NCBI GenBank assembly: GCA_021234155.1
Contig: JAJEKV010000013.1
Location: forward strand, 8,567,193 to 8,631,192
Source: Isoetes taiwanensis
Taxonomy: Eukaryota > Streptophyta > Lycopodiopsida > Isoetales > Isoetaceae
DNA: 64,000 nt
Reading direction: 5' to 3'
Shown: positions 1-64,000 of the stretch, one piece after another
Layout: every line of letters begins with the position of its first letter
How positions within the stretch are numbered: position 1 is the stretch's first letter
Notes under the pieces: model-generated
Databases searched by the model: none
Told to the model about the DNA's origin: nothing
The model's input: only the letters and a program-made list of their open reading frames with translations
Program-made: the position numbers and the translations under genes

Positions 1-617
1 TACTTAAAATCTTCTTTAAAATATTCTGGACATATAAATCCTACGCAATTAAGGACGTGGGTTATGCCATTTGATTTTAGGGTTTCAATATTTCTTGCCA
101 CTGCATCGCTGCCAAGGTAGATATGCTCTGCAACCCTGGAGCACTCTTTATCAAAGAAAGCAAATTTGTCCCTCTTCATTTGCATCTCTGTTGGTTCAGA
201 CGCATTCCTGGAGCGCTGAACCACTGCAAGATCAAGCTTGATTTCTAAACCATTTTTCATACGGTTAATGCTCCGAGGAGTAGAAGGACTCCACTCCCTT
301 GGATCATCTATGCTGGATCTGGGAACGGGCTGCAGAGGCGGTAACAATGGTCTACTTCTATTGCTCTGTGATCTTGGAGTAACAGGGAAGGAAATACCTT
401 CAGAGGCGGATTTTTCATCGGTATATGGTTGAAGGTATGACCTTGACGTATGAAGTCTTGGACTAGACGGAGCTGAATGAGAACACCATGAAGCTGATCT
501 CCAAAACCGTTTGTTTTTGCTTTGAGCCTTGGCTTCTTCCATTTCATCACCACCACAGTCATCTTTCTTCTGCTCTGAATCCTTTGCATTTTCTTCAGAC
601 CTATTTTCCTCTGCCAT
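1..617 (-). CDS. MKP1: MAP kinase phosphatase 1 (MKP1-like), N-terminal part, cut by window edge
   Basis: Dual-specificity phosphatase that inactivates stress-activated MAP kinases in plants. Reading the minus strand from ATG at 617-615, the frame stays open to the window edge (about 205 codons). Visible hallmarks, in order: an acidic, Lys-rich start; FWRSASW near residue 39; a Ser/Pro-rich stretch; LPPLQPVPRSS near residue 93; KRDKFAFFDKECSRVAEHIY; then GITHVLNCVGFICPEYF at the edge. This order matches the N-terminal extension and the start of the phosphatase domain of plant MKP1. The catalytic HCxxxxxR loop and the gelsolin-like C-terminus lie beyond position 1. An in-frame TAG sits 15 codons upstream of the ATG, so 617 is the first possible start in this exon; a preceding 5'UTR intron is possible. 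No frameshift or stop is seen, so the gene looks intact as far as visible. Confidence 0.9.
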   Translation of the reverse strand, partial: MAEENRSEENAKDSEQKKDDCGGDEMEEAKAQSKNKRFWRSASWCSHSAPSSPRLHTSRSYLQPYTDEKSASEGISFPVTPRSQSNRSRPLLPPLQPVPRSSIDDPREWSPSTPRSINRMKNGLEIKLDLAVVQRSRNASEPTEMQMKRDKFAFFDKECSRVAEHIYLGSDAVARNIETLKSNGITHVLNCVGFICPEYFKEDFK

Positions 618-2751
618 CTCTGGATCCAGTTTTCTACCAACAAACTTCTTAAAAGCATTCTAATGCGGGATTTGCAGCAATTATCGTACATGCAAAAGGC
701 GCCATTTGTTAGATCTTAATACCAAGCTTAGTGCTTTCCGAGCTTTCAATGAAAGGAACCAGCATTCAGAACTCAAAATGGTAAGAAGCCTTCATAACAA
801 AGACCCAGGTTTCTTCACTGCCCTAAAACAACTTCTGACAAGTAAACACACTCTTACCAGATGAGGTCGGATGAGCAGAAAAGCCAACTAAGTTTGACTC
901 ATTCAGAAAGCGTGCCTCCATAACCAAAAACCCAAAACAACGCCTGATTCCGCTGGCCCACCTTCGCAAATCAAACACATACTCAACCGGATTGGGCCAT
1001 TATAGGGCACCATTGCAGGCAATATTAAGCTCGATCGAAAGCCCGAAGGTTGGAGGTGTCAGATATCGAGGCAAATAGGGCGAAGGAGGGCAGATCCGTG
1101 CCAAACAGCCTACCGGCAGTAACGGCGGCGGCCCCGGGCTTGCTCCAGTCCAGAGGTTCCAGTCTCAGTCAAAAGTTGGCGTAACAGGATGGCGAATGGT
1201 GAGCTGCAGTTAAGGGTTAGTTAAGGTACTTTTCAAATGTAGCGGGTGGGATAGTCAAATATGGAGTCTTTTGTCTTTTGTTTATTGTGGTGCTTGCTAG
1301 GGTTTGCCTTTGCCAACTAACCTCGTACCTTGTGATGTTAGGATGTCAATGTCTTTCTAATTTCTTCCATAACTTAACATTTATTGACCTATCTACTATT
1401 GCCATAATTTTCCATTGACCATTGAAGTTGTTCTTCTTTAGCATACTTCCACTTCCTGGCTCTAGCGCCTAGGCCACTGCCGACCTCACGTAGTCAGTCC
1501 AGCACAACATCAAGCAACCAGGCAGAAGCCCCACAGAGCTTCCACAAGCAAGTTACACAGAGGCCGCATAGTGAGCAGCTTGGCCTTAGTTTGGCCTCAT
1601 CCAATCGAGTTTGTCAAGCACGATCTCCATCTGCAACATCCCCATCTGCAACCAGATATTGCAAAACGGAGTCAACATTGTCGTAATTTTCAAGACCCTT
1701 CCCATTAGAAAGCACAACTTACTAAGGTCCGATGGCTTGAGCATTTTGCTCCAATCCCTGGAACAGGAGAACCTTTAGATCGATTTCTTTGCACTTCAGC
1801 AACAAGTGCCCCCAAGGTTACCTCTGTCAGCTCAGGAGTTTCTTCTGAGAACTTGGTAAGATGCGTCATTTGCAGGTCCAACCATTTTGCTAAAAAGTAA
1901 GCTCCTGCTTCAATCTCTGAATCTGCGTTATTCTACCATCTTGGAAGCAGGTGGTCCGCAGCCATCTACTCCACCCAGCACAAAATTATGTACTGATGCT
2001 GGAACCCAAATATTCGATCAAACCTGCATAGATTTCGCAGTGCAAATGGAAGACCAGGTGCAAACAAAGACCATGGGGCAAAAGGAAGACTAGGTGCAGG
2101 CTCGGTTATGCCAAAGTCCTCATCGACCCAGCACAACATTATATAAGAGAGCTCAGTGGCTAGCCAGATGGAATGTGCAGGAGCACGGGTGCATACAAGT
2201 GGACACAGAGGTTGATCCGATAGCCTGAGGCATTATCTTGACACTTGTTTCCTCGACAAGCTTTGGGAGCCCAGGGCCTTGGAGCAGGCCAAAACAGCAC
2301 GTTACAAGCAACACATAAACCTCATGCTCGACTGCGGCCCACAATGCTACCTGTATTCACAATTGCCCATGCAAAAACACACCCATCGCCTCCATTCGCA
2401 CATGTGCCTACCATCTCTGAATTGAGATATGCAGGTGGATTGGGGAGCCACGTCACGACAGGCTTTGTCAGTGCTGGCATGTGGGAGCCATTCAGGATGA
2501 ATGTCACACTTTCTAGAGCTGCCCGGCATATGATCAGATCGGGGCACGCTACGCTCTCTTGGTCAGGCCCGACCAACTGCTACATATGGTACTGAGCATG
2601 GCTTCGGTGCGATCACTAGGAGCATACATTCAAGAGATAACGGATCTGAGGGCTCAGATATGCCCCCTAACAACCACTTGATGAGCAAAAAATACTTGAT
2701 CATGTACATATATATATTGGCACAGCTTGTCAAAAGTCTTATTGTTGCCAC
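618..2751. other. Upstream region of MKP1; no gene recognised
   Basis: A GC-rich patch around 1070-1200, with a run of CGG/GGC, is the best candidate for the MKP1 promoter or 5'UTR. The rest has only short open frames without family resemblance. I see no RNA gene here. Confidence 0.4.
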
Positions 2752-2887
2752 GGTTTTTTCCTCGAAAATACTTCAGGGCGGGATTTTTTAATACGGGCAG
2801 TAATATACCTGCTGCGCTCCTGTATTGGGTCCCAGGCTGATTGGTCTCCCTGGACAATTAAAAAACATTCAATTCAATTCAATTCGT
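2752..2887 (+). repeat. SINE-like dispersed repeat, copy 1, with (ATTCA)n tail
   Basis: The segment contains GGGCGGGATTTTTTAAT, then CAGTAATATACCTGCTGC, then TGGTCTCCCTGGACAATT, and ends in the simple repeat CATTCAATTCAATTCAATTC at 2866-2885. The same succession of motifs occurs inverted at 31941-32100, so this is a dispersed family. Its 3' part also appears at about 14845, 15097 and 56310. The short length, lack of coding and simple-repeat tail fit a SINE or the 3' end of a non-LTR element. I did not find a convincing Pol III A/B box pair. Confidence 0.6.
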
Positions 2888-5779
2888 ATTTGGAGGATTT
2901 ATAAGGGATTCCCATGTTTGTCAAGGTCATAAAGTGACTTTTTAAATAATCCAATTTGATCAAGAATTGGGTAAGTAGAGAATTATGTGAGGCATTTAAA
3001 TCCTGACAAGTTGGAAGATTATTTGAGCCATTGTAGATTGAGAAAAGTAATTCTTCTATATTGGGAATGTTGATTAGAATCACAAAGGATTTGGTGGTAG
3101 TAAGCCCTAGTAAGCAGTTATTGCAGTTTAGAATGGATACATGATTGAACCTCGGTATATATTATTTCGCATTCGCTATGGTAGAAGGGAATCTTATAAG
3201 AATGAGAAGTGCCGTATTCAGAATTCTAAGTTAGGATTGAAACGTATTAACACGTTCTTCATGATCTTGAGCTATTACCCAAGTATTTGTATGGTGTCTT
3301 ATCGAGTCGATTTGACTGGCACCCTGAAATGATGAGAGATGATGATAATTAGTATTAAAATTCAAAGGTAGGATGGCAAGAATTAAAAGGACTATAAGAA
3401 TTATAGATATTTTGAAACTTATGTAGAGAGGCCATGTTATTTAGAAGGCCCGAGTGAAAAGAACAAGGTATGATGTGCCAGATAAAAGTATGGAGGAAAG
3501 AACATATTAGTGGATATGATGGATATGTGCGGTGGTATTTGGTTGAAAAGCGAGAATTCTGTAGCACATAAAGGAGCAAGCTTGGGGATTTTATAGCATA
3601 AGTATGGTTATATATCTTGTTAAGTTGTCTTGTGGATTTGTCATAAATCAAGGTAATGGTTACGCATCGACTATCCAAGTAAAAAGACACAAGAGTTCGT
3701 TGGGATGCTACAACATTAAGCAACACTTTGGTTTCTAAAAAATGATTGCATATACCCTAAAGGAGAGTTAGATTTGAAATTGAAGCTATAAGGATTGGCC
3801 TATGCATTTTACTTGTTAGTTTTTGGATTGGCCACCAAAAAGGTTTCATGTAATCATATGTCTAGTCCGAACTGAGTATCTTTATTTCCATGGTAGGCTT
3901 AGCATTCTATGGAAAATGATAAATTTCAAGGATGCAGTTCTACCACGTTTGACATATTAAGTTGAACGTGCAAGACTCTTAGCTTATATTGTTGCATTGG
4001 ATGTGCACTAATGCATAGTACATATAACATTTGAGCATGGTTTCTAGTTAACGATAGGATCAATGCATTGAAGCTATTTGTTGAGATAGATAGTAGACAT
4101 CTTTAGCATGGCTAAATTGTTATGTTTATAAAGCTAGTTAGACAAATGAAGCTTGGAAAGGGATGGCATTGAATTGGAATAGCAACATAACGCAGTTATA
4201 AATTTTGGTTGAAGTCAGCATCACGCCACTAGGCAGCATCTAACTGGACATGTGATCACACACCACACTACATTACTCGGTTGGGCCTGCCCCCAACCAC
4301 TTTACATTGCATCTGTATGATTTGACACCCAACAGTTCAGAGTTGCTGGAAGGAATGTTGTATTGACTTGGGAATTATAAAATTTAGTAACTAAGGAAGA
4401 TCATTCTAGAATGAATGACATCTTGTTATGATATATCACTGCAACACCAACCAAATATAGAGTTTACATTGACATGCAATTTTGTTAACTCCAAAGTCAG
4501 TTGGGTTATTTATCTCAAAGACAACAGTTTTGAATGATCAATCTAGTAGTACCATTCAGAGTAAAAGCACGTTGTGGTGTCCTAAGTCGGCTGTCCCCCC
4601 GTCCCCCCAAAATGTGGTCGCGCATCCTCCACTTTTGTGGTATGATACTATAATTATAGCACCGCCCAACTATCGTTATTTAAGAATGGAGTCCCAATTG
4701 GTTGTCAATGAGGTAATCCGTCCACAAACCGGTATTTCAGACAAAAGAAATGATGAAGAAAAGATGCCAGAGGAAAAGAAGAAGAGAGGAAAGGTTGGAG
4801 CTTGCATAATCGACAGAAGGATCCGGTTTATCAAGAAGTGCAAGCATTAAACGTCGAATTGTCCTTAATTTGTTAACATCTTTATATAAACAAACCAAAG
4901 AAATTGAGGATAGCACGAAGAAAGAAATTTTACTTGAGTTTTTGAGGGATAAAACATTGGAAAATTTTATAAGTGAAGGATTAAAGGATTTGGAAGCCAA
5001 GAGCATTGTCATTAGAAGCCTTTGAGACTCTATATAGACTGTGAAACTCTCTACCAGCAATGACTGCCTAGCAACAAAGAATAGTTGTCTTGCAATATCT
5101 GTACCATGTCGTGCAGATTTAGAAACAAGTGAAAAATCAACCAGAGGGACCTTGGAAAGGTATTAGGTGTTCACCCAATAAACCTACAAAAGGCAAAGAA
5201 AAAGAGGGCAGAAATCGATTACAATGGTGGAACAGATATAAAAGATTCAAAAAAATTGGATTGAGAACATCAGAGTGTCTCCTAACACAAAGGATATTAG
5301 AACTAGAAGATTGGAGAGAAATGTAAGAGAAGAACATGTTGCCCACTATCTGGAGGAATCACAAGTTAGTTTTTGAATTTTGTTATGAGTTATGGTGCTT
5401 AATGTGGTGGTGCATGTGGTAGTTATTGTGTTGTACAATATTTGTGGTGTACTATATGCAGCATGTGAATTGTGTGTAGTTGACTCTGAAATGCAGCTAA
5501 ATAATATATAATGTGTGAGAATATTAGAACATGACAGAATTGAGTTACAAGTACTATATTCTTTTACTGGGTCTGTGTATCACAATATTTGAGAATGACA
5601 AACGGATCCTAGAAGTTTAATTTTATTCAAAGACAATGTATGTCAGCAGAAAGTACACATTCTATCTGAAAGTATCTATAATATATTAAAAAAGTACTAT
5701 ATTACAAAATTTGGCTTTTCAAAAGCTTTGGCCTTGTACATAGTAGAATAGACCCGAGATATTTTACCCATGTATTTCA
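2888..5779. other. No gene recognised
   Basis: AT-rich sequence with short open frames on both strands (for example 3355-3726 minus and 4482-4850 plus). None has a recognisable domain or codon bias. It may be old transposon DNA, but nothing here supports a specific class. Confidence 0.4.
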
Positions 5780-6211
5780 CTAAGCAGTAGGACTAGTTCC
5801 AGTGGTGGTGCATCTAACAGTTTTTTGCACTAAGTCATCCAAGCTTTGTGTTATCATGTTAGAAGTGCAGAGAATCAGGTTTGGCATAGCTTCCTGCATT
5901 CGCTCGTGATATGCAACCATCCTTGCCAATAGGTCACGCTGTTGCCAGATCGGAATTCCGAAGTGCCTATTAATCCATTCTATTTCTTTTTTTGTAGTTG
6001 TATGTATCATAAGATCGGAGACCTTGTCTTTTAGCTCTATTTCTGTCATTCCGACTCCAAAGACAGCCATTGATAGCCTAGCATCTACTCTATTGAATGC
6101 ATGCATCATAGCTTCAAAATCTGCAATGGCTTTTGGCATATCCGCCTTCAGAGACAGGTCATGGACCTTGGTTAGAGCATACTTCAGGCCATTAATATGG
6201 GACATTGTCAT
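5780..6211 (-). CDS. Hypothetical 143-residue open frame
   Basis: An ATG-started frame of 143 codons that I do not recognise. The product looks mostly alpha-helical and mixed-charge, without signal peptide, Cys/His clusters or membrane segment. The start begins MTMSHINGLK and lies inside the first copy of a ~35-bp tandem duplication (6191-6258), so the upstream context is disturbed. It could be a small gene, the last exon of a decayed gene or a transposon remnant. The main argument for coding is its length in AT-rich DNA. Confidence 0.25.
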   Translation of the reverse strand: MTMSHINGLKYALTKVHDLSLKADMPKAIADFEAMMHAFNRVDARLSMAVFGVGMTEIELKDKVSDLMIHTTTKKEIEWINRHFGIPIWQQRDLLARMVAYHERMQEAMPNLILCTSNMITQSLDDLVQKTVRCTTTGTSPTA

Positions 6212-6258
6212 AGAAACTTGTGCGCATTAATATGGGACATTGTCATAGAAACTGCATG
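6191..6258. repeat. Two-copy tandem duplication, ~35 bp
   Basis: ATTAATATGGGACATTGTCA followed by TAGAAACT occurs at 6191 and again at 6226, in direct tandem. It duplicates the start region of the hypothetical minus-strand frame. Confidence 0.85.
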
Positions 6259-6711
6259 CTTTTGTACACATTACTAAGCTACATAATTATAATTAGGTGT
6301 TTGGAACCAACACCATTGACTAAATTGACGCCCATTTGTGATGAACAATTAACCAGATATTTGGAAAAATTATAACAAATTAAATGTGACACATATCTAT
6401 ACTTATGCACGGCAATGTCAGACGCACGCTTACCTCTTTTGGTGCAGAAGGCCATTTGTGCTCCTAATGCAGTCAAGGGGTGTTTAATATGCTATGCTTA
6501 ATTTATCTCCAATGTAGCCATATTGAGGTGAATGTACAACTGAACCCCTTATTCACCCCTTATTCCTACACCGTACGTAAAGTTCCTCATTTGTGGGGTA
6601 TGCAAGTACAAAATTTGCTATACTGTATAACAAGATTCGCAAAATACTATAAGATTTCAAGCGGAATACTATATGGTGTTGATTTCGTACGTGCAAAATA
6701 CAATTATGAGG

Positions 6712-7918
6712 GCTCTCGCTGCCCTACGTCACTCCCCGTGTGAATATGCACCCAAACCAAAGGGGGTTTAAGGGGGATTTTAATTTAAATGTGTTAGACC
6801 CAATGGTTGTGTTAATTAATGTCAATGGTAGTTATGTGTTGGTTGTTAATGTCAATGGTTGTTATGTGTTGGTTGTTATGTGTTGGGGGATTTAATTTTT
6901 ATATGTTGGATGGTTTGTGTTGCAAAAAAAGTTTTTTGGCCCCTTCGGGGCCTTAGGGACGTCACCCTCCCCCCCGGTGTGGCAAAAATTTTAGAATTCA
7001 AACCAGAAAAAAACTAGAATTCATTTGAGGCTTTCATCACCTGTAGCTTTTGAATTTGATCACAATAAAACAAATAGAACATAAGTAAAGGTTGCCATAA
7101 AGATAGAGCAGATTGATCCTATTATTCTGAAAGTCATAAAGTTTGCAACACCCATACACAAACATTTTTCAACTGGAATTTAACAGCAGCCTTTGGCCTC
7201 CATGGATTCTTGTGGTGAGAAACCAAAGTGGGAAACTTTTCTGCTTGTTAGCACAAGGATCTAGAAGCCTTGGAATTTGCTTAATAACTGCCTCAAAATC
7301 TAAAAATGCATGGTAATTTTTTGCAAGCTTCATTCGGAATGAGCCATAAAACAATATCCAATAGCGCAATCCTGTATTAATCAGCTGATAGGATACCAAA
7401 CCTGGCCGAAAAATTTCTGTTTTAGCATAGATAACTTAACCAAACATATCCATATCATACACTATCAAAAAGATCTCGGAGAGAGCTTTCCAACGCAATA
7501 AAAATCATCTCAAACAGAGCTCTGGATCAAAAGTTATGATAAGAAATGTGTTGCCGGCGGGGAAACTGCACTACATGCGCCCTTCAAGCCCTTCATGTAC
7601 CCATTATGCACCACACACACAAAAAGAGGGCTTTTGTTGTGAGCCATTGGTTGTTGACCATTGGAAAAAAAAGGCTAAAATCAATGGCCATTCATGTGCC
7701 CATTATGCACCACACGCACAAAAAAAGGGCTTTTGTTGTGATCAATTGGTTGTTGACCATTGAAAAAAAAAAGGCTAAAATCAATGGCTCAGAAATAGTG
7801 CACTCTAGATGTACGCATTAGTACATCCATTTAAATACATCACGAAATCATAGGAAAACCTTAGTGAAAAGCGTACAAAAACACAAAGAAAACCCCCTGT
7901 TATTATGCTACATATTCA
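6712..7918 (+). repeat. 1.2-kb inverted repeat, copy A
   Basis: This segment matches 19210-20413 in reverse complement, by eye about 95% in the parts compared. One end reads GCTCTCGCTGCCCTACGTCA, the other ends CTACATATTCA. Internal landmarks are a GGCCCCTTCGGGGCC palindrome near 6939-6953, C-runs, and a ~96-bp motif present twice (about 7594-7785) containing CCATTATGCACCACAC. A 76-codon minus-strand frame (7169-7399) has its counterpart in copy B. No terminal inverted repeats or target duplication were found, so the class is unknown. Confidence 0.85.
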
Positions 7919-9178
7919 AATGAATCTAATATTATTTGATTTGTTATTAATCACAACTGGTATGACTTATATGATGAAAATTTATCTGTACCTAGCTTTT
8001 CTTGATGTATTTGACTACTATGTAACATTACGAGCAATGTTTTGGATCTGTATCCCTGACATTCCTTATAGAACATCGTTTTCTGTACTAAAATCCATTC
8101 TTTAAATACAAAGTTAATAGCAAAGGTCAAAGAAATATTTTGCACCGACGAGGTTGCCAAGTTGGCGCACTTCATCCAACTAATTGACGACTTTCTATTT
8201 GCTCAAGTCTACCTAAGAGAACATTGTTTACGCAGATGTGCTTTGAGAGAGGTAGGTGGAGGATAGAGTACACGCATCTACCTATTGGATAATGTAGTGC
8301 ACTGACGAATTGGCATTTTAGTAGCAAAAGAACTCCCCTATGTTGGATTATGGAATGGAATGTATTTTAGGGTCTACAAATTGTTTCGTCCTGAGGCAAT
8401 ATTTGATTCCATTAAATGAGCATCCAACGAAGTACACCATTAGGCCCTTGGTGATGTGAAGATGCATATTTAGAGTTCCATCATTTTCTAAAGTATGCCA
8501 ACGAAACAGGACATTTTTTTTTTGATTTAAACTACTTCTAAGGGTCACATTTTGAGCATAAGTTTTGGATCTGTCCTTCCAAATTTTCGTCTTTAGAGGT
8601 AACTGCTCCCCACATTCCTTATGAAACATTGTTTTCTCTACTGAATCTATAAACACAAAGTTAATGAATTAATGACACTGTCATTAGACACTTTCCATAA
8701 CAAAAATAATTACAAAAACAAATAATATCCATTCTTGCCCAATAACAAGAAGGTAGGTGGCATGGAACTCCTCGACATATAAGATACTGCCCGAGTTGTC
8801 TTGACCCAAAGATTGAGTCAGAGGTACAAGCGTTTCTGGAGTGTCCTGCCTATAATTATTTATGAGAAAATATAACATCTTAGGTTCCACATTGTCGGAG
8901 CTCTTCGATGTACCTCCAAATCTCCTTAGTTCTTATCTTAGGGATGTTTGGAAGGAGCGTGCTGACATAATAGAGTTATTTGTTAATATGGAAGTCCTTG
9001 AAGCTACTGGTGCCTTTGTTTAAGTGCCTCATGGATTATATATCTTATGTAATATGCTTCGCCATATGGACCTGAGGGTCTTAAATGGCGTGATCAATAA
9101 AAAATAAAATTAGATAACTTGCATGAAGTTGCAGATAGGGACATTAACGGTCGAGTAAAAACTCATGCCAGAACATTA
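7919..9178. other. Possible Helitron interior with duplicated sub-segments
   Basis: Two related stretches, about 8027-8115 and 8551-8660, share TTTTGGATCTGT, ACATTCCTTAT and AACACAAAGTTAAT-type blocks. Both read on the minus strand as short open frames containing KTMF(H/Y)KEC. A further minus-strand frame at 8684-8890 is unrecognised. The region lies directly before a Helitron 3' end, so these may be captured gene fragments. That is inference. Confidence 0.35.
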
Positions 9179-9208
9179 GCGCGACAACGTCGGGCACACG
9201 TTTACTAG
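9179..9208 (+). mobile_element. Helitron 3' terminus
   Basis: A 17-nt hairpin (9179-9195; 7-nt arms with one mismatch around AAC) is followed after nine bases by CTAG at 9205-9208 and then T. Hairpin plus CTRR plus a following T is the standard Helitron 3' end. Two other ends in the window share the layout. The 5' TC end was not located, so the element length is unknown. Confidence 0.7.
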
Positions 9209-10660
9209 TAGCATTTAATTTGTTTTTATGTATCTCGAACATCTATAATCAAAATAGTAACTTACAATCAAGGATTTCATTCATGAATCATCTTATCTTC
9301 TGATAAAGGATTCAAGAAGGTTCACATGGTCTACTAGAGCAAAAATCAGGACTAAGAAAAAAGCAATACCAAATGTATTACTAAAGAAAAACTTACAAAT
9401 TGATTCCATGACGCAAAATCACATTCAAAACAATCTTTTATGTTGATATTAATATATTAAATATGGTTGATATATTAAACATGATTTTTATTTGTAAGGA
9501 AAATGAACTGGATCATGTTTCTATCACACAAAGCCCCTTCTTCTCGGGTAGCTCCTTGGATGGTGGTGTAGATTGAAATCTAGTGGCTAAGAGGAGATTG
9601 GACAAGATTGATCAAAGGACCAGAAACAAAATCTCTTTTTACTGAAAAGTCATGAACCGATATTAGCAGCCATAACATGGCAAAACACATTGACCAGGGG
9701 CTGATCAGGCTTTAAAAGGAGCGACCAGTGCAGATCATCCATCTTGCAGAATCATGGAAGTGTGGGATGCTGCCAGGAGATCTGAAAATCCTACCGAATT
9801 CTGCCGAATATCTTTTGATACAATTCGTGTGTGTTTGATTATGGCTCATTGTATGAACGTAATGACGAAAACTATCAATGTAAGAATCCATAAGCACTCA
9901 ATTTCACTATGTATGCTTGAAGCATTTGCTGGCGACATGGCCATCAAGGTCATTATCTAGCCCTTATTAGACGTTCTTTACGTCTAAAATTTTGCCTATA
10001 GGCTAGTATCGACTAAAAGTCATGCCACAAAGTTGGTTTCAAATAGAAAGATAGTCATATAGAAACAGGGGAAATATGGAAAGAAGAATAGAAGGAAAGA
10101 TCAAACGAAGATCCCAGAATCTAAGAAAAAGAGCATACCTAAGAACCTTGGCCTGAAATAGCAAGAAAATAAAATTTTTTTTAACCATGTAATAAATTCT
10201 TTGAATCCTTGTGATAAATTAGTACAAAAAAACCAAGGAAGAAACTATGAAGCAAAATAAGGTACTTTAGAAAGATAGTTATCAACTTCATGGAACGGGA
10301 GGGAAGAAAAGGTGAGACAAAAAGTAGTGCAAACTTAGTTTAGGTGCCAAGAGGACAAGAGAACAAGGATATATTACACACAATAGATCCACCTTCCCTT
10401 TACCTGCCAGGAAAATCCCAAGCAATCTCTATCGTCTAACCGTAATAAGTGCCACAAACCCCACCCACAAATTCCAGGCAGTCCCAACCATGTGTTCGAA
10501 ATATTTTATGGAATATTACATTCAAATTGAATCTAAGGCCTTGCAAAGGACAATCCCCTCTCCAACAAAAGGGTTGCCGCTTACGGGCAACCCAAAAAAG
10601 CAAGACATTTGTAAATCTAATAAAATCACAATAAGTTTTAGTAAATTCCCATGAACACAA
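9209..10660. other. No gene recognised
   Basis: AT-rich intergenic sequence between a Helitron end and a LINE poly(A) tail. Only short open frames are present, and no domain is seen. Confidence 0.4.
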
Positions 10661-12690
10661 TATTTTTTTTTTTTTTGAAGAACGTGTTTTACTTCATATT
10701 ATACACTCAAAATATTACAAAGTACTTCCAGAAGTAAGAAATGTCCCTGAAGCATCAATCACTTTTAGATGATCACTCCATATTGGAATTTTAATACGAT
10801 CAGGCCAATTGGAGATCTGAAAGCAATTATACAACTTCTTACGAATTTCTTGAAGCACCACCTGAGAAGAAATATTCTTATCATAAAAGACCTTTCTTCG
10901 CCTTCGTTCCCATACACTCCATATTAGCCAAGACTTTGCCATGTGAAATGCAATCCTTTTAGAAGCAGTCCACTGATTTGGATAAATACCCAAAAGAAAG
11001 TGCTGACTATCCAAAGCTCCAAAAAGAGAATGCAGCCAGGACCTAAGACTACTCAGCTCTGCACACAAATATAAACAGTGCTCCAATGTTTCAATGCACC
11101 GCTCACACATTGGGCAAAGTGGGCTTACTCCCGGCTTAAAGCGATGAACCATCTCATTAACTCTCAAAGAGCGATGAATCACCTGCCAAAGTAGAACATT
11201 TACCTTTTGAGGATTATATTTAGACCAAACAAGGTTCCAGATGGATTGCCATTGAGAAGGCAAAGTCTGTAAGTGCCATTTTTGAGAAGGTGATAAAGTA
11301 TTTGAGGAGGTAAGCAATCTGTAGCATGAACTTACTAGCTTCTTGCCTTCTTTAATACCTTGAACAAAGTTCCAGCATCTCTTGTTACCCACCTTCTGAA
11401 TTAGAGGGAGAGCACTTGCTACATAAGCCCATATACTGATATCTTTATCCAACAACCCATATGTCTCCTGAAACCATTGCCAAGGAGCAATGTCAATACC
11501 AAAATAGAAATAATGCCTGCTCTCCTCCGCCTCGCTTGGGAATGCGCATGCATAAATTCTACAATTGGGTGTAGTTGTCCATGAGTATACAAAGGCAACC
11601 ACAGAAAGGGGGAAGATGCCTGGAGACAAGCTTCCCAATCAAATGTAATCACCTGCTGGACTACCTTCCAGGCCCGAAGCAAGCCTTTCAGTACGGGAGA
11701 GGCATGTGAAGAAGCTTTCAATGGATATAACAATGCCCAAGGGAGCTCAATTCTCACACCTCGCTTATGAAAAACCATACACTTCTTTACTGATTGTTTA
11801 AGTAACTTCATGCCTGGTGATGCACAATCATCTTTCAACAAACTGAACAATAGCTTAGAAGCTAAGACCTTACCCTGTAAAGAAAGATCCAACATACCAA
11901 GTCCTCCTTGTTGTTTAAACAACATACATTTCTTCCACGCCACCTTCACAGTGCCACCTTGATCGATACACCAGACAAAATCTCTTACAATCTTTTTTAT
12001 CTCTGCAAACTTAGAAACTGGAGCCAATAGAACCGAAACCAAATAAATATGCGTATTGTTCAATAATGACTTAGCTACTTGAATTCTACCTGCCAAGGAT
12101 AACTTTGAACCTCTCCATCAAATCAGTTGCCTTTGTAAATTTAAGATAATTTCATCCCATGCGTCATTCATGTCAATATCTAAACCAAAGGGGACTCCTA
12201 GAAGCTTTGTCTTTGCAGATGGTACAACAACCTTCCAGGCATACTCATATAAAAAATGCGGAACTGCTTCCTTCCCCACCCATAAAGCACTACACTTAGC
12301 CCAATTAAGGAGACAGCCAGATGCAATTGAAAATATATCCAAAATCTTTTTGATTATCTGCACATTATTCTCTTCACCATCCACTAGCAAGAAGGTATCG
12401 TCTGCAAACTGATTAACCAAAACCTGTTCACCTTCCTCCAATAATAATCCCTTTACCAAACCATCCTTTTCAGCCTGATGCAATAGTTGCGAAAGTCCTT
12501 CTGCCACTATAGTAAACAAAAAAGAAGCTAAAGGGCAACCTCGCCTTATTCCACGTTCAATTGAAAAAAGCACCAATGGTTCTCCATGATACAGTACTAC
12601 CCCCTTAGCAGAAATCAACATTTTTTGCATCATAGATCGGAAACCAGACCCAAATCCCAATTTCAAAAGCATGGCATCCAAGAAAAACAA
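10661..12690 (-). mobile_element. L1-like LINE, 5'-truncated
   Basis: The element runs on the minus strand and ends in a poly(A) tail, seen as a T run at 10662-10676. It begins abruptly inside the reverse transcriptase near 12690, where the motif before the LDAMLLKLGFG block is missing. That is the usual 5' truncation of a non-LTR retrotransposon. Its C-terminal protein resembles that of the longer LINE at 22.8-28.6 kb, so both belong to one family. I saw no convincing target-site duplication; short A-rich strings on both sides are not decisive. Confidence 0.88.
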
Positions 12691-12699
12691 CAAAAACAT
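10715..12699 (-). pseudogene. LINE ORF2 remnant: reverse transcriptase palm/thumb and zf-RVT region
   Basis: Three overlapping minus-strand frames (12699-12118, 12096-11419, 11638-10715) together give the C-terminal half of ORF2, so at least two frameshifts separate them. The first frame has the RGIRRGCPLASFLF block and the catalytic QFADDTFL motif (FADD box), followed by the LLNWAKC and KTKLLGVPFG blocks. The second covers the thumb and linker (WAGRIQVAKSLL-type start, FVWCIDQGG). The third contains the zinc-binding-like PQKVNVLLWQVIHRSL and LCPMCERCIETLEHCLYLC, then the conserved SWLIWSVWERRRRKVF tail. It is inactive in this copy because it is truncated and frameshifted. Confidence 0.85.
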
Positions 12700-14844
12700 T
12701 TAACCTATCCAGTTGTGACTAGCATGATAAGCATATATAAGTATATTGTTTAAAAATGACGATCACTAAAGTATACCTGCAACCTTATGCCCATCCATTG
12801 AGATGCTCCAAAATAATTACACTTGTCACCAACAAAGCGTATATCTTACATGTTCTCATTAACAATTCATTGGGAGCATTCCTTTTTTTTTCAAATTATG
12901 ACGAAGCGAAATATGTGAGACAATACTTCATACTAGAGGCGAAATTGAGGTGGATGAAATACTTGGTAGGCACACTATCTGATAGAACGAAATCACTCTC
13001 TCTAGATGGCGCCAAAGCTAGGATGACCTAGAAAATTTCACGACGTGGTTGCTCGCCAAAAGTTTAGTCAGTCATTGTTGCCCGTCCAAAATTGGGGTGA
13101 TAGGCTGGGTGTCCAAAATGTTTGACTTTCATTGACTTTTTTTAGCAGGATTGCCTAAAACGAGGTGTATACTTTGCTACAATTCTAGGGTGTCCACGTG
13201 TTATGCCATGTAAGCCAAAATCGTTTCAAGCCATGGATCTTCTAAATTTTCTGCATCCAACGGCCAGGAAAATTAGAAAAAACCAAGAAAATTATTTTCG
13301 AGCATCTCGAACTTGCAAGCCAGGCTCTTTTAGCTTTTCATAAATGTGGAGATAACTTTTAGAAAATTAGAAAATAAAGAAATCCTTAGTATGTCGGCTT
13401 CCTTCTCTTCATGGTTGCATCCTTCATCACTGGATGAAGTAGGTTCTCCCATCCTCAGTGCTCAAGCGATCCGTAGTAAGCTTCATTTATAGGCAAGAGC
13501 TAGCAATGCTCAAATGGCAGAAGCATGGAGCGTTACAAGATCCTTTGGGTGGAATACATGCCTCCACAAATCAGGTTGAAATTTTTTCCAGAGGTAAATA
13601 TGGGATATTGGGATCTGTGAAACGATGTGGGCATGCACTCCTCGATTTCAGGTAATGGAAAACATTAGGAAGGAATTGGTTGATCACATTTCTTAATTAC
13701 TTGAGCATGATAGGTGGCAGCTGTAGAACCTTGCAATGCTAGGACATGGCTCATTGATGAGGTAAGCTAACCATCTTTGTATTCTACATTTAGTTGCCAT
13801 GGTAATTTTAGTCATCATGAACTTCGTCATCCAAGCATTCAAGAGTTTTACCATGCATTTTACAGATCGGTTTATGTTACCTGGATTGTTTGACTTTGCA
13901 GAGGCACCGGTTGGACTATTCCTTCTGCATTTGTTTAAGTACTTTAGAAAACAAACTCTGATATTTGGTAGACAATGCCTGCAAGAAAAGATATTCCATA
14001 TATGTACAATCTTGATGTTTTCCTCCTGGTAGTCTCTTTTGAAGCTCCTTACCACCAGATTCTGTTGATTTCATGTTGCCAGTTCCTTGATGGCAAACCA
14101 TGCCAAACGAGAAACCAGATTGAAGATTTAAATCCTTTTACGATGAATAATGCTCTGCATTATTCTGTACAGATGTATTATCTTGTGTTCCTTCCTTTAA
14201 AGCACTGCATTGTTCCTATTCTGTAACTCCAATGATTTGTCACATTTCAAACTCATACAATCTTTAGTGGCAGTGTTTGACTCTTTTTGCAAAGTTAGCG
14301 GGAGAATCAAAGTTGTAGCAGATGCATCATCACTATCACCAACTATATTTTACTTTTTGATTTGGCATCTTCCTCAGCAATCTCCAAAAGCTCCTTATAA
14401 GCATGTCACTTTTGACATAACATGTATTGCCATTCTGGCAGGTCTTATGAGTGTGGCAACAGTAAGTTTATCCAATGTGAAAGTTTGTAGCATGGAAGAT
14501 AGTTGATGGAATTGCAAAACAAGATCTTTCAGCCTCATGTACTACTATGATTGCACCACTGGACCCAGATCATGTCTATTTTGTTAGCTATTTTGTTCGC
14601 ATTGACATTGTGTGTATACTCAAAACAGACTTGATGGCGATATGTTGAGCACTCACGAGTATAGAAAACTATGTAATAAGACTATGCTGCACTCTTATGT
14701 CCTTGAATGCCATGATTATGTTATCTGTTATGCAATTTGTTGAGACCCATCACTTCCAATAAATTTGGATTCATTATTTGCTAATCTATAATAAGTGTAA
14801 GACCACAACTTTGAGGAACTATGGATCCATTTTGATAATCACTA

Positions 14845-14895
14845 GTATTTCCAGTAGGCCAGTTGGCCTCCGTGGACGTTAAAATATACTTCCTT
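14845..14895 (+). repeat. SINE-like repeat fragment (3' part)
   Basis: AGGCCAGTTGGCCTCCGTGG followed by ACGTTAAAAT matches the 3' block of the dispersed family whose fuller copies are at 2752-2887 and 31941-32100. Confidence 0.5.
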
Positions 14896-15094
14896 CCTTT
14901 AACATCTCGCAATATGTTCCTAGGTTGCATTGTCGTATTGGTGAGAGACTACTTCAGTATTAATGTGCAATAATAAACAGTTCATAAAATTGGGCAACAA
15001 CTTTTAGAAAATCGACATTAAGCAAAAAGGACTAAATGGTGTAATTGTCTGAAAACTTTCTCCCTTTCTATCTATTCTATAACAATGTACTTAT

Positions 15095-15155
15095 ATAGAA
15101 TGGGACCTATAGACCGCCTGGTCTCTGTGGACGATAAAAATCATTCAATACAACT
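15095..15155 (+). repeat. SINE-like repeat fragment (3' part)
   Basis: GGGACCTATAGACCGCCTGG, then TCTCTGTGGACGATAAAAAT and CATTCAATAC, match the family 3' block and the start of its ATTCA tail. Confidence 0.55.
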
Positions 15156-16080
15156 CAGTTCATAGATGATTTCCTACACAAATACACATGGTGTAACAAA
15201 CAACAAGCGTGAGACTACAGATTATGGCTATAATGGGTTCTTTTCCTACACAAATACTAACAAACCACATGCATATCTCACCCTTTAGAAAAGAACTCCA
15301 AGTTGGGCAATGAAACAATTTTTTCTATGGATTTGGATAGCTTGTGGTGTTATGACTTCTTATGCATCCTTATTTCTTCAATGGAGACTTTGTAGCTCGT
15401 GAACCTCTTTCTAGGGAAGTTATTTTGACACTCTTAACATAGCCTATGGAAGTCAAATTAACACTCTCAGCATTCAAATGTCTTTATCCTTTAGGTAGTG
15501 TTGCTTGACAGTGTGCTCTTTCAACACTAGTGAATATACTCAGTGTTATTTTGGTGTTCCTAGGCTTGTACTTATCAAGAGGTGATACATAAAGCTCTCG
15601 TGATTCCATCATTTGCAGTATGTATAACGAACCCATGGAGACCGCTTGAGTGGATCTTGGTGTCGTGTTCCCGAGACACCGGCATAAATGGGTACAAGCG
15701 ACTACTCGTAAAATGTCTAGACGGTTTTTCAGTTGGTTAAGGGTATGTCGGTTAGGAACATTGCATTTGGTAATGAACAATTGATGCCTTGAGAATCTTC
15801 TCCGATGATACTGGATTTGGAACGGCTTGCTTTTTGTTGGTTATATTTGCTCTTGTCTTATTTGTGTCATTTTTCCATTGTCTTGTTAACTTATTTAAGT
15901 GTAAATGAATATACAAGGAGTCCAAGGGGAAAACATGGAAGTATCAAGGGGCTTGGATATAGCAAGGACCCTTTGCCGAGAAAATACAAGCGAAGTTGCA
16001 AGAGATTTGGGTAAAACACAGAGGACGAAAATATGTAAGAAGTTGAATTGCTTTGAATAACACGTAATAAAGAATAATCC

Positions 16081-17047
16081 TATTGTTTAAGTTTGGATTT
16101 TCCGGCCTGATAGAAATTTTTTTTGGTTTTTTTTTAAGTCGATTTCTTAAGATTATTAATGTTTTTGGATGCCGTCAAATATTTCCGGCTTTCCAAAAAT
16201 CGGGACTTTTTTTTATGATTTCGACTTCTTTTCTCCTTCTGGGCAGACCCAGCATGCTGCATCGTGGCGTGCATGCCGGATTTGTTGAATCGGGCAAATG
16301 GATTGCGCTTATGCTAGGTGTTTATGCATCCATGGCTTTCAACAGGATTTTGGGTCACGCCGTTTTGCTCGATTTCCAACAGGTAACATCTTTCTTCTCG
16401 GATTTTCACTCTTCCGCCACCAAAATGTTTGCATCCACCTTCTCTTCTCACTAGACTAGACTAAATGCTCCTCCGTTTTTTTTCCAGATATTCGTGACCA
16501 GCAGATGATGTACATTTTCGTGCAACATCTGTTCGTACATTTTCATTTTCGTGTATATTTTCATTGTGAAATGGATAGATCCACCTTCATCTTGCAATTC
16601 CGGACGCACTGCAAAGACGACCAATATTAAGTATGATTTCGAGTACGGCATTTTGGGGCTCGAAATCTATCTCATTTCGTTTTGGCAGTTTCATCCGGCC
16701 TTCCTCCATGATTGCAGTTTCCTGATTTCAAGCCTCCACTTGATGGCAATCACAGGAACTTCTTTCGTGATCTGTGCTTGGAGCTTCAAAACTTGGTTAT
16801 GACAATGTATGCTACAGAGCTATAGGTGCATCTATTCTTTATCAATCTAATCTCTTTCTGTTTTATCTACTATTATGATCCTATCTGTATATTTCAGGAA
16901 ATTAGAAGCAAGAAAAATGGCTTTTATGGCGCCATGGAAGCTCATGTGGAAAGAGCTACTTCTGTTTGCCTGATTGGGTCACTGTTTCTTATGAGGAGCA
17001 TGAAGCAGTATCCAGGTGAGCCAAGAAGAAAATTCAAAGTTTCATGA
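16081..17047 (+). other. Unrecognised open stretches; part is a diverged repeat
   Basis: Three short plus-strand frames lie here (16083-16454, 16551-16802, 16826-17047), with Phe- and Leu-rich products I cannot assign. The first ~160 bp resemble 63664-63820: both have a TTTGG(G)ATTTTCC block, a long T run and TTTCCAAAAATC(A/G)GGA. That suggests a shared old repeat rather than a gene. Confidence 0.3.
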
Positions 17048-19209
17048 TTTGAGGCCTAGATAATCAGGTTCTAAGGTTTTCTTGTTGGGCTTGGAGGTAT
17101 GTACTACCTAAGTTATGCCAAGTTATGCTGTCATAAGATCCCCAGTTTGTTAAAAGTATTTTAAAGAATAATGTCATAATGTCATGTGATCCTTTGTGTG
17201 TCAATTCCTTAGTATAGTTTTTATTTAAACCTGAACGATTTAGAGTTGTAGACTGTCTTCTTTAAGTTGCACATTATGAGATTGTTGTTATGTAATATTA
17301 CTTTGTTTCATTTTCCATTGTTGCTTGAAGCACTTATAATTGAGGTTTTGAAGGATTCCATCCCAAAGACATCCAAACGTGCTCATGTGCCAAATTGTCA
17401 TCTCTTTTGTTCATGGGCCTGCAAAATATGAAATACGCATGATCTCATGGGTTCTCCATTTTTTCAGATATGATGTACACATACTTTGCGATGCATAATT
17501 CCCATTGCATGTCATAATTTGCAGTCGTAGGAGGCTCGGGGCGACGTGGTAGCATTTGTGAAGCTAGATGGATTTGTTTCTGCGCAATATATTCATCACT
17601 AAATTGTAAGTTGAATTCTTTAACCGCAATTATGATGTGGTCTTTACCAACATTAACCTATGGTATCATTCACGGGAGACTTTTGCTAAAATGAGACTTA
17701 CTCAAGAAGCAATGCGGTTTATGTTTGAAACTAATTCAATTCTCCTAAGGTGAGGGATCATGAATGTTTTCATAACTTGCCTTTATATACGCACATCCAT
17801 CCATAGTGTCGTTTGCTCAATCAAATGTATTGCATGCGCATACATCCATCCATAGTGTCGTTTGCTCAAGTGAATGTATTGCATCACGAAACTTCAAGTC
17901 GATAGAGCGAACTCTTATTGTTGGTAAAGGTTCTAGATTCTCTTTAGATTTGTTCTCGTATATTCTTTGACTACCATTTAGTGTATTTGTTCAAACATTT
18001 ACTCCGATATAAGCTCCTGTTGCCAAATTCATCCCTATATTTGCATTCTACCAAAGCTACTTACCTACTTCTATAACCCTTTTTGTTGCCCGACACACCG
18101 ATTTGCCACTACACGAGCTGGTTCAGATGCAATTTCCATATGAAAAATTTATCCTTTTTTTCCTAAGCTTTCTATCATGTCATATCTCATTTGGGCAATA
18201 GCGGCAAAGTATAAAGCATGTGCTTGAAATAAAAGCTTTCAAGTTCCATCCCGCTAGCTTAGTGGATTGAGTTCCATCTAATTTTGCTTTTGCATCTTTG
18301 CAAGTAAGCTTTAAGTATTAGTCTCAAAGCATATTATTGTAGGCCCTCGGACGTTTTGCGGAGAGTATATACCGCTTAGAATATGCGGTTTGTTGTAAGA
18401 AGCATGTACATTCCCTATTTCATTTGTGCTTCCATTTTAAATTGCTTTTAGGTTTATATAATTGTGACATGGTCCTATTGGGCAATCGATATTTACCCGG
18501 GGATGGCCTTGCCATCTACAACCATTAGTGAGTTGCATTTGTGAGTCTTGATGTTCCAGTTCCATTGTACAGTTTGCAGCATAGATTGTGGTGGAATAAA
18601 GTCATGGGTGTTTTGGAACATGTGTCTGCCCAGCCAGTCCATTTGAAACTTCACAACACTTAATTTTTCATTCATTTGCTAATACAGCATAGTTGCAACG
18701 ATCAGCTACTCTCTATATCATGTAGTGTTGATCCAACGAAGATCTCAGGTATTCCATCCATAGCATATCCAACACTAGCTCTTATACAATCTCCTCCTAG
18801 ATTAGGTTGATTCTATTAGTCTGTAGATCATATAACTTCATGCATGCCACATTGTAAATTAGGTACCCCAGTTGTTGTAAGTCTACACTTCCAAAATTTT
18901 GCTCTATTTTGGGTGTCGCCGCAGATACAAAATTCGAGCTACAGCCATACCCAAAGACCATAGGCTTTGGATCAGCTACTTTTGGTTTCTCCAGGATATG
19001 CAATTCTTTCTTTTTAAGTAGGAGATATGGTCACTCATATAGAACCACCGCTTTGTATGGTTTATTGATTTCACTCCGACTTTTAGTGTTCGATCTGAAA
19101 GCGGTTTTTAAGATTTGCTTAATAGATAGTGAAATGACTCTGAAAAGCCAGTTCCTTATATATGCAGGCTTTGGCTGTATGGTATTCTGTGTGATATTCC
19201 AACAAGCTC
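17048..19209. other. No gene recognised
   Basis: AT-rich DNA with one short tandem duplication (17787-17884). A minus-strand frame at 18797-19003 ends in KLYDLQTNRINLI, resembling KLYDFQNNGINLL in the 1.2-kb repeat copy B, so it may be another diverged copy of the same carried fragment. Confidence 0.35.
17787..17884. repeat. Two-copy 49-bp tandem repeat
   Basis: CATCCATCCATAGTGTCGTT followed by TGCTCAA and AATGTATTGCAT is present twice in direct tandem, with a few substitutions. Confidence 0.85.
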
Positions 19210-20413
19210 TGAATATGTAGCATAATAACATGGGGTTTTCTTTGTGTTTTTGTACGCTTTTCACTAAGGTTTTCCTATGATTTCATGATGTATTCAAATG
19301 GATGTACTAATGCGTACATCTAGAGTGCACCATTTCTGAGCCATTGATTTTAGCCTTTTTTTTTTCAATGGTCAACAACCAATGGCTCACAACAAAAGTC
19401 CCTTTTTTGTGTGTGTGGTGCATAATGGTCAACAACCAATGGCTCACAACAAAAGCCCTTTTTTTGTGCGTGTGGTGCATAATGGTCAACAACCAATGGC
19501 TCACAACAAAAGCCCTCTTTTTGTGTGTGTGGTGCATAATGGGCACATGACATTTCTTATTATAACTTTTGATCCAGAACTCTGTTTCAGATGATTTTTA
19601 TTGCGTTGGAAAGCTCTCTCCGAGATCTTTTTGATAGTGTATGATATGGATATGTTTGGTTAAGTTATCTATGCTAAAACAGCAATTTTTCGGCCGGGTT
19701 TGGTAGGCTTTCACATCCTACCAGCTGATTAATACAGGATTGCGCTATTGGATATTGTTTTATGGCTCATTCCGAATGAAGCTTGCAAAAAATTACCATG
19801 CATTTTTAGATTTTGAGGCCGTTATTAAGCAAATTCCAAGGCTTCTAGATCCTTGTGCTAACAAGCGAAAAAGTTTCCACTTTGGTTTCTCACCACAAGA
19901 ATCCATGGAGGCCAAAGGTTCTTTGTTAAATTCGGTTGAAAAATGTTTTGCGTATGGGTGTTGCAAACTTTATGACTTTCAGAATAATGGGATCAATCTG
20001 CTCTATCTTTATGGTAACTTTTACTTATGTTCTATTTGTTTTATTGTGATAAAATTCAAAAGCTACAGGTGATGAAAGGCTCAAATGAATTCTAGTTTTT
20101 TTTCTGGTTTGAATTCTAAAATTTTTGTCACGGGGGGGTGGAGGGGGGGGGGGGTGACGTCCCTAAGGCCCCGAAGGGGCCAAAAAATTTTTTTTGCGAC
20201 ACAAACCATTAACATCCAACATATAAAAATTAAATCCCCCAACACATAACAACCAACTCATAACAACCATTGACATTAACAACCAACACATAACTACCAT
20301 TGACATTAATTAACACAACCATTGGGTCCAACACATTTAAATTAAAATCCCCCTTAAACCCCCTTTGGTTTGGGTGCATATTCACACGGGGGGTGACGTA
20401 GGGCAACGAGAGC
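19210..20413 (-). repeat. 1.2-kb inverted repeat, copy B
   Basis: Reverse complement of 6712-7918, 11.3 kb away. It carries three 57-bp tandem units where copy A has two ~96-bp units, a longer G-run (near 20131-20154) and the same GGCCCCGAAGGGGCC palindrome. The plus-strand frame 19740-20072 (110 codons, containing [20 protein letters not shown]) is the extended counterpart of the copy A frame. I do not recognise it; it may be a captured gene fragment. Confidence 0.85.
19368..19538. repeat. Three tandem 57-bp units inside copy B
   Basis: Units start at 19368, 19425 and 19482, each reading ATGGTCAACAACCAATGGCT, then CACAACAAAAG, and ending GTGTGGTGCATA. The same motif occurs in copy A with an extra A-rich spacer, so the array changed after the two copies separated. 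Confidence 0.9.
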
Positions 20414-22558
20414 TGTTGGATAGGCATTGTGTAGAGAAGCTTTTAATTGCTTGTGGATTAAGAAAACATGGATTCTATGTGACACAGACTTGGCCCTTGA
20501 GTAGAAATGATGTTCGAGTATTGAAACCCATTTCCAGCAGATATTTTCGTTATCTAGAGAATGTCATGAGAATGTGAAGTTGTTCTTTAGCAGACCCAAA
20601 GCTTATTAGTTCAAACTATAATCTATCTGAAGACTAAAATTTTTAGAAAGCAAAAGCAAAGGTGCATTGTCTTATTCTTTCTGGTGGCCAATGAAGATGT
20701 CTTATGGACATATAATAGCCCTAGCAATTATAAGCTCCTGTAACTCTCAAATTTAAGTACGTAAAGTCGTGTCCATTGGTCTTTTGTCATGTTTTTGCTT
20801 CTACTCTCTGTTGTTATGTTGTCCTTTGGGGTAATTGCTCTAATGCTTTTCCGCGTACTTGCTTCTTGGTATTCTTTTTGGAGAACAACTATTAATTTTT
20901 GCATGTACAACATTTCCTGCTGGGTGGCATTGCTTGGCGATCTAGACATGATCTAGACATGCAGCTAGGCTTAGGAATGGATTTAAACTCCAATGTATAG
21001 ATCAGAGTTTATGATTTCTCTGCTTCAAGGGAAAATAATCATTTCGCGGAAGCTGCTATTAAACCAGCGCAAGGTAAGCTTTATTTCATGGAGGGGCCCA
21101 TTTGTTTTACATCCTTTTGCTTGGCGACCTCTACAGGTAAATGGATTCCACCATCTCAGTTGCAACTTTAGTTTAGATCACCCGTTGTAAAATTCATTTC
21201 GCAAATGTAGGACTTTGCTTAGTTTGAAGCATGGGGATATGCAGAATGTACGGCTGCTAACTTTAGAATGTACGACTGCTAACTTTGTTCGTCCTTACGC
21301 TATTGTCATTTTGAAATATCCTTGATATGAAGATGGAATATATTACATGGTATCACTCATATTATATACGAAGGCAAACATATTACATTTTGGACTTATG
21401 ATATCCATTATTGAATGTGCCATGTTGCAATGGACTAAATGGTAATACATCAACTACATTTATCTGTGCATGTTTCATTTTGATGTAGGCATATTGATGG
21501 GCACCCTAAATAAATTCCAAATAATTTATATCTGGGTCTTTGATAGTTTCGGAAATGCATATCATGCTTTGTGAGATTCCATCCTCTTGCTGTTAATATT
21601 TGACTGTTGCCAAGCAAGTGTGTCGTGGTAAACGTTTGGATGATTGGATGCCTCATTGCTCAAAGGAAACAAAGGAGTCTGAATAACTTCTAGATAAGTT
21701 ATAGCCATATATGTCGTGTCATTCCAGGATTTAACTAAAACCTGAGCGACATGTTGTGGAGGTTATTGATGTTGCATTTTATAAATGTTTTAGCTTTTAT
21801 TCGAAAAACATCTCAACATTTCATCAACATTTTATTTCCTAAATGATATGCCTCACAAGGTTTATGCACACTTGGTTATTCTTGAGTTTGATTCTTATAT
21901 GTTTCGAGCATTTGCAAGCAACTATTTCTCATATGTCTGTAGACACACCGATTCCATTGCATGTTTAAGGCATTTGCAAGCAACTATTTGATATGTGTCC
22001 CTCTATATGCTAATTTCAAATTTATATAGGAGTCATACAGTTGCACCTTCATTACATACAAGCCATTCACTATATGGTAGGGCTCAAAGTCTTACACGCA
22101 TGAACTTGCACTTCTTGAACTATAATAGAGACCAATGCCTTTCTTAATTGAATCGCTACAATTTTGCTACCGAATTTTGAGGGCTAAAAGCCACTTGCTT
22201 TACCACGTCATCCTAGATTAATTTCTACAGTTTTGTTGCAATTCTCTATCATGTTTTCCATCATTGTAAGAGTACGCTAGAGAATATTAAGGGCCGAAAG
22301 CCATTTGTTTTACCATGTCCATCCTAGATCCATCATTGTAAGAGTATGTACGACACATTGTCAGAGATCCATTCTAAAGGCATCTTTTTGGGCATTTCTA
22401 TTGTACACTAAATCAACACAAAACATGCAATAATGCCCCTCGCATCCACATTCACATTCTTACCTTTCTTCCTATTTAGAATCATGTCAAATGCAAAAAT
22501 TACCACATTTTTTCTTCTAGCCAACAATAAAACCACCAACCTTTCAAATTGTAGAAAA
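20414..22558. other. No gene recognised; probable Helitron interior in part
   Basis: Sequence upstream of the Helitron 3' end at 22586. It holds internal repeats such as AAAGCCA(C/T)TTG(C/T)TTTACCA, seen at about 22190 and 22300. No conserved coding is visible. The left limit of the Helitron could not be fixed. Confidence 0.35.
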
Positions 22559-22586
22559 GCCCGGCAACGCCGGGCACCATAACTAG
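22559..22586 (+). mobile_element. Helitron 3' terminus (perfect hairpin)
   Basis: GCCCGGCAACGCCGGGC (22559-22575) is a perfect 7-bp stem with an AAC loop. It is followed by ACCATAA and CTAG (22583-22586), then T. This is a canonical plant Helitron 3' end. The element extends to the left for an unknown distance. Confidence 0.85.
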
Positions 22587-22824
22587 TATGTAATTAAGAC
22601 TAAGAAGTCTAAAGGATTTGAAAGTTGGTATTTCTTGGCTCATGGAGATGGAACTCATATTAACTGTGTCAAATTGATTGTTAGCTAAGGAATTGAGTTT
22701 TTATTATGAAATAATAGGTAAGGGATCTAATATCAATATTGGCATGAGATTGAATCTAGACAAGTTCTAAGATTGAGACGAGTCCACAAAGGAACAAAGA
22801 GCCATGAGAAACTTGGAGCTTTTG

Positions 22825-22840
22825 AATATGACATGGAGCA
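22825..22840. repeat. Target-site duplication of the long LINE (3' side)
   Basis: AATATGACATGGAGCA here is identical to 28644-28659 and lies directly against the poly(A) tail of the LINE. Confidence 0.95.
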
Positions 22841-22965
22841 TTTTTTTTTTTTTTTTTGAAGGACGTCAAGCTTTATTCACCAACTAGAAACCAGAGCAAC
22901 ATAAATGCAAAGACAGGATTATAACCCCAGTGGACAAACCGATCCAACTGAGCACAACCACCTGC

Positions 22966-25900
22966 CTATGCAAAAGAATGAATCTGAAGGTAAGTATGCC
23001 AGATCAGTACTTTCTTCTCTTGATCAAGAGAAGAACAATTGTAAGCCATAACAATTTTATCTTGCGCCCACTGAAGAACAACCTCATCTGCAGTATCTAT
23101 GCCCTTAAAGATAAACAACCTCCTTCTCTTCCAGATTGACCATAAAAGCCAGCCACATGCGAGATGAAAAGCTCGTTTCCGTTGTTTGGGCCAAGCATCT
23201 GGATAGATAGCAAACAAAATTTGTTGGCTAGATCGAGGGCGATGCCAAAAAGGGTCAACAACCAAGACCATGCCCGCCAAGCCTCTCACAAGAAAAAAAC
23301 AATGCTCAATACTCTCAACCCTTCTTTGGCATAAAGGGCGAGCTCAAAATCCGATTATCCATTTTATGGACTAACACGTTGACTCGAGGCATCTATGGAT
23401 CACTTGCCACCACAAAACTACTACTTTCGGGAAGCAGCGGCTTATCCCATACCCATATCCAAACACTTTTCCATTGTGGGTGAGGGACTCAAGATGCCAT
23501 CTATTAGATGGAGGCGAGATTTCGAATGCACAAGCAATTTATACACGTAAGACACAAACCGCCTCGGGCCGGATATCCCGATGGCAACCCCATATGACTA
23601 CCTCAATCTGTGGACCGTAATCCCGTGCGGGCAACAATGCGGCAATATGATTCCGTTACTACATCCCATCTGCACGACAAGAACTTTGTTCTAAATGCTT
23701 CCCATGACATGAGATGATCGGACTCATACCAAGCGAAGAATAGTATTGATACCCAACTACCCATCGTCGTTGTGTCTTTGGATGAACAACCACACTTAGA
23801 GGCACATTCTGCGGGTGTCTCCCAAAGGAATCCACCAAATGGAGTGGACAACCGAAGACATGCCTCGGGGATTAATATGGAAAAGAGACCGACAGTGTCC
23901 CAAGCCGCAAGCAACCCCTTTAGAAAGGGAGAAGCATTAGGATACGGATGCATATGATAAAGCAAAGCCCAAGGAAGGAGGGGCTTAATGGAGGCCTTAT
24001 GAAATGGGAGACAATGCTGAATCGACTGCACCAACAACCTCAGGCCAGGAGAATCATCCTTACCAATGAAAATCCTCCAAATGAACTTTGATATCATCAC
24101 CTTGCTTTGGAGGTGAAAATCCAACATACCAAGACCACCAGCTGCCTTAGGTCTAATGCATTTCGCCCAAGCTACCTTGACCCTTTGCTCCTAACTCATT
24201 TCCACCCCAAATAAAATTTCTCGACGATATAACAATCTCCTCCATCTTACACTGCGGAGCTAGTAAAGCAGACGCCATGTAGACATGAGTATTACTAAGA
24301 ACACATTTAGCCACAGTGATTCTACCGGGCATGGACAGTTTAGCTGTATTCCACCAAAACAAGTGCTTTTGCAACCCACTAATGATTTCATCCCAAGCAT
24401 CTGAAGCAGAGACATGAATTCCAACCGGGATACCAAGCAACTTTGTGGTATTGCCATGCGTAAGAATCTTCCAAGGATAGTCCAAAATACTGAGGGAGGG
24501 ATGGGACCGTCCAACGTCCACAAAGCTTTATACATTTTGCCACCCTACAAGAACTCCCCGATGCTAAGGAGAATGTGTCTAATAATAGCTTAGCATTACG
24601 AAGATTCTCAAATTTCGGCAATTAGGAACAAAAAGTGTCATCGGCATATTGGTTACATACCTCTTGAGAACCATCGTCCATTGGGAGGCCTTGAATAACG
24701 CCATCTTGGGTAGCCACGGAGAAGAGCTGGGACAAGACTTACGCCACAATTGTGAAAAGCAAAGGGTGCTAAGGGACAACCACAGTCGAATTCCTCTACC
24801 CACTACAAAAATATCCGATGGCTCAGCCTCGAAAAGGACAATGAGATCCGGGTGATGTATGGAGCTTCATGACATTCCTTATGAATGACTCCCCAAACCC
24901 AAGTGCAAGAAGACACTTCTCCAAGAAGCCCCAATCAACACTATCGTAGGCTTTAGCAAAATCAAGCTTAAGATACACGCTCTATGACCCTCAGAATCGG
25001 GCCCAATATATTCCTTCATATCACGGCGACCCACGTTGTTGAGAATACAACGACGAGGGAGAAAGCCGGTTGTGTTGGACGAGATAGCGTCGGCCAAGAT
25101 GTCTCGGACTCTTTACTCGCCAATGTCTTAGCAAAGATCTTGTACACGAGAGGAAAGCAATGTAATAGGTCGCCCGGTCGAAATAGTCTTGGGTTCCTTG
25201 TTCTTTGGAATGAGAGAGATACAACCAGATTCAAAATCTTATCAAGGCTCCTAAATCTCTCAAACTCACAAAAGGCATCATATATGTCATCCTCCAACCA
25301 GTCCAAAGACTTCCGAAAAGAATTCAATAGGAAAGCCATCAAGACCGGGCATTTATCCCTTTTCAAGAGAGCCACAAATTGTTTTAAGTCCTCCTTCACA
25401 ATATTAGACTCAAGAAGCAACCTCTCGCTCTTGAAACAATGCGACGCACCTTAGTCAACAACACCCAATTGCATGTCCTTCGAAAGGGCAATGGGTGTCG
25501 TGAAAGAATGAAGAAAAGTGATGATGAAGATAATCGCTTAAGATTCACCGGATCGGAGATAAGAGCACCATCCGGCAGCACCAAAGAATGTATAGAAGTG
25601 GCGAAGTTTCCTTCTTCTTGCAGCCGCAAAAAGAACCGTACATCTATCACCGTCCTTGAACCATCGCAACCCTCGCCTTCACTTTGGCTTCAAGAACTTT
25701 TACGCTTCTATAGCCTTGATCCGAGATAATAACTCATTTTCTCGACTCCATTAGTATGGCCACGAAGCCGAGTACTTCTAATTCCCCGGTACAATGCACT
25801 CAATAGCCCTCTAGCTTCAAAGCAGCTCGACTCTCCCATATTCTTTTGCAAATGACTTCACTGCGCACAACGCCGCAACAACCCCGCACATGCCCCTACG

Positions 25901-26660
25901 AGGTGAGAAGGCCCGAGACCAAGCCCCACTACAACCAACTTTGAACTCATCATCCTCCGTGTACTTGCAATTAAGCTTAAAGTAGGTCCCGGTAGGTCGA
26001 TGACAATTAGCCACATCATTAGTTAGAAGTTGTGGATTATGATCGGATTACGAGCTATCCGTAAGATTTGAGGCGAAAAAAACGCTTAGCCGGAAAGCAA
26101 ATGCACAAGTATTAAAGTATCCTCTATCATGCCTTGCATAAGCTCGCCAATCGCCAACCATTACACCACGTAAGGACCGATCACCATCAATCTCCATAAG
26201 TCGACCATCATGTAAAAGGCGTAGCCATTGCTCTCGCCAATCCTTGCACCACTTCGTGAGTCAGCGACCACTTCTATCTCTTTCCAACTCGACCATATTG
26301 AAGTCGCCAACGAGCAACCATGCAACATTTTGTCCAAGCCGGAGAACTTTACTCCTCGAGTTGCCCACAAAGCACCACACCGACGAGGTCTATTATGAGC
26401 ATACACATTTATCAAACCCCATTCTTGGCCCTTATCTTTCCATTTGATTATTATCCACCGCCCGAACCTATCTCTGTTTGAGTGAAAGTGACATCCACGA
26501 TGACTTCCATGCAAGTAAGCACACCAGCCTTAGATGCATCGCCAGCAGCAGACACCAAGACATTATAGTCCCGGCCCAAATACATTAGCTACTTTATGTA
26601 CATCACCAAGGCATTTATGCTCTTGAGGCAACAAAAGGTCGTGAAAAACTTAGACAGTAA
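22966..26660 (-). pseudogene. LINE ORF2 remnant (APE endonuclease, reverse transcriptase, C-terminal region)
   Basis: Endonuclease: WGLINVYAHNRPRRCGALW (around 26420-26365) and, in a neighbouring frame, VGDFNMVELERDRSGR (around 26310-26260), which is the GDFN box of APE-type endonucleases. Reverse transcriptase: SLDWLEDDIYDAFCEFERF and the GFLPRRCILNNV block lie around 25330-25020, and NQYADDTF (YADD box) around 24650. The thumb and linker follow at 24520-23600. The C-terminus KRAFHLACGWLLWSIWKRRR (23197-23135) parallels the KRIAFHMAKSWLIWSVWERR stretch of the other LINE. Pieces lie in different frames, so many frameshifts have accumulated. Confidence 0.85.
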
Positions 26661-26840
26661 AGAGACAACCTCGCTTCTTTTACTTGGGGAAGAAGCCACT
26701 CCCCTCACATTCCAAGACAACAGGTTCATGTGGCCAAAATATTATGCTCCACCTCCATACCAATAGAGCCAGCCTCAACCATGTCCATCTCGCATGGTTC
26801 TCAAGGGAGGTCAGCCCACCTGGTCCCCCGAAATTGGCAA

Positions 26841-26990
26841 GGGGAGCCTCCTCTCTGCTCCACCCTTCCATTGTTTTGTTCAAGACTTGGTGAGGGAGAG
26901 CCTCCTCTCTCTCTACCCCCCCATTATTTTGTTGGGTAACCAGCAAGGGAGAGCCTCCTCTCTCGCTCCACCCTTCCATGCAAATTATCG
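26841..26990. repeat. ~53-bp minisatellite (2.8 units) between LINE ORF1 and ORF2
   Basis: Blocks of GGGAG(AG)CCTCCTCTCT recur at 26841, 26894 and 26947, with CCACCCTTCCATTGTTTTGT-type filler between them. The array lies exactly in the inter-ORF spacer. Confidence 0.75.
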
Positions 26991-28433
26991 ACCGCCATGA
27001 CATGTGACACATGTTGACTAGCCTTATTGCGTGCAGCTCTTTTCCAATTAACATTTGTCCATCCCTCTTGGGCATTTTCATGATGTTCTTGAACACTTTC
27101 ATGCCGCTCTTGCAATTCCTGGATCTTCTGTAACTTAGCCCTAGCATCCTCTTCAAAAGCGGGAGTATGCACAATCTTCTGTGGGATAGTGGTTTTAGCA
27201 GCAGATGGAGTAGCAACAAATGAGGTCGAAGTAGCATTGGCGTAAGGGACAACAGAGGGTAATGGAGACACAACAGAGGTAGGAGGCACATAGGAAGAAG
27301 GGACCATTGCAGGGCGATCTCTTTTAGCACGAAAATTTGCAAATAAAGCAAGTTGAGGAAATAAATCAGCAAGCTGAGGGCCATTAAGCAACTGCAAAGC
27401 ATACTTCAGAAAGATAGGGCCACTTTTCACAACCACACAGTCAGGAAGACCGCGACCAGAAGGAAGAGAAACACAAATTTTAGCACCATCAACAATAGAA
27501 TGGGCCAGATGAGTACCCAGACCATTAGCAATACTGATAAGAAACTCCGGCACCAAGAGATCAGGAGGAAGATTAGGAATAGAAAACCAACATGGCATCC
27601 TAAGAGCAGAGTCATACCAGAGAGAAAATCCAAAGCGAGTAAGGCTGGTACAAAATATAATCACTCCACATTGGGTCCACACCACGTGCCACCGCTGCTC
27701 AACAAACCACAAAGATCATCAAAAACGATCAAAAGAACTTCTTATCCAAAGATCTTTAAAGTACGATAAGGTGGCAACCCTAATCTCCTAAGATGACCAA
27801 ATAACCAATAGCCAAGCTTCCTACTATCAAGAAATGCTCCAAAGATATTGACCAACCACACTAAACGACAACAAGTTACTAATACACTTCTTGTGTAAGT
27901 CATGATCAATCTCGACCACATTGTACCCAGACGCTTGAAGAGTATTCTTACACATTTCAGGCTGATAGAAAACTTCAACAGAAGGTAACTGAAGTTCCAA
28001 CTGTGTCTCCTTTGCTCGCAACTCACCCAAAAGATTACTAAGATCTCTTTTTATTATCCCTAATCATCACATCAATAGCTGTAGCAACACGCCCAGCAGA
28101 CGTAGTTGAAGACAAGTCCTTCTTGATCCAATCACTAAAGCGCTCCCTGCTAGCATTTACTCCAGAAGTTGAGGACCTCCAAGGAAGTGGACGGGACTGA
28201 TCTTTGTTAGAATTGACACCCGCTGGCGCCGAGGCACCATCCACAGAAGCATTACCGCTATTCAAAGCACTTGTACTCTTCGGTGCACCAGCTGGGGGTG
28301 CCAAAACAGGAAAATCAGCATCTTGAAAGACATTCTCACTATAAGCCAAAGGGTTAACATGCAATGCCAAATTTGCCCCCTGCACCGGCATGGATACAGG
28401 AGGTTTTGCAGGCAGCTTGGAAGTTGGCGCCAT
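26924..28433 (-). pseudogene. LINE ORF1 remnant (DUF4283-like, nucleic-acid binding)
   Basis: The ATG at 28433 opens a 131-codon Ser/Pro-rich N-terminus (MAPTSKLPAKPPVSMPV). After frameshifts, 28030-27742 gives a middle part. Then 27712-26924 gives WFSIPNLPPDLLVPEFLISI and IGT-like GLGTHLAH, the pattern of the DUF4283 domain of plant LINE ORF1 proteins. A charged helix (DARAKLQKIQELQERHESVQ) precedes a WTNVNWKRAARNKA-type basic C-terminus. The family role is binding element RNA in the ribonucleoprotein. This copy is broken. Confidence 0.7.
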
Positions 28434-28643
28434 AGAGCCGAAACTGTCAGGGCCAAAAAGGCAATCAGCCGGAACCTAAAACCTGCGATGCCACATACCA
28501 TTGGAAAGAGCTCTGAATCAGCTTTCCAACGAGCCAAAGAACACCGTAATCCGAGGTCTGTAGCTCAAGATATGAGCACAAACGTAAAGCAGCCTCCGGC
28601 AGAAACCCTAGGGCGCATCCATCTCTCCATAAATGATCACCAT

Positions 28644-28659
28644 AATATGACATGGAGCA
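28644..28659. repeat. Target-site duplication of the long LINE (5' side)
   Basis: AATATGACATGGAGCA, identical to 22825-22840. It defines the 5' end of the LINE. Confidence 0.95.
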
Positions 28660-29184
28660 TGGCTAGCCTAAAATATATAATTGTAAGTTATCTAAGTTGT
28701 TGCACTATATTTTATCAAGAGCCTCATAGCTAATGGATTCCATGTATAAACTGATTTAAGATGTTGCATTCTTTATGGGGGGGAATGGCCGTGGCATAAT
28801 CATATAAAGAGGTTAGTATCTCTACTTGCTAAATAAGCTACTTCAACATGGGTAAGTTGTATGGGCAACCTCGACAAAGGGAAAGAGTATGATCTAGGCA
28901 CATGTTTAGTAAATATTCTACAAACATCACATCTCATTGTCTTAGCATTGCACCACTATTATCTTATTATTTTGTTATCTCTTGGATCCTCGGGAGGTCG
29001 AATATGACTCATGTTTCTATGTTCTATGTATTTGTGCTCTGTGACACTGGGCGTTAGTTCTCTCGGTCGGGATTGCTACGTCAGTCAACTCTTGTGAACT
29101 CCCATGGTAAGAGATCGTCCAGTGCCAGATGTGGGCTGGGAAGGGTATACGCATACGAGGTTCACCCCACCACCCTGCTACAGG

Positions 29185-29733
29185 CATTAGGGATTTTTTG
29201 AGATCATAAAAGGGCCTTCTAAGAATTGCTGACTAAGCTATATGAACTACCAATCAGAAAACAGAACTGGTAATCCAGTCAGCAAAACAGTTATAACTAA
29301 CTCACTGGATCACATTTTCTAGCATAAGTGTTGATAGAAAAGTCCAAATGAGCTTTTGTTTGGTGCAATAGATAGACCTCATTGAGGTCTTTCCAATCTT
29401 GGGTGGTTTGCATATCTTTTAGCCCCGTAGAATAGTAAAAAATAGTAAAAACCATATTTTTTGGAGTTTTGACAATCATAAGTGATTAAAATATGTGCAA
29501 AGCACCTAAGGTTGGAAAGATCTCAACGAGATCTATCTATTGCACTAAACGAGAGCTCATTTGGACTTTTCTATCAATAGTTATGCTAGAAAATGTATCC
29601 AGTGAGTTAGTTATAACAGTTTTGCTGACTGGACCCGTCAGGCTCTGATTTCTGATTGGTAGTTCATTTATCTTAATTTGGCTTCGTTGGCATGTTTTGA
29701 AGGCCCTTTTTTAATCTCAAAAAAACCCTAATG
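29185..29733. mobile_element. 549-bp foldback MITE
   Basis: The left end reads CATTAGGGATTTTTTGAGAT and the right end is its inverse with one mismatch. The two arms remain complementary for roughly 240 bp each, leaving only a short centre, so the transcript would fold into one long hairpin. The 3' LTR at about 32946 shows the site without the element (CTACAGGGCTTGG). A GGC on each side could be a 3-bp duplication, as in PIF/Harbinger or CACTA elements, but the empty site has one extra G, so this is not settled. No coding capacity. Confidence 0.9.
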
Positions 29734-30224
29734 GCTTGGAATGTAAGCTGGCTGAGCGTATCCTGCTAGCGGGGCCTGTATGTAGGCTGGCTGAGCTACC
29801 CATTGTCCCCTGGCTATGTGTAGATGATGGTTTGGTATTTGGCTATGTTCTTTGCTTATGATGCTCATGTATTATATTTCATTGGATTATGATATCCTTA
29901 TCTCGCATTTTACTCACATAGGATCTTGTGTCTTTGCTTGTGCTTATGTTTTCGTTATGCAAGACTTTTAAGATGTTCTATGCATGTAGAGGCAACCATG
30001 GGATCCCCACTTAGTCACGAGGACTACCCACCTTGAGTGCATTGTGCAATGAATTAGCAAGCAGTGGTCAAGTTAGCAGTAGCAGTGTAGCTGAGGATCG
30101 TGGTTGAGTTCCAAAGGAGAAGCTCTTGTGTTAAATTGCTCAGCTAGATCTTGTGAATGTATTGACGATAGTGTTTTCTCTGAATATTATTGTATTTGAT
30201 AGTGGATATACTTTGATCTTTGAT

Positions 30225-31546
30225 AGGTCTGGTATGTTGTGACGTCTGTAGGTTGTAACTCAATTTCAAAGTGACTGAACATAATGACCTCTGTTGTCCA
30301 TCCCGAAACGGAAATCTGTAACAAGTCTGGCAGGGTACCTTTGGTGTCTCATCTCGCAGCAGCTAGTGTTCCTTCCGATGTTGGGATGTGCATAACTGAT
30401 CATAAGAGCACACCATCTTAGAAAAGTAAGGATTATTGTGGTTATTTAATTTCTATTTTGTTGTTAATTTTTGCTTTCTATTTGCAGGTATGATCGAACG
30501 CGAGTTGTCTAAAGTGAATGCATGTATGAATCTTATCAGCTAATCTATCAATGCCCACGAAGCTACGCAGGCATAGAAAGACATCATTTCTGGTATTTTT
30601 TGTTATTCTATTATCTTTTACTTCTGTTTTCTTTCTGTTATTTATTTCTCTTATTTAATATTATTTTAGTACATGTTTTTTCCAATGTTATCTTTATTGT
30701 TTATGTTCATGTTCTTTATGTTATTGTGTCTTGCAGATGAAAGTGTCCAAGCAAAATATCATCAGCAATAGGAATCCTCTTCAACAGTTGAATGCGGTCA
30801 GGATCTGCAGTTTTGCAGCAGAAGTCAAGAGTTTCGCAGGAGAATGCAGGATGAAGTACAGGTACCGCAATTGTCGTCTGTAGCGATAGAGGGTAGTTCT
30901 TCTGGTGTTGCAGCTAGAGAAATTATAGTTGATAAGACTAAAGCAGATTCCTAGCAGTGTTCTACCTGTTATTGAAGTAGATGAAGATCTATATGATGCC
31001 TCATTTTATGATGAGTTAAGCAATGCTTATCCTGAAAGCGCAAAAGCAATTGGTAGATATTCTGCACCTGCGATTCAAGGTAGTTTCTCAAATTGTACCT
31101 TTAACTTTAGTGGAGTTGATATGAATCAGCTTGTTGGAGTTATTTCAAGCTCATTACTAAAGAACAAGCATCAAGGATGATGTTCTTGAATTTCAGAATG
31201 TTTTAAATGGAAAGTGAAACTTTGAAACTACTAAATGGGACTTCGAAATATAGTTTTATTTGAGTTTTAAACTGCTTATAATCTGTGTTCTAAACTATGC
31301 TTGTAATCTATGTTTGAAATGTGGCTATAATAAGAAACAGCCTGTGTAATCTGTAATCTGTGCTTGTAATCTGTCTTTAAACTGTGGCTATCAACTGTGG
31401 CGAGACTGAATAGTGAGTCTGGAAAAAGAAATAATGAGACTCGAATAAGTCTGAAATAGTAAGAATGGTGGAGACAAAATAACAAGGTGGAGATAGAATA
31501 ATGGTTTTGAAAACACACCAAAAATACAAGTAATCTCACCTTAATG
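30225..31546 (+). mobile_element. ~1.3-kb insertion in the 5' LTR carrying a coding remnant
   Basis: Absent from the matching point of the 3' LTR (between GATCTCTGAT and GAGTAAG near 33430-33455). It contains a decayed coding stretch at about 30800-31180. One frame reads QEFRRRMQDEVQVPQLSSVA, and after a +1 shift another reads IEVDEDLYDASFYDELSNAY and ends in GSFSNCTFNFSGVD...KNKHQG before a stop. I do not recognise the protein. It could be a transposon ORF or a captured host fragment. Edges are placed to within a few bases, and no clear target duplication was found. Confidence 0.6.
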
Positions 31547-31658
31547 TGGATAACGAGTAAGAAAATTCAATTCTTCACCAATACTATCCTAGAATTAGTG
31601 CAAGTTTAGACAAAATCCTGAGTTGCCAAGAGAGTCAACTCGGCAGGCTCGTAACAGT

Positions 31659-31671
31659 TGGTATCAGAGCC
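31659..31671 (+). other. Primer-binding site complementary to initiator tRNA-Met
   Basis: TGGTATCAGAGCC begins two bases after the 5' LTR end. This is the classical plant LTR-retrotransposon priming site for minus-strand DNA synthesis. Confidence 0.92.
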
Positions 31672-31940
31672 AAGTTGGATCTTTGGCCGTGGACATTGCT
31701 TTACAGATTAAAGAGGCAATTGGAGATGGTATCCTCAGGAGGAAGAACAACATCTAAAGGCTTCGATGTTAGCATGAAGGTGATAAGAGAAGCAAATTTT
31801 TGACGATGTTGAAGGTAAAGTTTTTCTTATGGCATGTTCAATAAGATGATTGGTAGAGTAAGTTGCCATACAATGAAGTTTTAAGATGATCTATGTTGGA
31901 TCTAAGACTATAACGACCTATGAGAACATGAGTAAAATTT

Positions 31941-32100
31941 TAGAATAGAATAGAATAGAATTGAATAGAATTGAATTTTTATCGTCCACGGAGACCAATT
32001 GGCCTATGAGACCCAAACACGAAGAGAGCAGCAAGCGTATTACTGTCAGGATTAAAAAACCCCGCCCCAAACGGTTTGCGAGGAGACTGTAACGGTCCTG
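31941..32100 (-). repeat. SINE-like dispersed repeat, copy inside the LTR element
   Basis: On the minus strand it reads GGGGCGGGGTTTTTTAATCC, CAGTAATACGCTTGCTGC, GGCCAATTGGTCTCCGTGG and ends in an ATTC(A/T)-rich tail (31941-31974 on the plus strand). It is the best match to the copy at 2752-2887. It sits in the internal region of the retrotransposon and must be younger than it or part of its body. Confidence 0.7.
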
Positions 32101-32632
32101 GGCACTTGATGGGCCAATATACTTATTTATTATTTACTTATGTATCATGCTTGACATGCATACAATATAGGCCTCATATAAGCAAGGGTTTTGCCTTTTA
32201 TTAGAAATAGATTTTTGAAGGTTGAGCTAATTAAAGAAGATATTTGGAAAAGCTTTTTGAAAGCTTTGAGGCTTTTTAAGGGCAAACTTTTGCATAGGAG
32301 AGAGCTCTTTTTGAGGAGCAAGTTTTTGTAGAGAAAGATTGGATTGGAGACATCGAGCATGCAAGGCCTTGGAGATCGCATGAAGATCGGCATTAAGTAT
32401 TTTCATTCAGGTGGGGTTTTTCACCGATCTATTTGTAATTTCATAGGCTGTGATCAGATGCAAGCATGCTATTAGATTGAATTAGAAAGAGGATCAAAGG
32501 TTAAGTTTCCTATGACATAGTAGTATTTGTGTGTAAGCTTTTGAGCTATGGTTGAGACACTTGGAAGGAAGAGAAGAATCACGAATCTTGTGGGGAATAT
32601 ACCGAATTTGGGCTGGATGTGGTTGAAGTTGC

Positions 32633-32648
32633 AGGGAAAGGGGAAGAG
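32633..32648 (+). other. Polypurine tract
   Basis: AGGGAAAGGGGAAGAG lies immediately before the 3' LTR start at 32652, the expected place for the plus-strand primer. Confidence 0.85.
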
Positions 32649-32651
32649 TAT

Positions 32652-33539
32652 TGTTTAGTAAATATTCTAACAAATATCACATGTCATTGTCTTAGTCATT
32701 GCACCACTATTGTCTTGTTATTTTGTTATCTCTTGGATCCTCGGGAGTCGGACTTCTAGGTTCGGTGGCCTGTATTGCTCGGAATGACTCATATTTATAT
32801 GTTCTACGTATTTGTGCTATGTGACACCGAGTGTTAGTTCTCCTGATCGGAATTGCTACGTCAGTCAACTCTTATGAACTCCCATGGTAGACGTGGGCTG
32901 GGAAGGGTATGCGCATACGAGGTTCACTCCACCACCCCGCTACAGGGCTTGGAATGTAAGCTGACTGAGCATATCTTGCTAACGGAGCCTGTATGTAGGC
33001 TGGCTGAGATACCCATTGTCCCGGAGCTATGTGTAGATGATGGTTTGATATTTTGAACTATGTTCTTTGCTTTTGATGCTCATGTATTATATTTCATTGG
33101 ATTATGTTGTCCTTATCTAGCACTTTACTCACATAGAATCTTGTGTCTTTGCTTGTGCTTATCTTCTTGTTACCCAAGACTTTCAAGATGTTCTATGCAT
33201 CTAGAGGCAGCCATGGGATCCCCACTTAGTCACGAGGACTAACCCCCTTGAGTGCATTGTGCAGTGAATTAGCAAGCAATGGTCAAGCTAGCGGCAGCAG
33301 TGTAGCTGAGGATCGCGGTTGAGTTCCAGAGGAGAAGTGCTTGTGTTAAATTGCTCAGCTAGATCTTGTGAATATTGATGATAGTGTTTTCTCTGAATAT
33401 TTTGATAATGGATATACTTTGATCTCTGATTATTATGAGTAAGAAGATTTTGTTCTTCTCCAATACTATCAACTGGAATTAGTGCAAGTTTAGACAAGAT
33501 CCCGAGTTGCCAGAGGATCAACTCGGCAGGCTCGTCACA
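32652..33539 (+). repeat. 3' LTR (888 bp, uninterrupted)
   Basis: Starts TGTTTAGTAAATATTCT and ends GGCAGGCTCGTCACA. It preserves the empty sites of both insertions found in the 5' LTR. A short extra block (GACTTCTAGGTTCGGTGGCC near 32748-32767) is missing from the other LTR. Confidence 0.88.
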
Positions 33540-33823
33540 GTCTGCGAGGCACTAAGTTAACTTTTTCTTTACATTTCCCTTTTTTTCTGATGCACATACA
33601 TCATCGAACCAGCCACATCCACAAAGGAAGCCACATTCTACACAACTCTGGCCACTAGATTCTTCCAACGAATCAACCAGAGCACAATCCCATCACATAG
33701 CACTAAACTTCACTAACCTTACTCGATGGCACCCTAACCTCACTCCAACCCGTTAATATATTTTCCAGTTTGGGCTGTAGTGTGATTTCGCCTTTATTAG
33801 TTGTAGCTTTATTAGTTGTAGGA

Positions 33824-36800
33824 ATGAATGGAGGTTTTAGGGTACAGGGTTTAAAGCCAGATCAAGCCATGCCTCGGTTCATTGCCCAGGAGGAGCTGTC
33901 CGATGATGGGGATGCAGAAGAGGACGAGATGGAGCCCGACGAGACTGAGTTTTATGATGATCCTGATGTTTTCTCCGTGGAGGACGAGGATCAAATAGAC
34001 ACCGGTTAGTTTCTCCTTCTTGGCTAGTTTCACAGCTCCAGTTGATTGTTTAATTTGGTTTTATTGCTAATTGTACTTGTCGGAACTATCAGAAGAAAAC
34101 AATGCCGCAATGGCATCTGCAACCGGTGTGTTGGACGAAGACATGCAATCTCTTTTGATGGGCCTTTCTTCAAAAGATGATAACATGCTGATGGATGCAA
34201 TTTCAAGAATGCGCTCAATGCTGGCTTCCGAACAAGGAGCCAAATTATTACAAGAATACGTATTAGCATCGCCCAAATGCGTGGAGCTATTGGCTATATG
34301 GGAGAAAGGCACTAAAGCTATTACCACTATCCCATTGATGCTCTTGTTGTGGACCATGTTTCGCCACCCTGCAGGCCTCAGAAATTCTCAAATCCAAGAA
34401 GCTGCAGAGGAATGGAAACGAAAGTTGGCTATCCAGCTACGAATTGATAAGTTTGCACTACATATTCTGCATCATAAATTACCTGATATTTATTCTCTGC
34501 TTTCGTCAAATCATCGCTCTAGAGAAAATGCAGCTCTTAAAATTATGTCAGCGATAGTGTTGAGGGGAAGGTTGCTTGGAAAAGAAGTTGCTTCAAAATT
34601 TGATTTTGGCCTGGATGCACTTCGAAGGCTAGCCAGACATCATAACAAGATGAATGCAACACCATCTACTGACATCCTCAGACTGCCATCTAGAGTTGCC
34701 TTTATTGAATTTGCTGTGTCATTTCTCGAGGTTGGAGACCTTGGTCTTTTAAGATGGGTTCTTCAGAAGCGGAGCTTGTATGCTGGTCTCTTACATGGCA
34801 TTTCAAAAGATGACGAGGAGACATGTGTGAAGGTTTTGACAATGATACAGAAGAAAATATTATCCCCAACTATGCACATCCCAGTGGGGGTAAAGGTTGG
34901 CATGTTTGGTGACATAGCATTGGATCAACTTTCTCGGATCACTGCAGATTCCATGCGGCTGGAGTCTGGGGATCTTGCTCATAATATTCTCTTATCTCTT
35001 TGCACTGATCCATCCCATGGTATCTGTCCAGAGATTGCTCAATGGGATTTGTCACTTAAAAGCAAAGGTCTGTATGGAGGTGGCCAAGGGAGGTTGCTAC
35101 GGCTTATGGCCCGACTCAAACCCACTGGGATTGCTAGACATCGTGAGTTGTTGTTAGCAATTGGAAAAACTAGACCAGTTCTGGCAGCTGCATATATAGA
35201 TTCATCTCCCTTCTCCATGGAGCCACGTGATACCCCATCTTGGTAAAGTTGCGCTCTTTTACAGGATCAGTTTACCTTATTATGGTAATAAGAGATGCCT
35301 TATTGCTTATATTGACATTTGGCATGTTTCTCTGCAGGTATTCCAGTATGTCCCTTATTAGTTCGTTGATTTCAATTGCAAACGTAACTCCTCCATTTGT
35401 ATCGATGGCTCAAGATGGGGTTCCACCACCTGAATTTGAGTCCTCCATCATCCAATGCAATCTCCGACGTATCTGGCCACGTAGCCTCTCTCGGGTAGCA
35501 CTCAATAGGGGCCTCCTTCATCAAAATCTTCTAATAAAGCATGCCTCTTTGAGATTGTTACTTGAAATTTTAAAATCTTTACGAGATTTGTTAACCTCAA
35601 TAACAGCTGCTGCAGATGCATCCAAGGGGTTCATAAAACATGGAATCAATGGAAAGGACTCTGGGCACAAGGTCCAATTTACAGATGGGTCTGAAAATTT
35701 CTTTGCAAAACAGAATAATAAACCTGCAGGAGAAGATGAGAATGGCAAACAAATGTGGTTGGGGCTCCATACATACTTTCAGGATAACATGCGTATGCTT
35801 CTGCCAGACTGCCATTCGCTTTCATCAATCTATAGTGCGCTGAAGAGGGTTACTAAAGGGGACAGTTTGAGTAGCAATAAGGCTGCAGGCAAGAAAAGGA
35901 AAAGAGATGGCAATGACGTGGAGGAGAATGAAGATACTTCAGGATTAGCAGAACTGGAGGAAATATGGGGGTTGGATTTGAAGTCTATCGGGCAGGAAGC
36001 AAATGTGTGTACAAATTTGCTTCTGACAAAAATATTAGAAGTGTTTACACTCTATCAGGTGGGTTGGTTTAAAGCACTTTTATGTTTTATTTCTTTGATA
36101 TTAACTTGTCTTTGCCTTTAGGAAGCGATACCACTTGCTTTGACAGATGCGAATTTTGACGCATTTAAGTTTGTGCCTGATGATCCAAAGACACTCACCT
36201 GTTTGCAGCGAAAAGCTTTACTGGGCTTACTGCTAGCTGTATCTGGCTATTCGACTTTGCGGGATGATAATCCAGTAGGCACTTCTAACAGTCTGCCACT
36301 TTTTAGACACATGAAACTATTATTAAAGTTATTGTCAGGACCAATAGAAAGGGAGGTCAAGGAACAGGTCCAGCAACTGTCATGTCTAGCAATGTCAACC
36401 ACTGGTGCATTTGACAACAATGCAATGGAGGTCATTGTGTGGCTCCGGTTCTTACCATGCTGGAATACCTGGACATTCAAGGATGAAATGAACACCACCA
36501 CCACAATATGCATGGTCCATGCTTTTGAAGAAGATATTGTTGACTTTTTGTGTGATGCGGTATACAACGTAGGAAAGAACATGTATAAATATTTGGAGGA
36601 ATTGCACTCCATTTTTTCAAGCCATGCCCTGGAGAATGCAAGTGCTGAGAGTCAAGGTTGGTAGCATCCTGGTTTGATTTCAATATTTATGGCTCTTTTT
36701 AAACAATTTCTCATTGCATCTGCTACAATGTTGAAAATAATCTAATCTTATTGCTTTGTTTCTCTGCAGCGAATGGTTATGGTCCATTGGTAATATCTGC

Positions 36801-39800
36801 CCTTAAAAAGTGTGTCTCTGTGACAAGATCTAAATTAGATGCTCCTAAACGAGCAGCCATATGTATATATGTGTCAAGTGTTTTGAAACTACTTCTGTAT
36901 ATTCAAGTATGGCATTTGTTACTTTGGTTATAATTCAATATCGTGTAAATATATGCTAATATTTTATATGTGTAAAACAGGTTTATCCCAGGAGTTTGGC
37001 CATTGCAATATCTTCAACATTAACTTCTGCAAGTCATGACGTAATACATTCTTCTGAGTGGGGACCGCTCAAGAGTCTGCTTCTGCACTGCCAATCTGTT
37101 CTTGGAGAGAATGCACACTTTACCCTGGATTTTGCAGTGTTCCTTCTGACTGTTCTGCAAAGTTGAGATAAATTCTTGCATTTTGCAGGCAGGATGATAC
37201 TGTTCCAAGATCTTCAAAGGCAATTGCTTTTGCAAAATCACTATCTTGCCTTTCTCCTGAAGTTCTAATTGGCAGTTTTTGTCAGCTCGTTAATGTTTGC
37301 AAAGAGACTTTTATGGGGGACTTTACCATCTTGGTCATGCTCTTAACTATATTCAGAGACATTCTCAGATCTCACAAATTGTACCCATCTCTTGGAGACA
37401 TCAAATGAGCACTGCTTTCACAGCTGAGAACTCAAGATTGATGTGAAATTGGTGAGTTGCTTTTGGCATCTGGCTTGGAAGAAATGTCTGTAGGTTCTAA
37501 CAAAAGAAAGAAATGGTTTGCTGGTTCCGCAAAAAAGAGAGAAACTGAATCTTCAGTATCTTCAGTTCTATACTTTTATGCCTTTTGTCCATTTGATGTC
37601 CTGTTCACAGGCATTGTTGGCATGAAAGAAGCAAGACTACTTGCTGATCCCTATTTAAAGGAGTCCCTCATGCTCTCTCTAAGAAAAGTGCCTAAGAATG
37701 AAACTCGTGTTGTCATCCTATCCATCCTAAGCTGCATCTACAGTCTAGCTGCTTCATCCAGAGAATACATAGACGTGTGTAAGCAGTTGGACGTGTGTTG
37801 TGAATTTGTGAGATATCTTCTACTTGGTATCAAAGATCCAAACGTCGATGAAGCAGAAAAGTCTTTGTTGGTTAAGGATGTTTTGACTCATCCCATGGTT
37901 TCCCTTTTTCTTAACTTGCATGGCCCTATTAAGATGGAAACTTGGTCTTCTTGGCCTTTCCAATATAATGAGGCAGAAAATATTGTCCTAAAGGATGTGA
38001 TGCAAAGAGCTGCAGCTATAGGAGATGCGGTGCATTGCATAGACCGGCATCTTGTTGCCATTGTTGCAATGTTCTTGCAATCTTATGGTTTCAGGAAACC
38101 AGAGAATCTGAACAAAGGTGTGGTTGATATGGTATCTGACCTTACTAGACGTCTTATTTTCAGACCAGTTAACATGTTGAAATCCCAACTTGGCCAGAGC
38201 TCAGGTTATCATAATTTTATTCCATCATCTGCTGTCTATGCCATTGCTGTTTTGGCTCCTTATGCAGAACTAGAGATGCTTCTCAACCTTGTAAAAAGTA
38301 TTTCGAATGCTGCCTTTGCTGAAAACTGCAGTCACTCCAGTAGTATGCAAAGGGATCATTTGTCAGTTAAGTCTCTGTGGATTTATCTTGTAATTGTGGT
38401 TTTCAAGAATTTGCCACATGTCTCAAAACAGGAAGTCGAAAAAGGTAGTAAATCGAGTTGGACCAATACTTATCAGACTTGTATCGATATATACAGAAAA
38501 GTTGCTGAGCTGGCAATGAATGAGACCTCAGAAGCAGCAGACCACTGTCTTCTTTCAGCTCTGCAAGTCCTTGCCACAAGAAGAAACTTGTTGGGTGCTT
38601 TGTTCCTAGATTTTGCACAATATACTCCACTACGACTTTTAAGGCAATGCATGCAAAATGTTAGCAAGTTGAAAGCTAGAATTGTGTTCTTGTTGATACA
38701 AACAAACACGATTCACTTCTTTGAGTTTGGGCACATGTTTTCAGTTGGCAAAGAATGCCCTTCAGAGGATGTAATAGACGTGGATTTGGCAGCTATGGCA
38801 ATGGAAAACACCATTTTATCTCCCAGAACCGATAATATAAATATGTCTGACCATGATTTGCTATTGCTTTTGTCATCAGCTAATTACTATTTGATTAATG
38901 CACCCAAAATTGTTTCTTGTGCTCGGGATGTGTCTAATCTAACACTGGTGTACATGCAAGTAGTTCTAAAATGTATAAAAGATTGGGATGCATCTGTTGA
39001 CTCATGGATCAAGGAATGCTCGATTGAATTTGACAATTTATTAACCGATGATAAGGTGGAAATGCCAACGGATGTAAAATCATTCTATGAACTCTAATTG
39101 CAGTTTTTATCAGCATGTTAACTCAGTGCCTACGTCTACATCCACCAAATGCAAAGGAGATACATCGTTTATTGAAGCTGTTACTCCCAGAGTCTGCTAG
39201 TTTGCTTGGCCCCGTACCTGTTGAAAGCAGACCATTATGAAAGCTTTTGACTTGCAAGGTAGTTGCTAAGTTAAGAATCGTCCTTCTATTGCTATTTTCT
39301 GAGGGAGGTTCAGAAGTACAAACAGGCTTATGTGATTCACGAAGAAAAAACAAGATGTTGATAAGATTTATGGGTGCCATGATTGATACCCTAAGTTATT
39401 TTTATAAAAATCTTTTGTTCATGTCCAATGATCAGACCAAAAATGATGTTGAGGCAACAGGAATGAAACACTCAATTGCAGAGTGTGATTTAGTGGGTTT
39501 CCTTGAACAGAACCTTTTTAGCTCTTTCTGCACAGTTGATAATCTTGATTTGGATAGCTGCATGTGTCAATACATGGACCGTGTGATGTCATTGACAAAG
39601 TTGGTGCTGTATTATAGATTTGGTGAGACTATTCTAATGGGGGGATTGCGGAATTTGTTTGAGGTGGTCTTGAGGAACTCTGCATTAAAATGCTTGCCTG
39701 TTTGTGTACAAGCAGCAGCAGATGCAACAGATTTGCTGCTAAGCCATTCAGATTTTACAGCAACTCTTCTTGACAAGAAAGAATTGTCATTTTCGAGAAG

Positions 39801-42800
39801 TGTCAAAAAAAGCACGTCCCTCTCTTCCATCTCATCCATACTGTGTCTAGTGGCATCATCTGATGAGCTGCTGCAACAGACTACCATCTGTAGTAATAAC
39901 ATTCACTGCACTCCCGAGTTGGAGAGTACTATTCATGAAAAAAGGGGCGAAATAATTAAGCTATTAAGGGTGCTGTTTGGTTTTGAAACACATGAGAGTA
40001 ATCAAAAAACTCGAACACTGTCATCTAAAGAGATTTTTGCATTACTATTAGCAGCATATAATGCTACAATGAGTTCAGTAGACTTGGAAATTCTTAAATT
40101 GATGCAAGAAATTGAGCTTCAACAAGGGGATGGCTTTGACAGTCTTGCTGGACTAGATTACTTATGGGGTTATGCTGCTTTAAAGAAAAGAACTGAAGAA
40201 ACAAAAACAAAGTTACAAGGGACTGATTCAATGAGCAAGGAATATTGTAATGAGGTTCGTAAAAGGAGATACAAGGAAGATTTGTGCATTGACCCACAGA
40301 GGTGTGGAATTACTATATGGTTTTTTCCAATCAAAAGGCGGGCACTTTCTGCACAGCCAGATTTGGTAAAGTTCCTTTCTATTATTGTTATGGCTGCTGC
40401 TGTGTGTATGTGGTGCATGTTTCTCTGTTGTATCTATGAAAAACAATATGCTCTCCATTAGTAATCTATAGACTTCTGCCCCTGGCCCACAGATGATTTA
40501 TGATCAAAGGCCTTAGTTGTCTGCACAGTTGTTTCCATGTTATCTTCCTTTGTGGCGGTGAATCTCCAGCCAAAATAGCTCTCCATCCAAAATCAGATTT
40601 TATAATTTGTCAATGTGAAATCGAAATGAAACAGCCTAGATAGACACCCTTACAGACGAGATAATTTAGGCTGATGAGATGGCAGGAACATAAGATAATG
40701 GATGTGGTCAAATGATCAAAGACTTAGTTTGAATTCTGCAATTGTTAAAAATTTATGAAGCTTTTTCTTTCTATTTGCAGAGCTTAGAAGACAAAGACCA
40801 TAACAGTGGCTGGAATTCAGCAGATGAGAATGTGCCATATGATCCTGCCTTTATTCTGCCATTTTCCCTGCATGCTCTATCTTCTCAAGGTGTTGATCCG
40901 GAGGAGTTTGTGAGATTGGGATTGCTTGCAATTGCATTTATGAGCATAAGCTCGGAGGCGGAATCAATGCGGTCTTTGGGATACGAAGTTCTCTCAAAAT
41001 TCATGATAGTCCTAGAGGTATTTCTGTTTGGTTTAGATACATGTATGTCCAAACACCCCCCCGCACGAACGACACATTACACACACACGTGCACACCTAA
41101 TAAATTGAGTATCAAAGAAGCTAGATTTTTATGGATTAAAGATAGCATCTTGTCCAGTATCTTTAGTTCTTTTCTTTGTTCTGGATAACTATTGGATACC
41201 AATTAAGCTACAAAGTTCACTGGTTGGAGTGTAATTTGAGGAGCACTTTCTTTTCACAAGCTCAGCATAAGGTTCTAGTCTTTCATAAGGCCAAATCCTG
41301 TCAATGATTACTAGGTTTGTGAGACCAAGAATGTGTGCAATGACCCACGTTCCCCGGTTGGCATATTACTTGCCCTTAGGTGTTTCTGGATTCTGCATGA
41401 GTTATTGTCATGGTCTCCTAGACATTAACGCTCATTGTTGTTCCTTCTAGATTCTTTCCTTCTCAGTGATGGTCTTGCCGTTTTTGGATATTGCAAGTCA
41501 CTTTGGATATGTGTATTGTTTCTTGTAGATTCTTTCCCTCTCTGTGATGGTTTTGTGTTTTTAAATATTGGAGGTGACTTTGGATGTGCGTTTTTATTTC
41601 CACAGGAATGTGCTAGTTTTAGAGGCAAGACACAAGTTATGATGCTGCTTAACCATGTAAAGAATGCGATAACCGAACCCTTGCAGAGACTGCCAAGCGT
41701 GCTTGCAGTTTTTGCTGCAGAAGCATCATGCATTTTGATGCACCCTGAGAACCAGCAGTACCTTGCTGTAAATCGCTCTCTTTTGCATGCACCCAGTATT
41801 GACTTGGAGGTAATTTACTAGACACCAATTTTCAACGTTTAACACTTTGCTGCTTGGTTTCTCTAGTTTTGGACAGGATCTTCCTTGCGCATAAAGAAGA
41901 ATATGGAACTTGCAATTTAAGTTGAAATTACAATAAGATGAGGTTGGATTGGATGCACAATATGGGAGGGAATTGAGTAAATATTAGGAAAATTGGTATT
42001 AGGGTCTCTTGGGGGAAGTCAATGGATGATGCCTTGAATTAGTAATTCCCCCCTGTAAAGGTATGCTTAAGGAGTTCACAACCCTTTCCTGTTTGTTAAC
42101 TTGCAAAGCAGCAAACTATTTTCATAAAGCAATTTATATAGCACCTGCTGCATATTGGATTAGGCATTGAACCTTGTGCAACTCCAAGCATAAAATGCCT
42201 TGCATAAAGACAAGTAGTGTGTATGTGAAGCAAAATGCATCCTTATGAGGTTTATACATATGCTGGTTATGACTTGCAATCTACATATCCATCACGTTCT
42301 GGTTTCTGCCTGCTGTTTTCTTGTAGAATGTTCCCCTTTTCTACATAATGCTTGGAAGTGGCACCAGTACCCATCGTAATGAGCGGCTGTGGATGCTGCG
42401 CCTTCTTGCTGCTGGATTGGTGTCCTCTCAAGATGCCCACGTTTATCGTCGACAGTTCATAATAGAAATTCTGATGAGCCTTTACAAAACGCCAATGATA
42501 GACAAGTTGACTCGGAGATGGATATTGCAGGTATTAAGTTTGAGGCTTTTTGTTACATTAAGCTTTGCGGTGCTAATTTGATTAGGCGTTTAATGTGGCT
42601 TCTACAAGCTAGCTGAACTAGGGTGTCATGTACTTATTTCGTTTACATACTTTGGTTCTACCATGAGGCAAGCCTGGACTAAGCATGAGTGAATCCATTG
42701 CTATATGAATTCTATGCCATTTCAAGAGCAGGCATTTGCTATCTACAACTCTTTGCATGTTGAGGTTTCTGATTCCCTAAGGAATTATTATTGTGTATTG

Positions 42801-45545
42801 GAATTGAATGGCTTGAACTCCTATTTTTCTTCATGGCAAGGTGGTAATCTTATCTGATTGGACTACAACCACTTTTAATACATCTGTGGACCTAGTATTT
42901 ATAGTATTTATACCTGAATTGAGAATGTTAAAGTGTTTGGGCAGAAATGTGAATTCATTCTGTTTTTTATTTTGTCAAAAGGCGAGTTTATGCGGTTTTT
43001 AAACTTGCATATGACTGGCAGATAGAAAAGGGAAAGTTCTCTTTGGAATGATCTTGCTGCTTGTTCCTTGAGAAGGGCTTTAAGTAGGAGAGGGATAAGG
43101 AATTTACAATGTCATTGCTTCTAAAGGCTGCAGTTGTGTTTCCTGCCAACACTGTTTCATGTGATTTTCATTGTCAGTTCATTGTTGAAATTCTGAATCT
43201 TATGTGTTTCTGTTTGCTGCTCAAAGTTAATTTGGGCAGTTTCATGGCTTGTGTGTTGTGAAAGTGACGCTAAGTTAGAACTTTGGCGGTATGTCATTGA
43301 GAGTTATTATGGTTCATATAAGGCATTCTTGACTTTAATTCACATGCTTCGTGCAAAACGTATCAGACTTTGGTATATCTAGTCGTGCTTTGATCTAGAG
43401 ACTCATGATCGACTCTAATGGAGAAGTAAATTATGACTGCAGATCATTTTGGGCTCATGCTTGCAAAATTGGCATCCTGGTTTTTGGTATGAATGTCTAA
43501 TTGTGCGAGTGCATGTATTAGAGAAGGAAGAGTTTGGATTCCATGCAATCAGCAACTCTTCTGTCTGCAAATTGTATCAGTGTTTCTATTATTATAGATT
43601 TATTACATATTTTAAAATTTCATGGTTCATAAGCAATATTTTGGACAAAAAGCGATGAGGCTTGGAATTTGTTTTTTTCTAGGTTGTGAAGAGAGCAACT
43701 GGCATTCCCTCCATGTGTAAATACTTGATGGAAAATACTGGTTTGCTTTTGTGGCTTGCATCATTAACAGTTGATGTCGTGACAAATAAGCTGCTGCTTG
43801 ATGAGAAAGAAAGCCTTGAAGATGCAAGTTTAGCACTGCAGGTATAAAATGGCTTTGTATATATGCCCATGCGAGGCAAAAATATCCTGATTTAATGGGA
43901 AGCGACTTTTGTACAGCTGATCCAATCACTTCCGCAAAAGTTGCGGCAAGGCTCAATGTTGGGCTCTCCCGAAGAATACTATAAAATTGCTCTCATGATG
44001 CACCAGTTTCTGGAACATGATGCATCTTTAAAGCAGCAGAAGATATTTAGGCGGCCAGCTCTTTCTATGATGCAAGTTGCACTGAAGTTATCTCAAAAAG
44101 AGAAGTCCTATAAACCACATTTCAGCTTGTCTATCCAAGGTGCTTGGGAAATCATCCAGTGGGTTGAAGCAGAAGCAACAGAGCCATGTGTTGATATTGT
44201 GGCCATGAACGAGACCCGTAATTTAGCTCTTTGTATGCTTCTCCATAGCCATCCACCGTCCGTCTCAACTGAAGAGGTCTGTTTTATATCGTTAGGATTG
44301 TTGTTTCTAGAAGGGCAAGTGGAAAGTATTCTATTGTTTTGATTTGCAGGAAAAGTGCCAGCTTTTCTTCATAGGAAGATGGGCTCTATCATCCCTAGTG
44401 AATGAATGCCCTACGGCCAATCATGACCAGGTTTATAGTAATGCAAAAGGCTACTCAGAAAGCCTTCCTGAAAAGTTGCTTCGCTGGTTATCAGCAGCAA
44501 TCATCCTTGGTGGGATGAGATTCCACATGGAAAGAAGGCAAGGATTGCATAATCCGGGAAATGAACAATTTGATACTTGTTGGTCATTTATCTCAATTAA
44601 CATAGAAAAATTGAAAACTGGTGAATCACGAGCTTATGATGTTCAGCTAGCCATGCAATTGCTATCTTTACAAATTTTGCTGGGCGCTACTGTCAGCTGC
44701 AGTTCCTTGAAATCTATGGTTAATGCCTTACTTCTTTTGTTATTGCCTCAGTTTACAATTTGTTATACAAGACAAGGTCCGCAAGGTAAACTTTATCTGT
44801 TCCCCTTTCTAGTTGGAAAAGGCATTTACCTTAAGATATGCTGTGTATCAATGCAGGTCGTGACAAGGAAATGGTTATGGGCAAGGATGAGGAACTGGGC
44901 AGTGTTTATCTGCCACAGGAGTTCCAGAAATTATTGACATTGCTACTTTCAGATGTATCTTCACCAGAGGAAACAAACGCTTCCTGGCTATGGTTAGGAT
45001 TAGCTTGTGCCTGGCCTATGGTTGTATTATGCATAGATCATACTCCGACTCGTGATTAATCCGTAAATGCCAATACAGGATAGGAAATCACCTGGAATAA
45101 GTGCATGTTCATGCATGACCAATTTACGTCTATTCGTATATATTTGATGGATTGAATTTTTATATTTGCCTAGCACTCTGTTGTTCTGGTCTGCAAATTG
45201 ATTCATATAATGCTTATTTCTGTCTGATATTTCTCCTTGCTTATACTTGTCAGGTCATTTTACAAGCCGTGGACAGCAAATGCTCGAAAAACTTCTGACC
45301 AGATTTCGAAGTCATCTATACAAGTTGAGCTTGAATATGAAGTGCTCAAATTGCTACTTGTAATTTTTCAAAAGCTACTTGATTCACCACCTGGTTCCTA
45401 TCCTGAAATAGTGACTAGTTGGCTGTCTTCAACGGCATCCTGGTTGAAATGTATCCAAAAGAAAAAAGTTTCTCAGTTGAGCATGGGATCAATACAGGCT
45501 TTAAAGTTCAAGATGCTTAGGAAGCTGGCAAGGATTACCAAATGA
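33824..45545 (+). CDS. URB1: URB1 / Npa1-like nucleolar pre-ribosomal-associated protein, multi-exon
   Basis: Large HEAT-like nucleolar scaffold needed for early 60S pre-ribosome assembly. N-terminal NPA1 region: IWEKGTKAITTIPLMLLLWT and NAALKIMSAIVLRGRLLGKE. C-terminal region: LNHVKNAITEPLQRLPSVLA and RNERLWMLRLLAAGLVSSQD. Exons from GT/AG and phase: 33824-34004 (acidic start, least certain), 34093-35242, 35338-36058, 36122-36656, 36770-36906, 36981-37136, 37193-39073, 39127-40365, 40781-41017, 41606-41809, 42327-42530, 43683-43841, 43917-44276, 44350-44785, 44857-44992, 45254-45545 (TGA). A basic KKRKRDG patch near 35895 suggests nuclear targeting. Three in-frame TGAs (37406, 37439, 39238) interrupt the exons at 37.2-39.1 and 39.1-40.4 kb. 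They mark unresolved micro-introns or damage. Most early introns are only 50-115 nt. Confidence 0.88.
41441..41596 (+). repeat. 78-bp tandem duplication at the 3' end of a URB1 intron
   Basis: TT(C)TAGATTCTTTCC(T/C)TCTC and the following ~60 bp occur twice (AGATTC at 41449 and 41527). The second copy ends just before the real acceptor at 41605. Each copy carries a TAG acceptor-like site. Confidence 0.75.
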
Positions 45546-46308
45546 TATGCATTGTATTATAGTCATGCTGTGCCACAAAGCATTGTATTATTACGGGCTG
45601 CACAAATATCTTACAAGTTACATCATTGGCGCACAGGCGCCCTATTCACACATAGCTTTACAATTAGACCATCGGGTTCGTGAGATGTCTCCTTGCTCAT
45701 GTCAATAATGACTGGCTGCCCAAAGGTTCTTTAATTAAGAGTTCTATTCCTATAATGATTGGTTGGTTCCGTACCAAACCAAGTGTTACCTGAATCATGC
45801 TATTCCGAGTTTCCAACCATGTACAATAGATGTTTTTGGATCTTATCATTTTTACGTTACCCACTTTTATACCCATATTTGATAGAGTTCTCCATGAATT
45901 GTATCATGTTGGTATTACAACAGCGAACATAATTGAATTAGTTTGCGTGTATGTAGAGAGTTTTCAGTGACGAAAAAATACATGGGCTTGAAATTTCGTC
46001 CCCAAACACCCGCTTCTTTCATGTTGCAACAAGTAATTCTGTTTGAGAAATTATACCAAAGCATAAGTAAGGATAGAGTAGTAAGGATAGAGTAGACGGA
46101 ACAGTGAAAGAACTGATGATACCAAGCGTACTTCAATTGAACAAATAGCTGACTGACCCACATAAGAGATGTTACAGTTATGATTATTAATTTAAGGGCC
46201 CATGGTTAAACTTTTACCATTAAGTTAACATAACCGGATGATTGCCTTCACATCAAAGCTAGTTAAAAAATTTAGTTAGGCTAACTTAACGGAAACCATT
46301 TCACACAT

Positions 46309-46478
46309 GTTTAGTAAAGAATTTGGTTAAAAAATAACTTTATGGGGTGATTTAAATTTTAGTGCTAGTTTCTAATTTAGTTAACTTTTGATTAATTTTG
46401 CTAACTTAAGTGAACAAGGTGCGAAGACAAGTTTTGTTAGTGTTTTTAGTTAAAAAATTAACTAAATTCTTTACTAAA
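46309..46478. repeat. Possible MITE core: imperfect inverted repeat
   Basis: TTTAGTAAAGAATTTGGTTA at 46309-46328 is mirrored by an inverse TAACTAAATTCTTTACTAAA at 46459-46478. The whole 46.2-46.5 kb block is rich in GTTAA/TTAAC and has an 18-bp tandem repeat (AATTTCGTTAAAACCATA) near 46515-46550. Outer ends were not defined. Confidence 0.4.
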
Positions 46479-49400
46479 TTTCTTAGCTATATAACCTAAC
46501 TAGTAGTGCGAAAGTAAATTTCGTTAAAACCATAAATTTCGTTAAAACCATAATAAAACCGCGGGTGCGAATGTACTCTATCTTCTAGATCTGAGATTCT
46601 TGCTGGCCATGTATTTGTTGATTTCACTTGCACAAAGTGGTGCGGCAATATTGAGCTACATTGTGTGGGGAATTCGGATAGCAAATCAGCACGAGTATCA
46701 TTAAACGACCGTAGAAAGGAACTTTTAGAGTAAAGCAAGAAATAAATAGCGCATTATCTTTTACCTTTCTCAAAAGACCATTGTATTGGCAAATCCACCA
46801 TATGGGGAAGGCTCCTCAGAGTAAAGGTCATTGTAGGTGCATAATCTTTTTTGATAGCACTATTTTATATCCTTGTTACAGGGTCCGACACTATTTGGGT
46901 TGAGGTGTTGCCCTGACTCGTAGAGTTGCAGTGTCGGCCTGACTCTTATTTTGGAGAGTTCAGTCAGAAAAGAACGTCTATTGCCACGATCCTCTGGTTG
47001 CCCAATGACCCTTGCACTCTGGGAAGGAACTCCTCCCTCTCCTATCTCATCGGACCGGGGAGATGCAACCTCGAGCAGTCTCATTGGGCAGTACCATGAG
47101 ATTGCATCTTCGAAAGGTTACAGTCAGCACAGGCAGATGGAGTGGTCAAACCCTAGCCATTGTCTATTGCCAGCCCAAGTCTTTGTGATAACTTGGTCTG
47201 CTCTATCTAGAGATCCTAAGCGCTAGTCAACCCCCCTTTGACTTTGAGCCGGGTAGGAGCCTCCATATGATGTTTAGGATGTGTTATATGTGTATTCGAT
47301 GCTATTACGATTGGATGGATCGTCACTACCCCTTGAGGTAGTATTGTTATTGTGTTATTATGCTTATATTTGTATGTTTTGTTTCCGCTGATGTAGGAGC
47401 CCATAGAGGATATGACAAAATGATACCTTCATCTCCTCTGCTCGTATGTTTCGCCATATCAGGCACGAGTTAAATGGAAGGCCCATAGTATGGGGAGCCA
47501 TTGGATGGGGAAGGTCCTTCGGTGTATACGACATGCAGACATATATAGTGTGAGGAGCGTCACAAGATGTAGCTCATTGCACCATCCAAGCTCTATGGTG
47601 GAGAAAGGTAAGGGGATATTGGTGGATAAGAATGACGAGGTGAGGTGCATGGATGGGTTCGGCTATATGACCTACTACAATTTATTGTAGCAGCTAAGAG
47701 GATTGAAATGGGAAAGTGATGACCTTACGATGGCAACTGACACTTGCAGGATTTATAAGCTATGTGGGGGAAAAAACCTGTTGAAAGCGAGACTAGTAGG
47801 TAAGCAACTATGGTGAAAAGCTTGATAAGATAGAGTTGAATAGTAAACATTACATCATTGGGGTACATGCAAGGCCTAAAACAAAAAGGAACTGAGAAGG
47901 TACGAGGTAGAATCATAGGAATCTTGGTGGTTAGGGTAAATAGATTCTTAGAAAAATAGATAGCCCATCAATAGTTAATGCCCACAATAACAAGGCTTGA
48001 AACATGAGGTCTAGAGTAAGGAACTAACTGCATAAGGTAGCAGAGGGATGCCAACTAGACAACAACTGCAGAAGGTAATCATAGAGGGGCAGAGTTTGGT
48101 AAGTATTTTTAGAATCTAGTTAATTCAAGTAGGCTATGGAATCTAACCATAAGAATGAATAAGAGAGCTACCGGAGTAAGCTTCAAGAACAGTTATGGGT
48201 GAGCAAGAGAAATGCATGATCATAGAAGCGCCAAAGTTAAAATGAAAGGGACCATCAGTCGAGCATAAAGCTTTAGTACATGCAACCCAATCAGGTGAGG
48301 GAATTGACAGGCAAGTCCGTCGTTGGTCCAAGAGACAAATGGGATGAATTGGAAACTCTGGGAGCGAACCTTAAGGGGGAAAGGCTTTTACAATACGATG
48401 GGGAGGAAGGAGGGATGGAGAATAATGGGACCCAGTGAGAGAATCAGAGATGACTTACTATAATATGCCATCTAATGCGGCTGTTTTACAAGGAGGCAAG
48501 CAATCTGTACATACTCTACGAAATCAACAATTTTTACTTTCCTGAAAAGGTTTTCGATTAAGCTTTTCGATTTAGATCTGATAAGGGCCAAAATTCCCCG
48601 GTATGAGGGAGATATGGCAGAAAGAGTGAAGCTAAGTCAGAATTGATTGCACCATTGTATCTTTTTGTACAGCTTACTTCCTGGAGCTAGGAGCTAAAAG
48701 GAGGAGATATTTTTGAGAAGGAAACAGCTAGAAGGAGTCAAAGGACCATCGTTGAAGTGGTTCTCAGGTGCGTGTCTTGTCGCTTACACCAGAGGATGCT
48801 TAGATTACTTAAATCATTTTTGTTAGTGAAGAAAAGAATCAGGATTTAATGATTTGAATTAAGAGTATTAAAGGAATCACCTTGAATCTGATAATGTGGG
48901 ATTTATTGACTTTTGCCACGGTAGAATATAAGAGGAAGTAAGAACTAAGCTACAATTATTGTAAGAAGTCTGGGAATAGCCTTTAGAATTGTAGATAGTA
49001 GGGCAGACTTTGTATGGAGCAAGTGGGATCCTGGCTATAATAATATAGAGATCTGTTTGGGAGAAGACAGAACTCAATTGGAACCTTGGAGATCATGTAG
49101 CTTATAGGAGTTGCATGGAGGTTCTAGCAAGGGCATGAAAGGCACCAGGTACCACAGATATCAAATCAGATAGCATCATTTCACTACTTGTGGAGCAAAA
49201 TGGTGTGAATCGCGCTATTTTTGACATGCAAATGGAATCAGTGCACTATTTCTTGATGTAAATAGCACCATCGCACTATTTCAGACTAAAGGCCATCCAA
49301 AGTCTCCCACCCAATGTTGGCCAATGGCTTTTGTACTCTGGTAAAGTCACTCCAATCCAAAGTCCTACCACTACCATTGCAATGCGTGACTAGCAATTTC

Positions 49401-51542
49401 ATAAACCATGCTACAATACAAAAACAACATGAACAACCACTGCCTAAAGAAAGCTGCAACATTTTTGCAATTCTAAAGTGTCCACGTATCATGTCACCTA
49501 GGCCAAATTCTATGTGAGCCATTAGATTAGCAAATTTGTGCATGAACTACGGAGCAGCTCTATCCAAGAGCATCAATACAACAATTCAACAAATGAATCA
49601 AAATTCAACTCAACAAGTGTTGCAAAATTCAAATCAACAATCATCTCAAAACTAAATCACCATTGAATTCTTATCATGTACAACATCATTCTCCACTGAT
49701 AAGAAAAACACAGGAATAATAATAAAGCTTCTATCATACTCGCCATAGGATGCCCACTAAAAATTCTATGTTACCTGTTACAAGACGCCCGGTAACAACT
49801 CATTATGTAATATTATTGTGAGAATCCAAGAGAAGGATCATTAAAGAACGTGGCAGAGTGAGAGAAGAGGCTGAAAGATGGGTAGGAAAGGGAGAGTACC
49901 AAAGGACAATAGGGAATGCTGCTATGAGAAGACGCTGATAACCAGGTAACTGAAAAGACAATACTTATATAATGCTCGTCCCTCCCCAGAATCTCGATCC
50001 GATGGCTTGGATCGATTGCATTGTTATACAATTTAATTTGCATGCTGCCAGTAACATTTCAAGCTCTTCGACTCTAGTTTTTGACACCTTATCAACTCCT
50101 AATGTCCCAGTACTACTGACATTATTTTCCAGTAGTCCTTCTCAAGGAGATGATACTAGAAGATGACACTGGAGACAATAGAGTTTACGATGAATAATGC
50201 ATCACTCCAATTTCATTCTGACTAATATGAGCCATGCCAAGGATATATAGAAGACTCTTTTAACTGCATTATAAATGTATAAAACTTTGTTATCACCTCA
50301 ATCACTCGATTCTCATTGTAACTACATATTACAATTGAGAACATGCCAATAGGTCAATAAATTCCTTGAGGTGTCCTTACAAAAATCCTCGTACTGCTCT
50401 TCAAAAACCTGTTTTGTTTGCCACATCTGTAAGCCCATATATAGACCATATAAATGTCAATAAAGTGCAGACATAAGAAAACAAGATCAACGTATAGAGA
50501 AACAAGCAAAAATCTCAAGTCAATATAACCAAAGATAGCTCAATCTGCAGCCATTCTACAATTCTATGCATGGCTAGAAGTCAAAAGGAAGCTTCCCTCT
50601 AAGTATCTTTTCAAAAGCTTATTTTTGTATCTACTAAGCATGTACATTTACTCTAGATGTCAAGAAATTCATTATTAACTAAAGTATCCGCAGACAAATT
50701 ATATCTAAAATATATGAGTGTAGGAATCCCCTCTCTATACTGCGATGCACATGTATCAAGCATTTTCCATTTGAAACATACAAAGAGCCATCATGGAACT
50801 GCACATGCATCAAGCATTTCCCATTTGGAATATACAAAGATCCATAATAGAACATACAAAATATGTTTAGCTACTTTGGAGGATTCTGCAGGACAAAATA
50901 GAGGGATTAATAAGTTAAAATATAAATGGCTGTAGTCCTTTAATGCATTCTCTGTTGCAACTTATAAACCTCAAATCAAATTAGACCACATGCAAGCTCG
51001 AAGCTTAAAAATAGAAAATAGGGTATCAAAAGCATAGATGAGACTATACTTATTGGAATGGAGGACCGTATCGATTGCTTCCTGACCATTTGGACATGTG
51101 TCGCCACTGCCTTGCAAAAAACTACTGTTGTTTCACAAGAAACCCATTTTTTAAGCAATCCGACTCAGTGTGGGAATAGAATCTTCCGTGTAGAAGAAGA
51201 ACATATAAAACATGATAATATTACATTTTCCTGCAATTTAAGAGCATATCGCAATGTACAGATCATGGAGCGTGGGCTTCACATAGATATTATGATTGGA
51301 AGTAATTTTATTAATATATGCCCCGAATGGCAGGTTGGAGTGTGGCATTACAGTCTATGAACATCCAACATAGCGCAGTTAAGCATGGCTAGATATTTGC
51401 TGCTTATTTGTGGTAGGTAGTTAGATATATAATTAGATGTGCTTTCAAACACATCTGTTTTACTGTGTCTACATTGATGCAAGGGTGCTCAAAAATAATT
51501 TTCCATGCCATGTTTTGTCTGAAACATGGATTCAACTTATAC

Positions 51543-51595
<53 letters not shown>

Positions 51596-51607
51596 TAGAT
51601 AGATAGG
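51543..51607. repeat. (GATA)n microsatellite
   Basis: About 15 consecutive AGAT/GATA units with one interruption (GATATAGAT) near the right end. Confidence 0.97.
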
Positions 51608-52186
51608 AAGTTTGACACTTTATGCATTTAGCTTATATGTTCTGCTTAGCTTACGGGTAGCATATATGGAGAATAGAACATGCCTTGGGAAATAATTTCT
51701 CATTTAGAGTAACCAAGCTGTTATGCACACCATGTAGTGTTACATCTATTTTAGAGACATGCTTTATTGGAAACTTCACAATAGATGAGTGCTGCTTTAA
51801 CTAGTTACCAAAGGCCATAGGTCACTTCTTAAAAGCTTAGATTGATCAAGTTTGAAAACTTCAAGCTTATATTGGCTCATTTTGGCAATAGAAGAGACGG
51901 TAGAAGGGTGTTCGGAGGAACTCTTGTGCTAGTTGTGCTCTCATGTTTCAGCTTACTCAGAAGCTCAAAAATAGACGTAACCTCTTCTGTCATCCTCAAT
52001 CTCTGGCCTGTGATTTTTCCCTTCTCATTGTTAATTCAGCTGACCTCATCATTTCTCGATTTGTTCATTCGTTGCTTTACCTCGAAGGAATACAGTCACC
52101 CTGTATCCCTTCTAGTTTGTTAATCTTCTTGCAATTATGGGACTTAACTTTTTAATGTTGTTTTTGGGGAATAATAATACCAACAA

Positions 52187-52214
52187 CTAGTAATGGTGCC
52201 CAGCATTCCTGGGC
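52187..52214 (-). mobile_element. Helitron 3' terminus, minus strand
   Basis: On the minus strand: hairpin GCCCAGGAATGCTGGGC (52214-52198), then ACCATTA, CTAG (52190-52187), then T. The layout is the same as the end at 22559-22586. The element therefore extends to the right, possibly taking in the polypyrimidine tract. Its 5' end was not found. Confidence 0.78.
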
Positions 52215-52319
52215 ATAAGTTGGGAATCTGTGTGGACGAAAACCTATTCAGCTCAGACTCCTCATAATTCTAATATAATAGAAACCAAGCCCAGCATTGT
52301 TGAGCTGTTTTTGTGCATT

Positions 52320-53664
52320 CAACATCCTTCCTCTTCCCTTTGCCTTTTGCTCTATTCCACATTTCCTTTTTTCCTCGTTTTTCCTACACACTTTCCTTTT
52401 CCTTTTTTTTTCTTATTTTTCTTATACGTCTTTTTTTTCCCTTCTCTTTTTTATTTTCCCCCTTTTACCCCTTTCTCCCTTCTCTTCCCTTCCCTTTCCC
52501 TTTTCCCTTTGTCCCTTCTCTTTTTTCTGACGAACGTTTTCCCTTCTCTTTTCATCCTTTCCCTGCCCTTCCCATTTTTCCCCTTCCTTTTCCTTTTCAC
52601 TTCCCTTTTCCTATGCCATTTTTTTGTTCTCTTTTCCCCACCTTTTCATGTGCCCCCTTTTCTTCCTTTCCTCGTCCTCTTCCGCTTTATGCCTTCCGCT
52701 TTATCCCTTGCCCTTTTCCGCTTCCCATTCCTCGTGTCAATTTTCCCATCCCTCCCCCCTTTTCTGTCTTTCTTTTCTTTTTTCCTTTCCCTTCCCGTTT
52801 TATTCTTTCACCACACTTTCGCTTTTCCCCGTGCCCTTTTTCCCTTTTCTTTCCTTCTTCATTTTCATTTTCTCTTTCCCGATGCCTCTTTCCATTCCCT
52901 TTTCTCTACTTTTTTTATATGCCCTTTTTTCTCCTTTCCCCACCCTCTGCCTCTTTTCCATTTTTCTCTTTCCTTTTTTTCTTTTTGCTTTTTCCCATGC
53001 TCTTTTGCGCCTTTCCTCATCCATTTCCTCTTTCTTTTTTTCGTGCCCTTTTCCCCTTCCTCTTTCTCTTTTTCAATTCCTTGCTCCTCACCCTTCTCCT
53101 ATTCCCTTTTTCCCCCCTCCCTTTTTCTCCTTTTCTGACCATTTCCCTCTTTTCCTTTTCTCGTTTTCCTGGTGCATTTTTTCCTTTCCGTTTTCCTCCT
53201 TTTCCCATTCTTTCCCTATTCCTCTTTTACCCATGCCCTTTTTCCTTTTCTTTCACCCTTTCTCCCTTCCTTTCCTTTTCCCATGCCCTTCCCATATTTT
53301 TTCTCTCCTTTTTTTTATGCCCGTTTTTCTCCTTTCTGCCACCCTTTCCCTCTTCCCCTTTTCTTTTTTCCATGCCCTTTTTTCGCTTCCAGTTTTCCCT
53401 ACCTTTTTCCTCTTCCTTTTTTTTTATCATGCCTTTTCCCTCTTCCCTTTTCTCATTTCCCTCTTTCCTTTTTTCTAATGCCATTTTTCCAAGTTCCATT
53501 TCCTCCTTTGCCCCTCCCTTTTTCTTTTTCCTTCTATTTTCCCCTTTTCCACGCCTTTTTTTGCTTCCCTTCTCCACATCCTTTTCTTGTTCCCCTTTTT
53601 CCCTGTCCTTTTCCTCATTTTCCCCCCTTTTCCTTCCCTGCCTTTTCTTTTACCCTTTCTCCAT
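52320..53664. repeat. 1.35-kb polypyrimidine tract, degenerate minisatellite
   Basis: Almost every base on the plus strand is C or T, broken by rare ATG, CATG and GTG islands. Phrases such as ATGCCCTTTTTCC and CCTTTCCCTCTTCCC recur with variable spacing, suggesting a decayed tandem array. The long open frames it creates (473 codons plus, Phe/Pro/Ser/Leu only; Lys/Arg/Glu/Gly on the minus strand) are composition artefacts, not genes. Confidence 0.92.
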
Positions 53665-54188
53665 AAGAGATCAAAACATGACCAATCACGGTGGTAGGAA
53701 GTTGTGCGAGAAATCGGCCTTTGGATGCACCTAGATAATCTCGGTCATTCAAATTAGGGCTTGATCCAATCCAAGACTTATGGTATAATGAAACGGCGTG
53801 TTTGAAAGATTCCTTTGAAATTTTGAAAAATTAAAAAAATCAGACAAAATATGGAGCAAGTATATTTCCGGCCACATGTTGTCCAGCACTTTCCCTAAAA
53901 ACAACATTTTTAGAGTTATTTAATATACGTGAAAAGACATAAAAAGGGACCTTTTTAAAAGGTCAAACGAGCATTTATGAGAGCCACAGAAATTTCTGTG
54001 GCAAAAATACATGTAAGTACAATAGGTTCATTTGCATATTGTGTGTGAATGTCTTTGTAATAGCAGTTGCAAAAGATGTATTTGCAGAGCAGAAAAAAAA
54101 GTTGTTCAAGTTAGAAGCAGATAAAGAAGCATACGCCATAAGCTACCGGTGCTACTATTGTCACCCTAACTATACATTCAAAACCAAA

Positions 54189-54480
54189 CGTATATCGAGT
54201 TAGATATACTACGTATATCGAACTCGATATACAAATATACAGCGTATATCGAGTTCGATATACGACGTATATCGAGTTCGATATATGACGTATATCGAGT
54301 TCGATATACGGCATATATCGAACTCGATATACGATTTTTTTTTTTAATTTTTCGATTACGGCGGTAGGAAAATTCCGTATAATACACAAAATATAAGCGT
54401 CATTTTTATACAATTATACGGCATATATAGCGTATATCGAACTCGATATACGCCATATACGTATATCGCACTCGATATAC
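54189..54480. repeat. Palindrome array 1 (about 8 units)
   Basis: Eight near-palindromes with 9-10-bp arms (TATATCGA.. / ..TCGATATA), six in a row and two more after an AT-rich gap. They differ mainly at the centre (GT or AC) and in one or two arm bases. Confidence 0.92.
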
Positions 54481-54553
54481 GCTACCCGATTTTGCATCTC
54501 TTTCAATCTACCTCACAATAAGTCAGATTGAAAGAGATGCAAAATCGGATAGC
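54481..54553. repeat. 29-bp-stem hairpin
   Basis: Left arm 54481-54509 and right arm 54525-54553 are complementary with one mismatch around a 15-nt loop. The arms contain CGATTTTGCATCTCTTTCAA and its inverse. The hairpin directly abuts palindrome array 1. Confidence 0.93.
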
Positions 54554-55227
54554 ATATGTATTATGGGTTGTGTAAATGCAGATGTTTAAAGATGTCTAAT
54601 GTCTTTCTTTACGAATGTCAACAGTTAAAAAGACAATGAGCCAAAAGTGAAGCAAATGGACTATTCCATCATGTTCTCAAAGAACATTGATCAGGCCAGT
54701 TTTCCATATGTCAAAATTACTGGCTGGTAGTATAACAAAGAGTAAAGTAGCTAAATAACTCCATCACCATTCTGCTGTAACCCAGCTTCACCAGAAAAAT
54801 AAAACAAGAACTCTTGCTTATCTGCCATAGAATAGTCCGGCAAACGGAATAATCTGCCATTGGATCCAGGCCTGCAGATGAGATAGTATGGCATCGCCCA
54901 CCATCAGGAATAAGCTAAATGAAACATACTTTATGATCTTCCCTTCTTGTTCTTCAAGAGTTGGATCATCTTGGCGCCCAAAATAGGCAGAGGTAAAGAG
55001 CAGGCACATTGAATCGGCTGACTGGCATCAATCCTTGAAACGAAAATAGGATGTCACAAAATACAGCAGGATAGCAATGCCAGAATAGGCTCAGATCTTC
55101 TTGCAAATGGGCTATGGCAAAACTGTATCATAGCGGCAAATATGTTGGGCGCCGCACTGGTTCGCCATTTTCTAGTACAGACTAGCTCCGAAGAACCCGA
55201 AAAAAACATGCATATAAAATTGATATA

Positions 55228-55393
55228 TGGTAGTATATCGAGTTAGATATACTATAGTATATCGAGTTCGATATACTATTGTATATCTAACTCGATATAC
55301 TACTAGTAGTATATCAATTTTATACACTTTTTTATACGCCGTTATACGTATATCGAGCTCGATATACGCCATATATCGAGCTCGATATACGCA
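55228..55393. repeat. Palindrome array 2 (about 5 units)
   Basis: Five units of the same type. Two have a perfectly symmetric centre (TATATCGAGCTCGATATA). It mirrors array 1 at the other end of the element. Confidence 0.9.
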
Positions 55394-55584
55394 TGGTTTC
55401 GAATGTTTAGTTAGGGAGCCAATACCCGATAAGCTACCATTTCAAAAATCATTAATAAAATGTGGTACAATGTATCTTCTGCAAAAGATCTATAAATACT
55501 GGTACATAAATAAGTGGTATGAAAATGTTCTACCCTTTCAAAAGACAGGACCGTCGTTTAAAACTAAAAACTGTCCGTCTATAT

Positions 55585-55783
55585 TTATACCGGGGGAGGT
55601 GATTCTTCCCAATCTACAAGACTCTCATCTCCATTCGGATTTGTTTCCTGAGAGGCCACAAAGCTAGAGACTCCTGTTTCTGATTCCAAGGCAATTTGAA
55701 TAGGCTTCTTGGCAGCCCCATGCTCCACTAGTTCCAGATCAACAAACTCCACCTCTTCATCTTTTCTCCCCGTGATGGGAGGC
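55585..55783 (-). CDS. Possible terminal exon of an unrecognised gene
   Basis: After an acceptor-like TCTAG at about 55788-55784, the minus strand stays open to TAA at 55587-55585. It encodes an acidic C-terminus (DEEVEFVDLELVEHGAAKKP near the start, DESLVDWEESPPPV at the end). A short upstream open piece (about 55877-55832) reads DVFIWCFFPDENEEL, but its splice phase does not join cleanly. I do not recognise the family. It could be the surviving 3' end of a disrupted gene, since the URB1 pseudogene begins about 250 bp away. Confidence 0.35.
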
Positions 55784-56027
55784 TAGACTTCTATGTATGT
55801 TTCCTTAGATCACCAACACTGTTTTTGGCACCTAGTTCTTCATTTTCATCAGGAAAGAAGCACCAGATGAAGACATCCTATTTGTGAATTCATCATTGTA
55901 TTGTCTCAACTATCCAGTCTAATTTTGAGGTCTCCAGGAACATACTCGAGAGAAGTGCATCATTGCGTAAGTCACTTCATTGTTGTCCGAGGAACTAAAT
56001 TAGTAGAAAAAATAAAGCCTTCTAGCC

Positions 56028-58340
56028 CTAACGTATGCTTCCATCAATCTATATCGTGCTGAAGAGGGTTACTTAAGGGGACAGTTTGAGTAACACTAAG
56101 ACTGTAGGCAAGTAAAGGAAAAGAGATGGCAACGATGACATGGAAGCCAATGAAGATACTTCAGAATTAACAGAACTGGAGAAATATGGGAGTTGGATTT
56201 AAAGTCGATTATTAGGCAGGAAGCAAATATGTCTACAATATTTGTCTTGACAAAACTATTAGCGCCCCATCAGTTGTAATACCTTTGTAAGCTATTGCAA
56301 GTGTAAATGTTTTCACGTATGGTTGAATTGAATTGATATTTATCATCTATAGAGATCAAATAGTCTACGGGGCTCAATACAAAAAACATAGTTGAATTTT
56401 TGGGCTTTTCTGTTTCCAGGTTACAAAACTGTGAAATCCCAGAATTGATGGAGCAAAGGAATTGGTAACCTTCGAAGAATGTGACTTCCGGACTTAGGAA
56501 GCAATAACACTTGTTTTATTAGATGCGAATTTTGATGCATTTAAGTTTGTGCCTGATGATCCAAACATAATCACTTGTTCGCAGCAGCTTTACTGGGCTT
56601 ACTGCTAGTTGTATCTGGCCATTCTACTTTGTGGGGAGATAATTCAGTAGGTACTTCTAATTATTAGAGTGCCGGTTTTTAGACACATGAAACTATTACT
56701 ATTATCAGGACCAATAGAAAGGGAGGCCAAGGAACAGGTTCAACGCCTGCCATGGCTAGCAATGTCAATTGGTGCATTTGACGACAATCCAGTGGATGTC
56801 ATTCCATGGCTCTGGGACTTGCCATGTTGGAATATCAAATTCAAGGATGAAATAAACATCACCTCCACAGGATTTTGGCTATTGCAAAAGTTCACCATTA
56901 ACTTCTGCAAGTCATGATGTAATACATTCTTCTGAATACAATTAAATCTCCTCAATGTGTTCATAGGAATCAATTCGGCCGCTATGCCGGACAAATAGAT
57001 CAAGAATGCTATTCCCGTTTCAACCCTAAAGGGAAAGCTTTTCGAGGAAATGATTGCTATTTTAGATCATACCATTTGGGCACCCTTGCCTTTTGAGTTT
57101 TATATGCCACTGAAATGATAATGTATACTTACTTACCCTTTAGATCCACCACTGCATAAGGTAAGGTCATCTGGCTAGCACAATTGAATCACATACGATA
57201 ATTATAACATGACTAAATCCTTCATGCTTCTGCACTGCCAATCGGCCATACACTTTATCCTAGATCATACAATTTGCAGTGTTCCTTCTGACTGTTCTGC
57301 AAAGTTGAGTAAAATTCTATTTCGTAGGCAGCATGATACTGTCCCAAGAAGATCTAAAGCAGTTCCTTCTGCAAAATCACTGTCTTGCCTTTCTCTTGAA
57401 GTTCGAATGGTCAGTTTTTAACAGCTGGTTCATGTCTGCAAAGAGACTTTTATGGAGGACTTCACCATCTTGGACATACTCTTAGTGGTATATTCAGAGA
57501 CATTCTCAGATGTCGCAAAAGAAATATCCGTAGGTTCTGTAAAAGAAGAAAATGTTTTGCTAGTTCTGCAGGAAAGAAAGGAACTCAATCTCCAATAGTT
57601 GGCATGAAACAAGCAAGACTACTTGCTGATCCCTATTTAAAAAATCCCTCATGCTATCTCCTAGAAAAGTGCCTAAAAATGGTACTGCGTTGTCATGCTC
57701 TCCATCTTAAGCTGCATCTACGGTCTAGCTATTTCATCCAGCGAATGCATAGATGTGTGTTTTGTATTTGTGAGATTTGGTATACAGATCCAACTGTTGG
57801 ATGAAGCAGAAACATCTTTGCTGGTTAAGGATGTTTGACTCATCCCAAGATTCCCCTTTCCATATCTTGCATGGTCGTATTAAGATGAAAACTTGGTCTT
57901 CTTGGCCTTTTCAATATAGTGATGCAGAAGAATGGTCCTAAAGGACGTGAAACAAAAAGCTGCAGCTTTAGCAGATGCGGTGCATTGCATAGACCGGCAT
58001 CTTGTCGCTATTGTTGCAATCTTATGGTTTCAGAAAACCAGAGCATCTGAACAAAGGTGTGGTTGATATAGTGTCTGGCCTTACTAGACCTCTTATATTC
58101 CGAGCAGTTAACATGTTGAAATCACAACTATGCCAGAGCTCAGGTCATCTCAATTTTATTCCATCATCTGCTGTCTATATCATTGCTGTTTTACCTCCTT
58201 ATGCAGAACTAGAGATGCTTCTTGACCTTGTGTAAACATTTGCCTTCACTGAAAAGTGCAGTGCCCCCAGTAGTCATTTCTCATTTTACGCCTCTGTGGT
58301 AATTGTGGTTTTCAAGAATTCGCTTTCATCAATCTAAGCA
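56028..58340 (+). pseudogene. Decayed partial duplicate of URB1 (exons 3-8)
   Basis: Segments follow the order of the intact locus: 56041-56260 matches the end of exon 3 (GTGCTGAAGAGGGTTACT), 56500-56870 matches exon 4, 56880-56935 exon 6, then 57230-57440 and 57440-58320 match exons 6-8, as far as gene position ~38410. Frameshifts, stops and internal deletions are frequent, and foreign DNA interrupts it at 56300-56450 and 56940-57220. The 56-nt intron between exons 6 and 7 is still present at the matching place, so it is a DNA-level duplicate rather than a processed copy. It lies 10.5 kb downstream of the gene in the same orientation. Confidence 0.93.
56310..56400 (-). repeat. SINE-like repeat fragment inside the URB1 pseudogene
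   Basis: On the minus strand: GAGCCCCGTAGACTATTTGA, then TCTCTATAGATGATAAATAT and CAATTCAATTCAA, the 3' block of the dispersed family. It sits in the pseudogene's exon 3/4 intron, so it is probably younger than the duplication. Confidence 0.6.
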
Positions 58341-58641
58341 TTGTATCTCAAATGTAAATTGATACAATTGCAGATATTGATTGATTGATTGGCATGATGG
58401 CAGCAATAGCTGTAATATCAAACTGATACTACTATATTTGTACTTCCATATTCTACTTTGACTCAACACAACTGGTGATGCAGTAATTTAATGGAGACAT
58501 TTTAAAGGACCTATATCTCCCTTCATGCCCTTTCGCCCTTTCTCACAGCCCTTTCCAACAGCTATCTCCATGTAATAAACTACATCGATTGCTATCGAAC
58601 AGTTCATCTCTAGTTATATGTTCCTATTGGTTTTAGTATTC

Positions 58642-61200
58642 TTACTCTATAAACATCTTCAAAGCGGTGGCATATGCATTTGACATAAGCACATAACCAG
58701 CATCATAATGAGGATCCAAATTAACAATTGCATTAAAGCATTGTCCGCCTAAGGTGACATTCTTGTGTATTTCACAAGCACTAAGAAGAGTTGTCCATAG
58801 ACAGAGATCAGGTTGCAAAGTATCTTTCACAAGGCCACCTGCTTCAACAAAATTCGCTTGACGGCCTAGAAGATCCACTAGACATGTGACGTGATATAAA
58901 TCGGGTTCTATGGAATGAAAATCTTTCATGGTTTTGAAATGATGCATGGCTTCCTCGACTAGCCCCACTCGACAAAATCCAGTCAGTACAAGATTCAGTG
59001 CTACTGCATCCACTTTAATGCCTGACTGCTGCATGTTCTCAAAACACTGCACAGCAAATTCAGCATCACCTTTTTGGGCATAGCCAGCAATCATTGCATG
59101 CCATGATATAGCATCTTTATTGGGTAAGTTGTTGAAAATTCTCCAAGCTTCCTTCAAGCTCCCACATTTAGCATGCATATCAATAAGGGCATTGCCAAGG
59201 ATAATATCTGATTGGAGCCCAAACTGAAGAAACTGCTCCTGTATCTGTCTGCCCTCCTCTATAGCACCAATAGTACCACATGCATTCAGAACGACCAAAA
59301 AGGTGACCTTGCTTGGTGCTATGCCATCTTGCTGCATATTTTTGAAACAGTCTACTGCAAGTAAGCCTTCACCATGCTTGGCATATCCAGCAATCATAAC
59401 ATTCCAAGACACCACATCCCGTCTCACGATTCCATCAAAAACTACCCTTGCTTCATCCAACTTTCCACATTTAGAGTACATGTCAAGAAGGGTGTTTCCC
59501 ACAGCATTGTCAGACTGAAAACCACACTCAATGATCTCTTGGTGGACGTGCCTGCCTTGCTCTATGTTATTTAAGTTACCACAAACTTTTAGAGTACTTA
59601 AAATGGCAGCTTTACCAGGTTTTATGTCCTCACCCTTCATTGCATTGAAACATTCTAGGGCATGATAGCCTTCGCCATGCTGAGCATAGCCTGCAATCAT
59701 AGCACCCCATGACACATGGGTTCGGTTCACCAAATTGCTGAAAACATGACGTGCCTCTTCCAAGCTCCTGCATTTTGCATACACATCAATTAAAATGCTT
59801 CCTGCCACCTCACCAGATTGCACCTCATTATCAATCATCTGTTCATGGACATACCGCCCATTTGGTAAAGCACATATGCTTCCGCATGCTTTCAAGCTGC
59901 TCAAAAACGTCACTGTATTATCCTCTCCTAGACCCTCAAACTTCATGCTCTGGAAGCATTGCAATGCAAGGAGGCCTTCGCCATACTCAGCATATGCTGC
60001 AATCATTGTGCTACGTGCTATGACATCCTCTTTAGCCAGTCTATCAAAACTTTTCTGCGCTTCCCTCAAACTTTTACATTTGGCATACATATCAACAAGG
60101 GTACTCCCCAGCATAACATCAGAATGCAATTCACTTTGAAGAATCTCTTCATGGACTTGCCTGCCTTTGTAAATGGCACCTGTACAAGTGCATGCCTTCA
60201 AGGCACTCAGAAATGCACCTCTATCTGATTTTATTCCCCTTTGCTGCATACTCACAAAACACTCTAATGCAAGGTGTCCTTCACCATACATGGCATACCC
60301 CTCAATCATTGTACCCCACAATATCACATCTCCATTTGGCAAATGGTCAAAAACTTTGCGGGCTTCTTCTAAGCATGCACATTTTGCATACATATCAATG
60401 AGAATACTACCCACGACAAGATCAAGTTGAAGTCTTTTCTCGAGTATCTGCTCGTGAATGTGGCGGCCCTTCTCAGTAACACCAAGAATGCTGCAAGCTT
60501 TCAAGGTACTCGAGAATGTCATTTTATCTGGTTTTATGCCCTTCTGCAGCATAGTTTCGTAACATTCTAAGGCAAAAAGGCCTTCACCTTGTTGGGCATA
60601 TCCTGAAATTATTGCACTCCATGACACCACATCTTGATTAGGCAAACTGTCAAATACTTTCCTGGCTTCCTCCAAACACCCAGACTTTGCATACATATCA
60701 AGAAGAGAACTTCCTACCACTACATCGGATTGGAGCCCAGTGACTATAAGATGGTTATGAATGCTCCTTCCTTGAGTTAAGTTACGTGTACTACTACATG
60801 CTCTTAGTATGCTAGGAAATGTAAATTTGTCTGGTTTTGCATCCTGAGTAGTCATTGTATAATACAAATGAAGGGCAGTTTCGCTCTTACCAAGTTTAGC
60901 ATGTCCACTAATAATTGCATTCCATGTATACTGGTCGGGTTTTGAAATCCTGTCGAATACGTAATTTGCTTCAGCAATATTTCCACCAGAGGCAAACAAA
61001 CGGACAAGACAGTTAGCCAAGTAAGAAACTGAATCAAGCCCACTACGAAGCATAAGGGAATTTACTCGCCTGCCAAGTTGAGCATCTTGCAATTTTGTGC
61101 ACTCAGCGAGCATCCGATGTGCAAGGGGCTTGGAAATGCTATGCCTGGCAAATGCATCGTCCAACCATTCTGGACATTGGACCATGATCATGAAGCTCAT
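58642..61200 (-). CDS. PLS-class pentatricopeptide repeat protein, E1 and truncated E2, no DYW
   Basis: Intronless 852-residue protein of the organellar RNA-binding PPR family, typically an editing factor in plastids or mitochondria. It starts with an L-S pair (about residues 23-89). Six P-L-S triplets of ~101 residues follow, with P motifs such as DVVSWSAIISGYAQQGEG and S motifs such as GSILIDMYAKCACLEEARKV. Then come P2-L2-S2 and an E1 motif (LWTTLLSACEIHKNVTLGGQ). E2 stops early after YVLMSNAYATALKMFIE, so the rest of E2, E+ and the DYW deaminase are missing; if it edits, a DYW partner must act in trans. The ATG at 61200 gives almost no transit peptide. However, the frame is open about 31 codons upstream to a TAA, with an acceptor-like GTGCCAG near 61279, so a spliced 5' exon could supply targeting. 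Confidence 0.92.
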   Translation of the reverse strand: MSFMIMVQCPEWLDDAFARHSISKPLAHRMLAECTKLQDAQLGRRVNSLMLRSGLDSVSYLANCLVRLFASGGNIAEANYVFDRISKPDQYTWNAIISGHAKLGKSETALHLYYTMTTQDAKPDKFTFPSILRACSSTRNLTQGRSIHNHLIVTGLQSDVVVGSSLLDMYAKSGCLEEARKVFDSLPNQDVVSWSAIISGYAQQGEGLFALECYETMLQKGIKPDKMTFSSTLKACSILGVTEKGRHIHEQILEKRLQLDLVVGSILIDMYAKCACLEEARKVFDHLPNGDVILWGTMIEGYAMYGEGHLALECFVSMQQRGIKSDRGAFLSALKACTCTGAIYKGRQVHEEILQSELHSDVMLGSTLVDMYAKCKSLREAQKSFDRLAKEDVIARSTMIAAYAEYGEGLLALQCFQSMKFEGLGEDNTVTFLSSLKACGSICALPNGRYVHEQMIDNEVQSGEVAGSILIDVYAKCRSLEEARHVFSNLVNRTHVSWGAMIAGYAQHGEGYHALECFNAMKGEDIKPGKAAILSTLKVCGNLNNIEQGRHVHQEIIECGFQSDNAVGNTLLDMYSKCGKLDEARVVFDGIVRRDVVSWNVMIAGYAKHGEGLLAVDCFKNMQQDGIAPSKVTFLVVLNACGTIGAIEEGRQIQEQFLQFGLQSDIILGNALIDMHAKCGSLKEAWRIFNNLPNKDAISWHAMIAGYAQKGDAEFAVQCFENMQQSGIKVDAVALNLVLTGFCRVGLVEEAMHHFKTMKDFHSIEPDLYHVTCLVDLLGRQANFVEAGGLVKDTLQPDLCLWTTLLSACEIHKNVTLGGQCFNAIVNLDPHYDAGYVLMSNAYATALKMFIE

Positions 61201-61530
61201 GAAAGAATTCGAAATGTTTGGATCCGCATCATCCCTTTAAGGCTACTTGATCCATCCCAATTAAGATCCAGGTTTCTGGCACAGACGATTTAATTACACT
61301 GTGACCGAGCAGCAATAAGCAGGTTTACTTCAGCCAAGGGATGGGGCGGGCAAGCGTTTGAGCAATCTCGTATGATTTTAAACCTAGAGACCATTTCACT
61401 TCTTTGAGGTATTCAGTGCATGGCCTACATAATAAGCTACCTATTGTGTGTATCTATTATTTGCCTCAGAAGGATTTCATTGCCCATTTAAATTGTTCAT
61501 TCATAGAGCAATGTTGTGCATCTTGTAAAC
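61201..61530. other. 5' flank of the PPR gene
   Basis: Probable promoter or 5'UTR side of the minus-strand PPR gene. The PPR frame stays open to a TAA near 61292. No clear core promoter motif could be chosen. Confidence 0.4.
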
Positions 61531-61633
61531 CACCACTTGGTGGAAATTCCTACCACTTATGTTTCATTTAGGTAACCTCTTAGTGGGTAGTTTTACCCAA
61601 TCTGTGATGCTACAGCATTTCCACCAAGTGGTG
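61531..61633. mobile_element. Tiny MITE-like element, 103 bp
   Basis: CACCACTTGGTGGAAAT at 61531-61547 is the exact inverse of 61617-61633. The left arm is itself nearly palindromic (CCACCACTTGGTGG). No coding, and no certain target duplication. Confidence 0.55.
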
Positions 61634-63075
61634 AATCACATCTAGTAGCCCACTCGGGTGTCAGAGGTCACTTGTCGGTACCCACTGGCAACCCCGTTAC
61701 TCGGGGCTAGCGCCTCTAAGCCAACTACTTCTATAAAAGCTTAACTTTATGGCTGAGTGGTTATCCCTACATAAATGAATATGTTGTGTAACTTCTACCC
61801 TCGGAGTAATCTGTCAAGCCTTGCTAACATAAAAAATTTAGAGTTTAGCTTCACGATTTCAGCTGGCATGGCATGTAGAAGGGAGGGCGGCCGCTGCCCT
61901 CTAGCCGGCCAAGAACCGTGCCCTGAGCGCCAACGACATTCTTACATTCTCTTTATTTCAAAACTTAATAAAGTCATTTTTAAAGTAAGACCAAAAGATG
62001 CCATTGTGGGCTTGCTCTATTTGTTTGCAATTTGTAACTAAAGCAAGGAATGTGGACATGCAACATTTACCTTCTCTTATTCGTGAAGCTAAACGATTAT
62101 ATTGTGAAAAGAACTTTCTTGAAGCATTTGGACAAGTATCAAGGGTCTAGGATCATTTGAATGGGTATTATGATCAAGTTCGATGGGTTAATTCACCTTC
62201 ATGAATTAATCTAATGACACATTCCACAAGTATCATTTCTCATGTATTAAAATACACCAGCAGTCTTAGTCCCTTAGTCAAACAAGTTCTAGATAATGCA
62301 AAGACTTAAATAACATCTGAAAATGCATATTCCTCATCGTGGAATGCATTTGATATCAGGAGCCTCTCCTTGAAGCTTAGAAGAAAGGCTCATTTGTTTT
62401 TTAGTATAGTGCACAATCAAAACTTAGCCCCTAGCACACCATTGCTTAATCTGGAAGTTTACCATGTGGTTGAACTTCTATTCTCAAGATCATTTCCTGC
62501 AAAATCAGCATCTATCCATGCAGAAATATATTATATTATGTCTTCTTGTTTATGATGAACACACCTGAAAGTTTTCTTATGCTTCAAACTGTCTAAAAGT
62601 TTATTCTGCATATAAACTTAATTTTGCATAAAAACTTATGTGTGTAGCCTTTCGTGAAATATTTATGGAAAAGCTGAAATGTTAAATTGATAAGCCTTGT
62701 AAAAAGTTCTTCAGTTTGGTACATTTCCTACCTTGTGTAAGAGTGCATCGTAGAATATGTATTTGTTTTATATCTTCTACCTTTAGTTTGACATGCTATA
62801 CAAGAAATAAAATGGACCTATGCTAATTTCATGACCTTTAGAGTACATATTTTCTTTAAAGCTAAAAGCATGTTGTCAAAGGATTAGTTTGATCATCCAA
62901 AAGCCTTGGCTCCTATTTGCTCTATCTAGGTAGGTCCATGGTTAAGAATTACTTAAGCATTGTTGTTTTCAAATATTTGGCTCCATCATATATTGAGCTT
63001 GGCGCAAATAGTCAAGCATCTAAAATACAATTATGGTTTAGTGAGATACAAGGTTCCTCTTTATGGATTTAAAGT
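61634..63075. other. No gene recognised
   Basis: AT-rich sequence with short open frames only (61775-62041, 62370-62555). TGGCTGAGTGGTTATCCC near 61751 resembles a tRNA A box, but no tRNA fold follows. Confidence 0.4.
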
Positions 63076-63080
63076 TAACT

Positions 63081-63413
63081 TGATATAGGCTGGGATTATG
63101 GAATAAAGCCTTGGAAAGGTTGTGGCCCATTGGGTAACTATTTCCATGAAAGTTTCGCCTTTTCGTGCACTGGTTACCACTAGAGGGTCTAGTGCATAAC
63201 ATTTGGTATATAAGAGCTAAGGTTCAATTCCTCGTGGCAACATTTGGTGTGTTCTATATGCTTGAGGGCAAGCATCCCGAGGAGGGGGAGGAATTGATAT
63301 GGTCTGGGGTTATAGGATAAAGCCTTGGAAAAGTTGGGACCCATTGGATAACGATTTCCATGAAGGATCCACCATTTTGGTGCAGTTACAAGTAGAGGGT
63401 CTAGTGCGTAATA
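63081..63413 (+). mobile_element. TRIM/SMART-type miniature LTR retrotransposon (333 bp)
   Basis: Two direct ~120-bp repeats, 63081-63201 and 63295-63413, both start TGATAT and share AAAGCCTTGGAAA(A/G)GTTG and AGAGGGTCTAGTGC. The first ends AACA and is followed by TTTGGTATATAAGAGCTAAGG, a degenerate initiator-Met primer site. GAGGAGGGGGAGGAA lies just before the second repeat as a polypurine tract. TAACT flanks both sides (63076-63080 and 63414-63418), a 5-bp target duplication. The internal part is only 93 bp. The second repeat ends AATA instead of AACA, a single decayed base. Confidence 0.85.
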
Positions 63414-63419
63414 TAACTC

Positions 63420-63720
63420 GACTTTCTGGAATTTTCTGGAATCTAAATTTGGCTACTCGAGATCAAAGGCCTCTAGCTTTGAAGCATCCAGAATTTATAG
63501 AAAATGGTTGCATAAATGTATTTCTTGCTTAGGGGATATATGGCAGGATAATAAATGGATCTCCTGGACTAGATTTAACGCTATAATTGGTGGCACTTCC
63601 TCTGACAGAATCCTTTATGATCATATTATGAGATCTGTGAGAAATATCAATCTTGTTAATTTGGGATTTTCCAGTGTGGAGGAAAACTTTTTGGAATTTT
63701 TTTTTTATTTATTTCTCTAA
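63420..63720 (+). pseudogene. Possible LINE ORF2 fragment
   Basis: Across a frame change near 63510-63530 the plus strand reads LALKHPEFIENGC, then CLGDIWQDNKWISWTRFNAI and SDRILYDHIMRSVRNINLVN. The GD(I/L)W...W.SW pattern, followed by a short basic helix, is like the linker between reverse transcriptase and C-terminus in LINE ORF2. The assignment rests on pattern only. Confidence 0.35.
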
Positions 63721-64000
63721 GGTTTTAGAGCTTCTGGCTGCCGGAATAAAAACCCGATTTCCAAAAATCAGGAAAATTTTTTTGGTATGATTTCTATTTT
63801 TTCGTACGAAATTTTACTCACCTTAAAATTTCGGCCTTTTTTGACACGTTTTTACATAACGAAAAACAGAGTTGAACTCTGTGGGCGTTTTTAGCGGTAG
63901 CCTCCCACTGTTTACGCCAAATTTTACTTTACCGCTTCTACCCCGTTTACGCCAAACTTCTTCCGACCGTCTTTCCCGTTCCCGCTATGGCATTTGCATC
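63721..64000. other. Repeat-like right edge
   Basis: Begins with a block resembling 16085-16245 (TTTCCAAAAATC(A/G)GGA with long T runs). It continues into GTTTACGCCAAA(T/C)TT, present twice (about 63910 and 63946). No gene recognised. Confidence 0.35.

Follow-up and report, generated by a model that had tools for sequence, protein, structure and literature searches.

Palindrome arrays at the ends of a predicted Mutator-like transposon family in Isoetes taiwanensis

Subterminal repeat arrays are already known in Mutator-like elements (MULEs), from the parts used here of the reports on Muta1 (PMC5225508) and Tm1 (PMC3169594). The family presented here, F1, shares with Muta1 and other Aedes aegypti MULEs a transposase (in F1, a predicted MULE type), a target duplication of 8–9 bp and short subterminal repeats inside the tip, and the Aedes elements also have derivatives with variable repeat numbers and captured fragments (PMC5225508, in part). 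However, in the same portion of that report, Muta1 carries 9–15-bp tandem repeats and a 10-bp imperfect palindrome at the tip only, whereas the 20-bp unit of F1 is itself palindromic and differs between sister families. The Tm1 Mutator/Foldback elements of root-knot nematodes have a 9-bp duplication, one terminal motif starting with CGGT and a variable repeat number in inverted ends, but their repeat is a 13–15-bp tandem unit with a non-palindromic consensus, and their transposase is Phantom-like (PMC3169594, in part). VANDAL elements resemble F1 in their family-specific motif arrays in non-coding DNA, which diverge between relatives; their motifs, however, lie in one orientation and are bound by an accessory anti-silencing protein, VANC, and such a gene was not recognised in the examined F1 copies (PMC5735166, in part). 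VANC binds its family-specific arrays and counters silencing, and is the nearest functional alternative (PMC5735166, in part). CACTA elements (Tgmt*, En/Spm) have palindrome-capable subterminal repeats, proposed as protein-binding sites, that diverge between subfamilies, but are distinguished by CACTA tips, a 3-bp duplication and a separate TnpA-like protein (PMC2613891, in part). The nearest structural precedent for dimer binding is offered by piggyBac and piggyBat, which have subterminal palindromes: in piggyBac structures, two transposase C-terminal domains bind one such palindrome. They belong to another superfamily, however, and carry a few palindromes, such as the three imperfect ones of the piggyBat left end, compared with up to nine in an F1 array (PMC11707139, in part).

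Among the open-licence papers listed in our searches, we found neither MULE arrays of 20-bp palindromes that differ symmetrically between sister families nor a report of Mutator-like elements with Isoetes. To our knowledge, how a MULE transposase tells its own family from close relatives in one genome is little understood; we know of no named plant family with a palindrome-array design, and the F1 element fits the Mutator superfamily. The related tips and different palindromes of F1 and a sister family, F2, would make family recognition testable by simple swaps. If their symmetric differences reflect protein-DNA co-evolution, that history could be read from them, and the CpGs of the units, being prone to decay, may connect recognition with silencing.

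Bounds, insertion and interior of the window element

The window is the whole 64,000-nucleotide stretch of I. taiwanensis DNA that was analysed, and the features of the F1 element within it are listed in Table 1. An earlier note on this DNA had the location right at 54147–55417, but the true bounds are slightly wider, 54147–55428; this assignment rests on ends common to 45 two-ended copies, a 9-bp duplication and two empty paralogous sites. The element starts with CGGTGCTACTATTG and finishes with GGGAGCCAATACCCG. The inverted ends with CCCTAACT(A/T)(A/T)ACATTC that the note described are present. The inverted arms of the window copy extend over 82 nt and are 83% complementary; across F1, the left and right tips are related, not identical.

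Table 1. Positions of the F1 element and its parts, counted from the first base of the window.
Feature	Position	Strand	Remarks
Predicted non-autonomous MULE-type element, family F1	54147..55428	+	1,282 bp; orientation as in transposase-carrying copies
Left target-site duplication ATAAGCTAC	54138..54146	+	Single copy at uninterrupted paralogous sites L074, L075
Right target-site duplication ATAAGCTAC	55429..55437	+	Direct repeat of the left one
Left terminal sequence CGGTGCTACTATTGTCACCCTAACTATACATTC	54147..54179	+	Inner 24 bases (consensus TTGGC) used for the left-end count
Right terminal sequence	55401..55428	-	Ends CCAATACCCG; most other examined copies end CCAATATTTTACCCG
Left array, six 20-mers	54190..54332	+	Starts 54190, 54213, 54244, 54267, 54290, 54313
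Two further left units	54432..54480	+	54432-54451, 54461-54480
Inner right array, three units	55233..55300	+	Starts 55233, 55257, 55281
Outer right array, two units	55348..55390	+	55348-55367, 55371-55390; rare centre GC
Acquired interior	54513..55159	+	Matches to other genome loci

The two window flanks, joined without the element, were used as an empty-site query. This query gave a continuous 95% match over 404 of 449 bases in two places on contig C1073, and an 89% match over 392 bases in a third. In the alignment of the first two, one ATAAGCTAC lies exactly at the junction. Thus, the window element is an insertion at a formerly uninterrupted site.

The interior of the element is found elsewhere in the genome. 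Its segments 54513–54757 and 54821–55159 match loci on C996 at 83–84% and 93%, with further matches on C930, C1041 and C1047; it is also present in two other F1 copies, namely L052/L002 (C1047) and L003 (C1018, interrupted). Two source open reading frames from L005 had no Pfam match above cut-off, and the window copy has no recognised transposase. In this respect the element appears similar to a Pack-MULE. A separate 33-bp inverted repeat (54477–54509 and 54525–54557; 94% complementary, 15 bp between arms) sits where the left array meets the acquired interior.

The F1 family and its palindrome arrays

The I. taiwanensis genome (1,658,258,908 bases in 1,110 contigs) was searched with the unit and the ends, a check that the earlier note had proposed, and many loci with a defined 9-bp duplication were recovered. 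The left-end pattern, which also catches right ends, had 164 matches over both strands (control 0), 83 of which, counted from the listing, are left-type ends with at most one mismatch. We analysed 45 F1 copies whose two ends were seen within about 7 kb, leaving out wider pairs (e.g. on C922, C963 and C1080), C1007, C1097 and two of four C1077 copies. Both ends were recovered in all 45, the right end of the window copy being set by allowing for a short indel. The target duplications match at 9/9 positions in 31 copies, at 8/9 in five, at 7/9 in four and at 4/9 or fewer in five; a flank match of at least 7/9 is thus seen in 40 of 45 true pairs, compared with 6 of 1,980 pairs mixing flanks of different copies. 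Not all 45 are independent insertions, since L042 and L043 lie in repeats 12 kb apart on C1077 and L026 apparently has the same flank as L014. Four 0.5-kb F1 copies lie between 271 and 316 kb on that contig (G000:C1077:271097-316200), apparently spread by segmental duplication.

The F1 unit is a 20-bp palindrome, GTATATCGA-GT/AC-TCGATATAC. The earlier count of about 13 units in two clusters holds for the window copy, with eight on the left (54190–54480) and five on the right (55233–55390), each 20 bp long and mostly 23–24 bp apart; all 16 core arm bases are present in nine and a single mismatch occurs in the other four. With up to four arm mismatches allowed, the 45 copies contain 523 units, of which 213 have no arm mismatch. 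After a single base shuffle, the same elements (97,384 bases) yielded 11 matches at this threshold. In the 1.66-Gb genome, TATATCGANNTCGATATA was found 370 times, compared with 3 times for a reversed-pattern control. The palindrome arrays are therefore beyond chance. Their placement is regular: measured from the left terminus, the start of a unit falls at 44 ± 1 bp in 44 of 45 copies, and 41 copies have a unit start at this distance from the right terminus. Copies carry 2–9 left and 1–8 right units, at spacings mostly of 23, 24, 29 and 31 bp, and at least two left units and one right unit are kept in 45/45, including four copies of only 498–575 bp. Helical phasing was considered and dropped by simple arithmetic on these F1 spacings and those of close F2 units (23, 27, 33 and 36 bp, read by eye). 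The earlier remark that the units vary at the centre needs correcting, as this variation is not free: 492 of the 523 units have AC or GT there (10 have GC), in an almost fixed orientation at each of the eight tabulated array positions. Departures in a single arm cluster, with 376 of 515 falling on the outer G or on the C or G within the TCGA step.

The arrays look constrained, the units being roughly tenfold less diverged than the spacers outside CpG. For 22 copies that share one five-unit layout on the left, the units diverge from the column consensus by 0.010 outside CpG, compared with 0.099 for the spacers and 0.016 for the tip, and none of 10,000 unit-spacer column permutations reached the observed difference between units and spacers. 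With three left units, in 36 copies, the values are 0.008 and 0.109. The copies were picked for recognisable units, which somewhat lowers unit divergence (0.016 with the loosest left filter). The test at the right end rests on two to four spacer columns, with p from 0.004 to 0.047: three units in 16 copies gave 0.007 vs 0.078 (p 0.0036, four spacer columns), the loosest filter 0.043 vs 0.118 (p 0.015), and two units p 0.035 to 0.047 (two spacer columns). A perfect unit contains two CpG, and the CpG positions in units diverge by 0.087, compared with 0.010 for non-CpG positions, which would fit methylation followed by deamination.

The earlier note also proposed that arm symmetry is under constraint, and this is not supported from the F1 units. 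Symmetric double changes at the CpG cytosine number 15, where 3.0 would be expected if the arms were independent, but there are 12 vs 15.1 expected at the neighbouring G and a weak excess at the two outer bases (14 vs 9.2 and 2 vs 0.3). Compensatory arm change within F1 is thus not convincing, the clear excess being limited to the CpG cytosine. In 34 of 44 copies, one and the same imperfect palindrome forms the outermost unit on the left. The evidence for symmetry comes from the sister family, F2.

Partner transposases, sister family F2 and a proposed role of the palindromes

Parts of a transposase core were found in four (L009, L048, L049 and L051) of the five F1 copies of 5.8–6.7 kb; the fifth, L050, is a shorter element whose right end is split by about 4.5 kb. 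The examined long copies are broken by stops, frameshifts or inserts. PF10551 (MULE) was matched in three loci, L048 (E 3.5e-4), L049 (2e-4) and the F2 element L056 (overall range 2e-4 to 1e-3), all below the curated cut-off, with the catalytic residues read by eye. PF21056 reached 29.6 bits in L056 (cut-off 27.2) and stayed below cut-off in L048 and L049, while the SWIM zinc finger PF04434 scored 22.3 bits in L009 (cut-off 19.6) and a sub-threshold 17.8 in L056. A second gene was not recognised in these decayed copies, with Pfam applied to ten L009 open reading frames and a few others; one of the L009 frames has a zf-RVT match below cut-off, taken as a retrotransposon remnant. A search of one F2 transposase segment against solved structures gave 0 matches.

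The Mutator superfamily is marked by a target-site duplication of about 8–11 bp, and that of F1 is 9 bp. This duplication, with the transposase-core and SWIM matches in the partners, places F1 in that superfamily, and the window element is a predicted non-autonomous member with an acquired interior. The CGGTGC...ACCCG termini and the 9-bp duplication of F1 do not fit CACTA, with its CACTA/G termini and 3-bp duplication. VANDAL elements are not known to have terminal inverted repeats, whereas the F1 ends are inverted. A SWIM-type zinc finger has been reported for one MULE family (PMC5225508, in part). In a FastTree tree of the transposase core from 13 loci, whose rows were projected from tblastn matches and are in several cases broken or partial, support is 0.987 for F1 and 0.807 for F1 plus F2.

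The transposase search returned relatives at 57–67% identity and lower among the matches listed, and two of these, L055 and L056, define F2. The F2 tips are CGGTGCCTTTTTTGGCTCCC and, at the other end, CGGGGTCTTTTTTGGCTCCC, compared with CGGTGCTACTATTGGCACCC and CGGGTAAAATATTGGCTCCC in F1, the two families being alike by eye at 15 and 14 of 20 bases. The F2 tip pattern, with up to two mismatches, has 439 matches over both strands and both end types (control 1). Perfect 9-bp duplications flank L055, L056 and L068 (CTTAAGTTT, CTACCCAAG and TGATGCCAC), and L067 has 8/9. The palindrome is AAAATCGCTTAAGCGATTTT in L055 and AAATTCGCTTAAGCGAATTT in L056. Since three aligned coding-region blocks of these two are 90–97% identical despite their different palindromes, no transposase change matching the new palindrome was identified.

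The F2 palindrome, also written AAAWTCGCTTAAGCGAWTTT, differs from that of F1, both arms switching together. With the core TCGCTTAAGCGA fixed and A or T beside it, there are 1,230 sites genome-wide (control 5). The bases flanking this core pair as A...T in 780, T...A in 393 and mixed in 57, where about 554 mixed would be expected if the arms were independent, these counts being of related copies and not of independent events. To reach a symmetric state, both arms must have changed and the changes must have been retained or copied; array homogenisation could have spread them. Ten further F2-core loci were picked from the first sites among the matches listed: the tip pattern finds both ends in L067 and L068, one end in L064, L065, L066, L069, L071 and L072, and none in L070 or L073. 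Since no F2 end was found in L070, which holds GGGTTCGCTTAAGCGAACCC plus a hybrid unit GGGTTCGCTTAAGCGAATTT, it is not established as an F2 element. The centre is TTAA in 44 of 53 arm-pattern units from twelve F2-type loci, ten of which were chosen for that core. Between F1 and F2, the tips are recognisably related, the palindrome is different and both arms have changed together.

We consider that the F1 palindromes are probably binding sites for a dimeric element-encoded protein, most plausibly the transposase, and the transposase-binding sites that the earlier note listed as one option are adopted, with somewhat better than even confidence, as the best reading. The units keep a fixed distance from the tip, persist in minimal copies, diverge little and have dyad symmetry, which together suggest sites for a protein dimer on duplex DNA; the transposase is the simplest candidate binder, since the examined long copies revealed no other recognisable gene. 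Each palindrome would accommodate two protein molecules, several dimers would assemble on the array inside each tip and bring the element ends together, and the palindrome would give each family its own address. Several observations argue against this reading: the AC/GT centre of F1 lacks symmetry, and the first left unit, though conserved, is an imperfect palindrome; within F1, symmetric excess is clear only at the CpG position; L055 and L056 combine closely similar coding regions with different palindromes; and distant relatives carry arrays of other motifs or none that was found. More tentatively, this lycophyte MULE clade might use two-layer end recognition, with slow tips for the catalytic part and a palindrome array for dimers of a faster-evolving domain. 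The address might then have changed symmetrically on more than one occasion (half-sites GTATATCGA, AAAATCGC, AAATTCGC and perhaps GGGTTCGC), keeping co-resident families from mobilising each other.

That F1 is a mobile family, as the earlier note suggested, is borne out by its dispersed copies with consistent ends, target duplications and end-sharing partners with a decayed transposase gene. The note would have favoured a local rearrangement for a single locus or for copies with no consistent ends or duplication; since consistent ends, duplications and partners were found, neither describes F1. A rearrangement, or a replication or recombination signal in place of a transposon, has next to no probability left: nothing in the analysis favoured it, and the dispersed copies with distinct 9-bp duplications and the empty sites refute a rearrangement. 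It is unlikely that the units serve a separate regulatory or anti-silencing protein similar to VANC, or control the transposase promoter, and not assembly of a transposition complex. Such a role would agree with the family-specific, fast-evolving motif arrays that are VANC targets in VANDAL MULEs (PMC5735166, in part), with the left units of L009, which lie inside the tip but ahead of position 1132, where its transposase is presumed to start, and with methylated sites, the two CpG of each perfect unit being its most diverged positions. However, the arrays occur at both ends, with a constant offset from the tips, and even 0.5-kb copies retain them; a second gene was not recognised in the examined long copies (decayed and with partial Pfam coverage); and VANC21 motifs are arrayed in one orientation (PMC5735166, in part).

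The variable unit number and the spacing mostly of 23–24 bp would also be expected of functionless tandem expansions from a chance palindrome. This origin is improbable, given that non-CpG divergence is lower in units than in the interleaved spacers, that the distance from both tips is fixed and that a sister family has another palindrome near its ends. Action as RNA, through hairpins or small RNAs from array transcripts, has a slimmer chance still: fold-back is possible for the units and for the inverted ends, and the asymmetric F1 centre would suit a loop, but most of the examined F2 units are symmetric through TTAA, which a loop does not need, a weak argument as most of those loci were picked for the core.

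Distant relatives and neighbours in the window

Generality was sampled with ten relatives hand-picked from at least 158 matches listed; 150 of 821 candidates were scored. Of the ten, L055 and L056 are built as F2 elements, and L058 belongs to F1. In five others (L054, L059, L060, L062 and L063), the arrays consist of other motifs, with no perfect palindromes and no F1 or F2 tips by the pattern used; no array was found in L057 or L061. L059, L060, L062 and L063 carry GGAAACC(T/C) and its complement in arrays near one or both ends, often at about 22-bp spacing and partly as inverted pairs; the arrays of L054 are of GTATTCGAC.

Elsewhere in the window, a pyrimidine-rich tract of about 1.5 kb (approximately 52200–53700) reaches 90% C+T per 300 bases. 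It is open in several frames, which would encode mainly F/L/P/S-rich peptides. On the minus strand, 58642–61236 is a single open frame of 864 codons with pentatricopeptide repeats (PF13041, 11 stretches) and an E-motif match below its cut-off. An open frame at 34071–35246 matches Npa1 (PF11707), of ribosome 60S biogenesis, and this gene may also include further long frames downstream, as far as about 44.9 kb.
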